This document shows positions 1 through 64,000 of a stretch of 64,000 bases of DNA, in pieces (positions within the stretch are counted from its first letter, which is position 1; every line of letters begins with the position of its first letter). The translations under genes and the position numbers were made by a program. The notes below the pieces were generated by a model. The model searched no databases. It saw only the letters and a program-made list of their open reading frames with translations, and was not told the origin of the DNA. The DNA lies in contig SHMT01000006.1 of NCBI GenBank assembly GCA_004282745.1, forward strand, positions 62,001-126,000. Reading direction: 5' to 3'. Origin of the DNA: Candidatus Scalindua sp. SCAELEC01 (GTDB lineage: Bacteria > Planctomycetota > Brocadiia > Brocadiales > Scalinduaceae).

Positions 1-2
1 AG

Positions 3-35
3 ATAAAATTTAAGATAGGTAAAATAAGAGAATAA
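3..35 (+). CDS. 3' end of an upstream gene, possibly DciA-like (DUF721)
   Basis: Only the last ten codons and the TAA are in the window; they read IKFKIGKIRE. DUF721/DciA proteins, which load the replicative helicase, often end with a similar basic beta strand, and their genes often precede gyrB. That context is the main argument for the call. The fragment is too short to prove homology. Confidence 0.3.
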   Translation: MKFKIGKIRE

Positions 36-76
36 TTGTAAGGAGTGAATGAGGGTTCGCAGTCCCTTAAGAATAA

Positions 77-2494
<2,418 letters not shown>

Positions 2495-2582
2495 TATACA
2501 AAAGCACCGATAATTTTCCTCTAAAATGTATCCATTTACTCATTGTTCTCTTGTTCATACCTGAATTAATTTCGTTGTTTTT

Positions 2583-3422
2583 CTAGGTTTTATCTCTATC
2601 CCACTGGCCGGTGAAAACAAATTCCGCAGGCCCTGTCATATACGTTTTGTTGTCATCTGTCCATTCAGTTTGTAAATCACCTCCTGGTAGACAAACGGTT
2701 ATTGATCTTTCAGTTTTTTTGTTGAGTATGCTCGCAACGCATGAGGCGATTGCACCAGTACCGCACGCTAACGTTTCCCCAGAACCTCTCTCCCAAGTTC
2801 TCATTTTGATTTTATTTGAAGATAGAATCTGGACAAAATGTGCATTTATTCTTTGAGGGAACACTTTATGGTTTTCAATACCTTTTCCAATGCTTTGAAG
2901 TTCCAGAGAATCAACATTATCCCAAAACGAAATGCAGTGGGGGTTTCCCATGGAGACACAGGTAATATTAATAGAAGAGCTTTCAACATGAAGTGGTTCG
3001 TCGATGACAGATTCATTTTTTCCTACCATAGGTATCTCATTTCTCAGCAAAATTGGAGAGCCCATTTCTACTTTTACTTGGGAAACCTTCTCATTTTCGA
3101 CAGTTAGTATTGCAGTCTTAATACCTGCTAATGTTTCAATTGAGATCGTGTCACTTTTTTTTAGACCAAAAGTATAAGAATATTTTGCCACACACCGGAT
3201 GCCATTACCACACATCTGGGCTTCACTGCCATCAGCATTAAATATGCGCATTTTAACGTCGGCAAACTTAGATGGCATAATTAAGATTAAACCATCACTA
3301 CCAACACCATAATGCCTATCACTTATCTTTACCGCTAGGTTTGAGGGGTTTGTAACCGTTTCCTCAAAACAATTAACGTATACATAGTCATTCCCGATTC
3401 CTTGCATTTTTGTAAAGTTCAA
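2583..3422 (-). CDS. dapF: Diaminopimelate epimerase
   Basis: DapF interconverts LL- and meso-diaminopimelate, the last step before lysine and the peptidoglycan cross-linking residue. Both catalytic cysteines are visible: MCGNGIRC in the N-terminal half and ACGTGA in the C-terminal half. The substrate signature GIGNDYVYV is near the start. The open frame extends upstream to ATG 3515, inside lysC. I prefer TTG at 3422 because a GAGG sits 8 nt upstream, the protein then begins at the family's usual point (MNFTKMQGIGNDY), and its 279 residues match the normal length. It lies 37 bp downstream of lysC on the same strand, forming a small aspartate-pathway operon. Confidence 0.93.
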   Translation of the reverse strand: MNFTKMQGIGNDYVYVNCFEETVTNPSNLAVKISDRHYGVGSDGLILIMPSKFADVKMRIFNADGSEAQMCGNGIRCVAKYSYTFGLKKSDTISIETLAGIKTAILTVENEKVSQVKVEMGSPILLRNEIPMVGKNESVIDEPLHVESSSINITCVSMGNPHCISFWDNVDSLELQSIGKGIENHKVFPQRINAHFVQILSSNKIKMRTWERGSGETLACGTGAIASCVASILNKKTERSITVCLPGGDLQTEWTDDNKTYMTGPAEFVFTGQWDRDKT

Positions 3423-3459
3423 CGTATTTACCTCATTACATTTAATTATGAATACAGGT

Positions 3460-4677
3460 TTATGCTTGATCAAGCTTAAAGGCCTTATGTACTGCAATAA
3501 GGGCCCGATCAGCACACTCTTCGTCTATTACACAAGAGATCTTTATTTCGGAAGTACTTATCATTTGAATGTTTATCTCTTCATCTGCTAGTGTACGGAA
3601 CAGATCTTCTGCGATACCAGAATGAGATCTCATGCCAATACCAACAATAGAGAGTTTTGCTATCTTGTCATCGGCAGTTATACTGGTTGCGCAGATTTTG
3701 TTCTTTATCCTTTCCGCTGTTTCAAGTGCCAATGTGAGGTCATCTTTGAGTACCGTGAAGGTAACATCTGCCAGTCCGTTTGAACTTACGTTCTGTATGA
3801 TTACATCTACGTTTATCTTTGCTTCCGCCAGTTCTTGAAAGATCTTTGCGGCACTCCCAGGCCTATCCGGTATCCCCGTAAGAGTAATTTTTGCTTCGTT
3901 TTTTGTGACAGTGGCTCCACTGACAACGATTTTTTCCATTTCACCGACCTCTCTGCATATAAGGGTTCCGGGACCATCATTAAAACTTGGTCTTACTCGA
4001 AGCGGGACATTATATTTTTTAGCAACTTCGATAGATCTTACGTTAAGAACCTGGGCTCCCAAACTTGCAAGTTCTAAGATTTCATCATATGAAATTTGCG
4101 TAAGCTTTCGTGCTTCAGGGACTATACGCGGATCAGACGTATATATCCCATCAACATCGGTAAATATATCACACATATCCGCTTTGAGAAGAGCTGCAAT
4201 TGCAACAGCCGTAGTATCTGACCCACCACGACCGAGAGTAGTTATATTATCGTTTTCATCGACTCCTTGATACCCGGCAATTACGACAATTTTATTACGA
4301 GAGAGCTCTGTTGTGATTCTATTGGCATCCATATTAACAATCCGTGCCTTTGTATGAGAGCTATCTGTGGTAATTCCTATTTGTCTACCGGAAAATGAAA
4401 CAGCTGGAAAACCGAGAGAGTGAATTGCTATAGCCATCAGTGCACACGATATCTGCTCTCCGGTAGAGAGGAGCATGTCGAGTTCACGGGTAGATGGTCT
4501 TTTATCAATCTCATAGGCCAACGCCAAAAGCTCATCTGTCGTTTTCCCCCGTGCCGATACGACTACGACTACTTTATTACCGTTTGAAAATGTATTGGTT
4601 GCACGTTTCGCCGCCATCTTGATGCGTGCTGTATCTGCTACAGATGTACCACCGAATTTTTGAACAATGAGCTGCAC
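3460..4677 (-). CDS. lysC: Aspartate kinase with two ACT domains
   Basis: Aspartokinase phosphorylates L-aspartate, the committed step to lysine, diaminopimelate, threonine and methionine. The amino-acid kinase domain begins with VQKFGGTSVAD and contains GRGGSDTTA. Two C-terminal ACT domains follow (from about residue 265), the usual site of feedback inhibition by lysine or threonine. At 405 residues it is a normal monofunctional LysC without a homoserine dehydrogenase fusion. The start is GTG at 4677, with AGGAG 6 nt upstream. dapF follows directly. Confidence 0.95.
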   Translation of the reverse strand: MQLIVQKFGGTSVADTARIKMAAKRATNTFSNGNKVVVVVSARGKTTDELLALAYEIDKRPSTRELDMLLSTGEQISCALMAIAIHSLGFPAVSFSGRQIGITTDSSHTKARIVNMDANRITTELSRNKIVVIAGYQGVDENDNITTLGRGGSDTTAVAIAALLKADMCDIFTDVDGIYTSDPRIVPEARKLTQISYDEILELASLGAQVLNVRSIEVAKKYNVPLRVRPSFNDGPGTLICREVGEMEKIVVSGATVTKNEAKITLTGIPDRPGSAAKIFQELAEAKINVDVIIQNVSSNGLADVTFTVLKDDLTLALETAERIKNKICATSITADDKIAKLSIVGIGMRSHSGIAEDLFRTLADEEINIQMISTSEIKISCVIDEECADRALIAVHKAFKLDQA

Positions 4678-4750
4678 TGTTTCTCCTGCAAAAATACTGA
4701 ATTACGTAACATGAATTTATTTTTATCGAATAACCCGTTTGATACTGGTT

Positions 4751-5335
4751 TTACTCCAAATTAGCATGCCTGTTCATCATTTCGGTCTCTTCCCTATCCA
4801 ATAAGCGAACAAGTGTCAAGATAACGGCATCGAGATATACCAGACAGGCTTGTTCAAACAACGTACTACGAAATTGTACAGAGTATTTCGATTGAAAAAC
4901 ATGACCAATTTCCCTGGCAGGTGCTGGTATTTCGATTGTTACAGTCGATTTGCGGGATAATTCCGAATCAGGATGAGCGGTGATGACGACAATGAATGCA
5001 TCTAAATCTCTTGCCAGACTAGCGATATGACAAGTTATTGAAGTTTTACCGGAACTGCTGCAAGCAATAAGTAAGTCCCCACTGTCAATATTTGGTGTGG
5101 TTGTTTCACCAACTACAAAACACTTAAATCCAATGTGGGTTAACCGCATGGCAAAGGTTCTAGCAACAAGCCCAGAACGACCTTGACCTGTAACAAATAT
5201 GTTCTTTGAATTTTTAATAGCATCTAAAAAACGGGTAAATTCATCCTCTTTGACATTGGATAATACCGCTTTAATTTCTTGTATTATGGTAGAAGTCGTT
5301 GACTTGATGCTTAAATTATTGTCTCTCTGGTTCAT
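4751..5335 (-). CDS. hxlB: 6-phospho-3-hexuloisomerase-like SIS protein
   Basis: The 194-residue single SIS domain resembles 6-phospho-3-hexuloisomerase, which converts 3-hexulose 6-phosphate to fructose 6-phosphate in the ribulose monophosphate pathway. Family features seen are GQGRSGLVARTFAMRL near residue 50, ACSSSGKTS in the phosphosugar loop, and the C-terminal EEMMNRHANLE-type tail (here ETEMMNRHANLE). No hexulose-6-phosphate synthase is in the window, although the two are usually adjacent or fused. The role could be formaldehyde fixation or reverse-direction ribulose 5-phosphate supply. It ends 73 bp upstream of lysC on the same strand. Confidence 0.8.
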   Translation of the reverse strand: MNQRDNNLSIKSTTSTIIQEIKAVLSNVKEDEFTRFLDAIKNSKNIFVTGQGRSGLVARTFAMRLTHIGFKCFVVGETTTPNIDSGDLLIACSSSGKTSITCHIASLARDLDAFIVVITAHPDSELSRKSTVTIEIPAPAREIGHVFQSKYSVQFRSTLFEQACLVYLDAVILTLVRLLDREETEMMNRHANLE

Positions 5336-5635
5336 CCTACTATATTCTATACAGTGTCAAACTCATCATAAATCGATTTTCGGTTCTCAGATTTCGCGTA
5401 AACTCCTGTCCTGAAATTCCAAAAATAAATTCCCAACAGGTGTACCGTTTCAAAAGCTGATTTTATCAATTATTAATCATAGTTTCAAGCGATATATACG
5501 ACAAACCATGTAACCATGATAACCGGATTGGTTTTTCATAGAAGGCATAATATTTTTGTTGATAAAGGTGGTATTTGTTGTTAATATCCGTGAACTTAAT
5601 TTTTTAACGTTTCACGTTTTTCTTCAGAATAAATT
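5336..5635. other. Intergenic region with a family C repeat fragment
   Basis: This 300-bp divergent gap separates hxlB (-) from the YggT gene (+), so both promoters should lie here. Bases 5360-5427 resemble part of the C-family repeat (ACTCATC, then a CTGAAATTCC stretch) but are degenerate. I see no further gene. Confidence 0.5.
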
Positions 5636-5878
5636 ATGATGGTTGGCAATTCTTTTATCGGACAAATTATAACACTTTATGAAATTGTACTTATCGTAAG
5701 GATTATTTTATCCTGGGTTCCGCACAATGCATATCATCCGGCAGCGGTATTTCTTTACAAGATAACCGATCCTGTTTTAAACCCTGTTAGACGTATCATA
5801 CCTTCAATCGGAGGGATTGATATTTCTCCTATAGTTGTCTTTATTGGGCTTGGTTTCATTAAAAGAGCCGTTGGTTAA
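5636..5878 (+). CDS. YggT family membrane protein
   Basis: This 80-residue integral membrane protein has two hydrophobic segments (about 8-26 and 58-76). They flank the conserved YggT core, which reads YKITDPVLNPVRRIIP here. YggT proteins occur near cell-division and pyrroline-reductase genes in many bacteria and in chloroplasts. Their exact function is poorly defined, though links to osmotic stress and membrane organisation have been proposed. Two ATGs, at 5636 and 5639, are equally possible. It is followed by the phosphopentomutase remnant and murC on the same strand. Confidence 0.9.
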   Translation: MMVGNSFIGQIITLYEIVLIVRIILSWVPHNAYHPAAVFLYKITDPVLNPVRRIIPSIGGIDISPIVVFIGLGFIKRAVG

Positions 5879-6001
5879 GAATCACAAAGCAATGGCTCCT
5901 GTCTTCTTGTCACATTTCTTAATTGCATACCAAATTTCCAAAACTATCTGAAATTCTATAGAATAGCAGTGCTGTTATGGAAACTTCGAATACATCATAA
6001 T

Positions 6002-6229
6002 ATGGCGATAGAGAGAGTAATTATCATAGTCCTTGATAGTGTTGGGATTGGGAAGATCAGTACAATTTGTGGGGTTTCTGAAAAGGGAGAAGCGAAGGCT
6101 TTTTATGGCAAAATGTCAGAAGTTTCAGCAGCGAAAGACACAACCGTTGGCCATTGGGAGATTTCCGGTGTAATAACGAAAAGAGCTTTACCAACTTATC
6201 CAACGGGTTTTCCGGAATGGTTTGTTTGA
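6002..6229 (+). pseudogene. Phosphopentomutase (DeoB) remnant with internal deletion
   Basis: The 75-residue frame starts like DeoB (RVIIIVLDSVGIG, the metal-binding N-terminus). It then jumps to YGKMSEVSAAKDTTVGHWEI and PTYPTGFP, which lie roughly 70-90 residues further on in intact enzymes. It stops soon after. About 60 residues between the two blocks and the whole C-terminal half are missing. DeoB interconverts ribose 1- and 5-phosphate in nucleoside salvage, and this fragment cannot do so. The surviving blocks are well conserved, which suggests recent decay. It ends 23 bp before murC. Confidence 0.75.
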
Positions 6230-6252
6230 GTAGATTGAATGGAGTTCATCGT

Positions 6253-8600
<2,348 letters not shown>

Positions 8601-9046
8601 GGAAAAAATTTCAAGTAAACTCCGACCCAGAAATCCCTAAAACCATTTTGCAATTGGTATATTACGTAACAATAAGACATACTGGTGAGTCAGATACTGT
8701 ATTAAATTGTTACACTACAGATTTGCTGTAATTACAAGTCTCTCGCTATTACACATACTTAGTGCTTGAACGGAAACCCTGTGTTTGAGCCAAAACTGCC
8801 CAGGTACAAGGCGCGTAACAATTTCGTAACCGGAACGTACCCTTGTACTTGAGGATTACGGAATTGTTACAGTAACGCAGTAGATGGGTAGTTTTCGTTC
8901 AAACACTACTTACACATTCAGATTCTCCTTAAATAACAGCGGCACTGCTTTTGCTCACTTAAAAAATGTGTCAACCCTAAAGGGAGAGAAATTTTTTTCG
9001 TGTTCTCTGCGGTACTGTTTTTTTATTTTAAAAAAGGAGAAAAAAA
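8601..9046. other. Intergenic region holding repeats
   Basis: There is no supported gene here. A degenerate family C fragment lies at about 8612-8662 and a complete family B element at 8762-8906. A ribosome binding site (AAGGAG) for the ComEA-like gene is at the right end. Confidence 0.6.
8762..8906. repeat. Family B palindromic element (long-arm copy)
   Basis: A 145-bp imperfect palindrome beginning GTGCTTGAACGG and ending CGTTCAAACAC, flanked on both sides by TA (8760-8761 and 8907-8908). The core arms read CTGCCCAGGTACAAGGCGCG on the left and GTAGATGGGTAGTTTTCG on the right. The left arm has an extra 20 bp (GAAACCCTGTG) that recurs at 41143, 43710 and 55705. Confidence 0.8.
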
Positions 9047-9331
9047 ATGAAAATGGTAGAAAAAGTATTTTATGCCCTTATCTTTGTAGCCCTAATATCT
9101 TTTGTGGGTTCATCTGTTAATGCAAAAGAGAATGTTCAGATCAATATTAACAAGGCCGCTGTCAAGGAACTATTAGTATTAAAAGGAATTGGATCCAAAA
9201 AGGCCAATGACATAGTTGCGTATAGAGATGAACACGGTCCATATAAAAAAACCGAAGATGTCATGAAAGTAAAAGGAATTGGAGACAAGATGTTCGAGAA
9301 GTTTAGAGACCAGATCACCGTTCGGGAATAG
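9047..9331 (+). CDS. ComEA-like secreted helix-hairpin-helix protein
   Basis: This 94-residue protein has a cleavable-looking signal peptide (about residues 1-26, ending VNAKE) followed by one ComEA-type domain. The domain contains two hairpins, VLKGIGSKKANDIV and KVKGIGDKMFEKF. These bind double-stranded DNA without sequence specificity, and in competence systems ComEA receives incoming DNA in the periplasm. No comEC or pilus gene is nearby, so a DNA-uptake role is inferred from the family only. An AAGGAG lies 7-8 nt before the ATG. Confidence 0.85.
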   Translation: MKMVEKVFYALIFVALISFVGSSVNAKENVQININKAAVKELLVLKGIGSKKANDIVAYRDEHGPYKKTEDVMKVKGIGDKMFEKFRDQITVRE

Positions 9332-9508
9332 AAGAGATCTTTCCCAATTTACCACAGGTACATATGAGTAAAAACTTATTTCAAAGAGGAACCGCAGAGG
9401 ACACACAATTTTTAGAAAACAATCTAGGCTTTCGGTAGATTTCTTCGTCTTAATAATGCATAACCTGGAGAAGGTAAAACCAAATTTGAGTTAAAGAAAT
9501 AAGAAATC

Positions 9509-10117
9509 TCAATTTACATGAGTAAGATCAAAGGGAAATTTAAACTCTTTACCTTCAGGGTTTGTGACAACAAGGGTTATGGTTGAATCTGTTATGATCT
9601 CTTCCATTGGAAATTTAAATACGCACCCTGCAACATACACAGGAGTTTCTGGATAAAAACTGCTTGGCTCTGCAAATTCTGGAAAATAAGAAAAAATAGG
9701 GTATATCATTTTCTCGTTACAATAGAGAATAGCATTATAGCCACGCGCAAACTGCATATAATCCCCAAATACAGAAACGGTAAACGTTAAGCTCTCCTTG
9801 ATACGCAAAGCCTTAAAAAGCTCATTTTGAGATAAAGTTCTTTTTTCAACAGCGGCCTTTTGTGATTTAAAAGCAATGTTGTGGTAAGGAGTCCATAATG
9901 TTGCCCAACCCTCTTTATCTCCCAAATACGAAACCCATGGTTTTGTAAATTCTCTTAAACTTTTAAGTTTATTTTTCTGACCATATTCAATTGCCTCGTT
10001 AATCTGACTACTGGTCAGATTAAATGTCATGCAAAAGGCTTTTTTATCGTTAAGGCATAAAAGTGCACAAAAAATCAAGATGGTAACTACATTTTTAATC
10101 AGTACATTTCTTCCCAT
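9509..10117 (-). CDS. Hypothetical secreted protein
   Basis: I do not recognise this protein of about 200 residues. An N-terminal hydrophobic stretch (VVTILIFCALLCL) looks like a signal peptide or anchor. The rest is soluble, with aromatic-rich beta-like segments. ATG 10117 is the likely start; a GTG at 10129 overlaps the stop of the upstream djlA-like gene. The near-overlap suggests co-transcription with the co-chaperone and the coiled-coil protein upstream. Confidence 0.6.
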   Translation of the reverse strand: MGRNVLIKNVVTILIFCALLCLNDKKAFCMTFNLTSSQINEAIEYGQKNKLKSLREFTKPWVSYLGDKEGWATLWTPYHNIAFKSQKAAVEKRTLSQNELFKALRIKESLTFTVSVFGDYMQFARGYNAILYCNEKMIYPIFSYFPEFAEPSSFYPETPVYVAGCVFKFPMEEIITDSTITLVVTNPEGKEFKFPFDLTHVN

Positions 10118-10128
10118 TGTATCTACCA

Positions 10129-10860
10129 CTAAAAACCTTTCTCCTTCCTTATTTCCTCATATGCTGTATTTATCTGTTGGAATTTATTATTTGCCAATTT
10201 AGCAAATTCCTCTCCCAGATGAGTAACCCTATCCGGGTGATACTGCTTAGAAAGCATACGGTATGCTTTTTTAATCTCTTCTTTCGAAGAGTTCCTGTCA
10301 ACACTTAATATTTTATAATTTTTATCATTATCAGCACAAAATTCCCCTCGTATTTCGAAAGCATCGTTTAGTTGTATTTCGAGGTAATCTATGATGTGAT
10401 TAATCATAGACTCCTCATTGGGATGCAACACACCATCCGCGTATGCTACCAGATAAACGATTCTTAATAAAGATAATCTTTCCTCATAATTTGAGTATTG
10501 TTTAAATTCATAACAAACATCCCGTAGGTTCAATTGCACTCTGGTAGTTTGTTGTATTAAATTTCTAATGAAGGTAAGATCTTCTCCTTTAAAACCGAAA
10601 TTTACAAAGGCCTTTTCAATCACCTTTACTTCATGTGGACTCAAGCGTCCATCAGCTTTGGCAATTGATACAAGTATACCAACTAAATGAGTTACGAAAT
10701 TTAAAGATCTGTCGTAATCACTCAATGGTTTCCTTGGGTAGGTTTCTACAGCGGTTTTATCGAAAAAATCCCCGGTTACCCCACCGAGGATGGCACCTAA
10801 AGGCCCTCCAAATAACCATCCTAAGCCAGCACCAATTGCTTTACCTTTCCATTTAGCCAC
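10129..10860 (-). CDS. djlA: DjlA-like co-chaperone (TerB plus J domain)
   Basis: The 243-residue protein has a Gly-rich N-terminal segment ([18 protein letters not shown]), the GxxxG-type membrane helix of DjlA. A TerB-like helical domain follows (about 55-165, with [14 protein letters not shown] and [13 protein letters not shown]). A C-terminal J domain (about 178-240) carries the YHPDR form of the essential HPD tripeptide. J domains stimulate the ATPase of DnaK, and DjlA does so at the inner membrane. It ends directly before the secreted protein gene at 9509 and lies 54 bp downstream of the coiled-coil/TPR gene. Confidence 0.85.
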
Positions 10861-10914
10861 GTTTCCTTATTCCTCCAAATATATCAAAACCGAAGAGATC
10901 TTCCTGTACCACAT

Positions 10915-11691
10915 TTACTTCCTCTGTATGAGATTAGACTTTAATCCTTCTTGGATCTCCTTCTCCTTTATTTTATCTTGTGCAATCTCAATATTAAATT
11001 TTGCTTCATGTATCTCTGGATCGAGAGTGAGAACTTCTTCCCATCTTGCTATTGCCTCTTCAAACTTTCCCTGCCTATAGAGACTAATTGCTTTATCTAG
11101 GAGATCTTCAATCAGAGAAGTTTCAAGCTTTTGCTGTGTTTTCTTTATAAGGCTCTCCCGGTTTTCTTCACCGACCTCCTTTAGCTCCTTCTCTACTTTC
11201 ACCGTTGTGTCTATAGATTGTGGTTCTTTCGTTAATAACTTTTCATATCCCGTTTCTAACTCCTCTAATTGAACTTTGATATTATTTTTATCAGTTTCAA
11301 CAGAGATAAGTTGTTGCTGGATTTCTTTAAGCTGGTTCCTTGTTTCAGACAGTTCATTTTGTAAGCGGCTATTCTCACTTAAATGAGATTCTTGAGCGTC
11401 TTCAATACCTGCAAGTTTATTTTTCAATTGTTCGTATTCTTCCTGGAAAGGTTTTATCTCCTGCTCCTGTTCCTGTTTTTGTGACTCACTAAGAGTTGTT
11501 GCAAGCTCAGCATTTTTGGTGTTTAAACTTTCTACTTTATCTGATAACATAATTACCTGCTCTTCGATGATTCCAATTCTTTTTGTCTTACCGGAAGAAA
11601 AATTCTCCCATTGCGTACAACCAGTATTGAAGAGTCCTAGTAAAATAATGGTAAGGAATAACGAAAAACCCCCTTTGATCTCATTTGTCAT
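10915..11691 (-). CDS. Probable lipoprotein with coiled coil and TPR
   Basis: This 258-residue protein begins with a hydrophobic segment ending LFNTGC, a weak lipobox because Asn sits at -3. A long Glu/Gln/Lys-rich heptad region (about 45-165) predicts a coiled coil. A tetratricopeptide-like pair near the C-terminus includes YRQGKFEEAIARWEEVLTLD. The layout resembles YbgF/CpoB-type envelope proteins, but that is a loose comparison. It is probably the first gene of a three-gene minus-strand unit with djlA and the secreted protein. Confidence 0.7.
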   Translation of the reverse strand: MTNEIKGGFSLFLTIILLGLFNTGCTQWENFSSGKTKRIGIIEEQVIMLSDKVESLNTKNAELATTLSESQKQEQEQEIKPFQEEYEQLKNKLAGIEDAQESHLSENSRLQNELSETRNQLKEIQQQLISVETDKNNIKVQLEELETGYEKLLTKEPQSIDTTVKVEKELKEVGEENRESLIKKTQQKLETSLIEDLLDKAISLYRQGKFEEAIARWEEVLTLDPEIHEAKFNIEIAQDKIKEKEIQEGLKSNLIQRK

Positions 11692-11831
11692 AATTTGATA
11701 CCTCTCTTAAAAAAGTTATTTACAGATTCGTAGAGATTTTGGTTATTCAAAACTGGTTGTATTAAAAAATATTATTCATGTGAATTACCGAACAAGTAAA
11801 ACCCTAAAACTTTTCTGTCAAATGACAGGTA

Positions 11832-12011
11832 TCATAGTTTATGCCTTAAAATAGCTAATTGTGTTATTGCAAGTTCCTCAACTTTTCGAGATTGATGCAG
11901 AATAAGTTCCCACTCTTTTTTTGTCCCCACTGTCTGGCCTTTCTTCAAACGTGCATCCAGTTTTTGTAAATCAAGCTCAAGTAGTTTAAGCCTGTTTTTT
12001 ATCTCTTCCAT
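11832..12011 (-). CDS. 59-residue helical protein, unrecognised
   Basis: The complete frame starts at ATG 12011 and stops at TGA 11832. The product begins MEEIKNRLKLLELDLQKLDA and ends QLAILRHKL. It is almost entirely charged amphipathic helix with Leu/Ile at heptad spacing and no Pro, so a small coiled-coil protein is likely. Codon use matches the neighbours and the gap is otherwise unexplained. The ribosome binding site is weak. It is divergent from tilS. Confidence 0.5.
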   Translation of the reverse strand: MEEIKNRLKLLELDLQKLDARLKKGQTVGTKKEWELILHQSRKVEELAITQLAILRHKL

Positions 12012-12143
12012 TGATTTGAGGGATTTGTCTTAACCGATAAGATAATGAACTATATGCTATTATCGTTATTCTACTTAACAACAAACCTATGTCAAATAAT
12101 TTCCATTGTTGACATGATAAAAAACAGGGGATATAGTTTGGTT

Positions 12144-13610
12144 ATGGCACCATTACAAAAGCAGATGGTTAATATGATTAAGAACTTTAACCTTTTTGAT
12201 AAGAAAGACGCGATTTTAGTAGCAATTTCCGGAGGACCAGATTCTGTTGCACTCCTTAATCTTCTCACCCAGACCAACAAAATTGAAAACATCTATTCAA
12301 AACTCTATTTAGCCCATTTAAATCACTTACTAAGAGGAGAAGAGTCGGAACGGGATGAACAGTTTGTCAGAGATATAGCCAGAAATTGTAGCATCCCTAT
12401 CATCATTGAACAGAGGAATATCAGACAGAGTGCCCGTATACGGAAACTATCTCTAGAAGAGGCCGCACGTGAGGAGAGATATGATTTTCTTGGAGAAGCA
12501 GCTAAGCGGTTTAATACTCATGTGATTGTGGTTGGTCATACTGCCGATGATAATGCGGAAACGATACTACATAGGATAATAAGGGGTACAGGAATTATTG
12601 GGCTGACTGGTATAAGGCCAAAGCGGAGACTTTTGCCCACTTCAAAGGTTAATCTTGTGCGTCCATTGTTAACAATATGGAGAAAAGATATTATTGCTTA
12701 TTTAAAAACGATGAAAATTCCTTATAGAACTGATTCAACGAATCTCAGCACTGATACCTTTCGAAGCAGGTGTAGAAGAGAACTTATTCCACTTCTTGAA
12801 AAAAATTACAATGCTAAAGTAAAGCTATCACTCGGGAAATTAGGAGAAATATCAACACAAAGCTACAATTATTTGCAGTCGGAAGCAGATCGATTGTTTG
12901 AAAAGGTTTTATTAAGCAAAAGGGGAGAAGTCGGAACTGCTTTTCAAGGTATCACATTAGACCTTACTCTTTGTAGAAAGAGTCCTGAAGTTTTACAACA
13001 GATTTTCATGAAGAAAGCTTTGGAGTACTTAAGGGTACCACTTAAAAACTTTGGGAATAAACAGTATACGTGTCTATTAGATGTGCTTAAGTTGGAATGC
13101 CGGTATATGAGGCGGCGCATTAACCGTTATGTAACCGTTGAAATAAAAAACAATACTTTATGTCTCTTTAAAGAGAAAGATCAAGTTGATACTAAGCCTA
13201 TCTTAGAAGAGGTAACACTGCTGGTACCAGGAGAGACGAGGTCAAAAGGGTTCGCGTATACGTTTAAGACAGAAATAAGAGCAATCACGGGTCAGTTTTT
13301 GGAGCAATATAAACGGAACAAGAAAAGATATGAAGAGGTTGTTGATTTGAGAGAGATCAAGATGCCACTCACCGTCAGGACACGGAGAGTGGGAGACAGG
13401 TTCTCTCCATTGGGATCTAACGGTTCTAAAAAACTTAAAGATTTTTTCATCGATAATAAAGTTCCTCAACGGGAACGGGCCACAATTCCCATAGTAACGA
13501 TGCGGGATCAACCTATCTGGGTCGTGGGATATAGGATAGACGAACATATCAGAGTTACCGATAAAACGGAGAAATTACTGATAATGAAGGCCGTACAACA
13601 TAAAAAGTGA
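12144..13610 (+). CDS. tilS: tRNA(Ile)-lysidine synthase
   Basis: TilS lysinylates C34 of the CAU-anticodon isoleucine tRNA so that it reads AUA. The N-type ATP-pyrophosphatase loop ISGGPDS is near residue 27, followed by AHLNHLLRGEES and GHTADDNAET. The C-terminal TilS domain includes RRVGDRFSPLGS and KKLKDFFID. I choose ATG 12144 (488 residues). The open frame reaches 12045, but those extra 33 residues are hydrophobic and untypical. Abundant ATA codons in the window agree with a need for this enzyme. miaA follows 25 bp later, so two anticodon-loop modification genes sit together. Confidence 0.93.
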   Translation: MAPLQKQMVNMIKNFNLFDKKDAILVAISGGPDSVALLNLLTQTNKIENIYSKLYLAHLNHLLRGEESERDEQFVRDIARNCSIPIIIEQRNIRQSARIRKLSLEEAAREERYDFLGEAAKRFNTHVIVVGHTADDNAETILHRIIRGTGIIGLTGIRPKRRLLPTSKVNLVRPLLTIWRKDIIAYLKTMKIPYRTDSTNLSTDTFRSRCRRELIPLLEKNYNAKVKLSLGKLGEISTQSYNYLQSEADRLFEKVLLSKRGEVGTAFQGITLDLTLCRKSPEVLQQIFMKKALEYLRVPLKNFGNKQYTCLLDVLKLECRYMRRRINRYVTVEIKNNTLCLFKEKDQVDTKPILEEVTLLVPGETRSKGFAYTFKTEIRAITGQFLEQYKRNKKRYEEVVDLREIKMPLTVRTRRVGDRFSPLGSNGSKKLKDFFIDNKVPQRERATIPIVTMRDQPIWVVGYRIDEHIRVTDKTEKLLIMKAVQHKK

Positions 13611-13635
13611 AGAAAAGGATTCAAATTCTCATACG

Positions 13636-14562
13636 ATGTCAAAAACCACATGGATACTTACGGGAACAACGGCCAGCGATAAAACCGATATAGGCTTTCA
13701 CATTGCACAGGAAATTGATGGCGAGATAATTTCAGCAGATTCAATGCTTATTTATCGAGGAATGGATATTGGAACAGCAAAACCTACCTTAGAGATGAGA
13801 AAAAAAATTCCTCATCATTTGATAGACATTGTTGATCCATGGGAGAGTTATAGTGTTGGAAAATATGTTGAAGATGTTGAAAATGTTATAGGTGCACTAC
13901 GTAAAAAAATGAGAAAATGTATTATTGTTGGAGGTACCCCCCTTTACATTAAGGGTATAAGAGATGGTATATTCAGGAGTCCTGAAGCAGATTGGAAAAT
14001 TCGTGAAGAGCTAGAGAGATGCGCCAACGAAAGAGGGAATTTGTATGTACATGGTATTCTTGAGAAGATAGACCCAATTACGGCCAAGAAACTACATCCA
14101 AATAATTTGAGACGGATAATTCGTGCCATAGAGGTGTATAAGAGGACCGGAAAACAGATGTCATATCTTCAAGAACTCTCCGGGAAAGAGAAGAGGAACT
14201 GCACAATAGTATGCATAACAAGAGAGAGGGAAGATCGGTATAGAAGGATACATAAAAGGGTTGACACAATGTTTAATAAAGGTCTTGTTGATGAGGTTCA
14301 ATCTCTGTTGGATTCCCCAAATGGGATCGGCAGACAAGCGGGGCAGGCACTTGGATATAGAGAAGTTATTCAATACCTGAATGGTGAATGTACATTGGAT
14401 GAGGCAAAAGATTTACTAAAATTACATACTCGCAGGTTTTCAAAGAGACAAATGACCTGGTTTCGTAGTTTCTCAAATATTAAATGGGTAGAGGTGAAAG
14501 AGGAAGATAACCAGGAATTAATTTTAGAGAAAGTTATTTTGGCTTTTCAAGGGGATACTTAG
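13636..14562 (+). CDS. miaA: tRNA dimethylallyltransferase
   Basis: MiaA transfers a dimethylallyl group to A37 of tRNAs that read UNN codons. The sequence is otherwise typical: EIISADSMLIYRGMDIGTAKP, PHHLIDIVDP, GGTPLYIKG, and HPNNLRRIIRAIEVYKRTG. The phosphate-binding loop is not: GPTASGKT reads G10-TTAS-D15-KT, so the Gly before the catalytic Lys is Asp (codon GAT at 13678). That would crowd the pyrophosphate site. Either the enzyme tolerates it, the gene is inactive, or the base is an error (GGT to GAT). Length is normal at 308. Confidence 0.92.
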   Translation: MSKTTWILTGTTASDKTDIGFHIAQEIDGEIISADSMLIYRGMDIGTAKPTLEMRKKIPHHLIDIVDPWESYSVGKYVEDVENVIGALRKKMRKCIIVGGTPLYIKGIRDGIFRSPEADWKIREELERCANERGNLYVHGILEKIDPITAKKLHPNNLRRIIRAIEVYKRTGKQMSYLQELSGKEKRNCTIVCITREREDRYRRIHKRVDTMFNKGLVDEVQSLLDSPNGIGRQAGQALGYREVIQYLNGECTLDEAKDLLKLHTRRFSKRQMTWFRSFSNIKWVEVKEEDNQELILEKVILAFQGDT

Positions 14563-14764
14563 TAGTTCAACCATAGGATATTCATTCAAACACAACATCG
14601 ATTTGATATGATTAGATTCACCGTTGTGCAGGACGTTGATGTATTGCAATCAGTATTACCTTTATTTCCTATTGAAGAGTGTTCAAATTCCCGTATAATG
14701 TTGATCAAAATAGCTTTACGGAGCAAAATTCAGAATAAAAAGGGTTTTATAAAAACAACACAGC

Positions 14765-15628
14765 ATGTCAATTACGTATAAACAGCTAAAGACGCTTGAA
14801 GAGTTAAGGCCTTGCGAAAATCTGCAGAAGACGGTATGGAAATTTAATAAGAGCGACATAATACCCTCGAGATTTATGCGGGTGTTGTGTAAGCATGGTG
14901 GATTCGCAATGGGCGCTTTTGACGATGAGACTATGATTGGCTTTGTGTTTGGTGTTCCGGCAATTCATTATGGAAGAGCGTCACAACATTCCCATATGTT
15001 GGCGGTACTTCCGGAATATCGCAATCAAAACGTGGGATTTCAATTAAAAATAGAGCAACGGAAAGATGCCCTTAGCCGCAATATAGACCTCATCACCTGG
15101 GCATTTGACCCGCTCCAATCCAAGAATGCCTATCTTAATATAAACAAGTTAGGCGTTATTGCCTGTAGTTATGATATAAATCTGTATGGGGAAGAAACCT
15201 CCAGTAAACTGCATAGCAGTCTGGGAACTGACCGGTTGCTTGCAGAATGGTGGTTGGTGAGTGATAAAGTTACCTCTCTTATGGAAGGCCGGAGACAAGA
15301 AGTTGGGGGGAAAGACTCTGTGGATGGCACAAGCATAAACAGGAGGAAGAGGGACAAAAAGAGCTTTCTCATCCCAGTTGAACCAGATCTAACCCTTAAA
15401 AATGGAGTCTTATTATTAGAGATACCGGACAACATTGACAAAATCAAAGAGGAGAATATGGAAATTGCACTCAAATGGCGCAACCTTGTTCAGAAATCCC
15501 TTCTCCACTATTTTGCGAATGGTTATTATATTAGTTCCTTTCTGGTTGAACGGGAGAATGCGACACACCGAAGCTCCTATATTCTTGAACGGCTCACAAA
15601 ACCATACAAATCGATGACTATCGATTAA
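14765..15628 (+). CDS. GNAT-superfamily acetyltransferase (COG3375 type)
   Basis: This 287-residue protein resembles the GNAT group often encoded beside N-acylamino-acid racemase/o-succinylbenzoate synthase genes. A GNAT core is visible in HSHMLAVLPEYRNQNVGFQL (the acetyl-CoA pyrophosphate loop, with Q-N-x-G). ITWAFDPLQSKNAYLNINKL is a hallmark of this group. A possible partner (enolase-superfamily racemase) lies at 22665. In characterised pathways such a GNAT acylates D-amino acids before racemisation. The assignment here is by family only. Confidence 0.75.
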   Translation: MSITYKQLKTLEELRPCENLQKTVWKFNKSDIIPSRFMRVLCKHGGFAMGAFDDETMIGFVFGVPAIHYGRASQHSHMLAVLPEYRNQNVGFQLKIEQRKDALSRNIDLITWAFDPLQSKNAYLNINKLGVIACSYDINLYGEETSSKLHSSLGTDRLLAEWWLVSDKVTSLMEGRRQEVGGKDSVDGTSINRRKRDKKSFLIPVEPDLTLKNGVLLLEIPDNIDKIKEENMEIALKWRNLVQKSLLHYFANGYYISSFLVERENATHRSSYILERLTKPYKSMTID

Positions 15629-15720
15629 AAATACCTCTTGTCCACATTATGGACTTCGCCTTTTAATAGTAATTTTTTATTCAATTAAGTCTCCAAGAAT
15701 TCAATAGTAGGAAAAACGGT

Positions 15721-17247
15721 ATGTCAGGGGGAAAATCTGGAAAAGTGTTCTTGTTTCTCATGGTTGTGGGAATACTCTTTGGTATTGTTGTTGGAGGATT
15801 TTTACCAGAAACAGGAAAACAGATAGCATTCATAGGGGATTTTTTTATCAGTTATTTAAAAATGCTTGTTATTCCGCTCGTCATTACCTCAATGATTGCC
15901 GGAGTTACTGGCCTGGGAGATATTAGAAAATTAGGAGGCTTAGGAAAAAAAACGATTCTGTATTATCTGGCAACAACGGGTTGTTCGGTCCTGATAGGGA
16001 TTATTTTGGTTGTTATCATTGGCCCGGGAAAAGCAGATACAAAGGAAGAGCAATTAAAACTACGGGGAGGAGCATCTTTACCAGCGTTATCTTATACCAT
16101 ACAAGGTAATCAAATTACGTTTGATCAAGATCTGGGAAAAATAAGATATGATGAGAGGTACATGATCATTCTTGGTGACCAGAATAGTATAAAGGGAACG
16201 ATTAGCGAAATGAGAGATGGAAAAACTTGTATTGTTCGTAATTGGGTTAAGAGGGAAAGAAATAGCAACAAGATTGTGGAGGCAAGACCGGAGACGAAGG
16301 GAAAAGGGGTAGAGTTCGATCTTTCGATCTCAGACAAAATTTTACAAAAACAGGGGAAAACGATTGGAAGCACTTTAAAGGAAGTTTTTTTAAGCCTTGC
16401 TCCAAACAATCTCATTAAAGCGATGTCAGAAACAAAGGTCTTACCTATCATTGTCTTTGCAATGATAATAGGTGCAATTCTTACAACACTTGGAGAACCG
16501 GGCAGGCCTGTAATCGCTTTTTTCCATGGATCAAACGAGGCAATTTTAAAATTTGTACAACTGTTAATGTTTATAGCGCCTTTAGGAATTGGATGTTTGA
16601 TTGCTGGAAAAATGGGTGCTGCTGGCGGAATAGAAAAATTTGGGCTTGAATTCAAAAAAATTGGGTTCTATGCCATGACGGTACTGCTTGGATTATGTGT
16701 GCATGCGCTTGTCGTCCTTCCACTCATTTTGAAAATTTTTACAAAGCGAAATGTAATTTCCTATGCACAAGGGGCAAGTACCGCTTTATTAACCGCATTC
16801 AGTACCGCCTCGAGTTCGGCAACCCTACCGGTAACCATTAAGTGTAGTGAAGATAAGAATCAAGTTTCCCCAAGAGCAGCAGCTTTTGTTTTACCCCTCG
16901 GTGCTACTATCAACATGGATGGAACCGCCTTATATGAAGCGGTTGCCGCAATCTTTATTGCACAGTTATATGGTATCGATTTAGGTATCGGTCATTTAAT
17001 AGTAATATTCTTAACCGCCACACTGGCAGCTATTGGGGCAGCAGGTATTCCAGAAGCCGGACTCGTAACAATGGTAATTGTATTGGAAGCAGTTGGTTTG
17101 CCAATAGAAGGGATCTCAATGATTTTAATGATTGACTGGTTTTTAGACCGATGTCGCACTACGGTAAACGTATGGGGAGATTCCGTTGGGGCCGCGGTCA
17201 TAGACATTGGCATAAGGACTAGGTTAAAAAATAGCACGTTAGGTTGA
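15721..17247 (+). CDS. Dicarboxylate/amino-acid:cation symporter (DAACS) with an inserted loop
   Basis: This is a membrane carrier of the GltP/DctA/SstT family, which imports glutamate, aspartate or C4-dicarboxylates with Na+ or H+. Diagnostic motifs are the first hairpin region AFSTASSSATLPVT, the substrate/cation helix NMDGTALYEAVAAIF, and DRCRTTVNVWGDSVGA near the end. At 508 residues it is about 80-100 longer than usual. The excess is a hydrophilic stretch (about 105-205) between the third hydrophobic segment and the NLIKAMSETKVLPI region, rich in Lys, Asp and Gly, and predicted extracytoplasmic. Confidence 0.9.
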   Translation: MSGGKSGKVFLFLMVVGILFGIVVGGFLPETGKQIAFIGDFFISYLKMLVIPLVITSMIAGVTGLGDIRKLGGLGKKTILYYLATTGCSVLIGIILVVIIGPGKADTKEEQLKLRGGASLPALSYTIQGNQITFDQDLGKIRYDERYMIILGDQNSIKGTISEMRDGKTCIVRNWVKRERNSNKIVEARPETKGKGVEFDLSISDKILQKQGKTIGSTLKEVFLSLAPNNLIKAMSETKVLPIIVFAMIIGAILTTLGEPGRPVIAFFHGSNEAILKFVQLLMFIAPLGIGCLIAGKMGAAGGIEKFGLEFKKIGFYAMTVLLGLCVHALVVLPLILKIFTKRNVISYAQGASTALLTAFSTASSSATLPVTIKCSEDKNQVSPRAAAFVLPLGATINMDGTALYEAVAAIFIAQLYGIDLGIGHLIVIFLTATLAAIGAAGIPEAGLVTMVIVLEAVGLPIEGISMILMIDWFLDRCRTTVNVWGDSVGAAVIDIGIRTRLKNSTLG

Positions 17248-17307
17248 ACCCGCTTTTGATATAGGAAGTCTCTTCGTGTCATTTTGTTAACGTCTCTTTC
17301 CACGATT

Positions 17308-18378
17308 TTATTTTTCAAAAAGAGTTTTGTATTCACCATATCCCTCTTTTTCTAGATCCTCTTTTGCAATGAAACGAAGTGCCGCTGAGTTTATGCAGTA
17401 GCGAAGCCCTGTCGGCTGTGGACCATCATCAAATACATGTCCAAGGTGAGAATCCGCATATTTGCTTCTTACCTCTACCCTCTTCATAGGGAACGTATTG
17501 TCCTCTACTTCTACAATATGTTCGGACTCAAGCGGTTTGGTAAAACTCGGCCATCCACTTCCGGAATCAAACTTGTCAAGTGAGCAGAAAAGCGGTTCTC
17601 CGGAAACGATATCTAGGTAAATACCCTCCTTCTTATTTTCCCAATACTCATTCTCGAAAGGCCTTTCGGTACCATCTTCTTGAGTGACTTTGTATTGCAA
17701 TATATTCAATTTTTTTCTCAGTTCCTCTGTTGTGGGCTTTTTTACTATTTTATATGTGCTGTTTTTTTTTGTCTCCATTTTTTTCCCCCAAATTTTTTCC
17801 AGGAAGTTATCACGACCTGAACCACTTCTGTACGCCTTATACTGCAGAGGACTCTTTTTATAAAAATCCTGATGATACTCTTCCGCTTCATAAAATAGCG
17901 TAGACTTAATAATCTCTGTAACGATTTCCTTATCGAATATTCCAGAATTGTCTAAGTGTTCTTTCGATTTCTCAGCTAAATTCTTTTGTTTTTCATTGTG
18001 ATAAAAAATAGCAGTCCTATACTGTAAACCCCGATCAACAAACTGGCCCCCCGGATCGGTTGGATCTATCTGTCTCCAGAATAGATCAATAAGTTCTGAA
18101 TAACCTATTTTAGAAGGATCATATGTTATCTGGACCGATTCTAAATGAGAGGTTGCCCCAGCCGAGACCTCTCTATATGTCGGATTTGTCTCACGCCCAC
18201 CTGTATAACCAGATATAACCGCCGATACACCTTCCAGGTCTTCAAAGGGATGTTCCATACACCAGAAACAACCTCCGGCAAAAGTCGCTTTCTCATATTG
18301 TGACTCAGCAAACAGACTAATTGGTATGAAAAACAGAACAATAATTAGAAAGAACATTGTACTATTTTTTCCTGACAT
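17308..18378 (-). CDS. msrAB: Secreted methionine sulfoxide reductase MsrA-MsrB fusion
   Basis: This bifunctional repair enzyme reduces both stereoisomers of methionine sulfoxide. A signal peptide (about 1-23, ending LFAES) directs it across the membrane. The MsrA domain (about 27-200) has the catalytic [11 protein letters not shown]. The MsrB domain (about 225-350) has [11 protein letters not shown] and the catalytic [11 protein letters not shown]. The metal-binding CxxC pairs of zinc-type MsrB are absent, as in many fused forms. It protects extracytoplasmic proteins, which suggests the cell meets oxidants there. It converges with the symporter gene. Confidence 0.95.
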
Positions 18379-18420
18379 GTTTATCTCCCTGTTTTATTGT
18401 GTATTCTTTTAGACTCATCT

Positions 18421-19614
18421 TTACAAGACCGATGCGATCGCTTCACAAAGCTGATCCATATTGCCATGCGTCATCCCCGCCACATTGATTCGTCCGGAAT
18501 CAACAATATAAATCGAATAGTCCTGTTTCAGTTTCTCTACCTGATATTTTGTCAGGCCCGAAAACGAAAACATGCCATTTTGTCGGGCTATAAACGAAAA
18601 ATCGTCTCGTACGCCTTTGGTTTTGAGTGTTTTGACAAACAGTTCGCGCATCTCTTTAATACGCAAGCGAATCTGAGAGACTTCCGTTTCCCACTCGGCA
18701 CGCAGCGTTTTATCCGCCATGATCGTTGCGACAATCGCACCGCCGTGTGATGGTGGATTGGAATAGCATCGTCGAATCGTCAGCTTCAAATGGCTAAAGG
18801 CCGTTTGGGCCTCCTGCTGAGAGCCGCACACGATGGTTAATCCACCGACACGCTCGCTATACAGGCCGAAATTTTTAGAGTAGGAATTGGCGATCAGCAT
18901 TTCCGGCACATTCTGGGCGAAAAGCCTAAGACCAGTAGCGTCCTCGTCAATACCCGTCGCGAGACCTTGATAGGCGAAATCAAATAGCGGAAAAATTTTA
19001 CGTTGCGTGATCAGCGTCGCCAGATGATGCCACTGCTCTTCATTCGGATCGAGTCCCGTCGGATTATGACAGCAGCCGTGCAGCAAAATCACATCGCCCG
19101 CCGGTATCTCCTTAATTCCCGCCACCATCGCGTCAAAGTCTAGACACTTACTGTTAGTGTTATAATACGGATAGGTGCTTAACTCAATGCCGGCACTGCC
19201 GAATATGCCGTTATGATTTGCCCACGTCGGATCGCTGACCCATAGCCTGGCTTTGGGATTGACTTGTTTGATCAATTCGCCGGCCATCCGCAACGCACCG
19301 GTTCCTCCGGGTGTCTGCGCTGTTGCGGCCCGTTTGCTGGAGATAGTCTCACTACCGGCGCCAAAGAGAAGTTCCTGAACCGCTACTGCGTATTCACTGC
19401 TGCCCTGCATGGGCAGATAATTCTTTGTTGTCTCCTGTTCAAGGATTTTCGCTTCGGCTTTCTTGACGGACGTCATCACCGGTGTTGCTCCCGCTTCATC
19501 CTTGTATACGCCCACACCCAAGTTAATTTTTTCGGGATTTTCATCGGCCTTAAACGCTTCGGTCAGCCCTAATATCGGATCCGCCGTCGCCATTTCTAAT
19601 TGCTCAAACATCAT
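18421..19614 (-). CDS. aspC: Aspartate/aromatic aminotransferase
   Basis: This is a class I PLP aminotransferase of the E. coli AspC/TyrB type. It exchanges amino groups between aspartate (or aromatic amino acids) and 2-oxoglutarate. Visible features are NLGVGVYKDEAG, HGCCHNPTGLDP, the DFAYQG loop, the PLP-lysine motif SYSKNFGLYSERVG and the substrate Arg in YSNPPSHGG. It is a full 397 residues. Its DNA is clearly richer in G+C than its neighbours, and this subfamily is typical of proteobacteria and eukaryotes, so transfer is likely. AGGAG lies just upstream of ATG 19614. A sigma70-like promoter is at 19713-19741. Confidence 0.93.
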   Translation of the reverse strand: MMFEQLEMATADPILGLTEAFKADENPEKINLGVGVYKDEAGATPVMTSVKKAEAKILEQETTKNYLPMQGSSEYAVAVQELLFGAGSETISSKRAATAQTPGGTGALRMAGELIKQVNPKARLWVSDPTWANHNGIFGSAGIELSTYPYYNTNSKCLDFDAMVAGIKEIPAGDVILLHGCCHNPTGLDPNEEQWHHLATLITQRKIFPLFDFAYQGLATGIDEDATGLRLFAQNVPEMLIANSYSKNFGLYSERVGGLTIVCGSQQEAQTAFSHLKLTIRRCYSNPPSHGGAIVATIMADKTLRAEWETEVSQIRLRIKEMRELFVKTLKTKGVRDDFSFIARQNGMFSFSGLTKYQVEKLKQDYSIYIVDSGRINVAGMTHGNMDQLCEAIASVL

Positions 19615-19712
19615 ATACTCCTAACTGTTTTTATACTTTTTTGTCTTAGGCAGGCTCGTTGTGCATACCGCAGACAACTTCGACCACTGGTACAATCCCT
19701 GTGGCCACGGTG

Positions 19713-19741
19713 ATTATAGTCCATACGCCCGTATTCGACAA
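19713..19741 (-). promoter_or_regulatory. Sigma70-type promoter for the aminotransferase gene
   Basis: On the minus strand a -35 hexamer TTGTCG (19741-19736) and a -10 hexamer TATAAT (19718-19713) are separated by exactly 17 bp, about 100 nt upstream of the ATG. The match is good, but no other promoter in the window was compared with it. Confidence 0.5.
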
Positions 19742-20120
19742 CCTATTCCAATTCACCCTGAATTAGCTCAATCCGCCCCTTTCAAACTCTATGTATCTGC
19801 CTTGTTGCGGCCTGTTTTTACGGTTAAGTTATCGGATGATAGAAAAGGGCCATGATAAGATGTTGTAAGAATAGTTAAATTACAAATAATCTTCAAGTGG
19901 TTTTTTTAAATTAGGCACTTAAATGATTTATTTTAGTAGGGAAGAAGAGAACTAAAAGGAGTATTTGGACTCTTGAATATAAATATAACAGTATTGTCAG
20001 TGGCGGTTTTTCCAAAAATATACATACCTCTCCTGTATACTCACATTAACAAATTTTCACAATCTTCAATTTGCCGTAATGCATTGATCTTCATAACCAG
20101 TCCAATTTCCATGAAATGGT

Positions 20121-20255
20121 TCATAAGTTTAATGAAGAGTGTTGACTTTGAGTTATTTGATGCTGATTACAGAGCTCGGCAATTGGGAGATTGTTCCGGA
20201 GGGACTCAAGAACAATCTTTGCTTTTGTCTTTGAATCCCATTTACGATATTTCAT
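20121..20255 (-). pseudogene. IS3-family transposase OrfA fragment
   Basis: The minus-strand frame reads MKYRKWDSKTKAKIVLESL, then NNLPIAELCNQHQITQSQ, and then loses homology and stops. This is the N-terminal helix-turn-helix of IS3-type OrfA proteins, which normally continues with a Tyr/Trp-rich segment and a leucine zipper. No OrfB or inverted repeat is recognisable nearby. It marks an old insertion next to the foreign-looking aminotransferase gene. Confidence 0.65.
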
Positions 20256-20691
20256 TGTGCCCACTTTCTTAAGTATGGAGTTATTATGGAGTAAATTACT
20301 CAAAAAAATACCTGCTTACTTAAAGGAGGGCAGTATATGTTCTCTTTGGAGCCACACACCCTTACCCAAAAGGCGGCGGAGATAGGGTTAAAAATGTTCC
20401 TTTTGGTGAGTTTTCCTTCAAATAGGTCAAAATTTTCTTTATTTTTAACAATAAATTCCGATAAAGAGCTTAATATTTCATCAGTATCCTGTAATAATCA
20501 CCATATGCTTAATGTGAAGAATATTCTCGGTATCGTTTATTTCTCCGCCACTTTGATAAAATCAAAGTAATGGATATTTCTCGTTTTGTGACAGATAATA
20601 GATCATGTGCTTATGAAGGTTCCTACGATATTTACCATGGTGCATAAACTAGATATTACCCGGGTTACAACAAGCGAAGAAGGATAGATGA

Positions 20692-21759
20692 GTGGTAAAT
20701 CTTTATAAATGGATATTCCATAGATATGGTGCGATAGTTGAAAATAGTGAGAATTTTGAAAAGCCTTTATTAAATAATGCTAACCATATTGCCAGAATTT
20801 TGTATCGTTTAACAGAATATCGTTGTCTTAGTTGGCATAGGTTATGCCACGGCGTACCTATACAAGATATCATCCTAAGTGAGTTCCCATTAATTGCACC
20901 ATGTCATCTTGCACCAGCGATAGTTACATTTGAGTTTACAAATCACTGCAATCTTCAGTGTGTTTATTGTGATAACAGGCTGAATCTGCGTCCAAAAGGA
21001 TTCATGCACAGGGACACTTTTGTAAATGTTGTTGCGGGTATAAAAAAGCTTGGAGTAAAGCGAGTGAGAGTTGTTGGCAATGGAGAGGCCACTCTACATC
21101 CCGATTTTGATTCGTTTATGACAGAAATTGGTAGCACTAATGCCTACGTTTCGGTGCTAACGAATGGCCAGTGGAGACATCAGGAGGATACAATCAATAC
21201 TATGCTCACAGCAAAAGTAAACATGGTTGAATTTTCAGTTGACACGGTAACTAAGAAGGGCTATGAACGATCACGCCAAGGAGGAAGTTTTGAGCGTCTT
21301 CTTTCAAACTTGCAACATTTCAAAGAAGCCAAGAAAAAGCAACGCTCACAAGTAATCACCAATATACGGTTAATGTTACGCCCCTCAGAACGGCGAATTG
21401 AATGGAAACTGAAAGCCTTCTGGAGTAATTATGCCGATATTGTAATGCCTCAGTACCTTTGCGAGAAGCGATCAATATCGTATAATGAAGACCTGTACAG
21501 ACCGATCCAATTTAACGAGCAATCTTATCCAAATTGTAAAGAACCTTTTACTCAACTTGGCATAACTTGGAATGGTGATGTGCCGCTATGTAGTCTTTCA
21601 GCGGATCAAATCGGAGAACCAGGTCTTATTCTTGGTAATGTTACATCGAGCACGATTGGTCAACTATGGAACAGTAAGGTCTTACATCAGTACCGCAGAG
21701 GTCATAGAAACCGAGAGACTTCCAAGATGGCAATGTGTAAAGGTTGCGTTGGCATGTAA
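20692..21759 (+). CDS. Radical SAM protein with SPASM-like C-terminus
   Basis: This 355-residue radical SAM enzyme has the 4Fe-4S motif CNLQCVYC near residue 84, preceded by FEFTNH. A glycine-rich SAM region VRVVGNGEATLHP follows. The C-terminus contains cysteines in a SPASM-like arrangement (CKEPF, PLCSLS, MCKGCVGM) for an auxiliary cluster. Such proteins modify peptides or proteins, or act in cofactor and lipid metabolism; the substrate is unknown here. The start is GTG 20692 with GAAGGA about 8 nt upstream. It is not in an operon. Confidence 0.85.
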   Translation: MVNLYKWIFHRYGAIVENSENFEKPLLNNANHIARILYRLTEYRCLSWHRLCHGVPIQDIILSEFPLIAPCHLAPAIVTFEFTNHCNLQCVYCDNRLNLRPKGFMHRDTFVNVVAGIKKLGVKRVRVVGNGEATLHPDFDSFMTEIGSTNAYVSVLTNGQWRHQEDTINTMLTAKVNMVEFSVDTVTKKGYERSRQGGSFERLLSNLQHFKEAKKKQRSQVITNIRLMLRPSERRIEWKLKAFWSNYADIVMPQYLCEKRSISYNEDLYRPIQFNEQSYPNCKEPFTQLGITWNGDVPLCSLSADQIGEPGLILGNVTSSTIGQLWNSKVLHQYRRGHRNRETSKMAMCKGCVGM

Positions 21760-21955
21760 CCTGAGTTGGATGCAGACTATTTGTCATTGTCTCATAATAT
21801 AGTTAAGAAGAGACGACTGAAATGCCAAGTTTGATTTGTGAGTAACGCTTACTTGATCAAATGGATTGCTTATGTTCCGAGCGTAAGAAACCTCTCCAAG
21901 ATTCATCATTTTTCCTGCCCTGCAAACTTATTTATTTGACAAATTAACCTCTATA

Positions 21956-22064
21956 TACTCATCTCATAATAGTTTTCGGATAAAATCCGAAATAAAATTG
22001 AGCGAGTATAACTGCAACCAAGATTTGGTTTCCGGTAAAGCCGAAAACCAAATCGGTTTTAGTA
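21956..22064. repeat. Family A element, compact copy
   Basis: A 109-bp element running from TACTCATCTCATAATAG to CGGTTTTAGTA, flanked by TA on both sides. It contains a small hairpin (CGGATaaaATCCG) and a larger one built from GATTTGGTTTCCGG and CCGAAAACCAAATC. Confidence 0.8.
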
Positions 22065-22429
22065 TATTTGATCAACCCTGCAGGCCTAATAGATAATGGG
22101 GCTGGGGGTTCGCTATTGTTTTAATTATTAAAACCTATTAGAAAGATAGTATCCAGGCTCCTTGTATCATATGAAACCGGAAAATAAATACACCAAGCGC
22201 ATGGCTTCTAGAAATCAGTTGAAAAACTCAATTTGATAAAACACTCCGGTTTAGTTTTATCATTGAAAAAGGGGCTACGTTGAAGCATACTAAGAATAGC
22301 ATAAGAAGTGTGACGGGAGATGGTTAATGTGGGAATTTAGGGGTTTGACTTTCTTTGCCAACCAGGAGTTTACCATGGGAAATGATTATGCTATCTCACA
22401 GTCGGTCAAGCTTCGGGGCTTCTTTTATA

Positions 22430-22648
22430 TACTCATCTCATAATGGTTTTCGGATAAAATCCGAGATCAATTGAGCGAGTAAAGTCCTCGGTGTTTTCTG
22501 TCCGGGGATACCTTCACCAAGATTTGGTTTCCGGCCCGCCCGGCCTACCAGTCGTTCGCCGGCCCCCGTTTGAATGGCTGGTAGGCCGGGCGGACGACGC
22601 TCTTTCTGGCGGGAACGGGTAAAACCGAAAACCAAATCGGTTTTAGTA
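22430..22648. repeat. Family A element with GC-rich insert
   Basis: It has the same ends and TA flanks as the compact copy, but with about 110 extra bp. The extra part holds a 16-bp perfect stem (CCGCCCGGCCTACCAG and its complement) and a module GAATGGCTGGTAGGCC that recurs at 57733. It ends 16 bp before the start codon of the racemase-like gene, so its transcript leader probably contains these hairpins. Confidence 0.8.
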
Positions 22649-22664
22649 TATTAAGGAAAGTGAT

Positions 22665-23774
22665 ATGAAAATTGAAAAGCTTGAAATTCGGGAAATTACC
22701 TTACCGCTTGTCCATTTCTTTGAAACCAGTTTTGGTAGGACTGAGAGACGCCGTATACTCTTAACAAAGGTGTTTTGCGACGGTGCAGTTGGGTATGGTG
22801 AGTGTACGGCGGGAGAGAGGCCTCTGTTCTCTCATGAGACAATTGATACCGCCTGGATTGTCATACGAGAGGTATTGGTGCCAATGGTACTGAATAGAGT
22901 CTGGGACTCACCCTCGGACCTTAACCAGTGGTTTTGCCCAATAAGGGGCCACCAAATGGCGCGTGCTGCAATAGAGAATGCCTGTTGGGACCTGACTGCC
23001 AGAGCGAAAAATATACCCCTTCACCAATTGTTGGGTGGGACGCGGAAAACTATTCCTTGCGGGGTCTCTATTGGAATCCAGAATTCTCCTGAACAATTGC
23101 TGGATAAAATAACAACAGAATTGAGTGCCGGTTATCGCCGAATTAAGATCAAGATAAAGCCGGGTTGGGACTATGATATTGTTCGTCAAGTCCGCAAACG
23201 GTTTCCTGATATCTCCCTCTCCGTAGATGCAAACTCAGCATACACCCTTGCTGATATCGATCTCCTCAAACGGTTTGATGACTTTAACCTGATTATGATA
23301 GAGCAGCCGTTGAGTTATGATGATATTGTTGACCATGCACAACTCCAAAGAGTGTTACGAACGGCCATCTGCCTCGATGAACCAATCACTTCTGTCGATA
23401 ATGCCCGCAAGGCCATAGAGATGAAGAGCGGAAGGATAATTAATCTGAAATTGGGACGCGTAGGCGGTTTTAGTGAGGCTATTAAGATCCATGATTACGC
23501 CTTAGAACATAAGATACCTGTCTGGTGCGGAGGTATGTTGGAGGCCGGTATCGGAAGGTCTCACAATATAGCGATGTCAACGCTGCCCGGTTTCTGTTTG
23601 CCCGGTGATGTCTCGGCCAGTCAGCGATATTTTCATGAGGACATTATCGATCCCCCTGTAACTGTTGACCGTGACGGCTTTATCGATGTCCCACAGATCG
23701 GGGGAACTGGATACGAACCGAAAGAGGAGTATATTGAGAAAATTACGGTGAGGAGAGAGGTATTTAGTGGTTGA
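22665..23774 (+). CDS. o-Succinylbenzoate synthase / N-acylamino-acid racemase homologue
   Basis: An enolase-superfamily protein of 369 residues from the menC type 2/NSAR branch. Catalytic features are the KxK pair in RRIKIKIKPGW, metal ligands in DANSAY, EQPL and DEPI, and the second base in NLKLGRVGG. The branch signature LPGDVSASQRYFHEDII is also present. Members may make o-succinylbenzoate for menaquinone, racemise N-succinyl amino acids, or do both. A GNAT partner at 14765 favours the racemase route; no other men genes are present. The last two residues and the TGA stop come from a family B repeat. Confidence 0.85.
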   Translation: MKIEKLEIREITLPLVHFFETSFGRTERRRILLTKVFCDGAVGYGECTAGERPLFSHETIDTAWIVIREVLVPMVLNRVWDSPSDLNQWFCPIRGHQMARAAIENACWDLTARAKNIPLHQLLGGTRKTIPCGVSIGIQNSPEQLLDKITTELSAGYRRIKIKIKPGWDYDIVRQVRKRFPDISLSVDANSAYTLADIDLLKRFDDFNLIMIEQPLSYDDIVDHAQLQRVLRTAICLDEPITSVDNARKAIEMKSGRIINLKLGRVGGFSEAIKIHDYALEHKIPVWCGGMLEAGIGRSHNIAMSTLPGFCLPGDVSASQRYFHEDIIDPPVTVDRDGFIDVPQIGGTGYEPKEEYIEKITVRREVFSG

Positions 23775-23892
23775 ACGAAAACTACCCATCTACTACGTTG
23801 CTATAATAATTTTGCAATCCTCAAGTACATTAGTACGTTCCGGTTACAAAATTATTATGCGCCTTGTATCTGGATAGTTTTCGTTCAACCAC
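23767..23892. repeat. Family B palindromic element overlapping a stop codon
   Basis: A 126-bp element from GTGGTTGAACGAAAACTACC to CGTTCAACCAC, flanked by TA (23765-23766 and 23893-23894). It supplies the final Ser-Gly codons and TGA of the racemase-like gene and lies between two convergent genes. It may also act as a terminator. Confidence 0.85.
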
Positions 23893-23904
23893 TAATTAAG
23901 CTGT

Positions 23905-25161
23905 TCATATTTTAGCGGTCTCTAAAATCATCTCCCTGAGCATATTCAACGCTGTCAGCGTTGCCTGTTGTATGTTACTGCTGCGAAGATCTCCCATCAT
24001 ATATTTTTGAGAAATAATCTTTCCCTTTGATGCAACAGAGATCCATGTAGTTCCGACAGGTTTTTCGCTGGTTCCACCTCCTGGTCCGGCAATTCCCGAA
24101 GTTGCAACAACATAATCGGTTTTCAGCAATTGTAAACATCCTATAGCCATCTCTTCAACAACCGTTTTGCTTACGGCGCCATATTTTATCAGGCTATCCA
24201 TGCTTACATTGAGAACATTGTGCTTTATCTCGTTTGAATAGGCCACAACGCTCCCCTTGAAATATTCAGAGCTACCCGGAATTGACGTAATCAATGTGGC
24301 AATACTCCCCCCTGTGCAACTTTCTGCGCTTGCCAAAGTCATACCCTCGTTTTTTAATAATTCGCCAACCACCTTTTCAATTCCCTCTTCCTCGTAACTT
24401 ACGATAGCTTTCGGTATAATGGGCTCAAGTTTTAAAATCTGACGATAAATCTTCTCTTGTAGTTTTTCATAATTGGCACCGGAAATGGTTAATCGTAACC
24501 GGATCATTCCTGGTGAAGGGAGGTAAGCCAATTTTATATCATGCGGGAGACTCTTTTCCCACTCTTCAAGAACCAGTGAGAGAGTTGATTCGGTAAAGCC
24601 CTGAATGATGAGTGTTCTGTGGATGATAAAGGGGGCGTCGAATTTACTCTTTAAGAATGGCAACACGAGGTCTTCCATAATCGACTTCATCTCAAAAGGT
24701 ACTCCCGGCATAGAGACGTATACTTTCCCATTTTTTTCAAACAGCATGCCCGGAGCAGTTCCATGTTTGTTCGAGAGCGGTGTACAATTTTTGGGAACGA
24801 GGGCCTGTTTCCTGTTTAAGGGATTCATCGAGAAAGCTCTTTTTGAGAGCAGATCTTCAATACTCTTTAATACTTCCTGGTCCTCAACTAAAACGGTGTT
24901 AAAGTATTCTGCCAGGGTTTGTTTTGTAATATCGTCTCTCGTCGGGCCAAGCCCTCCCGTAATCAAGATGATGTTCGCCCTCTCCTCTGCAAGTTTGATG
25001 GCTCTTTTAATGTGATCACCATTATCTGAAACAGTGCTGATTTGAGAGACAGAAATCCCTATCTCATTAAGCATTTTGGCTATCCAGGCAGAATTTGTGT
25101 CAAAAATCTGTCCTATAAGGATTTCCTCTCCTATGATAATTAATTCAGCAAAAACCATCAT
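23905..25161 (-). CDS. cinA: CinA: nicotinamide-nucleotide amidase with MoaB-like domain
   Basis: CinA has an N-terminal MoaB/MogA-like domain (about 1-170, with GEEILIGQIFDTNS and TGGLGPTRDD). In characterised members this hydrolyses ADP-ribose. The C-terminal PncC domain (about 255-410) deamidates nicotinamide mononucleotide in pyridine-nucleotide recycling; AESCTGG and SGIAGPGGG mark that active site. At 418 residues it has the full two-domain length. It converges with the racemase-like gene across the family B element. Confidence 0.95.
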   Translation of the reverse strand: MMVFAELIIIGEEILIGQIFDTNSAWIAKMLNEIGISVSQISTVSDNGDHIKRAIKLAEERANIILITGGLGPTRDDITKQTLAEYFNTVLVEDQEVLKSIEDLLSKRAFSMNPLNRKQALVPKNCTPLSNKHGTAPGMLFEKNGKVYVSMPGVPFEMKSIMEDLVLPFLKSKFDAPFIIHRTLIIQGFTESTLSLVLEEWEKSLPHDIKLAYLPSPGMIRLRLTISGANYEKLQEKIYRQILKLEPIIPKAIVSYEEEGIEKVVGELLKNEGMTLASAESCTGGSIATLITSIPGSSEYFKGSVVAYSNEIKHNVLNVSMDSLIKYGAVSKTVVEEMAIGCLQLLKTDYVVATSGIAGPGGGTSEKPVGTTWISVASKGKIISQKYMMGDLRSSNIQQATLTALNMLREMILETAKI

Positions 25162-25439
25162 TTATTATTTTAGTGAGTACGCGTTATATAAATTCCACAT
25201 ACACTATTGATGCATACAAACATTATCAGCAAAAGGAAAACCCATTTCAAACAAAATATCAAAGAATAAAACAACTTTGTAATTTGGCTATTATTTTATA
25301 CAATAAGGTAAGCTTGGAAGTAGTAGGTTATCAAAGGGGGGGACCGGTTGTTTCCTTGTAACGGATTATGATACATCCGTGTTCACAGTCCGGTAATCAC
25401 AATTCCCATAAAGACGAATTTACTGAAAGGGAGCCATGA

Positions 25440-25610
25440 GTGAAAAGCTGGTTCTATTTGGCAGGAACGATTATATTAGAAATAGCCGGGATCGCATCGG
25501 TGAAATTGTCTGAGAGTTTCACAAAGGTATTTCCGTCAATCTTAGTCTTCGTATTTTACGCACTCTCTTTCATTTGTTCAATTTTTATATATTGGGTTAA
25601 TTTTTCTAGG
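25440..25610 (+). pseudogene. Truncated small multidrug resistance (SMR) transporter
   Basis: The first about 52 codons encode a typical SMR start: FYLAGTIILEIAGIASVKLS with the membrane-embedded Glu, then FPSILVFVFYALSFI. Homology then stops. The frame runs out of phase into the next gene and ends at 25694. SMR proteins need about 105 residues and four helices, and only about two remain. The deletion junction is near 25600, just before the ribosome binding site of the following gene. Confidence 0.65.
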
Positions 25611-25617
25611 AGTAAGT

Positions 25618-26040
25618 ATGTCAGATGTAAAAACAAAAATGAGAGAATTTTTAGAGTCTGTCAAAACAGTGTCTGTTGCGACGTGTATGAATAACGGCCC
25701 TTCATGCCGAATTATGGAGATTCAAAAGGTGGAAAATGACTTGAAAATATGGTTCGTTTCCCACAAGAGTTCTCCCAAGGAGGAACAAATACATCAATGT
25801 AAGAGCGCCTGCATTGTCTCGTTTAACAATGAAACCCTTACGGACATCAGGCTCTTCGGAACATTTGCAGTTTATGATGATATGGAAACCAAGAAGTGTA
25901 TATGGAAGGATGAACTTGCCGTGTACTTCCAAGGCGGAGTCAATGACCCGGAGCTTACGGTCTTAAAATTTACCCCGGAAAAACTTGAATACAGGGACAT
26001 GAAGAGCGGCGGTTTAATACCAGAGGTAGAGATTGTATAA
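25618..26040 (+). CDS. Pyridoxamine 5'-phosphate oxidase-like (general stress protein 26 type)
   Basis: This 140-residue split-barrel protein has the FMN-binding pyridoxamine-oxidase fold: VSVATCMNNGPSCRIMEI, IWFVSHKSSPKEEQI, and late KFTPEKLEYRD. Members bind flavin (FMN or F420) or haem and act as small reductases or stress proteins; the substrate is unknown. AGGAG lies 6 nt before the ATG. It sits after the SMR remnant and may be expressed from that gene's former promoter. Confidence 0.8.
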   Translation: MSDVKTKMREFLESVKTVSVATCMNNGPSCRIMEIQKVENDLKIWFVSHKSSPKEEQIHQCKSACIVSFNNETLTDIRLFGTFAVYDDMETKKCIWKDELAVYFQGGVNDPELTVLKFTPEKLEYRDMKSGGLIPEVEIV

Positions 26041-26206
26041 GAGTACGGATATGAGTTAGACGGAATGGCATCTCACTGAGCGCTCCCAGTACCGTTACGT
26101 TCGGGCTGAAAATTGAAGTGTATGAGACATTGAAATCCCTTATACGATAAGGGAGTAACTGCTTGCAATAATAAAATCGCAAGAAAAATTAATGATTTGA
26201 GGAAGA

Positions 26207-26596
26207 ATGGCAAAAAATCCTGAGGAGTGGATGAAGCAGGCAGATTATGATATGGAAACAGCCGAGTATTTGTATAAGGGGGGGAGACATTTTTATGCGG
26301 TTTTCATGTGTCATCTCTCCCTTGAAAAAGCCTTAAAGGGAATTCACCAGAAGAAATTCAACGTAATACCTTCAAGCATAAATAATCTACCCTATCTTGT
26401 AGAAAAAGTCCAATTACAACTCCCCAATGAGTTTTCGGACATGATTGCTACCCTGAATAGGTTGAGGCTCTTTCCCTATTATCCCGATAACCTGCAGAAG
26501 ATGTTGGAAGGGTATGATAAAGAAAAAATGGGAAAAATAATTGCACGAGGCAGGGAAGCTTTAAAATGGCTAAAGACAATGGGAAAAGTGGAATAA
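26207..26596 (+). CDS. HEPN domain protein
   Basis: A 129-residue all-helical protein of the HEPN family, shown by EEWMKQADYDMETAEYLY and the helix LSLEKALKGI. HEPN proteins pair with minimal nucleotidyltransferases in toxin-antitoxin systems or act as RNases through an Rx4-6H motif. The position that is commonly THxLPYL reads INNLPYLVEKV, so the usual His is lost, and I see no Rx4-6H at its expected place. No nucleotidyltransferase gene adjoins it. It is probably a non-nucleolytic form or an orphan. Confidence 0.8.
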   Translation: MAKNPEEWMKQADYDMETAEYLYKGGRHFYAVFMCHLSLEKALKGIHQKKFNVIPSSINNLPYLVEKVQLQLPNEFSDMIATLNRLRLFPYYPDNLQKMLEGYDKEKMGKIIARGREALKWLKTMGKVE

Positions 26597-26639
26597 AATG
26601 TTTGAGAAATAGTGGGAGAAATTTATTGAGAGGAAGTGC

Positions 26640-28412
26640 ATGAGGATATATTCATTACAAGATTTTATTAACTACTTAGAGACACAGGGAGAACTGATAC
26701 GGATCAAAACTGAGGTTGATGCAAACCTGGAAGTCACCGAAATCTCAATACGGGCACTTAAGGAGGGAATGCCTGCCTTACTCTTTGAAAACGTAACGGG
26801 GGCACGTTTTCCCCTGGCCATGAATGTCCTTGCAAGCGATAAAAGGATTGAGCTGGCACTGGGTAAACATCCTGACCAGCTTGGAGCAGAGCTGATCACC
26901 TTTATGGAAGAGGCTATGCCTCCAAAACCGAAGGTTTTTTTCAAACATCCGGATATATCCAGGAGGCTCTATGCCACCCTCCCGAAAATGACACGGAGAC
27001 CCACATCTCAAGAAATCGTGGGCCAGACAACCTTACACGATCTCCCCGTAATTACCAGCTGGCCGGAAGATGGAGGCCCTTTTATTACGTTACCCCAGGT
27101 CTTTACCTACGATCCACAGGATGGGAAACGAAATGTCGGTATGTATCGTATGCAGATCTTTGATAGTCTTACGACAGGTATGCACTGGCAGATTCAAAAG
27201 GGCGGTGGTTTTCACTATTTTCAGTCTCAAAAACGAGGAAAGGAGTTTGAGATTGCTGTGGCATTGGGCACCGATCCCGCACTCCTGCTTGCAACCGTTG
27301 CCGCACTACCCGAAGGGATGGACGAGGTTATGTTTAGCGGTTTCCTTCGGAAAAAAAGAACGAGGATGGTAAAGGGAAAATCAGTCTCCATCAAGGTGCC
27401 CGCCGATGCAGAGTTTATACTCGAAGGAAAGGTCCATTTAACTGACTTACGTATGGAGGGCCCTTTTGGTGATCATTTCGGTCACTATTCTCATGCCTCA
27501 AAATTTCCCGTCTTTCGCATTAACACGATAACAGAGAGAAAAAATGCTATCTATCCAGCAACGGTTGTGGGACGTCCGCCTATGGAAGATAAATTTTTAG
27601 GCAATGCAACACAACAGGTTCTTGGACCGCTTATTCGGCTGATCCACCCCGAAATTTCAGACTTATGGGCCTACTACGAGGCAGGATTTCACAACCTGCT
27701 CGTGGTTTCCGTAGAAGAGCGGTATAGCAAAGAGGCGATGAAGACGGCCCTTTCAATAATGGGTGAGGGACAGCTCTCATTAACAAAATGTATCGTAACG
27801 GTTTCTCGAGACGTAAATCCTCGCGACTTTAAGGCAGTGTTAAAGGCAATTGATCAGAATTTCAATCCAAAATATGATTTCATTATGATTCCAAAAGTAC
27901 CTCTGGATACCCTTGATTTTACCAGTTACAAAATGAACCTTGGAAGCAAGATGATTTTGGATGCAACAGAGAAACGGGGATTGCATAAAGCTGATTCCAG
28001 AAAACATACACAATCAGAGATTGATCAATTGATAAAACGAATTGACAAGAGAATCTTTGACTCGAACCTTCTGGGAGATACGTTATTAGTTGTTAGGGTA
28101 TCTGATAATGGGAGAGAGGTGGTCCACACATTAACAAAATCTACTGAACTTGTTGGCCCCAAAATTATTGCGGCTGTAAGTTCGGACGTTGACATTTATG
28201 ACGAGGAACAGACCATATGGGGCATTTTTACTCGATTTGATGCTGAACGTGATATTCTGTTCCAGGAAGAGAAGCTTGTAGGAATAAGCCCCCGTTTTGG
28301 TGGTAAAATGGGTATTGATGCGACCTGGAAAAAAGGGTATCCGGCACCACTGGTAATGACAGATGAAATAATTAAGAGAGTAAATGAACGTTGGGATAGT
28401 TACTGGAAATAA
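26640..28412 (+). CDS. ubiD: UbiD-family decarboxylase
   Basis: A 590-residue decarboxylase of the UbiD family, which uses prenylated FMN to (de)carboxylate aromatic or unsaturated acids. In quinone synthesis it removes the carboxyl of the polyprenylated ring; the long form resembles menaquinone-pathway members. Conserved stretches include [11 protein letters not shown] at the start, [23 protein letters not shown] and [13 protein letters not shown]. No UbiX (prenyl-FMN synthase) is in the window. GAGGAAG precedes the ATG. The gene overlaps or abuts copA at its end. Confidence 0.88.
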
Positions 28413-28425
28413 ATTAGGAATTACC

Positions 28426-30669
28426 ATGGCACAGTATGAAAGGCTTACGATAGAAATCACAGGGATGTCCTGTAACGCGTGTGCAAAGAGAATAGAAAAA
28501 ACCGTTGGATCGATAAAGGGCAATAAAGAGGCAGTGGTAAACTTTGCGACAAGGAAGGCAGCGGTCACGACCAAATTGCCTGTTGAAGATATTTATCAAG
28601 CGATTGAGGGGTTAGGGTTTGGCGTAATCAGGAAAGGAGCCTCTGTCCCCTCAAGCGAGGAGATCGTTGCCTCAGAATGGAAAAAGTTCCTGCTATCTGC
28701 CCTACTCAGTATCCCCGTCTTTACCATAAGTATGTTCATGATCCGTTTCCCCTATTCCGATATGATCCAATTGTTATTAACAACAGCGGTTATTGTATGG
28801 CCGGGTATCAGTTTTTTTACAAAAGCGTGGAAGCAGATTCAAAATAGATCTCTGGGGATGGATGCCCTGATCGCATTGGGGTCTGGTTCGTCATATACGT
28901 ATAGTGTCATAACCCTATTAGTGGGAGGCAAGGATCTTTATTTTGAATCTGCTTCAATCATAATTACCTTGATTCTTCTGGGTAGATACTTTGAAGCGAA
29001 GGCCAGAGGTAAGGCCGGGGAAGCAATTAGAAAATTGCTGGATCTCCAGCCAAAGATGGCAAGAGTAATACGGGGAGGTGAAGAAAAGGAGGTTCTTGCT
29101 ACCGAAGTAGAGGTTAAGGACACTTTAGTAATACGACCTGGAGAGAAGATACCCGTTGACGGCGTAATCACAGAGGGGACAACCTCTGTAGATGAGTCAA
29201 TGCTAACGGGGGAGAGTATGCCTGTCAAAAAGGGGAAAGGTGATAAAATTTGTGGGGGTACGATCAATACCACTGGACTTATTTACCTGATTGCCGAAAA
29301 CGTTGGAACAAAAATGGTATTGGCGCAGATAGCCAGGCTTGTTGAGGAGGCACAGGGCTCCAAGGCACCGGTTCAGCGTTTAGCAGATAAAATTTCGGGG
29401 ATATTTGTTCCCATAGTAATTGGTATTGCCACTTTCACATTGTGTCTCTGGATTCTGATGGGTTACTCCTTTGACAAGGCGCTTTTTTCTGCAATTTCGG
29501 TACTTGTCATTGCATGTCCCTGCGCATTAGGTCTTGCGACCCCCACCGCAGTTATGGTGGGAACAGGCAGAGCTGCAAGAGCAGGCATTCTCATAAAGGA
29601 TGCATCCAGCTTGGAACTTGCCCATAAAATAGATACACTTATTTTGGATAAAACGGGAACTATCACTGAGGGGAGTCCTACCGTTATTGACCTTTTTCAA
29701 ATCAATAAAGGGGGAACAGTACTTTCCGGTAGCGATATTGAGATCAACTCAGAAAAAGAGATCTTACAAATAATGGGCAGTTGTGAAAGATACTCAGAGC
29801 ATCCTATTGGGAAGGCAATAGCATCATACGCTGAACAATCAGGTATTCGTTTTTCCGAAGTAAAGGAGTTTTCAATTGAGGTAGGGATGGGTGTGCGTGC
29901 CATCTATGAAGGCTCTCACGTATTAATTGGTAGTGAAAGGTTTATGCACGAAAACGGTCTTGATATAGCCGAGGCCCGATCCGATAGTTTTACTGCGCGC
30001 ACTCCTGCACACGAAGAGTGTGTGGATTTAAAAAAGAGGGCAGAGGAGATTGAACGCGAGGGTAATACTGTTGTGTTCCTTGCAATTAATAACGAGGTAG
30101 TAGCTGTTTTAGGCATTGGGGACAAAATTAGGGAAACATCAAAGAGCGCTATCACTCAGATCAAAGATATGGGTATCGAGCTTGTCATGCTTACGGGTGA
30201 TAATGCCCTAAGCGCACATGCTGTTGGCAAAAAGGTGGGTATTTCAAGGGTAAGAGCAAACCTGAAACCTGCAGATAAATCGGATGAGATAAAGAAGATT
30301 CAACAAAGCGGTAAGATTGTTGGGATGATTGGGGATGGGATTAATGACGCTCCGGCCCTTGCAACCGCTGATGTGAGCTTTGCCATAGGTACTGCTACAG
30401 AGATCGCAATGGAAACTGCCAACATTACCTTGGTGAAGGGGGATATTTCACGGTCATTTGATGCACTGAAACTGAGCAAACAGATAATGAAGACGATCAA
30501 ACAGAATCTGTTTTGGGCCTTCGGATACAACGTGCTTGCAATACCGCTTGCAGCCAGCGGTTTCCTTAACCCCATGATTGCGGCTGGGGCCATGGCATTC
30601 AGCTCGGTATCAGTGGTTGCTAACTCCTTACGATTGAGGAGTTACAAATTGGGTAGTGAAATCAAATGA
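28426..30669 (+). CDS. copA: Copper-translocating P-type ATPase
   Basis: A P1B-type ATPase that exports Cu+ from the cytoplasm. One N-terminal heavy-metal domain carries C16NAC19 in [10 protein letters not shown]. The membrane metal site is C364-P-C366 in [12 protein letters not shown]408 in DKTGT is phosphorylated, TGES and [10 protein letters not shown] are present, and the last helices show YNVLAIP and MAFSSVSVV, the Cu+ signatures. I start at ATG 28426 with AGGA upstream (747 residues); an ATG at 28384 inside ubiD is in frame. The cytochrome-like lipoprotein follows 56 bp later, hinting at copper delivery to respiratory proteins or at detoxification. Confidence 0.95.
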
Positions 30670-30725
30670 ATGAGTAAAAATGTAGAGATGGAATATTTTT
30701 CTAGGAATTTTTTAAAGGGAGAATA

Positions 30726-31181
30726 ATGAACTATCCATTGATAACGGTAATCACAATTTTGGGGGTTTCCCTATCCATTGCCTCCTGTAAAAAATCTGAG
30801 GAAGAAGATGGCGCGAGAGTTGAAAATATACAAACAGAGGTACCGGTAGAGTCTGATTTAGCCAAGGCGATGAAGGAATCCTCCAGGGTGATGAAGAGGT
30901 TGGAAAGGGCCGTGAAGCATAATGATTGGGTAGAAATAGAGATGTGGTCGCAAGAAATCAAAGAGGGTATTGGCGGGAAGTGTGTGGAACTTTATAAAGC
31001 TGAAAATAAGTGGTTTGCGAGTAAGTTTGTAATTTTACATGAAAAATTTGCCAGTGCCTTAGATACATTAATTTTATGTAGCCAGGAGCAAAATAGCGCT
31101 CATTTGAATAGGGAATTTAATAGGCTAACGGAATCTTGCGATGAATGTCATGAAATATTTCATGAGGAGGATGAAGATTAA
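30726..31181 (+). CDS. Cytochrome c'-like lipoprotein with C-terminal CxxCH
   Basis: This 151-residue exported protein has a signal peptide with lipobox SIASC, so it is probably lipid-anchored. A mostly helical body follows. A single haem-attachment motif CDECH lies ten residues from the end. The order of four helices with CxxCH in the last is that of cytochromes c' and related c-type cytochromes. There is no obvious distal Met. Proximity to copA suggests a shared periplasmic metal or nitrogen-oxide context, which is inference. Confidence 0.75.
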   Translation: MNYPLITVITILGVSLSIASCKKSEEEDGARVENIQTEVPVESDLAKAMKESSRVMKRLERAVKHNDWVEIEMWSQEIKEGIGGKCVELYKAENKWFASKFVILHEKFASALDTLILCSQEQNSAHLNREFNRLTESCDECHEIFHEEDED

Positions 31182-31393
31182 TTGGTACGCTACGGTCCAA
31201 GAAGCACCCTTCAGAGCAGCATTTTCAATTAAAAAACGAGCCCTCCCCACGGTTACACTGCCACATTTAGGAGTTTTATGCTTACGAGCTCTTATTCAGC
31301 TTGTAAGCACAAAACCGTATACAAAAAACAAATAAGCATTACGAAAGGTCAAACCCGTAACTTGTACCTCTGAATAGTTAATGAAAAGGGACT

Positions 31394-31663
31394 TCAAAGC
31401 ACCTCAACAACTTGACCACGTAGGAGCTGTAATGCCCTGATTTCCTGCTTTATCGATTCGATTGCCTCTCTTTGCTCTTTTTGAAGCCTTTTCTGTTCCT
31501 TAATCGCCCTCATAGCCGTTCTTTGCGTCTCTGCAACACTTATGGTCGTGTAGTAGTCTGCTACTGCGTGGGCAGGGACATCCTTAACCACATACTCATC
31601 GTAGTTATCAAATGCCGTTGAACCACAAAATAAGAATACGGTCGCTAAAATAAGCTTACTCAT
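31394..31663 (-). CDS. Small secreted coiled-coil protein
   Basis: The 89-residue protein starts at ATG 31663, where a perfect AGGAGG lies 7 nt upstream; the frame itself extends to 31762. An N-terminal hydrophobic stretch (LILATVFLFCGSTAF) predicts export. The rest is charged helix (AIKEQKRLQKEQREAIESIK), likely a coiled coil. I do not recognise the family. It lies downstream of the Cache protein on the same strand, separated by a family A fragment. Confidence 0.6.
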   Translation of the reverse strand: MSKLILATVFLFCGSTAFDNYDEYVVKDVPAHAVADYYTTISVAETQRTAMRAIKEQKRLQKEQREAIESIKQEIRALQLLRGQVVEVL

Positions 31664-31770
31664 ATCGCACCTCCTATTAGAAAAGAGAAAGATAATACCC
31701 AGTTGCTGATAAGTCAGGGTCCCGTCTAGCTCAAACGTACACTCTTTTAAAGACAATGTCAAATTAAAAA

Positions 31771-31854
31771 TATACTCATCTCATAATGATTTTCAGATAA
31801 AATCTGATATAAAATTGAGTGGGTAAAGTCCTCGGTGCCTTTTGTCCGAGGATA
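31771..31854. repeat. Family A fragment (left end)
   Basis: It begins TATACTCATCTCATAATG and continues through the CAGATAAAATCTG hairpin to GTCCGAGGAT. The right end with the CAAATCGG hairpin is missing. It lies 68 bp beyond the stop of the Cache-domain protein. Confidence 0.65.
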
Positions 31855-31921
31855 ACGGCCTGCCTGAAAGATGGGTATACACGGTAAAAAAGTAGATATT
31901 TGTAGTGTGCTATTTGAGAGA

Positions 31922-32968
31922 TCATTCAGACTCGGCTTCTGACTCCTCTTCGCTTTCTTCATCAGCCTCCTCTTCCTCAGCACGCTTTTTCTCTCTCTTA
32001 AATACGATATAGAGATATGCAAAAGATATGAAACAAATGATGCATGCTATTATGGTAAGTTTGAGTTCAACGGAGTTGATGACGACGAACGCCTCTGCCT
32101 TATCTATCTCGACAATAAGTACCCAATTCATAAAATTAAGGTTTAAAGGCGTATACGCACTTAAAACGGTTACCCCTCGATAATCTTTTATAATAGCGGT
32201 ACCGACATACCCTTCAAATGCCTCTCTCGTAGCTATCGTGTCGACCTCTTTTTGCATCATGGTCGGTTTTACCGAAAATCTTGAATTTGACCTCATGAAT
32301 CCATCATCTCCTACGAGATACGATTCTCCTGTTTTTCCCAAACCCGTTCTCTGTGTTAACATGGTATCGAGATGAGAGAACGGGATCTCTATTATTAAGA
32401 CACCCAATAACTCATTCGCATCAAAGACTGGTGCTGCAAAAAAGGAGGTAAATTCACTCACGGTGCCGTTCCATGTATAATCCTCAAAGTTTACCTCCAT
32501 CAAACCGTGTTTAAAAACCTTGGCAATGTTATTATGCTTGTAAGCACCGGTCAGCAAATTACTCCCCGTAAACTCTTCCTTTATGACCGAAAACATCACC
32601 TCGCCTTCCTTGTCGACAAAAAAAATGTTTACATAGCCATAATCAAAGACATAGTACTCCATTAATGGCTGATACAGATCGATAATTGTGGAATATTGTG
32701 AACTTGAACTGCCGAAAGTATGCAAAGCGTTAGTTAAACGGGTAAATCCCTGAGCAATGACAGGGTTCCTCGAAAGGACATCAATATCACCGTACCTTTC
32801 GTTGAAATAGTTCCATATCTCGAGTTTTAGAATGTCCCGCACCGTAATAATATGGTTAAAATTTTTCACCTTTAATTGATTTTTAAACGCATTGTAGCTT
32901 ACAAAAGGGACGATCAATAAAAAGGTTAAAAGGGCGATTCCAAACACTATTGTTATCTTTTTTACCAT
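31922..32968 (-). CDS. Membrane Cache-domain sensor without an output domain
   Basis: Topology of this 348-residue protein: TM1 at about 5-27, a large periplasmic region (about 28-300), TM2 at about 304-326, then a short basic segment and an acidic Glu-rich tail (EEEEADEESEEES). The periplasmic part looks like a double Cache ligand-binding domain (FFVDKEGEVMFS, AAPVFDANELLGVLIIEI, TGESYLVGDDGFMRSNSRF). Such domains head chemoreceptors, kinases and cyclases, yet here no HAMP or signalling domain follows TM2. It may signal by protein contact or be a truncated receptor. A cytoplasmic kinase lacking its own sensor is encoded 2 kb upstream. Confidence 0.8.
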   Translation of the reverse strand: MVKKITIVFGIALLTFLLIVPFVSYNAFKNQLKVKNFNHIITVRDILKLEIWNYFNERYGDIDVLSRNPVIAQGFTRLTNALHTFGSSSSQYSTIIDLYQPLMEYYVFDYGYVNIFFVDKEGEVMFSVIKEEFTGSNLLTGAYKHNNIAKVFKHGLMEVNFEDYTWNGTVSEFTSFFAAPVFDANELLGVLIIEIPFSHLDTMLTQRTGLGKTGESYLVGDDGFMRSNSRFSVKPTMMQKEVDTIATREAFEGYVGTAIIKDYRGVTVLSAYTPLNLNFMNWVLIVEIDKAEAFVVINSVELKLTIIACIICFISFAYLYIVFKREKKRAEEEEADEESEEESEAESE

Positions 32969-33216
32969 AGGGATAATGTCCGTTTTTTAGATTAAAAATA
33001 GATGCAAGTAAGAACCTCTGGATCTGTGAGTGTGACTATTTATTCAGCCAAAACCGACCGGAACATATCAAAATATGATGCAGCTATTTCCATAGTATCG
33101 TGCATGCTATATATTTTGTAATGGAATGTCAAGGCCTAGTTTCTCCTGAGTTTCCCGCGATGATACATACTCAAAAATTCACTGTTAAAACTATTGGGAT
33201 AAGAAGAATCGAAAAA

Positions 33217-33594
33217 TTACTTCTTTATCACAAAAAAAGTTAACGCCATCAGTTGGAATACTATGGCAAGGAGTAATGTTGAATGTAAATCTCCACGTCT
33301 GTTAATATAGGCAAATATTAATGACCCAAAAACAAAACACTGTGCGACTGCGGCAATAATATGTAACCAAGAACCTGTTTCATAGGTCAGGACTCTTCTT
33401 ATACTCTTTACTTCGTTAAGAATAGACTCATAGAAAAAACTCAGTTCGTCAAACCCTTTCTCTTTTTTTCTGCTGAGTTGAGATGTACATTCCTGGCAAA
33501 TTAATTGACCGTAACGTTCCGTTGTTAGCCCCGATTCCAAGTCTGTTTGAGAGATACTTTTTTTACATCTACCACACAGTCTAATTTCTGTCAC
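33217..33594 (-). CDS. Zinc-ribbon membrane protein, unrecognised
   Basis: A 125-residue protein with an N-terminal CGRCKK and CQEC pair that should bind one zinc ion. A charged middle and two hydrophobic helices follow (about 76-96 and 105-122). It lies 10 bp downstream of the response-regulator gene on the same strand, so it is probably co-transcribed with the two-component pair. Function unknown. Confidence 0.65.
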   Translation of the reverse strand: MTEIRLCGRCKKSISQTDLESGLTTERYGQLICQECTSQLSRKKEKGFDELSFFYESILNEVKSIRRVLTYETGSWLHIIAAVAQCFVFGSLIFAYINRRGDLHSTLLLAIVFQLMALTFFVIKK

Positions 33595-33604
33595 CTTTTC
33601 TCCC

Positions 33605-34963
33605 TCACTTTAAACCATATCTATCAAGTTTTCTATAAAGTGTTCGCTCTCCTATCCCAAGTATTTTTGCAGTCTCGCTTCTATTTCCACTTACATATGC
33701 CAATGTTTTTGTTATTAATTCCTTTTCCATTTCATCTAACGTTATCCCTACAGGAAAAACAGGACCCGGTAGCGCCGTTTTGTTACTTTTGTAAATATGC
33801 TCGGGGATATTGTTACTATCTAAGACACCGTCCATGGAAAAAATAATCATACTTTCGACGCAATTTTTCAGTTCTCTCACATTTCCCGGCCAACTATACT
33901 GGAATAAAATCTTTCTGGCCTCAGGAGTGATACCTTTAATTTTTTTCCCATGTTTGCTTGAAAATTCCTGGATAAAAGCATCAATCAATAAAAATATATC
34001 TTCCTGTCTCTCTCTTAAGGGGGGAAGTCTGAGGCAAACAACATTAAATCTAAAGTACAAATCCTCTCTAAATTTTTCCTCTTCCACCAACTTCCCGAGA
34101 TCTTTATTTGTAGCGGCAAGGATTCTCACGTCAACCTTTATCGTTTCATTACTGCCGACACGCATAATCCTTCCATCCTCAATGACTCTTAATAGCTTTA
34201 CTTGAGTTGAGAGAGGCATATCGCCAACCTCATCAAGAAACAGGGTGCCATTATTTGCATATTCAAATTTTCCCATCCTTTGGTTTAAGGCACCCGTAAA
34301 AGCACCTTTTTCATGTCCAAACAGTTCACTTTCCAGAAGCGTATCAGCAATTGCGGCGGAATTTAAGGCAACAAAGGGGTTATTCTTACGGGGGCCGGTG
34401 TAATGTATGGCCCTGGCGATAAGCTCTTTTCCCGTGCCGCTTTCACCCACAATCAATACCGTTGCAGTAGTTGAAGCGATCTGTTTCAGAATGTGAAATA
34501 TCCTGTGCATTGGTTGACTGTTTCCTGTAATACCAGCAAATCCATACTTCTCTTCAAGCTGTTTATGCAGTTCTCTGTTTCGTCTCACAAGAGATTGTTT
34601 TTCAACTGCTTTATCTACTACTGTCCTTAGATGATCAATGTTGATGGGTTTTAAGAGATAGGTAACGGCCCCTTTTTGCATTGCAGTAACAGCATTTTCT
34701 ATACTTCCATGACCCGTAATTAAGATAACTTCCGTTTCTGGTGAAATTTCTTTTGTCTCTTTTAAAATTTCCATTCCATCTATATTGAGCATGATCAGAT
34801 CGGTGATCACAATATCGATCTCACCATTTCTAATTATCTCAAGACCCTTTTTACCACTTGTAACGGTGGAACATTTGTATCCTATTTTACTCAGGCTTTC
34901 CGAGAGTGCATCTGCCTGGTTTTTTTCATCATCTATGATCAAAACATGTGCTTTTCGTATCAT
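33605..34963 (-). CDS. Sigma54-dependent response regulator (NtrC family)
   Basis: A 452-residue activator. The receiver domain (about 5-118) has the DD pair at 11-12 and phosphoacceptor D55 in ITDLIMLNIDG. The AAA+ domain (about 143-380) has Walker A GESGTGKE, the sigma54-contacting GAFTGA and FLDEVGD. A Fis-type helix-turn-helix (ETAKILGIGERTLYRKL) ends the protein. It drives RNA polymerase-sigma54 at distant enhancers. Its ATG overlaps the kinase stop (34960-34963), so the two are translationally coupled. Targets are unknown. Confidence 0.95.
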   Translation of the reverse strand: MIRKAHVLIIDDEKNQADALSESLSKIGYKCSTVTSGKKGLEIIRNGEIDIVITDLIMLNIDGMEILKETKEISPETEVILITGHGSIENAVTAMQKGAVTYLLKPINIDHLRTVVDKAVEKQSLVRRNRELHKQLEEKYGFAGITGNSQPMHRIFHILKQIASTTATVLIVGESGTGKELIARAIHYTGPRKNNPFVALNSAAIADTLLESELFGHEKGAFTGALNQRMGKFEYANNGTLFLDEVGDMPLSTQVKLLRVIEDGRIMRVGSNETIKVDVRILAATNKDLGKLVEEEKFREDLYFRFNVVCLRLPPLRERQEDIFLLIDAFIQEFSSKHGKKIKGITPEARKILFQYSWPGNVRELKNCVESMIIFSMDGVLDSNNIPEHIYKSNKTALPGPVFPVGITLDEMEKELITKTLAYVSGNRSETAKILGIGERTLYRKLDRYGLK

Positions 34964-35679
34964 GATTCTCTGCTTTTTGGTTCTAATTGAAATGGTATTT
35001 TGATTAAAAAGCTACTCCCTTTTCCTTCCTTGCTGTGCACGCTGATCGTTCCCTTATGCTCTTCAACAATTCTTTTTACGGTAGGTAATCCAAGCCCAGT
35101 TCCCGTCTTTTTTGTCGAATAATAGACTTGATATATTTTATCAATTTTGTCTAAAGGGATTCCATACCCGGTGTCCGTTATATCAATATAGATATTTTCT
35201 CCATTTTGAAAGGTCCTCACCATAAGTTCTCCGCCTTCTGACATGGCTTGTTGAGCATTAAGGATAACATTTAAAAGTGCTTGTTTAATGACATTGGAAT
35301 CTAGATTACATTTTGGGAGATTTGCATCAAAATTCTTAAGAATTCTAATGGAATGTTGGATTGCTTCGGGAGTAATAAAATCTAACACATTTTCGATGAT
35401 TTCATTGATGTCACATTCCACGAAATTGAGCTCATGTTTCTTGGCAAACCGTAAAAAATCACTCAGTATGTCTTGCAATCGAAACACCTCTTTTTGTAAC
35501 AATTGGACCCTGTTAAGCATTTTTTTACCGGTTTTTGAAGAGTCTATGCGCAGATCTTCATTAAGCAATTGCAGATTAACACTGATCGTATGCAGAGGAT
35601 TTCGTATTTCGTGGACTAAGCCAGCAGCTAGTATGTTTAAATCTTCGGACTTGTCAGACTCCTCGTTGTTCTTTGTCAT
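34960..35679 (-). CDS. Soluble histidine kinase (NtrB-like)
   Basis: A 239-residue kinase. HisKA has H23 in GLVHEIRNPLH. The HATPase domain has NVILNAQQAMSEGG (N box), DTGYGIP (G1) and GTGLGLP (G2). There is no PAS, transmembrane or other sensing domain; only about 18 residues precede the phosphorylation helix, so the signal must come from a partner protein. The output-less Cache protein in the same gene group is a candidate. The pair resembles the AtoS/AtoC and NtrB/NtrC logic. Confidence 0.93.
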   Translation of the reverse strand: MTKNNEESDKSEDLNILAAGLVHEIRNPLHTISVNLQLLNEDLRIDSSKTGKKMLNRVQLLQKEVFRLQDILSDFLRFAKKHELNFVECDINEIIENVLDFITPEAIQHSIRILKNFDANLPKCNLDSNVIKQALLNVILNAQQAMSEGGELMVRTFQNGENIYIDITDTGYGIPLDKIDKIYQVYYSTKKTGTGLGLPTVKRIVEEHKGTISVHSKEGKGSSFLIKIPFQLEPKSRES

Positions 35680-35710
35680 TTCTGCCAGGTTTCGCCATAG
35701 TTATGTAAAC

Positions 35711-35760
35711 AAAAAATAAGCCAAGAAGTTTAAGTAGATATACTAAACTTTCCTGGCTTA
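35711..35760 (-). terminator. Rho-independent terminator of the cold-shock gene
   Basis: On the minus strand TAAGCCAGGAAAGTTTA pairs imperfectly with TAAACTTCTTGGCTTA, giving two 7-bp stem blocks around a mismatch. A run of T (TTTTTTGTTT) follows. It lies 17 bp after the stop of the cold-shock gene. Confidence 0.75.
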
Positions 35761-35776
35761 ATGATAGTCACAAAAA

Positions 35777-35992
35777 TTATTCGCTACTTTCAGGTTTTAT
35801 GACATTTTGTGCCTGCAATCCTTTTGCCCCTTCAACGATATCAAACTCAACCTCATCACCATCCTCTAGAACCTTAAACCCTTGACCTGAAATGTTTGAA
35901 TAGTGAACAAACACATCGCTACCACCCTCTTGCTGAATAAACCCGAACCCTTTTTTTGCATCAAACCACTTAACGGTACCTTTGTTAGACAT
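35777..35992 (-). CDS. Cold-shock domain protein
   Basis: A 71-residue single CSD protein that binds single-stranded RNA or DNA and melts secondary structure. RNP1 is KGFGFIQ and RNP2 is VFVHYSN; the core [15 protein letters not shown] is typical. The start is ATG 35992 after GAGGAGAG; the frame extends eight codons further without support. A clear terminator follows. It sits just downstream of pnp, and both act in RNA metabolism, but a 130-bp gap suggests its own promoter. Confidence 0.95.
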
Positions 35993-36122
35993 CTTCTCTC
36001 CTCGTAAAAAAAACATATTACAAATAAAAAATGTTACAAATTCGCGATTATTTTATGCCCATCTCACCTCCTATAAAAACACGCAATAACTCGATACAGA
36101 AAAAAATAGTCTAGGTTCTTAA

Positions 36123-38231
36123 CTATTGTATTTCAGATTCAGCAAGCTCTTCATCCTTCAAGGCAGCTTTTCTACTCAGCTTTACCCGTTTCTGGTCATC
36201 AATTCCTATAATTTTTACCTTAATCTCTTGTCCCTCTTTAACGACATCATCAACTTTTTCTATAAAATCATTTGAAAGCTCTGAAATATGGACCAAACCT
36301 TCTCTGCCAGGCATTATTTCCACAAATGCACCGTACTCTTTCACGGTAATTACCCGGCCTAAATAGGTTTTTCCAATTTCTAATTCGTCCGTGAGCCCTT
36401 TGATATATGCTTTTGCTTTTTCTACAGATTCAAGAGACATCGATGAGATGACAATTGTTCCATCATTATCGATTTCTACACGCGAATCAGAGTCTTCTTG
36501 GATCCTCTTTATTGTCTTTCCTCCTGGTCCAATAACAAGGCCTATCTTCTCAGGATTTATTTTGATCTTTAGGAGTTTGGGTGCGTGTACGGAAATAGCG
36601 CTCCGAGGTTTTTCAATGGCGGCGCTTATCTCCTTTAAAATGTGCATTCTTCCCTCTTTAGCCTGTTCAAGGGCGTCTCGCAAAATCTGCTCGGTAATAC
36701 CCGATATCTTTACGTCCATTTGGAGTGCCGTAATGCCTTTCTCTGTTCCGGCAACTTTGAAATCCATATCACCAAAATGGTCCTCACCTCCCAAAATATC
36801 AGACAAAATACAAACCTCTTCACCCTCTTTTACGAGCCCCATTGCTATTCCAGCAACCGGACGTTTTATTGGTATTCCTGCATCCATCATGCAGAGAGTG
36901 CCTCCGCACACAGTAGCCATCGATGAGGATCCGTTAGATTCAAGAACATCCGATACTATTCGGACCGTATAAGGAAAATCTTCATATGCGGGCATCATAG
37001 GTTCAAGAGACTTTTCTGCCAAAGCACCATGTCCTATTTCTCTTCGGCCGGGACCACGAATTGGCCTAACTTCACCGACGCAGAAAGAGGGAAAATTGTA
37101 ATCAAGCATAAATCTTTTCTTATACTCATCTGTCAAACCATCAACACGTTGTTCATCAATAGAAGTGCCAAGTGTAGAAACTACAAGGGCTTGGGTTTCT
37201 CCCCGGGTAAACAGTGCTGAGCCATGCGTTCTTGGTAAAAAGCCTACTTCACATGTGATTGGTCTGATATCTTTAAGGCCCCTGCCATCTACTCTTTTCC
37301 TCTCTTTGACAATCTGTTCTCTGACAACCTGGGCTTCAAGCTTTTCAAAAGCGTCCTTAACCATCCCTTCACTGACTTCGCTCTCCGGGTCTACACAATA
37401 TTCGTCAATAACTTTGCTCCGTATCTCGCGCAACACCCCATCACGGACGTGCTTGCCTAAAACCTTGGACTTCTCTTTAAACTCATCGTATACCTTAGCC
37501 TTTATCTCATCAAAAAGTGAAGTATCAGTCTCCTCTTCGGGAACCACTTGTTTCTCTTTAATACATTGTAAAGCAAGATCTTTCTGCATCTTTACCATCT
37601 TCTGGATCGCTTGAAAGCCAAACATGATGGCATCAACACATTTATCCTCTGAAATCTCTTTTCCCGCAGACTCTACCATCATAACATGATCTTCAGTCCC
37701 GGAAACGACGAGGTTGAGATCGCTAGTTTCAAGTTCAGATTTTTTAGGATTAATCACAAATTCATCATTTATCATGCCAACCCTAACCGCAGCTACAGGT
37801 CCGTTAAAGGGCATGTCTGAAATTGCAACCGCAGCAGATGCACCAACCATAGCAAGAACATCAGGATCATTTTCCCCATCGGCAGAGAGTACCATTGTCA
37901 TAATCTGTACTTCATTAAAATAATTCTTCGGGAAGAGTGGTCGCATTGGCCTATCTATCAACCGCATCGTTAAAATTTCTTTAGCGGTAGGCCTGCTCTC
38001 TCGTTTGTAAAATCCACCCGGAAATTTTCCGGCTGCATAAGTCTTTTCTCGATAATCAACTGTTAAAGGGAAAAAACCGGCGCCGGCTTTAGAATCTCCA
38101 GATGTAGCAGTTGCCAATATTACGTTGTCTCCACAGCGAACAATAACTGCACCGTTCGCTTGTTTTGCAACCTCCCCGGTTTCGATGCTTATCACACTAT
38201 TACCAACAGTCTCTTCTACCTTCAATTTCAC
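36123..38231 (-). CDS. pnp: Polynucleotide phosphorylase
   Basis: PNPase degrades RNA 3'-5' by phosphorolysis and is part of the degradosome. Two RNase PH-like halves are visible: GGFYKRESRPT and LIDRPMRPLFP in the first, GRREIGHGALAE and GGTLCMMDAG in the second. A KH domain (GLVIGPGGKTIKRIQE) and an S1 domain (KEYGAFVEIMPGREGLVHISE) follow. 702 residues is normal. The start is GTG 38231 with AGGGG upstream. rpsO lies 15 bp upstream, the classic rpsO-pnp arrangement, which usually allows autoregulation by RNA processing. Confidence 0.97.
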   Translation of the reverse strand: MKLKVEETVGNSVISIETGEVAKQANGAVIVRCGDNVILATATSGDSKAGAGFFPLTVDYREKTYAAGKFPGGFYKRESRPTAKEILTMRLIDRPMRPLFPKNYFNEVQIMTMVLSADGENDPDVLAMVGASAAVAISDMPFNGPVAAVRVGMINDEFVINPKKSELETSDLNLVVSGTEDHVMMVESAGKEISEDKCVDAIMFGFQAIQKMVKMQKDLALQCIKEKQVVPEEETDTSLFDEIKAKVYDEFKEKSKVLGKHVRDGVLREIRSKVIDEYCVDPESEVSEGMVKDAFEKLEAQVVREQIVKERKRVDGRGLKDIRPITCEVGFLPRTHGSALFTRGETQALVVSTLGTSIDEQRVDGLTDEYKKRFMLDYNFPSFCVGEVRPIRGPGRREIGHGALAEKSLEPMMPAYEDFPYTVRIVSDVLESNGSSSMATVCGGTLCMMDAGIPIKRPVAGIAMGLVKEGEEVCILSDILGGEDHFGDMDFKVAGTEKGITALQMDVKISGITEQILRDALEQAKEGRMHILKEISAAIEKPRSAISVHAPKLLKIKINPEKIGLVIGPGGKTIKRIQEDSDSRVEIDNDGTIVISSMSLESVEKAKAYIKGLTDELEIGKTYLGRVITVKEYGAFVEIMPGREGLVHISELSNDFIEKVDDVVKEGQEIKVKIIGIDDQKRVKLSRKAALKDEELAESEIQ

Positions 38232-38246
38232 TATGACACCCCTTTA

Positions 38247-38525
38247 TCAGCTAATTTTTCTACGTATACCCAGTTTTTCTATCAAACTCTTGTAGCACGC
38301 CTCATCTTTTTTATTAAGATATTTGAGCAGCGAGGCCCTTTTGCCTACCATCATAAATAAACCACGCCTCGACGTATGGTCTTTCTTGTGGCCTTGGAGA
38401 TGGCTACTCAAGTGTTTGATTCGTTCGGTTAGCAAAGCGACTTGAATTTCAGGTGAACCGGTGTCACTATCGTGCTGCTTGTAATCCTCAATGAGTTGCT
38501 TCTTTTGCTCTTTCTCTATACCCAT
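38247..38525 (-). CDS. rpsO: 30S ribosomal protein S15
   Basis: S15 binds 16S rRNA early in assembly of the small subunit platform. [33 protein letters not shown] and KRASLLKYL are diagnostic. The start is ATG 38525 with AGGAG 8 nt upstream. That gives 92 residues, close to the usual 89; the frame reaches 38564 without support. It is co-transcribed with pnp. Confidence 0.97.
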
Positions 38526-38590
38526 AATTATATCTCCTACTAAATTGTGCTTACTATAGCACAAAGGTTTTTAAATTATCAACAAAAAAC

Positions 38591-41068
38591 TTACTTTTCA
38601 GAGGTCCCAATCTTTAATGCAATTTCATTCATGGAAGATAGTGACAATTCATTTGACTCAACAAGAAAGGTTGCGATCATAAAATTGTTTAAACAAGATA
38701 TCGTGCTGAATCTCCCTTTTGAATCTTTAAAGGTTTCGAAAATTTTCGGGCCTGCAACTTTTTCTTCTCCCCATGATTTCTTTAACGCTTTGAGATTATT
38801 ATATGCTGCCATTGCCGACGATTTGTCTCTGTAGCGAACGATGAGTACCTTATAGGGTAAACGGTTACCCGCAGGATTAAACTCTGCGACTACGGCATCT
38901 GTATCTTTGCTCAGGTTTAAGATGTTGTCTTTCATAAATCTGTCGGCAAGAGAGACATTATCAAGATTAATCTTTTCATGGAAAAACCGCATACTTCCTT
39001 CTCGGTACCCCTTTTCAGGCATGAGCCTTATTATGTCAGGTTCCCGTACATCACCGGGAGGAAGATTCTGTACCAGAGAAAAACCGAGAGTTGTCACATC
39101 TTCAGGTGTAATATTGTCCGTGTAAGGTTCAATACATACAAAATACCTACCGTGCCATATCCACAGGTAATTTTCAAATAACGATGCCTTGTGACCTATC
39201 TCCACACTCTGACCTGCTTGGTCCTTAGCAAAGACACCAAAGGCGTCATCTGAATTACCAAATTCCCAGATATCAATTTTGATAGATTTTTCAGTTGATT
39301 TGATGCGATATTTTGCGGTAGAAACGCGAATAAAGGAGTAGGCTAAATAGGTCTCAGCACCTCCATTGATATATTCAAAGAGTTTCCGACTGCCGCGGTA
39401 TACGTCCGGTTTCCCGTCTCTCTGCCAGAGGGCAATCGATTCGGGGAGGAATCCATCCGTCACACTCTCTATTTTTTTGATCTTTTCTTGAGGCTGGATC
39501 CCTTCTACCACGATTGCAGATTGTCCGGATACCGGACAAACCTTCTCACAAAAACCACATCCGATACAAACCTCTTCTCTCACAAATACCCTTCTAATTT
39601 CCTTGCCATCTTCATGGAAATAGGTATTAAAATGTATCGCTTTTGTGGGGACAGGGCAGACCTCTTCGCAGACACCGCAATTGACGTCTTTCCAGTTTTT
39701 TTCGAGTTCCGGTAACCCTGCGTAAGCTACCCAGGGGATGCACCGGTTCCTGTTTATCCTGGCCTTGCCGATAGCCAATTTTTGTTTTCTCTCTTTCGGA
39801 AGTTTGGTAATTGCACCGGAAGGACAAACCCTGGTGCAAAGGACGCAATCATACGCACAATATCCAATACGCGGAATCAGCTGCGGAGTCCACACCCCGC
39901 TCAGATCAGCCTCCAGGATCGTAGGGTGTAAACCATTTGTTTTGCATACCCTCATACATTCACCACATCTGATACATTTCGCAATAAAGATATTCTCCGG
40001 TTGTGATCCTGGAGGACGGATAATGCCAAGAGCTCCTCCTCCCTTTTTTTTGTGAAAGTTCAGTGAGAGGAGAGGTGCTGAAACGATACTGGCTGCACAA
40101 GCCGTAAACAGACCGCGTCTCGTTAAATCAATGGGGAGTGCTTGTTCTGCTGGTTGTCTAAGTGTAAACCAGACAGCCCCGGTATGGCAGATATCCTGAC
40201 ATTTCATGCAGAGGATACACTCACCATCCTGGGTTTTTTTCCCCGTTTCGTCAATGGCCCCCATTTTACACTCCACATTACATCTATTACACCCATCACA
40301 CATATTGTTCCCTACTACCCGTTTAAAGAGAGACCAATCGGATATCAAGGAAAACAGTGCACCCAAAGGACAGAGATTTCGGCACCAATATCTTTTATAA
40401 AAAAGACCGAGGGAGACAATTCCCGTAAAGAGTATCAAGAAGGTAAGGTGTCCTCTGAAAAAGGGAGCATGCTGGGAGAACAATATCTCCTTTAAAAAGC
40501 TATGGATCCTATCGCTTACAAAGCTAATGAGAGGAAAACCGTGAAGGTAACCAAAGAGTGAGTCTATGAGGGAGACACAATAGGGATGTATAACAATGGT
40601 ATACGCGTTTGTTGCAATGCTGAGCGGATCGAACCACCCAACCATTTGGTAGCTGATAAACAGGCTCAGAAGAAGAAAGGCGAGAAGATAATATTTAAGC
40701 CTTTTCCCATCATAAATCTTATAAGAGACCTTATCTCTCTGTGAGGTAAGTAGCCTATCCGTGACGTCAAGGGTGGTACCAAGAGGGCATATCCAACCAC
40801 AGAAGAATCGACCGAGGAAGAGAGAGGCGATCAAAACAAGGATCGCAGGCCAATAGTGAAAAATAAACTCTCTGGCAGCCACCATTGCCCCGATAGCGGA
40901 AAGGGGACTCGACCGTAGGAAAAAGTTTACCGATCTGTCTGTTTCGGCAATGGGGTCAGAAAATATGAGAAGAATAAGAAATAGGGCAAAAAGAGTTCCC
41001 TGTACAATGAGCCTTATCTTATAAGCTAATGAGCCTTTTTTCGTAAATACTTTACTCTGTTTTGTCAT
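38591..41068 (-). CDS. NapH/NapG-like polyferredoxin fusion with C-terminal DUF6599-like domain
   Basis: An 825-residue membrane redox protein. The N-terminal part has about five transmembrane helices with two CxxxCP motifs (CGWICPLG, CRNLCPLG), as in NapH/NosR quinol oxidases, followed by two ferredoxin clusters (CDGCNRCNVEC, CILCMKCQDIC). In the middle a Tat-like sequence, TRRGLFTACAASI, starts a NapG-like part with four more cluster motifs, including CIRCGECMRVC and CIGCGFCEKVCP. The last about 280 residues carry no cysteine cluster and resemble the DUF6599 domain (FEYINGGAETYLAY). It should pass electrons from quinol to a periplasmic acceptor. The fusion order suggests ancestral napH and napG joined in frame. 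Confidence 0.88.
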   Translation of the reverse strand: MTKQSKVFTKKGSLAYKIRLIVQGTLFALFLILLIFSDPIAETDRSVNFFLRSSPLSAIGAMVAAREFIFHYWPAILVLIASLFLGRFFCGWICPLGTTLDVTDRLLTSQRDKVSYKIYDGKRLKYYLLAFLLLSLFISYQMVGWFDPLSIATNAYTIVIHPYCVSLIDSLFGYLHGFPLISFVSDRIHSFLKEILFSQHAPFFRGHLTFLILFTGIVSLGLFYKRYWCRNLCPLGALFSLISDWSLFKRVVGNNMCDGCNRCNVECKMGAIDETGKKTQDGECILCMKCQDICHTGAVWFTLRQPAEQALPIDLTRRGLFTACAASIVSAPLLSLNFHKKKGGGALGIIRPPGSQPENIFIAKCIRCGECMRVCKTNGLHPTILEADLSGVWTPQLIPRIGYCAYDCVLCTRVCPSGAITKLPKERKQKLAIGKARINRNRCIPWVAYAGLPELEKNWKDVNCGVCEEVCPVPTKAIHFNTYFHEDGKEIRRVFVREEVCIGCGFCEKVCPVSGQSAIVVEGIQPQEKIKKIESVTDGFLPESIALWQRDGKPDVYRGSRKLFEYINGGAETYLAYSFIRVSTAKYRIKSTEKSIKIDIWEFGNSDDAFGVFAKDQAGQSVEIGHKASLFENYLWIWHGRYFVCIEPYTDNITPEDVTTLGFSLVQNLPPGDVREPDIIRLMPEKGYREGSMRFFHEKINLDNVSLADRFMKDNILNLSKDTDAVVAEFNPAGNRLPYKVLIVRYRDKSSAMAAYNNLKALKKSWGEEKVAGPKIFETFKDSKGRFSTISCLNNFMIATFLVESNELSLSSMNEIALKIGTSEK

Positions 41069-41142
41069 TTGAAACTATCACCTTTTCACGGATAACTCAA
41101 AAGGGTTACATTGCTTTTCTGTTGAGGAGGATTTTAATATAA

Positions 41143-41190
41143 ATTGCTTGAACGGAAACCCTGTGGTGGACGAAAACTACCGTAATAATA
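41143..41190. repeat. Family B fragment
   Basis: The fragment reads TTGCTTGAACGGAAACCCTGTGG and then GACGAAAACTACC, the long-arm end of family B, without the other arm. It lies upstream of the toxin-antitoxin genes. Confidence 0.55.
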
Positions 41191-41358
41191 CTAACCTTAC
41201 CATACAACAGCTGTCAACGCAATAAGTGTGTAGGTTGTGTCACAACAATTGAATTCACATATATTGATGAAAGGATTGAAAAATTTGCCTTGAACATGGA
41301 GAAAACTAACAAACAGAGAGACTGCTTAGGAAAAATTCTAACGAAGGAATCTTGCATA

Positions 41359-41390
41359 AATGTAAGAAATATTCTACAATGTAAGAATAT
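41359..41390 (+). promoter_or_regulatory. Direct repeats upstream of the antitoxin gene
   Basis: AATGTAAGAAAT (41359-41370) and AATGTAAGAATAT (41378-41390) are spaced 19 bp apart, about two helical turns, and sit 20-50 bp upstream of the AbrB-type start. AbrB antitoxins usually repress their own promoter through such repeats. That role is inferred. Confidence 0.4.
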
Positions 41391-41409
41391 TTTTAAAAAG
41401 GAGGACAAA

Positions 41410-41667
41410 ATGCCTGTTTCAACACTAACATCAAAGGGTCAAATGACTATACCAAAAGAGGTGAGAAATGCCTTAAACTTAAAACCATCTGAAAAGGTTA
41501 TTATCGTCGTTGAAGGAGACCATGCTATTATTAAACCTCTCAGAGGTAACATCCTGGATATTGGAGGCTCAATCAGGATACCCGATAAGGAAAAACCTGT
41601 AGATTTTTATAAGCTCAGGGAAGAGGTCAAAAAAAGAATCGCAAAAAAGGTAGCAAAAGGTGATTAA
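41410..41667 (+). CDS. AbrB/SpoVT-type antitoxin
   Basis: An 85-residue swapped-hairpin DNA-binding protein: STLTSKGQMTIPKEVRNALNL is the AbrB-fold signature. A C-terminal tail (about 50-85) should wrap the toxin. ATG 41410 has AGGAGG 7 nt upstream; the frame extends to 41290 but that part covers the probable operator. It is 3 bp from the PIN-domain toxin gene, so the two form one transcription unit. Confidence 0.92.
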   Translation: MPVSTLTSKGQMTIPKEVRNALNLKPSEKVIIVVEGDHAIIKPLRGNILDIGGSIRIPDKEKPVDFYKLREEVKKRIAKKVAKGD

Positions 41668-41670
41668 ACC

Positions 41671-42078
41671 ATGAACAAAAAGTTTATTGATACAAACATA
41701 TTTCTCAGGTATCTGACAAAGGATGATCCTTTAAAATATGATAAATGTAAAAGGCTCTTTAAAAAAACGATTGAAGGCAAATTAGACTTGGTTACATCTG
41801 GAATGGTCATTGCTGAATTGGTATGGACGTTACGTTCTTATTATAAAGTCTCAAAAGCCGATGTTATTGAGAAAATCTCTATTATAGTCAGTACTCAGTA
41901 TCTATTCATACCGGAAAAAGACATCATAGTTGATGCACTTGTACTTTACGGCCGAAAAAACATTGATTACATTGATGCTTATAACGCTGTTTTTATGAAA
42001 TATCACGGCTTAAGCGAGGTGTACTCATATGATACAGACTTTGATTCGATTGAAAGCATAAAGAGAGAGGAACCTTAA
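41671..42078 (+). CDS. PIN-domain toxin (VapC family)
   Basis: A 135-residue PIN ribonuclease. The acidic metal-binding residues appear in order: D in FIDTNIFLRYL, E in VIAELVWTL, D in IDYIDAYNAV, and D in YDTDFD. VapC toxins cleave initiator tRNA, rRNA or other tRNAs when freed from the antitoxin. The family and an intact active site are visible; the target is not. Confidence 0.92.
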   Translation: MNKKFIDTNIFLRYLTKDDPLKYDKCKRLFKKTIEGKLDLVTSGMVIAELVWTLRSYYKVSKADVIEKISIIVSTQYLFIPEKDIIVDALVLYGRKNIDYIDAYNAVFMKYHGLSEVYSYDTDFDSIESIKREEP

Positions 42079-42513
42079 CAAAGCTGGGCAGGGAAAGTTT
42101 TGGTAAATTGAGTAGAAATTAAAGAGAAGGATAGGCCTGTTAAAACAATCGATCCAGGAGAACTTATCAGTCTATATGAAAACTTCATATGAGGGGTAAA
42201 CGAGTCTCGTCCCATTGACCTTGGATCAAGATTTATAGAACACGAATAGTTCTTTCATTCTCTTTAGTTTGTCACAAGAACGTGTCAGATATTCCTCAAA
42301 TACCGTTCAAGCAATATATTGAACTGAACATCGAAAACGATCATTCTCCTAAGTTGTACCAGCCTTGATCTCAATTTTTTCACCAACCGTAACCTCTTTA
42401 ACAGCCTCTTTATCCGTATCATATTCAAATTTATTCCCTCTTTCATTCTGTAATCTTTTCCTTTACAATGGTTGCGAGAAGCGAATTCATATTAATATTT
42501 CGATAAAAAACAG
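42079..42513. other. Intergenic region without a supported gene
   Basis: About 430 bp. On the minus strand a 30-codon frame ending at about 42355 (EAVKEVTVGEKIEIKAGTT) looks protein-like but has no start and ends in stops on both sides. It may be a remnant. Nothing else is recognisable. Confidence 0.4.
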
Positions 42514-43575
42514 ATGAATCCTGAAAATACGGTAAAGTCTCTGCTGAGAGAAGGCATCTCTTTCTCTCCACCTTTTACGGTTTCTGATCTTCCCTATAAG
42601 GCGAAACTTGACCAGAACGAAGCCCCGTCCGATCTCCCGGAAGATGTGAAGGCAATCTTGCTAGACAAGTTAAAGGAGCATGAGTGGAACCGCTATCCGC
42701 AACCTGTGATGTACGCGAAGGTGAAAGAGGTGTTTGCCAAAATAATTGGTTTTCCCCAGGAAAATATAATTCTTACTATTGGGTGTGATCAGCTCATTCA
42801 GGGAGCGTATCTTATTTTAGGAGGGCATGATCGGAAGGCCCTGGTTTTTGAACCTACCTATCCAATGTTTTCCCATGCGGCCAAATTCAATCAGACCAAG
42901 GTCACCAGAGTCCAGCTTGCCGCTGATGAAGTGCTAACCAAAAACCATATCAACAGATCAAACTACCATCTGATTTTTATTGTTGCCCCGAACAACCCAA
43001 CAGGCACCATGCCGGAGGAGGGTGTGATTGAAGCTGCTCTTTCGAAAGACTCCTTAGTGTTTGTGGATGAGGCATATGTCGATTTCTCCAAAAGGACGTG
43101 GGCACACCTCACAAAAGATCATCCTAATCTCTTCATTGCCCGCACACTCTCAAAGTCTTGCATGGCGGGAGTCCGTTTGGGCTATGGAATTGGTCATCCC
43201 GGTATCATTAATGCGTTGGAGACAATGTTGACGGCCCCCTACCATTTGAGCTATTTTCAACTGGTAATTGCAAAACATTTCAACCTTATTCAGCCATATC
43301 TAAAAGATCTTTCAGAAGGTATTGTCTCAGAGAGAAAACGGGTTACAGATAGATTCGATGAGATGGGGGTCTCCTTTGTTCCTTCCCAAGCCAACTTTAT
43401 CCTCTTTCGGGTAAATGACCCACCAGCGGTTTTTCAAAAATTGGCAGAGGCGGGAGTCCGTATTCGCAGCCTCCATTCCATTCCCGGTCTCGCAGGGTAT
43501 GTACGGGTGACGATTGGAAAAAGGGAGGAAAACGACCTGTTCCTAGAAAAACTCAGGGCCATTCTCACCACATAA
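42514..43575 (+). CDS. hisC: Histidinol-phosphate aminotransferase
   Basis: A class II-type PLP aminotransferase of 353 residues that makes histidinol phosphate from imidazole acetol phosphate in histidine synthesis. Some members accept aromatic amino acids. Motifs are LDQNEAPSDLP near the start, APNNPTGTMP, VDEAYVDF, the PLP lysine in TLSKSCMAGVRLGY and the substrate Arg in GYVRVTIGKREEN. No other his gene is in the window. A family B element lies directly downstream. Confidence 0.9.
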   Translation: MNPENTVKSLLREGISFSPPFTVSDLPYKAKLDQNEAPSDLPEDVKAILLDKLKEHEWNRYPQPVMYAKVKEVFAKIIGFPQENIILTIGCDQLIQGAYLILGGHDRKALVFEPTYPMFSHAAKFNQTKVTRVQLAADEVLTKNHINRSNYHLIFIVAPNNPTGTMPEEGVIEAALSKDSLVFVDEAYVDFSKRTWAHLTKDHPNLFIARTLSKSCMAGVRLGYGIGHPGIINALETMLTAPYHLSYFQLVIAKHFNLIQPYLKDLSEGIVSERKRVTDRFDEMGVSFVPSQANFILFRVNDPPAVFQKLAEAGVRIRSLHSIPGLAGYVRVTIGKREENDLFLEKLRAILTT

Positions 43576-43591
43576 AGGACTGAATGTTTTT

Positions 43592-43737
43592 CAAGTTAAA
43601 CTAAAACTACCCACCTACTGCGTTTCTGTAATCATTTCGTAATCCTCACGTACTTGTGTACGTTCCGGTTCCGAAATGATTACGCGTCTTGTATCTGGGC
43701 AGTTTTAGTTCAACTTGCGGGTTTCCGTTCAGCAATT
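43592..43737. repeat. Family B palindromic element (long-arm copy)
   Basis: The left arm is AGTTAAACTAAAACTACCCA. The right arm is CTGGGCAGTTTTAGTTCAAC, extended by the GCGGGTTTCCGTTCAGCAA long arm. Central halves CACGTACTTGTG and GTACGTTCCGG are typical of the family. TA flanks are not clear. Confidence 0.75.
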
Positions 43738-43871
43738 AAATTATTTATTTTGACAGAATAACATGATAGACATAATTTGCATCCTGATTATCGTGTAAAT
43801 CCTGTCAAAAGAAGACTTAAAGTGGAAATTCCTCATATCAGGAGTATTGGGTGGTTTCAGTAAATTAATTA

Positions 43872-43930
43872 TTGGTTGAACCAAAGCTGCGCAGATACAA
43901 AGAGCTCTGATTTTGCAACCGGAACATTCG
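43872..43930. repeat. Family B fragment (one arm)
   Basis: The fragment reads GGTTGAACCAAAGCTGCGCA then GATACAAAG and CAACCGGAAC, one half of the family B palindrome. The second half is missing. Confidence 0.6.
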
Positions 43931-44108
43931 TTCACATGGGTGCCCCGACTATATGGGGGGCGCCAAAGGGCTATCCTCCAATTTTTGCTGGTGGTTCCCA
44001 GATTGGTAGCAAGCCGACCTCCGGAGCTGTCACAAGTGCTCCATCTGCGTCACACTTTCTCAGTGTGACTCATAATCTCCATCTCCCCTCCATTTGCCCA
44101 TACAACTC

Positions 44109-44285
44109 TTACGGCGAGAATGCACCAAAAAACCCGGCCGTAATCTTTGTTGCGTCACCCTGTTTCGTGAGCTTCGGTTCAACAAACGTTAATTTCGGGT
44201 TCGTAAAGCTCTTTTTCCCTTCTGCACAATCCAGGCCCTTCTCTTGAATCTCTTTTCGTCTCATTGACTGTCTTTTTAACATCAT
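44109..44285 (-). CDS. 58-residue RiPP-like precursor with lasso-type leader motif
   Basis: The frame starts at ATG 44285 (a second ATG is at 44282). A strong GGAGGAG lies 6-7 nt upstream, better than at most genes here. The peptide is basic at the N-terminus and ends KITAGFFGAFSP. Residues 34-49 fit the lasso-leader pattern (Y/F)xxPxLxxxGxxxxxT exactly: F34, P37, L39, G43, T49. In lasso precursors that Thr is the penultimate leader residue, so the core would begin at G51 and be GFFGAFSP. That is too short and lacks the Asp/Glu needed to close a lasso ring. An upstream PKLT (30-33) partly duplicates the leader's PKLT (37-40). It follows the NHL-repeat gene on the same strand. No RRE, transglutaminase-like or asparagine-synthetase-like gene is in the window. 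Confidence 0.7.
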   Translation of the reverse strand: MMLKRQSMRRKEIQEKGLDCAEGKKSFTNPKLTFVEPKLTKQGDATKITAGFFGAFSP

Positions 44286-44536
44286 TTTTTACTCCTCCAT
44301 GTTTTTAACTGATAAACTCTTCTCAAATCACAAACTTCAGGTACAAGGTCGAATCGGTACTGTATCTTGCAAAACCCTATTATCAATTGTACCGGTTACC
44401 AATCCGTACTCCCCCTATCGGGGCTCCCTCTATCCGAGTGGTCTTTAGTTAGACCGCGTTTTACACGTGCTAACTGACCACTCACTCATCACCTCTTCTC
44501 TTGGGACAGCTGCATCATCTCCCTACAGACCTCCCT

Positions 44537-47233
44537 TCAGCCTCCAGCTGGAGAGTGAAGGGACCTCTTTACACCGAGCAGGTCGAGCTGGAGGGTAAAG
44601 GGGCCGCTATCATGGAGACCAATAACAAAGTCCACGCTCATCGATTCTCCCGGCGGCAGCGTGTCATTGTCAAGATCGGGGGTCACTGTCTCTCCTGCAC
44701 CGCCGGGTCCTCCATCGGCGTTCAGGAGGAGGTTGTCTCCGCTCAGCTCCACCACCAAAAAGAGGGGGATTATGATAGGTGTTGTGCTTCTGTTGGTAAA
44801 CGTTGCCGTTATGGTGAAGGTGCCTTTCGGGGCATCCGGTGCAGGTGTCGAGTCAAAGCTTTTCTTTACCGGCAACTCCTGAGAGATCTGATCATTTACG
44901 ATCAGATCTACCGTCTGACCGGGAGCTAACTCTACCGGAGCTTCTCTCCCCTTAAGCGTAATATCAATAAGTACGGTATCGGTATTGGTCGATGGTGCCG
45001 TTAGCGTGAAGGGGTCGGGCAGAAAGGTGAACGCGCTCCCCTCAGGCAGGCTGCCACTTGCCGTAAAGCCGTTTACGTCTGTAAAGAGGGCATCTATGGT
45101 ACCCTCCTTGACATCAATATCAGCGCTCCCGTCCTCCGCATGGGAGCCCCCGCCCTCAACAAGGGCGCCCCCACAAGTCACCACCGCCTCGTCTCCGCTA
45201 TCCATGGTGAGGCGGGTGCCTGTTCCGCAGGCGGTGATCACAGCAGGTTCCAGACCTCCTAAGGAGTCTACCTTAATCCTGACCCCTCCGGGTGCAGGCT
45301 CATCCGTTATCGTAAGGGCCTGATCTCCCCGGTCGGCAATGGTGCCGGAGGTCGTCCCGCCAAAGGCACTATCGCTAAAGTCGTCGCCACTGACCGGCTC
45401 CGGCCTGAATACCTGGATGCGGTGGTTTAATGTGTCGGCAACGTAGACATTCCCGCTTCTGTCCACTACGCTTCTCCGGGGATAGCGAAACTTCCCGATC
45501 TCAAAGCCATAGCTGCCGAATTGTGAGAGGAATCTCCCCTTTGAATCAAACTTCTGGATACGATGATTCTCAGTATCAGTAACATAGAGGTCACCCTTAC
45601 TGTCCACGGTAATGCCTATTGGGATCTTAAACTCTCCACTCCCCGATCCCTCACCGCCAAACTTCAACAATAAGTTGCCATGAGGGTCAAATTTCGCGAT
45701 AATATTATTGATTGTGTCAGTAATATAGATGTTTCCCTCACTATCTAATTCAATACCACTTGCAATGGAGGGTTTCTCCTCTAGAGTACCACTTACATCA
45801 ATCTTAGACAGGAAGTTGCCATTGGTATCAAATTTCTGAACACGGCCATTATGAAGCTGTCGACGAGCATCGTATACATTATCTGCCACATAGACGTTGC
45901 CGTCACTACCGATTGCAATATCTGTCGGGCTTTCAATCTCACCTTCGCCGCTGCCAATCGATCCAAAAATCAAGAGGAGTTCCCCGGTAGATCCAAGTTT
46001 GAGGACCTCTTGTCGCCTATCGTCACCACTTCCTGGCGTAATAGCAACGAAGATGTTCCCCTCATCATCGACGTCTATGAAGGCTATTTCAACATCGTCA
46101 TCAACCGGCCTGAATTCTGTGATAAAGTCCCCTTGAGGACTAAGCTTCTGGATACGTATAGGATTGCTAAAGCCGTCCGCAACATAGATGTTGCCTTCCC
46201 TGTCCAGAGCAATATCTGATGGTTCGTTAAAGCGCCCGGGGATCGTCCCCCTTGTCCCAAACTGGGCCAAGACAGTGCCGTCTGGATCGAACTTCTGGAT
46301 GCGGTTTCTCTCTAGATCCACAAGATAAAGGTTGCCGTCTGGATCAAAGGTTATGAGAGATGGTCCGTGAAAGTCCCACCTGCCGGAGCCATCAGGTTCC
46401 AATTTGGAAAGAAAGTTGCCCTCAGGGTCAAACTTTTGAACACGACTGAGGCTCCGTTCAACGACATTGATGTTTCCATTTCCGTTAAGTGCTATGTAAA
46501 TCGGGGCAAGAAACTGTCCATCTCCTTTGCCCTGAGTACCGAATTTCAAGAGAAAGTTGCCGTTGGAATCAAACTTCTGAATCCGGTGGTTCTCCGGATC
46601 AGCCACATAGATATTTCCCTCACTGTCAAGGACAATATCAGCCGGACCTCCAAACCGACCAAACTGTCCATCTCCTGTACCCTCTGTTCCAAATTTCATC
46701 AGGAAATTGCTATCGGAGTCAAACTTCTGGATGCGGTAGTTCCTGGAATCTGATACATAGATGTTATCCGATTGGTCAAGTGTTATGAGGCTTACACTCT
46801 CAAACTGACCATTCCTGCTGCCTCGTGAGCCAAATTTCAGTAGGAAATTGCCGTCAGGATCAAACTTCTGTATATTGTTATTGCGTGAATCGGTAGCATA
46901 GATACGCCCCTCTCCGTCCAGGGCAACTCCTGCTAGAACTTCGAACTGGCCGTCCCCCGTTCCTCTTGTACCGATGCGAAACAGTTCCTCTCCTTTCGGG
47001 CTTAACTTAACAATATGATTTCTGCCTGACGTTGTATAAATGTTCCCAGTTCCATCAACCGCTAAATCCTGCACAGCATCAAGAAAAACTTGCCCATTCG
47101 GAATAGTGAAGAGCTGAGAGTATTGGGCGTGTACTGGATTTATATACATAACAAATGCTATCACAGTAATAACTGATATTATTACCGTGATACAAACGTC
47201 TTTCAGCCATGTGATAATGGACATTTTCTTCAT
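44537..47233 (-). CDS. Exported NHL-repeat beta-propeller protein
   Basis: An 898-residue extracytoplasmic protein. A hydrophobic segment (about 12-32, ending PVHA) is the export signal. About twelve to thirteen NHL repeats follow (to about residue 610), each with a form of GNIYVADxxNHRIQKFDxxGNFL and GTGDGQF, probably making two propellers. The last 280 residues are two beta-rich domains, one of carbohydrate- or anchor-type character, ending LGVKRSLHSPAGG. The repeats may bind protein or polysaccharide. The 3' part of the gene is GC-richer than the rest. It lies between the phosphoesterase remnant and the RiPP-like peptide on one strand. Confidence 0.88.
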   Translation of the reverse strand: MKKMSIITWLKDVCITVIISVITVIAFVMYINPVHAQYSQLFTIPNGQVFLDAVQDLAVDGTGNIYTTSGRNHIVKLSPKGEELFRIGTRGTGDGQFEVLAGVALDGEGRIYATDSRNNNIQKFDPDGNFLLKFGSRGSRNGQFESVSLITLDQSDNIYVSDSRNYRIQKFDSDSNFLMKFGTEGTGDGQFGRFGGPADIVLDSEGNIYVADPENHRIQKFDSNGNFLLKFGTQGKGDGQFLAPIYIALNGNGNINVVERSLSRVQKFDPEGNFLSKLEPDGSGRWDFHGPSLITFDPDGNLYLVDLERNRIQKFDPDGTVLAQFGTRGTIPGRFNEPSDIALDREGNIYVADGFSNPIRIQKLSPQGDFITEFRPVDDDVEIAFIDVDDEGNIFVAITPGSGDDRRQEVLKLGSTGELLLIFGSIGSGEGEIESPTDIAIGSDGNVYVADNVYDARRQLHNGRVQKFDTNGNFLSKIDVSGTLEEKPSIASGIELDSEGNIYITDTINNIIAKFDPHGNLLLKFGGEGSGSGEFKIPIGITVDSKGDLYVTDTENHRIQKFDSKGRFLSQFGSYGFEIGKFRYPRRSVVDRSGNVYVADTLNHRIQVFRPEPVSGDDFSDSAFGGTTSGTIADRGDQALTITDEPAPGGVRIKVDSLGGLEPAVITACGTGTRLTMDSGDEAVVTCGGALVEGGGSHAEDGSADIDVKEGTIDALFTDVNGFTASGSLPEGSAFTFLPDPFTLTAPSTNTDTVLIDITLKGREAPVELAPGQTVDLIVNDQISQELPVKKSFDSTPAPDAPKGTFTITATFTNRSTTPIIIPLFLVVELSGDNLLLNADGGPGGAGETVTPDLDNDTLPPGESMSVDFVIGLHDSGPFTLQLDLLGVKRSLHSPAGG

Positions 47234-47318
47234 CTTTTTCTAGCCTCCGAATTACATCTCGTTTTATTGGGGAAAGAGTACGACGCGTCATACTCTTCCC
47301 CATTCAAAATATGGTACA

Positions 47319-48604
47319 TCAATATTGTATCAACCTGAAATGATCTATTTGACCATAAGTATTACTAGTAGGACTCACTTGACCAATAAAATAGACATCG
47401 AGCTTGTTGCCATTGTTACTGACCTCGATCTTCACCGACCCGAGCCTACTGAATGATTTGGACATCGCCGGATAGAAAGTATCAGAGTCGTCCTCATCAA
47501 ATGTGGTGGTCTCACTCTTACTCGCACTCCCGGCAAGGACGTAGACGGTGCCTCTGTTCTGTGCATCCTTTTTATAGGCGCCATCTCCGGCCGGATCTCC
47601 GTCACCACTGTCGATCTCCATGACAGAATCGTCATAATCATCCGATTCACTGTAATGACCATTGATGAACATCGTCCTCTCATAGCAGTGGCTGTGGCCC
47701 ACCAGGACCAGGTCAACGCCATTGTCCTCCAGTGTTTCGAGGATACCATCATCCTCCCGCATATATTCCGATTCATTCTCAGAGGCGTTATCTGTATTAT
47801 GGGTACCAAAACTGTATGGTGGGTGGTGCCAGAGGGCTATTATCCACTCCTTACTGTTGGCTACCAGATCAGCGGCAAGCCACCCCTCCATCGCGTCTGC
47901 AAAGGTTGTATTACCCTCGGGCGTTATCGATTCGAGACAGATAAAGTGGATGTTGCCGTAGTCAAATGAGTAGTAGGCCTCGGTGCCTGACCGGCGTCCC
48001 CCCGCTTCACCTGCCCGGGGGAGCGTAAAAATATCGTAGTAGGTGCCCGTCTGGTAGATTGAGTTTGTGATGGTAGTTCCGTCAATTTCATGGTTTCCTA
48101 CTACAGGGAAGAGGGCGCTGTTCCTGAGGGTTTCCTCATACATATTCTCAAAGAGAGCATCCTGATACTCCTCGTCTTTTCCGTCAGGGTAGGCGTTGTC
48201 TCCCAGCATGAGCACTAAGTCCGCATGTGGGCCTCCGTTATCGTCCTCAAAGGCGTCCCGTACCTTCCGTGCCCTATTACCATTGCTTCCACCCAATCCA
48301 CCATTCCCCGAATCACCCAGCACCCATATCGCTTTCCTCCGGCGCTTGTGGCATGGTGTGTCCAGAAGTAGTGGTCACTGTCACCACCCACCAAGGTGTC
48401 GTTCATGTTGTTGGTACCGGTACCGTCCATTATCCTGTAAAAATATTTTTTGTTTTTTAATAGTCCCGTAATCGTTACCTCATGGTCCGTGAAGGTAGAA
48501 TTTATATCATTCCCATCTACTGTAAACTCGATATAGGCCTTAGTGATGGTGGCGTTTTTGGGGATACCGGTGTTTGTGAACTTTGAAATCTGAATTCTAT
48601 CCAA
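47319..48604 (-). pseudogene. Calcineurin-like phosphoesterase, frameshifted and 5'-truncated
   Basis: The large downstream frame (47319-48323) encodes a purple-acid-phosphatase-like metallophosphoesterase: VLGDSGNGG, LMLGDNAYPDG, VVGNHEID, LWHHPPYS and VGHSHCYERT supply the metal ligands. Its beginning (AIWVLGDSG) is out of frame with the preceding piece (to 48604), whose residues TDHEVTITGLLKNKKYFYR and YFWTHHATSAGGK belong to the same protein's fibronectin-like N-domain. The shift is near 48325-48345. Further upstream, IPKNATITKAYIEFTVDGND is a DNRLRE-like strand fused out of context, and a TAA closes the frame right before 48604, with no signal peptide. It has probably decayed. Confidence 0.8.
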
Positions 48605-49435
48605 ATTGACATCTTATTTACCGATTCAGATCGTTAGTGAATGGACAGAAATAACCATTGAGCTTAACCGAAAAAGAGACAAAAATCAAGTCAATATTAA
48701 TATATTTTAAACTAAATTTATAAATATTGTAAAACAAGTATTCTCGGCCCATATTAGTCTAAATACCTTTATAATTATGATTTATGCCCATAAATCAACG
48801 AAAATGGTATCACCTTCTCTTGTACCTACTGGGTATTTAATACTAATAGACGTATGGAGGGGAATCACTCTCTCCTGGTGTCTAGTTGATGGGGGGAGTG
48901 AAGAGAGGGTACACAACGTGACCTCGGCTAAAGAGAAATTTTCCTCTAACGTCACGAGTAATGCAGTTTGGATTTGTGGAAAAGTAAAAGATCCGAGCAG
49001 GAAAAGCAAACAGCAGCAAGAGACTCTGTATTGAGAAAAAAACCACTTTTGACCATCTTCATTGGACCTTAGCGATGAACGAACTCAATGAAAAAGTACA
49101 AAGAGAAGGAGATTTTTAGGTTACGGCAGGATAAGAGGATATGGTTTTGCGTAGTAGTGAGGAGTTTACTTAACAGGATGTTTTAATTTCTTTCCATTCA
49201 TCTTAAACGTTGTCCCCTTGTCGTACTTATTCGACCACCTTGTTGATATGAGGCCCGTATGGTTTTAGTGGTAAATTTCTCTACTATCTCATGGTTGAAC
49301 GAAAAGTGCCCAGATACAAGGCGCGCTGATTTTGTAACCGGAACGTACGTGTGCTTAAATGCTAAAGCACCTAAGTACGTGAGGAGTACAAAATTATTAC
49401 AGAAACGCCGTAGATGGGTAGTTTTGGTTTAACCC
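48605..49435. other. 830 bp without a supported gene
   Basis: Bases 48610-48780 are very AT-rich. A minus-strand frame at 48782-49009 looks like a secreted fragment (LFLLGSFTFPQIQTALL) but has no acceptable start. The right end holds the family B element at 49292-49436. A 30-codon minus-strand frame ending MNGKKLKHPVK (about 49170-49260) may be another remnant. Confidence 0.4.
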
Positions 49436-49436
49436 C
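49292..49436. repeat. Family B palindromic element at a stop codon
   Basis: The arms are TGGTTGAACGAAAAGTGCCC on the left and GTAGATGGGTAGTTTTGG, then TTTAACCCC, on the right. The centre carries an extra GTGCTTAAATGCTAAAGCAC hairpin. The right edge plus the flanking TA (49437-49438) spells the TAG stop of the minus-strand apbE gene. Confidence 0.75.
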
Positions 49437-51100
49437 TAACTACCCGTAATGACAACGTCCGACTTTGGAGCTTTCTGAGACTCTTTAAAGAGACCTTTCA
49501 TGCCTCTCGATGTTTTGACTCGTAGGGCTTTACTATCATCCTCATAAACAATAATGCCTTCAACATCAGATAGTTTTTCAATCAGTTTCATCCCTTCATT
49601 CAAACCCAGGACAAAGACTCCGGTTGAGAGGGCGTCTGCTTTAGTGGCACTGTCTGCAATTATGGTAACACTTGCGATACCCTGAACAGGCTTTCCTGTC
49701 CTGGGGTCAATGATATGAGAATATCTTTCGCCATTCATTGTAAAAAACTTTTCGTAATCTCCGGAGGTGGAAACGGCCTTACCGGTAATCTCAAAAGAGC
49801 CAAGAATCTCCTTGTTGTTGCGCGGATTTTGCAAGCCGATAATCCACGATTTCCTTCCGGGTGGTGAACCGGAGGCATACACATTTCCCGCAAAATTTAT
49901 TAATGCGGACCTTATCCCGTTTTTGTGAAGCCTCTTCATTGCCACGTCAACCGCATATCCCTTTCCAATCCCTCCTAAGTCTACCTGGGTGTGAGGATTC
50001 GCAAATGATATGACCTTTTCACTGCTTGAACCTCGAAGCAGAGATTTAGTAGTCTTCTCTTCAATATGAATATTTTTGTACGATACCGCTTGCAGTACTG
50101 ATTCCAACTCCTTCTTGTCCGGTATCCTCCCCTGCTCCTTAAAAAATCCCCACTTCTTCATAAGGGGCCCAATGGTAATGTCAAAGGCCCCTTTTGTGAT
50201 ATCTCCATACTGTATGGACTGTTCGATGATGTATGCAAGTTCATCGTCACAGGCAACGGGTTCTGATACCGCTTTTTGATTGATCTTTGAAAGGTCACTC
50301 TGCGTTTTATAATTGCTCATTAAATTGTCAAGCCTGTTAACTTCATTAAATACTTCATTGAATACCTTTTCGGCCTCACTTTTGTCCGAAATATAGGCGG
50401 AAATATCAAACACAGTCCCCATGCTCATGATAGCTTTTTTGAGCAATTTCGGTTCAATATGTTCTCTTTTTCCCTTGAATTGAACCTGCTTTAACGAACT
50501 TAAATCACCCCCTCTTTTTCCGCTAAGATAGTACTCTTCAATTACACCAAGTACCTTTTTGACACCCGTACACATGGTAACGACAGACATGGTTGCGCCG
50601 GTAATATTAATGATGTCCCTATTAATACGGATACGATTCTTGAGAGATTTCCCCTTAAACTGATGGAGAAATCTTTTATTCATGATCTCACCACCTCGAC
50701 TTTCTCGATAAATGAGTACGGCTATATGGCGAATCTCACCTTCCGGATTTGATGAAACAATGAAGGTGTAGGGGTGGAACTTCCCCACCTCTTCAGTAAT
50801 TATTGCATATCCTTGAACGACACCCGATCTGCTACCAATGTAAACAGTGAAGTGGTCCTCAAATATCTTTCTTTTCAGTCTCTTTTGAAGGCGATTAATT
50901 TCCTCTGGGGTAGGAATTACCTCATCGTAAACGATAGAATCACAATCGGGAAATGTCTGCTGAAGCGCCTGTTCCGGTGTAAGAAATACCTGAATATCGT
51001 AGTTCTCCGCAGACTCCTCTTTGTAATCAGCGTGTCCGCTAGGTTGTGCAATAACGGTAACCAATACGGTTACAAATAACAGAAAAAGTTTTGTTTTCAT
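49436..51100 (-). CDS. apbE: Fusion of FMN-binding domain and FAD:protein FMN transferase
   Basis: A 554-residue exported protein with a signal peptide at about 1-24 (IAQPSGHA). The first half is an FMN-binding domain of the NqrC/RnfG/NosR type, ending in NITGATMSVVTM. The [S/T]GATxS sequence is the threonine acceptor of covalently bound FMN. The second half (about 215-540) is ApbE, which moves FMN from FAD to that threonine: MGTVFDISAY, DLGGIGKGYAVD, SGDYEKFF, HIIDPRTGKP and ADSATKADALSTG. It should therefore flavinylate itself, and may also serve others. It may join the electron route of the polyferredoxin at 38591. The TAG stop lies at the edge of a repeat. Confidence 0.92.
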   Translation of the reverse strand: MKTKLFLLFVTVLVTVIAQPSGHADYKEESAENYDIQVFLTPEQALQQTFPDCDSIVYDEVIPTPEEINRLQKRLKRKIFEDHFTVYIGSRSGVVQGYAIITEEVGKFHPYTFIVSSNPEGEIRHIAVLIYRESRGGEIMNKRFLHQFKGKSLKNRIRINRDIINITGATMSVVTMCTGVKKVLGVIEEYYLSGKRGGDLSSLKQVQFKGKREHIEPKLLKKAIMSMGTVFDISAYISDKSEAEKVFNEVFNEVNRLDNLMSNYKTQSDLSKINQKAVSEPVACDDELAYIIEQSIQYGDITKGAFDITIGPLMKKWGFFKEQGRIPDKKELESVLQAVSYKNIHIEEKTTKSLLRGSSSEKVISFANPHTQVDLGGIGKGYAVDVAMKRLHKNGIRSALINFAGNVYASGSPPGRKSWIIGLQNPRNNKEILGSFEITGKAVSTSGDYEKFFTMNGERYSHIIDPRTGKPVQGIASVTIIADSATKADALSTGVFVLGLNEGMKLIEKLSDVEGIIVYEDDSKALRVKTSRGMKGLFKESQKAPKSDVVITGS

Positions 51101-51112
51101 ACTTCTTGCTCA

Positions 51113-51598
51113 CTAAGGCGCTAATATATCATCAATATGCATGAGAAATTCTTCTTCCCTCTCTCCGGTACTCTGTAATCTCTGCCATCTATAGGCTGCA
51201 CTGCCCCCTCTCGGTCTTTCCTGCGTTCTACAGCTTACGACAACGGTGCAAAAAGTGTTGTTTTGGGAAATTTTGACGGTGAGAGAATACCTCTCTTTCC
51301 AACTCTCATCAAGAAATCTTCTCGTTAAAGCACTTCTCGCATTTTTTTGTGACCATCCTTCAAGCCAACCACTCTTAATGAGGCCCTTCTCTTTGTCGAT
51401 TTTTTCTAGTGGCATTCCATCTAATGCAATAATAGCAGCGGACCAGAGCGTTTCGTAATCAATTTGAAAAGTCTTCAAATACTTCGAAGAGAAAGCGCTT
51501 TTAGAAATATCCTTACGCACTTGATCGTTAGAGGTGAAAAAGCACCCTGAAAATACTAAGACAAGAGAAGCGGTAATGGCGAAATAGGCGATTTTCAT
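51113..51598 (-). CDS. Hypothetical lipoprotein
   Basis: About 161 residues from the Met nearest the signal sequence (the frame reaches 51655). The signal peptide ends in lipobox VFSGC, so membrane anchoring by lipid is likely. The mature part is one alpha/beta domain (YETLWSAAIIALDGMPLEKI, KERYSLTVKIS) similar to other small envelope lipoproteins with a BamC-like core, but the likeness is weak. It is 12 bp upstream of the apbE fusion, so the two probably form one operon. Confidence 0.65.
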   Translation of the reverse strand: MKIAYFAITASLVLVFSGCFFTSNDQVRKDISKSAFSSKYLKTFQIDYETLWSAAIIALDGMPLEKIDKEKGLIKSGWLEGWSQKNARSALTRRFLDESWKERYSLTVKISQNNTFCTVVVSCRTQERPRGGSAAYRWQRLQSTGEREEEFLMHIDDILAP

Positions 51599-51810
51599 AA
51601 CATTGCAAATGAGACTAAGTTTCAGCATGGAGATTTTAACAAACTCCGGCCTCAAATGTCAAGAGATTAAAATCAAAATGCAGGATACTCAACTAGGGTA
51701 GAGGAAATAATTGGGGAGAATTGCAGCTCAACTTCCCTCTCATTCAAGTTGAACGGTTACTGGAGAAAAAGGGAGGGAATAGAGAGACCTTAAAAAAGTG
51801 ATCCAAAGCA

Positions 51811-52047
51811 TTAACTTTTTTTTATGTGGATCTTAAATCCATCTTCGAACGGCTCAACCTTCACAATCTTGTGTCCATCTTCCTTGACACTCTTTGGGAC
51901 ATTGCGCATAGGTTCGCCATCATCCAAGGTTACTTCCAAAATCTGGTCGCTTTCCATCATTTCCAGCTTTAACTTCGTTTTAACAAAATTAATTGGACAA
52001 AGAACCCCTCTCAAATCAATTTTTTCACTTGCCATGTTTTCACTCAT
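51811..52047 (-). CDS. tusA: TusA-family sulfur carrier
   Basis: A 78-residue protein with the SirA/TusA fold: DLRGVLCPINFVKTKLKLE carries the conserved Cys-Pro, and the Cys accepts persulfide sulfur. TusA proteins pass sulfur to DsrE-type proteins, tRNA thiolation, molybdenum cofactor or sulfur oxidation. ATG 52047 follows AGGAAAG. It is the last gene of a minus-strand unit with a JAMM protease, DsrE and a sulfite reductase, which supports a role in sulfur trafficking rather than tRNA modification alone. Confidence 0.88.
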   Translation of the reverse strand: MSENMASEKIDLRGVLCPINFVKTKLKLEMMESDQILEVTLDDGEPMRNVPKSVKEDGHKIVKVEPFEDGFKIHIKKS

Positions 52048-52105
52048 TATCAAACTTTCCTATACGTTTTGTTTTGCTTAAGCTCTTATTAATGCACTCA
52101 CACTT

Positions 52106-52522
52106 CTATCGCTGTATCTCTTCCTCGACTACCTGTCTCTTTTTGTTCAGAAACCACGATTTTATCTCGGTTTCATCTCCGCCCTTTACGGAAATAATTA
52201 CGTATGAGTATTCGGACCACACGTAAGCACACTCTTTATCAAAGTCAGAAGGTGTTGGGGGATGGTCTGGGTGTGAGTGGTAGATACCTATTATTCTCAA
52301 CCCACGGTCAATTGCCTTCCGGTCCATCTGATCAAATGTTTTTGAGTCTATTTCATACCTATCCTGGGCTCTTACCTTATTCTTGTTTTCAACGGGATAG
52401 AAATCGTGTACCACTTTTTTGTTATCAGCGCTACCCACTAGTATACCGCAACATTCAAAAGGGTATGAAGCTTTTGCCTCTTCTAATAACTTATTGACTA
52501 TATTAACTTCAATGTAAATCAA
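52106..52522 (-). CDS. JAMM/MPN metalloprotease (M67 family)
   Basis: A 138-residue zinc protease with the JAMM signature HSHPDHPPTPSDFD (HxH, seven residues, S, D) and the upstream catalytic Glu in PFECCGILVG. Bacterial M67 proteins trim the C-terminus of ubiquitin-like sulfur carriers (ThiS/MoaD/CysO type) or release cysteine from CysO. Its neighbours DsrE and TusA make that sulfur-carrier role likely. No ThiS-like gene is adjacent. Confidence 0.92.
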   Translation of the reverse strand: MIYIEVNIVNKLLEEAKASYPFECCGILVGSADNKKVVHDFYPVENKNKVRAQDRYEIDSKTFDQMDRKAIDRGLRIIGIYHSHPDHPPTPSDFDKECAYVWSEYSYVIISVKGGDETEIKSWFLNKKRQVVEEEIQR

Positions 52523-52587
52523 TGATTATTCTCAACAATCGTTTGTTTCGTCGTAAACTCTTGAGAGGAGGATCATTCCGTTAACCA

Positions 52588-53004
52588 CTAAATATAGAGT
52601 TGTGTTTCAGCCCCCTCGGCCATCTTCAGCATTGTGGGTAAGCCAATAATGTCATCAACCTTACTTTGTACTAATTCTTCATCGAGTTCCATTAGCTTGA
52701 CAGCACCGCTACATGCATAGACTTTTAGATTACCCAATTCACCCACTTCTTCTAATATCTCCTTTAGCATATTTGTGCTTCCTTGCGGTACCCCTTCTAA
52801 CAGACGTTTCTCATTTTCCCTGATATCAGCAGGAAACGTAATCTCGTCCAACTCACCATTTACGAACCTTCTCAGTGCCCAAAAAAACAAGAATATGTGA
52901 ACGGTGCTTCCCATGGAGGCCGCTGTCACCGCCAACATTATGGCTTGGTACAATCTGTCATACACGCCGCTGTGAAGAAAGAGGATAAATTTTTTTTCAC
53001 TCAT
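52588..53004 (-). CDS. DsrE-family sulfur relay protein
   Basis: A 138-residue alpha/beta protein of the DsrE/DsrF/peroxiredoxin-like fold: ILFLHSGVYDRLYQAIMLAV at the start and LKVYACSGAVKLME with a candidate active Cys. Members carry sulfur between TusA-type proteins and reductases. It is encoded between the sulfite reductase gene and the JAMM/TusA pair on one strand. Confidence 0.85.
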   Translation of the reverse strand: MSEKKFILFLHSGVYDRLYQAIMLAVTAASMGSTVHIFLFFWALRRFVNGELDEITFPADIRENEKRLLEGVPQGSTNMLKEILEEVGELGNLKVYACSGAVKLMELDEELVQSKVDDIIGLPTMLKMAEGAETQLYI

Positions 53005-53087
53005 CTTTGATCCCGATGATTTGATATGATTTTAGCTAACTCCAAGAAAAACACTTACCTCAGGTCCTTGCTACCGGTACATTAAAA

Positions 53088-53114
53088 TTGGAAAACCAAA
53101 TCGGTTTTAGTATA
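53088..53114. repeat. Family A fragment (right end)
   Basis: AAAACCAAATCGGTTTTAGT followed by ATA is the right terminus of the family A element. It lies 16 bp beyond the stop of the sulfite reductase-like gene. Confidence 0.5.
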
Positions 53115-53129
53115 AATCAATAGAGGCAT

Positions 53130-54023
53130 CTATTCAGCAAGAAAATTGCGGGTAACTTCATCCTTAAATTCTTTAAGCCCAACACGATCAATTGTCTTTC
53201 CGATTCTTTCGCCTCTCTTCCCATTGCTATTATACCACTCAATGGTTTTACTGATAAAATCTGTGACCTTTTCATCAGGTAAAAATTTCAGAATCTCATC
53301 TGCTTCCCTGGGATGTCTTCCATGCCTTCCTCCTGCACGGACGATCCAACCCTTCCGTTTTGCCGTCCAGGCATCGGTTGGACACACCTTAATGCAATCC
53401 CCACACTGCACACACTTCTCGCTGTAAAAAACAGGTGTTCCATCCTCATCGTCAACAATGGCGCCCTCGAGACAAGCCTTTGCACACAAGGTACATTTTG
53501 TACAGGGATCTTCCTCCCATTGCGGAGTTACCACTCCCTGAAACCCCAGGTCCATTCCTTTTGTCCGGGCACAATCTATAGGACAACCCGAAAATGAAGT
53601 CTTGAATTTATGATGGCACTCAGTACCAAAAAGATCTTTATCCACTTCCAGCGCCTTTTTCTGGGCATCCATAATCCCGTTTGGGTTATACTCACAACCA
53701 CCGCATGCAGTCGGCACCCGAACACGGGGGCCGCAAGAAGCAACCTGCTGCCCGAACTCAGCCAACTCCTTTACTAAAGCGTCAAAATCATCAATATGTA
53801 CGCCAATAATCTCAACAGATTGCCTGAAACTCAGGTGACAGTACCCCATCTTGCTATACTTCTTCGCGACCTCAGCAATCTTTGCCATTTTATCTATGTC
53901 AAGCCTGCCGCCCGGCACTCGTAATCGAACCGTAAAAAGGTCCCTTTGCGTCTGTTTTATGAATCCACCGGATTTTAACTCTTTTAAGTTAACCCTTTTA
54001 TTTCCATCTGTACTTGCAGCCAT
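53130..54023 (-). CDS. AsrC-like siroheme sulfite (nitrite) reductase
   Basis: A 297-residue reductase of the compact anaerobic sulfite reductase C type. A ferredoxin-like N-domain is followed by the siroheme/4Fe-4S ligand cysteines (ACGGCEYNPNG and FSGCPIDCARTKG), then two ferredoxin clusters (CTKCTLCAKAC, CVQCGDCIKVCP). It reduces sulfite to sulfide, or possibly nitrite. AsrA and AsrB electron-donor subunits are not adjacent. A siroheme synthase gene lies upstream on the same strand and DsrE, JAMM and TusA genes downstream, so sulfide production for biosynthesis is the likely role. Confidence 0.88.
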   Translation of the reverse strand: MAASTDGNKRVNLKELKSGGFIKQTQRDLFTVRLRVPGGRLDIDKMAKIAEVAKKYSKMGYCHLSFRQSVEIIGVHIDDFDALVKELAEFGQQVASCGPRVRVPTACGGCEYNPNGIMDAQKKALEVDKDLFGTECHHKFKTSFSGCPIDCARTKGMDLGFQGVVTPQWEEDPCTKCTLCAKACLEGAIVDDEDGTPVFYSEKCVQCGDCIKVCPTDAWTAKRKGWIVRAGGRHGRHPREADEILKFLPDEKVTDFISKTIEWYNSNGKRGERIGKTIDRVGLKEFKDEVTRNFLAE

Positions 54024-54503
54024 TAAGCACTCCTTAAGTCTAATAAAATACTCAATTTATTCAATGTCTTAACTAAATAGTGGTTGAATCAAAACTGCCC
54101 AGATACAAGGCTCGTAACAATTACGTGACCGGAACGTACGGTGGATCAAGTACTTAAGGATTACAGAGTTGTTGCAGCAACGTAATAGATGGGCAGTTCT
54201 CATTCAACCACTAAATAATAGTATCAGCTAGAGGAATGTGTTGCAAGGAGAAAAAGAGTGGTCATTCAATGCAAAGAGCACAAAAGAAGTGTGAGGTGTG
54301 AGGTTGGAAGCGAAAGAAAACGGATTAAATTAATTGAGGGGGTTAATAGGAACGCTCTCCGACAGGTAATCTCAAACCCAAAGCTAAGCGCTCCACTAAC
54401 CTCCAGCAAATAGTCACTTTTTTTCACTCACCTAAAAGAGAGAACCGAGAGAGTCGCCAGCAATAGTTGAAGGTTTTGCCCAAGCACTATTTATCTTCTG
54501 CTT
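54024..54503. other. Intergenic region with a family B element
   Basis: A complete family B copy is at 54080-54211. A plus-strand frame of 51 codons (GTG 54258, stop 54413) has GGAG 8 nt upstream but no recognisable product and runs against the local gene direction; it is probably chance. The minus-strand promoter of the reductase gene should lie near 54030-54080. Confidence 0.45.
54080..54211. repeat. Family B palindromic element
   Basis: A 132-bp element from GTGGTTGAATC to GATTCAACCAC-type ends (here CATTCAACCAC), with TA on both sides (54078-54079 and 54212-54213). The arms CTGCCCAGATACAAGG and GTAATAGATGGGCAG pair imperfectly. It splits the siroheme synthase and reductase genes. Confidence 0.85.
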
Positions 54504-55127
54504 TTACTCGAAAATCACTTTTCTCATCTCTGCTTCCGCTTTTTCAACGCCCTTGGTCTTTACCGTTTCCAGAAAATGTTTTTCTGCGAACTGTTGTAAT
54601 ATCTTCCTCCGTTTAGACTCATCTTTAACATTTGATAGGGCTAAAGTCCGCATCTTCGCCAACAAGTTTACATACACTTCGTACTCCGGGCCAAAAAGGT
54701 CCTCTACTTCGCGCCGAATATTTTTAGCAAAGGCCGGACTTGCCCCGCCCGTCGAGATGCTGATGCAAAGGTCTCCCCTCTTTATGGTCGCAGGGACGGT
54801 AAATGAGCAGAGTTCAGGAGAATCTGCCACATTTACCATAATGTTTCTCTTTTCCGCATCAGCTGCAACCTTTCTATTCACCTCCTCATTATCTGTTGCC
54901 GCAATAACGAGGAAAGCGTTATCAATGAGGGGCTCTTCATACCTTTTTTTAACTACGGTTAGTCCTTGCTGCTTTTCCAGCTCTCCACAGATGTCAGGAC
55001 TAACCACCACTACGTTAGCTCCGGCATCTTGCAAACTACACGCTTTACGAAATGCGACCTTTCCTCCTCCAACAATCACACACATTTTCCCTCTAATATC
55101 CAAATAGACTGGATAAAACTTTGACAT
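54504..55127 (-). CDS. Precorrin-2 dehydrogenase / siroheme synthase
   Basis: A 207-residue protein equal to the N-terminal part of CysG (SirC/Met8 type). It oxidises precorrin-2 to sirohydrochlorin with NAD+ and may insert iron. The Rossmann motif VIVGGGKVAFRKACSL, the ATDNEEVN loop, NVADSPELCSFTVPA and STGGASPAFAKNIRREVE are typical. It supplies siroheme to the reductase encoded next on the strand. The methyltransferase part of CysG is absent. Confidence 0.92.
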   Translation of the reverse strand: MSKFYPVYLDIRGKMCVIVGGGKVAFRKACSLQDAGANVVVVSPDICGELEKQQGLTVVKKRYEEPLIDNAFLVIAATDNEEVNRKVAADAEKRNIMVNVADSPELCSFTVPATIKRGDLCISISTGGASPAFAKNIRREVEDLFGPEYEVYVNLLAKMRTLALSNVKDESKRRKILQQFAEKHFLETVKTKGVEKAEAEMRKVIFE

Positions 55128-55402
55128 TTGTCTCTTTAACCTCTTTCATTAAGTTTCAATTTATACAACTTCGGGTCTCAGCAGGTTGTCCGAGAAGAGG
55201 TGTTTTTCTCAATCTTCGAGTCATACGCTGTTTAATATCAACACCGACATTTATTTGAGTGGAGAGCCCTATCTGGTGTTATCGTTCCTCTCTCATTCAG
55301 AATTTTTGAAAGGGTCTTTCTTGAGACAACCTTGTACTTTGAAGCTACGGATTAAATACAATGTCCAGACCAACGAGGTCCGGTAACTGATTAGCATAGT
55401 TA

Positions 55403-55726
55403 GTGTTTGAACGAAACTATACTCATCGCGAATTGATTTTTGGAATTTCTGGGCATGAGTTTGCCTGAAATTTTGATTTTTCGATTGAACAAAACCAGAG
55501 CCTTGGTGCTATCAAGGCGAGGATATTGTGATTGAGAAAGATCTAAAGGTCTGGTGAAATCGGGTTCTGAAAACCGAAAACCAATTTGCGATGAGTATAC
55601 CCATCTACGGCGTTGCTGCAACAATTACGTAATCCTCACGTACTTGAGTACGCTCCGGTTACGTAATTATTTCGCGCCTTGTACCTGGGCAGTTCTGGTT
55701 CAAACACTGGGTTTTCGTTCACGCAC
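55403..55726. repeat. Family B element interrupted by a family C element
   Basis: The ends GTGTTTGAACG and CGTTCACGCAC are flanked by TA (55401-55402 and 55727-55728). The arm GAACGAAAC is followed by the insertion at 55420-55597. The arm then resumes with CCCATCTACGGCGTTGCTG, exactly where an uninterrupted copy reads GAAAACTACCCATCTAC. Without the insertion it would be a normal long-arm family B copy. Confidence 0.85.
55420..55597. mobile_element. Family C miniature element inserted in family B
   Basis: A 178-bp element with terminal inverted repeats of about 21 bp: TACTCATCGCGAATTG at the left and CAATTTGCGATGAGTA at the right. It is flanked by a TA duplication (55418-55419 and 55598-55599). 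It encodes nothing. TA targets and short inverted repeats are the hallmark of miniature elements moved by IS630/Tc1-type transposases. Its interior (CTGAAATTTTGATTTTTCGA) recurs at 57650. Confidence 0.85.
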
Positions 55727-55729
55727 TAG

Positions 55730-56041
55730 TTACATTTTAGTTGCAATGAAGGTTGAATTATCACTGCGATGAAAATAAATCTTACCATGCAATTTCCCCT
55801 CCTTCACAACAGCCCATCCACGGCCACTCGCAGTATCATCCTCGTCGTTTCCGAACCAACTGAATTCTGCTCTTTCCTCGGTGTACTCCACATCCATTTG
55901 ACCATCCACACAAATAAAATGAAAATTACCGGTGTCTCCGGCAAACTGAATATAGGCAGTCTCTGTGAGGTCTAGATCTTCTTTTTCCCACATCTCACTT
56001 TCTATAATCTCCCAAGATCCTTGGAATTCTTTTACATTCAT
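55730..56041 (-). CDS. Conserved hypothetical protein
   Basis: A 103-residue soluble protein of a family found in many bacteria: FQGSWEIIESEMWEKEDLDL, YIQFAGDTGNFHF, RAEFSWFGNDEDD and GRGWAVVKEGKLHGKI FHR-type strands. It looks like a small beta barrel rich in Trp, Phe and acidic residues. Its function is unknown to me. It is monocistronic, between repeats. Confidence 0.8.
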   Translation of the reverse strand: MNVKEFQGSWEIIESEMWEKEDLDLTETAYIQFAGDTGNFHFICVDGQMDVEYTEERAEFSWFGNDEDDTASGRGWAVVKEGKLHGKIYFHRSDNSTFIATKM

Positions 56042-56351
56042 CCTCGTATTCTATTTTTAGGCAATGTTAATGTCTTATCAATCAACTTATCCTCTATCTT
56101 TAATGTCATTCTCATGATTTATCACCTTATTATAATATGCATGAGTATGTATCTATTATGCATATTTGTCAACAATAAATACATATTTATAGCACTAAAC
56201 ACTAATCAAGATGCGGCCACAACATCTCGTTCTCAACATTTAAGCCTTGGGAGTCTCAGTCTGCCTTATGCAGTTAAGGGAGGACCCATATCACGTATAA
56301 CAATCTAACCTTATTCGTTACGTGCTACTTGATCCAAAATTCCTTGAAACG
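56042..56351. other. Intergenic region, nothing recognised
   Basis: 310 bp, mostly AT-rich. No repeat copy, RNA gene or supported frame was seen. Confidence 0.5.
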
Positions 56352-57509
56352 TTAGTCTCTCCCCATATTAATGGGGGCGTGGGGATATAACGCTTCGCGC
56401 TTCTGAAACGATATAATATCTGGTTTTTGAATAACACCGGCATTAATGTTTATAGCCTGTCGTATTGTCTCATTTTGTTGCCAGCTCTCATCGCCCGCCA
56501 ACACTGTCGGCAAGTGGACAATCAGAGCAGCAGAGATAGACCGCGAGGCACTTTCCCATAGATAGCTTGGCGTATGATCCACAGCGTAGTAATCTACCCG
56601 CCCAATTTTAAACATAGGGTTTTTAAATGTAGTCGGTTTGGCAAATGAGAATCCCATACCCTCGTCGCAACTGATGTCAATAATCAGGCAGCCTGGTTTG
56701 AGACAAGATATTTCATCTTCTGTAACAAAAAGTATGGGATGATCTGGTTCTTGTAGGGTCCCATTCACGATAATTTCTGATTGGTTGATCAGATCAATTA
56801 ATGGTTGCTCAGTCCCATCATGCTCTACCACCAACATGCGCGCTTCACCTTCATTGCCTTCCCGAATACGGACATATTCACAATCAAGTACTTCCTCACG
56901 CACTTCGTGGTCGGGACGTTGAATGCAAATTGTGATATCTCTAAAGCCACGTGCTTTAAGGGCGTATATTGCTCCCCGGCTGACTGCACCAAAACTAAAA
57001 ATGATCACTTTGCGCTGGTTACCGTAATGGCCGTCGATTCCTCTAAGTTGCAGTGCATGTAAAATCGCACAGTAACCCGCCATTTCGTTGTTTTTATAAA
57101 AAGTGTGGCGCCCAATCTGTCCGTTGGGTCCCCAGACAAACATGTCCTCAAAGGCGATAAGTGTCTGTTTTCGATCGATTGCAGCCTGAGTGTGCGCCCT
57201 TTGCTGTACACAATGCGGATAGCCCCAAAGGATTCCATCCTCACGCAGTTCTTCGAAATCCGCTAATACTGGTTTGGCAAGGATGACATTCCCAATATCG
57301 GCCAGTAGTTTGTGGCGTGTGGCAACGCCACCTGACTGATCCGATATTTCTGAATCGGTAATATCAAAAGGTTTTCCATAACCTTCCTCAAATATCAGCT
57401 GACGACGAATTTGTTCGGGAAGGCGTATTAGATGTTCTGGATGGATTGGAATACGTTGCTCATCCTCTTTTCTTGAAGTACCAATGACTCCAAATTTTAA
57501 TTTACTCAT
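56352..57509 (-). CDS. Alanine dehydrogenase/N5-(carboxyethyl)ornithine synthase-like oxidoreductase
   Basis: A 385-residue NAD(P) enzyme of the alanine dehydrogenase/transhydrogenase fold: KEDEQRIPIHPEHL at the N-terminus, IIFSFGAVSRGAIYAL as the nucleotide-binding loop, and IDISCDEGMGFSFAKP late. It resembles N5-(carboxyethyl)ornithine synthase more than classic Ald, but the substrate is uncertain. The gene is somewhat GC-richer than its neighbours and stands alone between repeats, which allows recent acquisition. Confidence 0.7.
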   Translation of the reverse strand: MSKLKFGVIGTSRKEDEQRIPIHPEHLIRLPEQIRRQLIFEEGYGKPFDITDSEISDQSGGVATRHKLLADIGNVILAKPVLADFEELREDGILWGYPHCVQQRAHTQAAIDRKQTLIAFEDMFVWGPNGQIGRHTFYKNNEMAGYCAILHALQLRGIDGHYGNQRKVIIFSFGAVSRGAIYALKARGFRDITICIQRPDHEVREEVLDCEYVRIREGNEGEARMLVVEHDGTEQPLIDLINQSEIIVNGTLQEPDHPILFVTEDEISCLKPGCLIIDISCDEGMGFSFAKPTTFKNPMFKIGRVDYYAVDHTPSYLWESASRSISAALIVHLPTVLAGDESWQQNETIRQAININAGVIQKPDIISFQKREALYPHAPINMGRD

Positions 57510-57607
57510 ATTGTTTCCTTCTTTTTACGAAAACGTATTTTTGTCATTATATCGAGTATTTTCAACAGTCTAATGTAAACGTTTTATATGCTTATGCAAT
57601 CTTTTTA

Positions 57608-57700
57608 TACCCATTACGGAGTGGATTTAGGAATTTCAGGGCAAGAGTTAGTCTGAAATTTTGATTTTTCGATTGAACAAAACCGGAGGCTTAGGACCCA
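57608..57700. repeat. Family C fragment (left part)
   Basis: TACCCATTACGGAGTGG, then CTGAAATTTTGATTTTTCGA and GAACAAAACCGGAGGC match the left half of the complete copy at 55420. The right end is lost or replaced. Confidence 0.6.
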
Positions 57701-57875
57701 GGAAAGAATAACTTGTTGTTCTTGCCTGTCCGAATGGCTGGTAGGCCCACGGGCATCTCATTTTCAGGCCACCTTATGTTGCTCTTCACTCGCAGTATCC
57801 TCGCTGTAGCTCAGGCTACGCCTGCGGTCCTGCTCGATCAGATCGACCAAATCTGACCTAAAACTGAGCACGATA

Positions 57876-57983
57876 TACTAAAACCGATTTGGTTTTCGGT
57901 TTTGCTGAAAACCAAATCTTGGTGAAAGTATACTCGCTCAAATTTATCTCGGATTTTATCCGAAAACCATCATGAGATGAGTA
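57876..57983. repeat. Family A element, compact copy, inverted
   Basis: A 108-bp element from TACTAAAACCGATTTGG to CATGAGATGAGTA, flanked by TA on both sides. It is the reverse orientation of the copy at 21956, with nearly the same length. It ends 11 bp after the stop of the universal stress protein gene. Confidence 0.8.
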
Positions 57984-57994
57984 TAAAATAAGAA

Positions 57995-58453
57995 TTATGG
58001 CATTTCGAATTTAGTGTCTTTATCTTTGACGATCAGCACCGGGCAGTGTGCTTTGCGAGCAACTCTTTCTGCTACGCTTCCGATAAGAGAATGTGACAAT
58101 CCAGTTCGACCATGACTTCCCATAATAATCAGATCGATATCATCTTTTCTTGCAGTTTTGACAATTTCAACAAAGGCTTTCCCCTCACGCACTTCTGTCT
58201 TAATTTCTGGTAAATTTTTTATCTTTTTGGCTATACTGTTTAATCCCTCTTCAGCCTCTTTTTTCACCTTCTCCGCTATTTCTTGAGGAGTTATTTGAAG
58301 TATCATGTAGTGTTCGTTCCCATGAAGCTGCTCAACCACATGTAACAGATAAAGCCTTGAGTTAAGCAATAATGTCAACTCCTTTGCATATTCCACTGCC
58401 AGATTACTAGACCCAGAAAAATCTACCGGACATAAAATTTTTTTTATTTTCAT
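57995..58453 (-). CDS. uspA: Universal stress protein
   Basis: A 152-residue single UspA domain: ILCPVDFSGSSNLAVEYA at the start and the ATP-binding loop GSHGRTGLSHSLIGSVAE, then CPVLIV. ATP-binding Usp proteins respond to starvation and oxidative or respiratory stress. It is monocistronic, with repeats on both sides. Confidence 0.93.
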   Translation of the reverse strand: MKIKKILCPVDFSGSSNLAVEYAKELTLLLNSRLYLLHVVEQLHGNEHYMILQITPQEIAEKVKKEAEEGLNSIAKKIKNLPEIKTEVREGKAFVEIVKTARKDDIDLIIMGSHGRTGLSHSLIGSVAERVARKAHCPVLIVKDKDTKFEMP

Positions 58454-58640
58454 GGTTCCCTCTTTCGATTTCAGACCACAGATTAATACTGGATTTCGCC
58501 GATTTTTTTATCTACACAAATCTGTGACCTAAATAAAAATTCTTATACTGTTACATTAAAAATTTAGGCTCATTTCCCAATTAGTTAGCAAAAGCTTGTA
58601 TAATTTTCCGTGAGAAGTATCGTTCATGTAGAAAACCATA

Positions 58641-58749
58641 TATACCCATTGCAAAATGGTTTTCGGATAAAATCCGAGATCAATTGAGTGGGTAAAGTCC
58701 TCGGCGTTTTTTGTCCGGGGGTACCTTCACCAAGATTTGGTTTCCGGTA
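58641..58749. repeat. Family A element, left part
   Basis: TATACCCATTGCAAAATGG, the CGGATAAAATCCG hairpin, GTCCTCGGCG and CAAGATTTGGTTTCCGG match the copy at 22430 up to the middle, then stop. The left terminus is of the CCCATT form. Confidence 0.7.
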
Positions 58750-59008
58750 TTCACTAAAAGGCACTACTCATTAAGTACCTTGCCGGTCCACGTCCATTAT
58801 CGATAATACTATGATTTCGTATTGCTGTCAAAGTTATATCACCCCTTTTAAGACGTTCTCTTGTCAGTGATACAAGAGGTATACTGTACTCAAAACGTAC
58901 CCAGAATACTTCAAAACAATCCCAAAGAGGTCTAAATTGGCTTTGCAGGTTGTACCTGTCAATCTTTGGTCCATGGGGGGATACAATGCATTGGGGGCGG
59001 GTGTATAA

Positions 59009-59028
59009 GGGCACGAGGCATCGTGCCC
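59009..59028. repeat. Perfect GGGCACGA hairpin
   Basis: GGGCACGA and TCGTGCCC form an 8-bp perfect stem around a GGCA loop, followed by CTACA. Similar GC-rich palindromes are dispersed in many genomes. Only one copy is seen in this window. Confidence 0.5.
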
Positions 59029-59104
59029 CTACAGCGCGCAACAATCTGTCAGGCAAAATGGTTTTCGGGATTTCTGGGACGAGGACTTCGGAGTAGTTAA
59101 ATCG

Positions 59105-59228
59105 CGGTTGAACGAAAACGGCCCAGATACAAGGCGCGTAGAAATATAGCGACCGGAGCGTACTCAAGTACGTGAGGATAGCGAAATTTCTACAGTAACG
59201 CTGTAGGTGGGTTGTTTTCGTTCAACCG
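59105..59228. repeat. Family B palindromic element
   Basis: A 124-bp palindrome from CGGTTGAACGAAAACGGCCC to GTTGTTTTCGTTCAACCG, with well paired arms. The flanking TA is not preserved. It ends 6 bp after the radical SAM gene's stop and could terminate its transcript. Confidence 0.8.
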
Positions 59229-59234
59229 AGTGAT

Positions 59235-60716
59235 TTACATGACATGCAGTTCGCTCACCTTCCGGAAATGGTAACCGTAAATGGCAAGCCTTACCGACAG
59301 GGGAAACAGTTTTCTATGATAAATAAACGTCCATAACAGGAGATCCCAAAATTGTACGCGTTCCTTGCCTATGATTCCAAGATGAAAGAAGGAACGAACC
59401 AATCCTAGGATATGATCCAGGTCTACTTTGACCTTAATCTTCGGCGCTTTGTACTCTCTCAAGAAGGTTTTAACTCGTTGATAGTAGTTTTCGGGAGAAT
59501 AGATGTGTTTTAAAATACTCTTATAGCCATCTCTGCAGGTATCGATATCCATATTATTAGGGATAATGTTCGTTGTTCCATCAATGTTATCACCTGACAT
59601 TCTCCCAAGCAGCCGTCCCTCCTTCTTTAAACGGTCGTAGAGTTTTGTGCCATAAGGTGCCTGCAGAAGGCCTATCATGGCCATTACGACACCGCTTTTC
59701 TGGATAAAATCAATTTGACGTTGAAAGATGGAAGGTGTATCGCTATCAAAACCGACAATGAAGCCTGCCTGCACCTGTAGGCCCGCTCTCTGGATCCGTT
59801 GTACGTCTGCGACGAGTTCACGATTATTATTCTGTTTTTTTCCACACTCAACCAGGCTGTCCGTATCCGGGGTCTCGATTCCCACAAAAACCGCATCAAA
59901 ACCTGCATCGGACATCATCTTCATCAGTGGTTCGTCATCGGCCAGATTGATTGAGACCTCTGTGTGAAAGGGTAAAGGAACGTGTTCTGCTTGCCATTTA
60001 ATCAATGCAGGCAGCAGTTCCTTCTTGAGGGCCCTCTTGTTTCCAATGAGATTATCATCAACAAAGAAGACGGGACCACGCCACCCCAGTTCATAGAAGC
60101 TATTTAACTCATCGATAATCTGTTTAACATTTTTTGTGCGTGTACGTTGCCCGAACAGGGCAGTTACGTCGCAAAATTCACATTGGTAGGGGCATCCCCG
60201 TGTATACTGTATACTCAAAGAGGCGTACCGTTTCATATCAACCAAATCCCATTGTGGAGCAGGAGTTTCACGAATGTCAGGATACTGTGTTGTAGTATAC
60301 ACCCGTTTAGGACAACCTTTTTCCAAATCTTCCAGAAAGCCGGGAAGTGTCAACTCCGCTTCATTAAGGATAAAATGGTCAACATCTTCAAATTGATTAT
60401 GTTCGCTCGTAAATAGCGGACCTCCGGCAACCAACTTGACCCCAGCTTCTTTACACCTTCCAATTAATTGGCGGGCCGATGCTCGCTGTATGACCATGCT
60501 ACCAAGAAAGACATAATCGGCCCATGCAAGATCATGATCCATAAGCTTTGTTACGTTGGTGTCGACAAGGCGCTTCGACCAACTTGACGGAAGCATTGCG
60601 GCAACGGTTAACAGGCCCAATGGAGGGAAGGAGGCTTTTTTTCGTGTGAATTTGAGAGCATGTTTAAAACTCCAAAATGTATCGGGAAATTCTGGATATA
60701 ATAATAGTATGTTCAT
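59235..60716 (-). CDS. B12-binding radical SAM protein (DUF4070 type)
   Basis: A 493-residue enzyme. The N-terminal domain (about 1-140, LLYPEFPDTFWSF, AGGPLFTSE) is cobalamin-binding-like. The radical SAM domain has CPYQCEFCDV near residue 185, preceded by YTRG. The C-terminal part with IPNNMD is of DUF4070 type. Relatives include BchE/HpnJ-like and hopanoid- or lipid-modifying enzymes that act on unactivated carbons. The substrate is unknown. It stands alone; tRNA-Gln lies upstream. Confidence 0.88.
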   Translation of the reverse strand: MNILLLYPEFPDTFWSFKHALKFTRKKASFPPLGLLTVAAMLPSSWSKRLVDTNVTKLMDHDLAWADYVFLGSMVIQRASARQLIGRCKEAGVKLVAGGPLFTSEHNQFEDVDHFILNEAELTLPGFLEDLEKGCPKRVYTTTQYPDIRETPAPQWDLVDMKRYASLSIQYTRGCPYQCEFCDVTALFGQRTRTKNVKQIIDELNSFYELGWRGPVFFVDDNLIGNKRALKKELLPALIKWQAEHVPLPFHTEVSINLADDEPLMKMMSDAGFDAVFVGIETPDTDSLVECGKKQNNNRELVADVQRIQRAGLQVQAGFIVGFDSDTPSIFQRQIDFIQKSGVVMAMIGLLQAPYGTKLYDRLKKEGRLLGRMSGDNIDGTTNIIPNNMDIDTCRDGYKSILKHIYSPENYYQRVKTFLREYKAPKIKVKVDLDHILGLVRSFFHLGIIGKERVQFWDLLLWTFIYHRKLFPLSVRLAIYGYHFRKVSELHVM

Positions 60717-60995
60717 TGGTTTATTTTCCTCTTCTTAACACACATACACATGAAATTTTCAAAAACATTAAGGATTAAATTCACAGTATACGGCCACTTA
60801 ACAATTTAGAATAGATACTTTCGATACCTTTATAACATAAATTGTGACAATATAAAAACAAAAAAGTCACATGATTAGGCCTTTATTGTGTGGGAAAAGC
60901 TTTAATTTGTAGGAAAAAAGCTGACAGGGTTCACACTGCAGGTATGGTTTGATTCAAGCATATGCGTTAATGTATATACATGCATCCTCGAATTA

Positions 60996-61069
60996 TGGTT
61001 ACCCGGGGAGGATTCGAACCTCCAATGAGAGAATCAAAATCTCTAGTGTTGCCATTACACTACCGGGTA
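60996..61069 (-). tRNA. tRNA-Gln (anticodon UUG)
   Basis: On the minus strand a complete cloverleaf folds. The acceptor TACCCGG pairs with CCGGGTA (7 bp). The anticodon stem is AGAGA/TCTCT with loop TTTTGAT, giving anticodon TTG. The T arm GGAGG-TTCGAAT-CCTCC is perfect. The discriminator is A, and the 3' CCA is encoded (60998-60996). Confidence 0.95.
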
Positions 61070-61260
61070 ATATTCAGCGCTCTTGAAGTCCCTTTGTGGT
61101 GCAATTAATTCTGAAAAATTTATGACCAGGGGGAGGCAATAAATTATATCCAAAGGTTTGATGTTGTCAATTCTAAACTAAGAACAAACTACCTGTTTCG
61201 TAGAAATATTTACCTTGATTTCATTTTTGTCCTCAGTAGAATACGCAGAAATCGGAGGAA

Positions 61261-61394
61261 GAACGGAAACTACCCATCTCCTGGGTTACCGCAACAATGA
61301 AACACTTCTCAAGTACACGAATACGTGCGAACTTGAGGACATTCCGGTTGCTGTATCAACGCGCTAGGTAATGAGGTTGTTTTGGTTTAACCTC
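61261..61394. repeat. Degenerate family B element
   Basis: GAACGGAAACTACCCATCTCC at the left and ATGAGGTTGTTTTGGTTTAA at the right keep the arm pattern, but the middle has diverged and TA flanks are absent. It lies just upstream of alaS. Confidence 0.55.
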
Positions 61395-61426
61395 AGGGAC
61401 CAATAAAGCAGTTTTAGAGGTTTTGG

Positions 61427-64000
61427 ATGAAGACAGATGAGATAAGAAAAAGATATTTGAGCTTTTTTGAAAGAAAAGGACATACAATCCTTCCCAGTGA
61501 TTCACTCGTCCCGGAAGATGATCCCACGCTCCTCTTTACCGGTGCCGGAATGAACCAGTTTAAGGATATGTTTTTGGGAAAGGGTACCCTTAATATTAAA
61601 CGGGCAACAACATGTCAAAAATGTCTTAGGACGGGTGATATTGAAAATGTAGGCAGGACACCAAGGCATCACACCTTTTTTGAAATGATGGGAAACTTCT
61701 CTTTTGGAGAGTATTTTAAGACCGAGGCGATAGAGCTAGCATGGGAATTTATGCTCCAAGAGATGAAGCTCCAGGAAGAAAAGTTGGTAGTAAGTGTCTT
61801 TATTGATGACGATGAATCGTACCAAATTTGGTCAAAGAAAATTGGTGTTCCAAAAGAAAAAATATATCGGTTCGATGAGAAAGACAACTTTTGGCCCGCC
61901 AGTGCTCCTTCTCAAGGGCCAAACGGCCCCTGCGGTCCTTGTTCTGAAATCTATTATGACCGAGGTCAAAAAATTGGATGTGGCCGAAAGGAGTGTGCTC
62001 CTGATTGTGATTGCGAACGTTTCGTTGAAATTTGGAACCTTGTCTTCACCCAGTTCGATCGAAAAGAGACAGGCATCCTTGAACCTTTACCCAATAAGAA
62101 TGTGGATACCGGCATGGGTTTGGAGAGAATGGCCAGCGTAATGCAAGGTGCTGCCACAAATTTTGAAATTGATATCTTTCTACCTATTATTCAGAACATC
62201 TCTGAGCTCGTTGAAATTCCCTACGATGGTGAAGCAGAAAGCGGCAAAATGATGAATAGGATCGCCGATCACATAAGGGCCATCATTTTTTGTATTGCCG
62301 ATGGTGTCCTCCCAAGTAACGAAGGGAGGGGATACATTGAAAGGAGGCTGCTAAGAAGAGCCGTACGTGATGGCCTAAATTTAGGAAAGGAAGGGAGCTT
62401 TCTTTATAAACTAGTTCCAATCGTTGCTGAAGTGATGCAGGCGCAATACCCCGATATTAAGAACCGTCGTGAAAATATCGCGAGGATCATAAAGAACGAG
62501 GAAGAGCGGTTTCGTGAAACTCTCTATTTGGGAAACAAACGATTAGGAGAGTTTATGGATACCCTTCGCGAGAACAGGCAAAAAGTTTTAACAGGGCCGG
62601 AGGCCTTCCTTCTCTACGACACGTATGGTTTTCCCTTTGAAATGACGGAATCAATCTTACGTGAGAACAGCCTGGAGATAGATAAATCCGGTTTTGAAAG
62701 AGAGATGAACTTGCAGCGACAGAGAGCAAAGGAATCTTCAAACATGAAGGGCAATATTTTTGACGAAGGTCCTTTGGATAAAATAAAGGAAAATACGAGT
62801 GAGACAATTTTTCTCGGTTACAACAATTCAGAAGCTAAGGGAGAAGTGAGAGGGTTGATTGTTGATAAGCAGTTGGTTTGTTCCGTTGAAATTGGCCAAG
62901 ACACTCATGTCGTGTTGGACCAAACTCCTTTTTATGGAGAATCGGGAGGTCAACTTGGGGATACGGGTACAATACAAGCAACAAACGGAGAGATTGAGGT
63001 CAAGAATACCCAGGTCATTAATAACCTTATCGTGCATATGGGGACTGTTGTAAAAGGTAAGATTGGGACGCATGACAAAGTTGTTTCAAAGATTGACAAA
63101 GGGCGAAGGGCCGCAATTCAACGTAATCACACAGCGACACATCTACTTCACCATATCTTGCGTAAGGTTATTGGACAGCATGCAGAACAGTCTGGCTCTT
63201 TAGTTGCGGCCCATAGGCTGCGCTTTGACTTTCACCATTTTGCCGGAGTCAAAAAAGATGAACTTACGAGAATCGAAGAGTTAATGAACGAAAAGATTAT
63301 GGAAAACAGTCAAGTTGCTATACAAGAAATGAGTATTAATGACGCAAAAACGGTGGGGGCGGTAGCGTTATTCGGTGAAAAATATGGTGAGAGTGTGAGA
63401 GTCGTCGATATTGGAGGTTTTAGCAGGGAACTCTGCGGGGGCACACATGTGGTTTCAACGGGCGAAATAGGCCTGTTTAAGATTATCCATGAATCTTCTG
63501 TGGCAGCGGGAATACGGAGAATAGAAGCGGTGACAGGCCAATTTGCAATGGCGAGAACAAAACAGAAAGAGGAGATTCTGGGAAGGTTGTGCCGTATTCT
63601 TGATACTCCTGAAAATTCCGTCATTGAGCGTGCGGAAGAGCTGATACAACAGGTAAAAGAGTTTAAAAAAGAGTCGCAAAAAACAAAAAAGGAGAGCGCT
63701 CAGGAAAATATTTCCAATATCATCGCTCATGCAAAAAAAATTGAAGGCGTAAGTATCGTGACAGAGATGGTGGAGGGTGTTGACAAAGAGGGCTTAAGGC
63801 GAGTTGTGGACGTGCTGAAGAAAAATTTGCATTCGGTAGCTATTGTTTTAGGTGCTGTCGATGAGGGGCGTGTTACCTTGGTGACAGCTTTCAGCAACGA
63901 TTTGGTTGAATCGGGTCTGCATGCTGGTAATCTCGCCAAAGAGATTGCGAAAATTGTTGGTGGGGGGGGAGGAGGAAGGGCTGATATGGCTCAAGCTGGT
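61427..64000 (+). CDS. alaS: Alanyl-tRNA synthetase, 3' end cut by the window
   Basis: AlaRS charges tRNA-Ala and edits Ser or Gly mischarging. The 858 codons present include the class II core at the N-terminus (FTGAGMNQFKDMFLG, RHHTFFEMMGNFSFGEYF), motif regions in the next 200 residues, and the editing-domain zinc site (HTATHLLH and CGGTHV). The DHHA1-like C-domain ends GGGGGGRADMAQAG, the usual penultimate motif, so only about ten to twenty residues are missing. ATG 61427 has GAGG 7 nt upstream. A run of nine G lies at 63960-63969, in frame, encoding the glycine string. Confidence 0.97.
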   Translation, partial: MKTDEIRKRYLSFFERKGHTILPSDSLVPEDDPTLLFTGAGMNQFKDMFLGKGTLNIKRATTCQKCLRTGDIENVGRTPRHHTFFEMMGNFSFGEYFKTEAIELAWEFMLQEMKLQEEKLVVSVFIDDDESYQIWSKKIGVPKEKIYRFDEKDNFWPASAPSQGPNGPCGPCSEIYYDRGQKIGCGRKECAPDCDCERFVEIWNLVFTQFDRKETGILEPLPNKNVDTGMGLERMASVMQGAATNFEIDIFLPIIQNISELVEIPYDGEAESGKMMNRIADHIRAIIFCIADGVLPSNEGRGYIERRLLRRAVRDGLNLGKEGSFLYKLVPIVAEVMQAQYPDIKNRRENIARIIKNEEERFRETLYLGNKRLGEFMDTLRENRQKVLTGPEAFLLYDTYGFPFEMTESILRENSLEIDKSGFEREMNLQRQRAKESSNMKGNIFDEGPLDKIKENTSETIFLGYNNSEAKGEVRGLIVDKQLVCSVEIGQDTHVVLDQTPFYGESGGQLGDTGTIQATNGEIEVKNTQVINNLIVHMGTVVKGKIGTHDKVVSKIDKGRRAAIQRNHTATHLLHHILRKVIGQHAEQSGSLVAAHRLRFDFHHFAGVKKDELTRIEELMNEKIMENSQVAIQEMSINDAKTVGAVALFGEKYGESVRVVDIGGFSRELCGGTHVVSTGEIGLFKIIHESSVAAGIRRIEAVTGQFAMARTKQKEEILGRLCRILDTPENSVIERAEELIQQVKEFKKESQKTKKESAQENISNIIAHAKKIEGVSIVTEMVEGVDKEGLRRVVDVLKKNLHSVAIVLGAVDEGRVTLVTAFSNDLVESGLHAGNLAKEIAKIVGGGGGGRADMAQAG

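Follow-up and report, generated by a model that had tools for sequence, protein, structure and literature searches.

The window analysed here is a stretch of 64,000 nucleotides from the 4.59 Mb draft genome of Candidatus Scalindua sp. SCAELEC01. Its minus strand carries a single intact frame (38591-41068; ATG at 41068, no internal stops) for a protein of 825 residues, whose features are listed in Table 1 with those of its surroundings. In Pfam, the protein was matched by Fer4_5, by Fer4 many times and, at residues 548-733, by DUF6599 (PF20244; E 8e-24, 84.7 bits against a gathering cut-off of 27); the DUF6599-like tail proposed in an earlier note on this DNA was thereby confirmed. The NapH-like part has four strong hydrophobic peaks on the Kyte-Doolittle scale (residues 18-36, 76-94, 128-146 and 206-224). 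The 4Fe-4S sites of the NapG-like part are at residues 365-375, 404-415 (CxxxCxxCxxxC), 443 with 464-471 (Cx20CxxCxxxC) and 501-511, two of the four being of non-classical spacing. The whole protein has six 4Fe-4S sites and two CxxxCP motifs. The earlier note had given the same count from the sequence, with four of the 4Fe-4S motifs placed after a Tat-like segment, and its reading of one chain, NapH-like and then NapG-like, is borne out by the 825-residue frame and the profile matches.

Table 1. Features of the polyferredoxin gene, its neighbours in the window and the tatC gene of the same genome
Feature	Position	Strand	Basis or remark
Whole gene, NapH-NapG polyferredoxin with DUF6599 tail	38591-41068	-	825 aa; profile matches, relatives
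NapH-like membrane part, residues 1-300	40169-41068	-	Kyte-Doolittle peaks; TIGR02163 E 2.6e-26, under cut-off
CxxxCP motif, residues 90-95	40784-40801	-	present in 50/51 Brocadiales rows
CxxxCP motif, residues 229-234	40367-40384	-	present in 50/51 Brocadiales rows
4Fe-4S motif CxxCxxCxxxC, residues 257-267	40268-40300	-	motif and alignment; predicted cytoplasmic side
4Fe-4S motif CxxCxxCxxxC, residues 284-294	40187-40219	-	motif and alignment; predicted cytoplasmic side
Internal Tat-like segment, residues 314-343	40040-40129	-	RR 317-318, helix 320-338, then HKKK
NapG-like part, residues 349-527	39488-40024	-	NF007012 (NapG) E 8.9e-21, under cut-off; four 4Fe-4S sites
Tail, residues 536-825	38594-39463	-	DUF6599 at 548-733; second half modelled as sandwich
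rpsO, next gene downstream	38247-38564	-	named from sequence; not thought functionally tied
pnp, downstream of rpsO	36123-38231	-	named from sequence; not thought functionally tied
MazE-like antitoxin and PIN toxin pair	41290-42078	+	just upstream of the polyferredoxin, next to the probable break
tatC with C-terminal FecR domain	L166:11279-12622 (G000:C96)		divergent to ribH-nusB-ftsY-DUF362

The best NapH match covered residues 209-301 (TIGR02163, 92.7 bits against a cut-off of 213.05) and the best NapG match residues 328-521 (NF007012, 74.2 bits against 269). Since both models match, the protein could be read as an ordinary NapGH quinol dehydrogenase for a periplasmic nitrate reductase, and the NapH and NapG of nitrate reductase operons do share with it the order of CxxxCP helices followed by ferredoxin motifs, with a Tat signal before NapG. 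Those, however, are two proteins, whereas the window encodes one chain, and both scores lie far under the curated family cut-offs. No nap genes were seen beside the polyferredoxin, and none of the 18 matches to TIGR01706 (NapA) in the window genome was above cut-off, which leaves the polyferredoxin with no known acceptor. The Nap nitrate reductase was rejected as partner on the latter ground, and we consider the reading as a whole highly improbable. A common operon with rpsO and pnp was also rejected; their order is kept in several relatives, but it resembles a chromosomal neighbourhood.

Conservation of the frame and relation to known fusions

Among 59 genomes of the anammox order (Brocadiales), one frame of at least 790 residues spans both halves to the end of the tail in 47. 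The gene is cut by contig ends in five genomes (G013, G014, G018, G020 and G044), is a divergent, tail-less polyferredoxin in one (G019) and is lost or broken in six (G024, G039, G045, G053, G047 and G048). The single frame in 47 of the 59 rules out two adjacent genes joined by a sequencing error, a possibility that the earlier note had raised against its own reading. Ten named relatives, mostly Candidatus Scalindua, the others being Planctomycetes, a Brocadiaceae bacterium and an uncultured bacterium, have full-length or nearly full-length counterparts at 67-75% identity, as befits an anammox host from the Scalindua group. Two copies in Brocadiaceae (L067 and L068, in G047 and G048) carry frameshifts and stops; their close relatives are intact and the decay appears recent. 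Outside the order, the two-frame cases examined were a frameshift (G268) and a gene reaching a contig end (G154). No relative was found in the viral contigs searched.

The cysteines were scored in an alignment of 51 Brocadiales rows, from which G047, G048, the L145 fragment of G014 and any additional copy of the window gene had been removed by hand, and which did not include G013; G019 (L066) was scored as the divergent tail-less form and placed among 24 other, more distant rows. The 28 positions comprise 24 cluster cysteines, present in every one of the 51 rows, and four cysteines of the CxxxCP motifs, present in 50 of them. Because the cysteines are kept in 50-51 of the 51 rows, the predicted motif set is not due to chance.

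One fused gene outside the order (G099; L064, minus strand) is open except for a lone in-frame TGA (codon from 9395) at the position of the cluster cysteine Cys375. In this genome, which is about 83% complete, no SelB was found above cut-off and the best tRNA-Sec match was called tRNA-Ser(tga) by ARAGORN; the candidates for the TGA are a mutation, a sequence error and selenocysteine.

Single-chain NapH-NapG proteins that carry a Tat signal inside have been described before, with experiments, and the fusion is ordinary as such. Polyferredoxin fusions of this kind, with a twin arginine preceding TM5, were described together with a list of homologues from several phyla, and reporter fusions in E. 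coli showed that Tat moves the C-terminal part of an already membrane-inserted protein (Tooke et al., 2017; PMC5449189). Among 294 Planctomycetota, 63 had a match at E 1e-30 or better (18 Brocadiales and 45 others), and one match spanned both halves in 26 of the 45 others. The word 'unusual', used for the conduit in the earlier note, was therefore too strong. Known homologues of identical architecture, which that note had named as evidence that would refute it, exist for single-chain NapH-NapG proteins whose Tat signal is internal, whereas for the DUF6599-tailed version none was found in the literature searched.

The closest described case is the polyferredoxin (PFD) of the delta proteobacterium MLMS-1 (Q1NSB0; PMC5449189), which likewise has NapH and NapG in one chain, RR before TM5, a TM5 of low hydrophobicity followed by positive charges and four clusters on the far side. 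It differs from the window protein in that the paper assigns it seven clusters, three of them cytoplasmic, against six 4Fe-4S motifs and two CxxxCP here. Its RR is also found in the window protein, whereas most orthologues of the anammox order (41/51) have KR; the passages on it name neither a DUF6599 tail nor a DUF362 partner. The Streptomyces Rieske protein Sco2149, a dual Sec-Tat protein, resembles the window protein in its even number of Sec helices and Tat-dependent last helix, but its redox domain is unrelated (PMC5449189). New here are the DUF6599 fusion, the constant DUF362 partner and the KR form of the internal signal. NapH-NapG fusions with an internal RR segment were also seen on Bacteroidota plasmid records (L163, L164), with adjoining aldo/keto reductases, that in L163 having ferredoxin motifs and an RR start.

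Internal twin-arginine segment and topology

The earlier note held that the topology of the middle segment decides which side the second half faces, and we agree that this is the key question. The full-length AlphaFold model was poor (mean pLDDT 41) and was set aside, so that hydropathy and precedent are the basis for the topology. With five K/R and no D/E, the first 17 residues are positively charged, which suggests an N-in start; the chain would then return to the cytoplasm, with two clusters there before helix 5. In keeping with the mid-chain Tat-like signal noted earlier, the twin arginine at 317-318 directly precedes helix 5, which is weakly hydrophobic (1.63 against 2.43 for the first helix) and is followed by HKKK; these are Kyte-Doolittle values, whereas apparent free energy was used in the published work (PMC5449189). 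By analogy, Tat-dependent export of the C-terminal half is proposed. A location of the NapG half and tail outside the cytoplasm is supported by precedent, and also because the stand-alone DUF6599 and DUF362 partners of relatives look exported.

Over the 51 Brocadiales rows, the signal motif opens with K 41 times and with R 10 times, and its second residue is invariably R. At the aligned columns, RR is read in 15 of 24 rows from farther afield and KR in two; in six others the second column holds an R but the arginine pair is displaced by one position, and the last row has no coverage there. On the tree, K and R were switched at least five times, four of the switches being forced by well-supported branches. 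According to a 2019 review, KR occurs naturally in just one known Tat substrate, and a single R-to-K change mostly just slows Tat export (PMC6708511). For the KR found here, the choice lies between another naturally occurring instance and a weakening of Tat use.

Since KR prevails in Brocadiales and RR among the more distant rows (15 of 24), most anammox bacteria could have lost recognition by Tat. In that case helix 5 would be a membrane hairpin or cytoplasmic, and the NapG half and tail would serve as a ferredoxin module in the cytoplasm, held at the membrane by an anchor. This appears decidedly unlikely, given the invariant second R, the repeated K/R switches, the mild effect of a single R-to-K change on export (PMC6708511) and the exported appearance of DUF6599 and DUF362 proteins in relatives. 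The frameshifted copy of G047, by contrast, has KK at the twin-arginine position.

Export by Tat would lead to the periplasm or, in anammox cells, perhaps to the anammoxosome lumen. A tatC gene is present in the window genome, and its product bears a FecR domain, as was reported for TatC by Medema et al. (2010; PMC2881027). In the same paper Tat was predicted solely in the anammoxosome membrane; if the prediction holds, the lumen of the organelle would contain the NapG half and the tail.

The DUF6599 tail and the DUF362 gene

In the anammox order, and in two of the 45 other Planctomycetota with a homologue (G099, G197), DUF6599 forms one chain with the polyferredoxin, whereas in 16 of the 45 it is encoded on its own, a short way upstream of a tail-less fusion and on the same strand; these two fractions, taken by coordinates, are the unbiased rates. 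From the Planctomycetota matches, 23 loci outside the anammox order were examined (L064, L065, L069-L073, L103-L114 and L116-L119). There, a stand-alone DUF6599 gene was present in 13 and a DUF362 gene lay directly upstream on the same strand in 20, counts that are not unbiased rates because the loci were partly picked for nearby DUF6599. The occurrence of DUF6599 as a separate gene in one lineage and as a fused domain in another argues that it works with the polyferredoxin. Several of the stand-alone proteins begin with a signal-anchor or lipobox-like sequence.

A model of the tail was obtained from 11 sequences (mean pLDDT 69), with the first half poorly modelled. Foldseek returned nothing at E 0.001 or better with this model. 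In a second comparison, tail residues 141-290 in the model resembled the PknH sensor domain (Z 11.7, 3.4 A over 140 residues) and also TiME (Z 10.9), with RseB, DcrB and PsbP scoring lower. Domains of the PknH sensor, TiME, RseB, DcrB and PsbP type are extracytoplasmic or lumenal, and a sandwich of the PsbP/Mog1/DcrB-like fold is possible for the second half of the tail. The modelled tail resembles these extracytoplasmic domains, and may be a non-redox docking or stabilising domain. A PDB sequence search with a stand-alone DUF6599 relative gave no credible match, and a literature search on DUF6599 found no paper.

The usual gene order is DUF6599-DUF362-polyferredoxin or DUF362-polyferredoxin-tail; in the former, a DUF362 gene with a Tat signal sits between the stand-alone DUF6599 gene and the tail-less fusion. 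By coordinates, DUF362 lies within 3 kb of the polyferredoxin in 17 of the 59 genomes of the anammox order (G001, G002, G004, G005, G018, G019, G023, G026, G027, G029, G031, G033, G036, G038, G041, G049 and G052). RR was flagged in 37 of 38 DUF362 rows, of which about 33 look credible (in L080, L083, L084 and L095 it is apparently upstream of the real start); the single row without RR, L040, is cut by a contig start.

The window genome carries its DUF362 orthologue, which shares 81% identity with the copy at L005, on a different contig (G000:C96), in the order ribH, nusB/PHP, ftsY and DUF362, with a divergent tatC adjoining ribH (ribH, nusB/PHP and ftsY were named from their sequences, without a search). 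At L005 the same series runs on into the polyferredoxin, rpsO and pnp. Because L005 keeps the whole order contiguous, a rearrangement probably separated DUF362 from the polyferredoxin in the window lineage. Several relatives have DUF362 where the window has the MazE/PIN pair. An SRP receptor gene and tatC are both near the ancestral place of a protein expected to need Sec and Tat. Elsewhere in the window (49436-51100, minus strand), an ApbE-family domain (residues 227-516) follows a long N-terminal extension of unknown kind.

Four of the six genomes without an intact polyferredoxin also have no DUF362 orthologue, the sole DUF362 of G024 being a paralogue (30% identical); in G047 a remnant with a frameshift survives on a separate contig, and in G048 the gene is present as partial copies that run off contig ends. 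Among the 53 genomes with a polyferredoxin, seven drafts (G007, G008, G009, G011, G016, G035 and G051) have no DUF362 orthologue, and G046 has the gene in two pieces at contig ends. Fisher's test for joint loss gave p 6.7e-5 with fragments counted as loss and 0.009 with absence only, values that are not true probabilities since the genomes are related; G046 and G048, with pieces at contig ends, and G047 were counted as lost in the former version only. The losses fall in three genera (g10, g14 and g16), each of which also has intact members.

Judged from these gene arrangements, the DUF362 protein is a probable partner of the polyferredoxin. LarA racemases are not electron-transfer proteins. 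DUF362 belongs to the same Pfam clan (PMC11770544), tail-less fusions in Bacteroidota plasmid records adjoin aldo/keto reductases but, in the stretch shown, not DUF362, and tail-less fusions in Planctomycetota stand beside aldo/keto reductases as well as DUF362. It could accordingly be argued that the DUF362 protein is a maturation or cofactor factor, or an independent enzyme, and that the polyferredoxin feeds other extracytoplasmic proteins. We regard this as rather unlikely in view of the conserved gene order and the correlated loss. Nor does larC (nickel insertion) track with DUF362: it is present in 53 of the 59 genomes, including the four that have neither DUF362 nor the polyferredoxin, and a link of DUF362 to the nickel-pincer cofactor was rejected on this ground.

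In some Planctomycetota (L103, 4129-5403; L108, 4394-5629), the gene directly after the polyferredoxin codes for an aldo/keto reductase with a Tat-like start, which makes these enzymes other candidate clients. A PDB sequence search with DUF362 gave nothing credible. Literature on DUF362, as judged from the entries listed and from some passages, held nothing on an arrangement with a polyferredoxin. That on COG2006, PF04015 or PF20244 was mostly unrelated as judged from the entries listed.

Proposed electron route and its meaning

The reading that we favour, and hold to be reasonably probable, is that of a dual Sec/Tat-inserted, quinol-linked conduit whose NapG half and tail are extracytoplasmic and serve the DUF362 protein. 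Sec would insert the four NapH-like helices, with two 4Fe-4S clusters staying in the cytoplasm. Since the weakly hydrophobic helix 5 bears the internal Tat signal, Tat would then move the already folded NapG half, with its four clusters, and the DUF6599 tail to the far side. Electrons very probably pass across the membrane via the six iron-sulfur clusters. By resemblance to NapGH, they would come from the oxidation of quinol, or the flow may run in reverse, and at the other end they would reach a partner outside the cytoplasm. For this role the DUF362 protein, exported by Tat and encoded alongside in many relatives, is the best candidate, and it may accept the electrons for whatever reaction it catalyses. 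The tail, fused here and a separate gene elsewhere, would dock or stabilise without a redox role.

A more specific proposal is offered tentatively, as possible rather than probable. The polyferredoxin with dual Sec/Tat insertion, a LarA-clan DUF362 redox enzyme exported by Tat and DUF6599 as a docking domain may form an undescribed three-part system for electron transfer outside the cytoplasm, common to anammox bacteria and other Planctomycetota, with DUF6599 fused in the anammox order; in most anammox lineages the internal signal would work naturally as KR, being tolerated because Sec already anchors the protein. Literature searches found no published description of the module as a whole.

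The window gene encodes a real protein that is well conserved and follows a published design. Its tail is new, as its partner probably is, and the KR form of the signal in most orthologues is notable. The surprise is modest, since the core design was already published; the extra tail and likely partner point to an electron-transfer system without prior description. The variant offers DUF6599 and DUF362, both of them domains of unknown function, an initial functional setting that can be tested, and adds a family with repeated interchange of KR and RR in an internal Tat signal. To our knowledge, the routes from the quinone pool to the far side of the membrane in anammox bacteria are incompletely known, and the protein is a candidate quinol-linked electron route in these organisms. 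If Tat sits solely in the anammoxosome membrane (PMC2881027), it would also report on targeting to the organelle.

Follow-up and report, generated by a model that had tools for sequence, protein, structure and literature searches.

The window analysed here, a stretch of DNA of 64,000 nucleotides, contains a short gene for a putative precursor peptide, which lies 251 bp downstream of a gene for an exported NHL-repeat protein. The earlier note on this DNA had described a 58-codon frame with a strong ribosome binding site, in line with the NHL-repeat gene, without naming a strand. Its description stands: both genes are on the minus strand, and a Shine-Dalgarno sequence precedes the frame. The features of the locus are as follows.

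44109-44285, minus strand: precursor peptide gene, 58 codons, translation MMLKRQSMRRKEIQEKGLDCAEGKKSFTNPKLTFVEPKLTKQGDATKITAGFFGAFSP*, member of a conserved family of homologues
44292-44298, minus strand: Shine-Dalgarno sequence GGAGGAG, with spacers of 6 nt to the first ATG and 9 nt to the second
44190-44207, minus strand: second FxxPxL copy, F27-T-N-P30-K-L32, 7 residues upstream of the first; F27, P30 and L32 invariant
44139-44186, minus strand: leader recognition motif F34-x2-P37-x-L39 ... G43 ... T49, invariant in a 15-sequence alignment
44112-44135, minus strand: predicted core peptide GFFGAFSP, family consensus [FL]F-x-x-F-x-P; F53 and F56 invariant, F52 nearly so
44537-47233, minus strand: exported NHL-repeat protein, 898 aa, with a signal-peptide-like N terminus, upstream of the precursor
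44564-44872, minus strand: C-terminal Ig-like domain of the NHL-repeat protein, about 103 aa, with no FFGRFRP tail

Homology makes the second ATG of the 44109-44285 frame, at 44282, the likelier start. An inverted-repeat element with 27-nt arms (85% complementary) and an inner palindrome occupies positions 43592-43717, between a hisC-like gene and the precursor.

The precursor family, its leader and its core

The earlier note had proposed searching the genome for paralogues and related genomes for homologues, and both exist. One paralogue, with 77% identity, lies on another contig of the same genome (C14), and homologues were found in 11 other Brocadiales genomes (best E 5e-23). The family is present in 12 of 62 genomes of this order; the relatives that carry it are anammox bacteria, among them a Candidatus Scalindua genome (G001) of the window's own genus, and its occurrence is patchy within genera. 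A scan of bacteria and archaea with one genome per species yielded homologues in four MAGs outside the Brocadiales, one each of Deltaproteobacteria, Nitrospiraceae, Thermodesulfovibrionia and Desulfosarcina. Pfam contains no family for the precursor.

Residues 34-49 match FxxPxLxxxGxxxxxT exactly, as the earlier note had observed. Cleavage after A50, with the core starting at G51, would place F34 at -17, P37 at -14, L39 at -12 and T49 at -2. The spacing published for lasso leaders is YxxPxL at -17 to -12 with Thr at -2 (PMC10368454), and the window leader has it, with Phe in the first position. The leader pattern was found once among the small frames of the window, compared to 0.017 expected in shuffled sequences. 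Matches of the peptide to the NCBIfam lasso leader models are sub-threshold, and 14 of the 15 family members match the lasso_cyano model weakly. Invariant positions in the alignment are F27, P30-K-L-T-F34, E36-P-K-L39, G43-D-A-T46, I48-T49, F53 and F56; they include residues of both FxxPxL copies, which are presumably both in use.

The start of the core is predicted from the position of the Thr at -2. The earlier note had asked whether GFFGAFSP is conserved: in the intact homologues, the FFxxFxP core is kept together with F(-17), P(-14), L(-12) and T(-2) of the leader. Examples of cores are GFFGAFSP, GFFGSFTP and SFFGTF; the residues between the Phe positions, the length of the core and the distance from T(-2) to FF all vary. 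One locus carries two tandem precursors (L050:9977-10378), the second of which has a divergent core, FSIPFSPIPN.

A probable maturation cluster with a radical SAM enzyme

No maturation genes for the precursor were found in the window, which had led the earlier note to call for a trans-acting enzyme set. A suitable cluster does exist in the same genome, around the paralogue on contig C14. Its gene order is: beta-helix-like exported protein with a C-terminal domain, precursor, HprK-like kinase, GNAT acetyltransferase, radical SAM protein, PqqD protein (B1), B2 protease and NTP_transf_5 nucleotidyltransferase; two small unrelated genes lie among them. The same order is seen in Scalindua, Brocadia, Jettenia, Loosdrechtia, the 'Deltaproteobacteria' MAG, Thermodesulfovibrionia and Desulfosarcina, and in the Nitrospiraceae locus as far as the contig reaches. 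GNAT is present in only some clusters, HprK is absent or broken in some loci, and a search of the clusters by eye showed no dedicated exporter.

The genome has two PqqD/RRE genes, and its B2-type protease gene corresponds to the transglutaminase-like protease for which the earlier note had suggested a search. With homologues in related genomes and RRE genes in this one, two of the conditions that the earlier note had named as refuting its reading do not apply. B1 matches Pfam PqqD (PF05402) with 66 bits, above the cut-off, and resembles the solved TbiB1 (E 8e-5), while B2 scores 50.4 bits with the NCBIfam lasso B2 model NF033537 (cut-off 33). B1 and B2 combine an RRE with a transglutaminase-like leader peptidase, as in lasso clusters. 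In the cluster kinase, residues are present that fit the His-Lys-Asp-Asp motif described for lasso kinases (PMC9266682).

The radical SAM protein, which had no place in the earlier reading, is likely to be the class-defining modifier. It is of the SPASM type and has a CxxxCxxC motif, to which the C-terminal part adds five conserved Cys; its predicted fold (pLDDT 74) is nearest to BlsE, PqqE, SkfB and SuiB; its scores lie far below every NCBIfam equivalog cut-off, and these give no indication of its reaction. The gene is present in 10 of the 12 precursor-positive Brocadiales genomes and in none of the 50 precursor-negative ones. Precursor, RRE and radical SAM/SPASM protein are clustered, as in the broad class of RRE-dependent radical-SAM RiPPs. 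The earlier suggestion that the peptide is the substrate of a different RRE-guided modification is now the likely one.

In two genomes, Scalindua G001 (L031:11996-12985) and Anammoxibacter G019 (L032:8626-9618), codon 316 of the radical SAM gene, near the C terminus, is an in-frame TAG. This codon specifies Trp in other genomes, and the conserved sequence goes on past the TAG in G001; the TAG may reflect truncation, readthrough or pyrrolysine. The sole radical SAM match in the window is a radical SAM/SPASM-like protein of 355 aa (20692-21759), with 22% identity to the cluster enzyme.

Probable exported partner proteins and a shared C-terminal motif

On sequence grounds, the neighbouring NHL-repeat gene is not incidental to the precursor. 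Its significance, missed by the earlier note, lies in its C-terminal domain, which co-occurs with the precursor and is found in this protein, in the beta-helix-like neighbour of the C14 precursor and in other exported proteins. A model of the domain (pLDDT 83) shows an Ig-like beta-sandwich; the domain is absent from Pfam, and no PDB entry matches the model better than E 6e-3. Among the 62 Brocadiales genomes, it occurs in 10 of the 12 that are precursor-positive and in none of the 50 others. In a phylum-wide sample of 392 genomes it was found in nine, all of them precursor-positive, and in 0 of 381 negatives. The Fisher p values (6e-10 for Brocadiales, 1e-16 for the phylum sample) do not account for shared ancestry, an objection that is weakened by the patchy distribution within genera. 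The link is not absolute, since two precursor-positive genomes lack the domain, one of which (Brocadia pituitae) is complete. The window genome has 15 copies of the domain, G019 has 21 and Brocadiaceae have 1-4, which are mostly beside a precursor; next to the remaining domain proteins of the window genome, no additional precursor-like peptide was detected.

The precursor and the domain proteins repeatedly have small STN/FecR_C-like proteins of about 113-190 aa as neighbours (L020:9986-10327, 12397-12696 and 15452-15763; also in L031, L032, L034, L047 and L050). Some of these begin with a signal-peptide-like sequence.

In most Brocadiaceae domain proteins (10 full-length ones from the loci read, and two further ones), a basic linker follows the domain and leads to a C-terminal FFGRFRP or a close variant of it, the same motif as the peptide core FFxxFxP. 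One of these tails matches further upstream, into the end of the leader (ATRISGNGFFGRFRP, compared to ATRITGNGFFSAFVP in the precursor of another Brocadiaceae genome). In one Jettenia protein, the domain is located close to the N terminus and there is no tail. At the DNA level, the pattern FFGRF[RYH]P gave 14 matches in the 62 genomes, of which three are unrelated; the other 11 belong to domain proteins of precursor-positive genomes and lie at the C terminus or no more than nine residues from it. Domain proteins of Scalindua, Anammoxibacter and the non-planctomycetes stop at or shortly after the domain and have no tail.

The looser DNA pattern FFxxFxP was uninformative. Its surplus in family f2 comes from a palindromic intergenic repeat, GATTCTTCGGTCGCTTCGCTCCCTCAGAATGACA, and not from protein tails; the repeat, whose context was inspected in G027 and G029, is abundant in G020, G023, G027 and G029 and reads FFGRFAP in one frame. 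Another DNA repeat accounts for the surplus in G019. The Brocadiaceae protein tails do not contain GATTCTTCGGTCGCTTCGCTCCCTCAGAATGACA and are therefore not products of it.

Proposed pathway and competing explanations

The sequences themselves show the conserved family, its clusters without a cyclase, the co-occurrence and the shared motif; from these we infer the order of the enzymes, the modification, the cleavage site, service in trans and function. The 58-codon frame is a genuine gene and probably encodes a functional RiPP precursor, which would be modified by the radical SAM enzyme, recognized and cut by lasso-type machinery, and partnered with exported domain proteins. In this pathway, the stand-alone PqqD-type RRE (B1) would bind the leader and present the C-terminal FFxxFxP core. 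The SPASM-type radical SAM enzyme would then modify the core, in place of a lasso cyclase, possibly by a cross-link or another change at the Phe residues, the invariant ones being obvious candidates for radical chemistry. Cleavage after T-x by the lasso-type B2 cysteine protease would release a peptide of about 6-14 residues. The HprK-like kinase and the nucleotidyltransferase could tailor Ser/Thr by optional phosphorylation or glycosylation, by analogy with paeninodin and pseudomycoidin (PMC9266682), and GNAT, where present, could tailor the peptide further. As the window holds no cluster genes, its solitary precursor is best read as a second substrate, without enzymes of its own, that would be served in trans by the C14 cluster.

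The product would act together with the exported beta-propeller and beta-helix proteins that bear the C-terminal Ig-like domain, and its function is probably coupled to these proteins outside the cytoplasm. In Brocadiaceae, the FFGRFRP tail of most of these proteins would be a genetically fused counterpart of the core. More tentatively, a single recognition motif, FFxxFxP, may be encoded in two ways within one organism, as a leader-guided, radical-SAM-modified peptide core and as the fused tail of exported Ig-like-domain proteins. The peptide would then be a detachable counterpart of the tail and might serve as ligand, plug, anchor or competitor for the domain or its receptor. We found no description of such a role for a RiPP. 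Co-occurrence with the domain and reuse of the core as a protein C terminus suggest that the peptide acts in structure or targeting and not as a typical antibiotic, and the link to partner proteins is a directly testable hypothesis.

A rather unlikely explanation is that the core is a protein-sorting or anchoring signal, with the enzymes acting on FFGRFRP tails in the manner of an exosortase or similar system and the small peptide serving as helper, decoy or competitor and not as a natural product. Within Brocadiaceae, the motif is shared at the C terminus and occurs together with a single domain family, carried by exported proteins that otherwise differ, and in one tail the match reaches the leader end, all of which would suit such a signal. 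However, the tails lack the EPKL recognition motif and no hydrophobic anchor follows them. Moreover, the domain proteins of Scalindua, Anammoxibacter and two other lineages (L047 and L050) have no tail despite the presence of the cluster.

Decay of the window gene into a non-functional duplicate of the C14 precursor is, in our view, improbable. The gene is solitary, without maturation genes of its own, and its N-terminal part is the most divergent; a partial precursor copy is also known, in Brocadia G046 (L036:2082-2219, HGDATKITGAFFNVFYP), where it overlaps an intact one in another frame. Nonetheless, dS to the C14 paralogue is 0.45 and dN 0.15 (for one short gene), and the resulting dN/dS of 0.34 indicates purifying selection on the window copy. 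Against G001, the ratio is 0.31; the comparison of synonymous with nonsynonymous changes gives p 0.013. The ribosome binding site and 5' region are kept (about 45 bp upstream are also alike between the two paralogues), the core is intact, and the gene is paired with a domain protein, as at other loci. The earlier note had left decay open as an alternative, and this part of its interpretation is not supported, given the selection and the conservation of leader and core in intact homologues. The rest is supported: a RiPP-like peptide, now with a conserved family and an enzyme cluster, a lasso-style leader, a non-lasso core and enzymes in trans.

That the gene encodes an ordinary lasso precursor, with a cyclase elsewhere in the genome, is very improbable. 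Leader spacing, B1, B2, kinase and nucleotidyltransferase are all known from lasso clusters, and the genome has five full-length Asn_synthase genes, but these are on contigs other than that of the cluster. No Asn-synthetase-like cyclase was found in any locus with flanking sequence, the radical SAM protein taking its place in the cluster. The cores have no Asp or Glu at positions 7-9 with a tail that could thread, and the distance from T(-2) to FF is variable, in agreement with the earlier view that the core cannot form a lasso.

Equally improbable is a redox cofactor precursor like PqqA or MftA: PqqD and a radical SAM/SPASM protein with a short C-terminal core would fit, and the radical SAM protein finds one of its best, though distant, matches in the mycofactocin maturase, but the score is far below the cut-off, core length and the residues between the Phe positions vary, the distribution is patchy within genera, and PQQ and mycofactocin precursors have invariant modified residues, Glu-Tyr or Val-Tyr, whereas the core here has neither pair and its motif no Tyr.

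The closest known systems include the HprK-kinase lasso clusters of paeninodin and pseudomycoidin (PMC9266682), with which the proposed radical-SAM-modified RiPP system shares the leader spacing, T(-2), split B1/B2, the HprK-like kinase, the nucleotidyltransferase gene and sometimes an acetyltransferase. It differs from them in lacking a cyclase and an acceptor Asp/Glu, and in having a radical SAM protein and a duplicated FxxPxL; the family would use lasso-type recognition and proteolysis without lasso cyclization. The broad kind was already foreshadowed by RRE-Finder, in which some 300 discrete RREs of the lasso type are noted as neighbours of radical SAM enzymes (PMC7470986). The loci may overlap with ours; the part of that report dealing with this set gives no class, precursor or function, whereas precursor, core motif, B2 and exported partners are defined here. 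The SynChlorMet cassette (ScmC, ScmD, ScmE/F; TIGR04248-TIGR04251) also joins HprK-like, PqqD-like and radical SAM/SPASM proteins, but scores with ScmC, ScmD, ScmE and ScmF are 17.7, 32.7, 71.6 and 79.7 bits, compared to cut-offs of 125, 100, 400 and 400; our literature search found no paper describing this cassette. PEP-CTERM/exosortase systems have diverse exported proteins with a common C-terminal signal that co-occurs with a processing system; in Brocadiaceae, the tails resemble such a signal, with a processing system that is a predicted one. Unlike in those systems, no exosortase-like gene was noticed in the clusters, the tail has no transmembrane segment, and the putative signal is encoded a second time, as the core of a leader peptide with its own gene. 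In the literature searched, neither the precursor family nor the exported partners nor the tail they share with it is described; this RiPP family of anammox bacteria and some other lineages, with its conserved precursor, core and enzyme set, is apparently undescribed.

The window's genome carries a second locus with PqqD, HprK-like and nucleotidyltransferase genes, on contig C17 (L021:651-9086). It also contains a small frame ending (SKP)n...KFSFF and an acyl carrier protein/AMP-ligase pair, and is possibly another uncharacterized peptide system.
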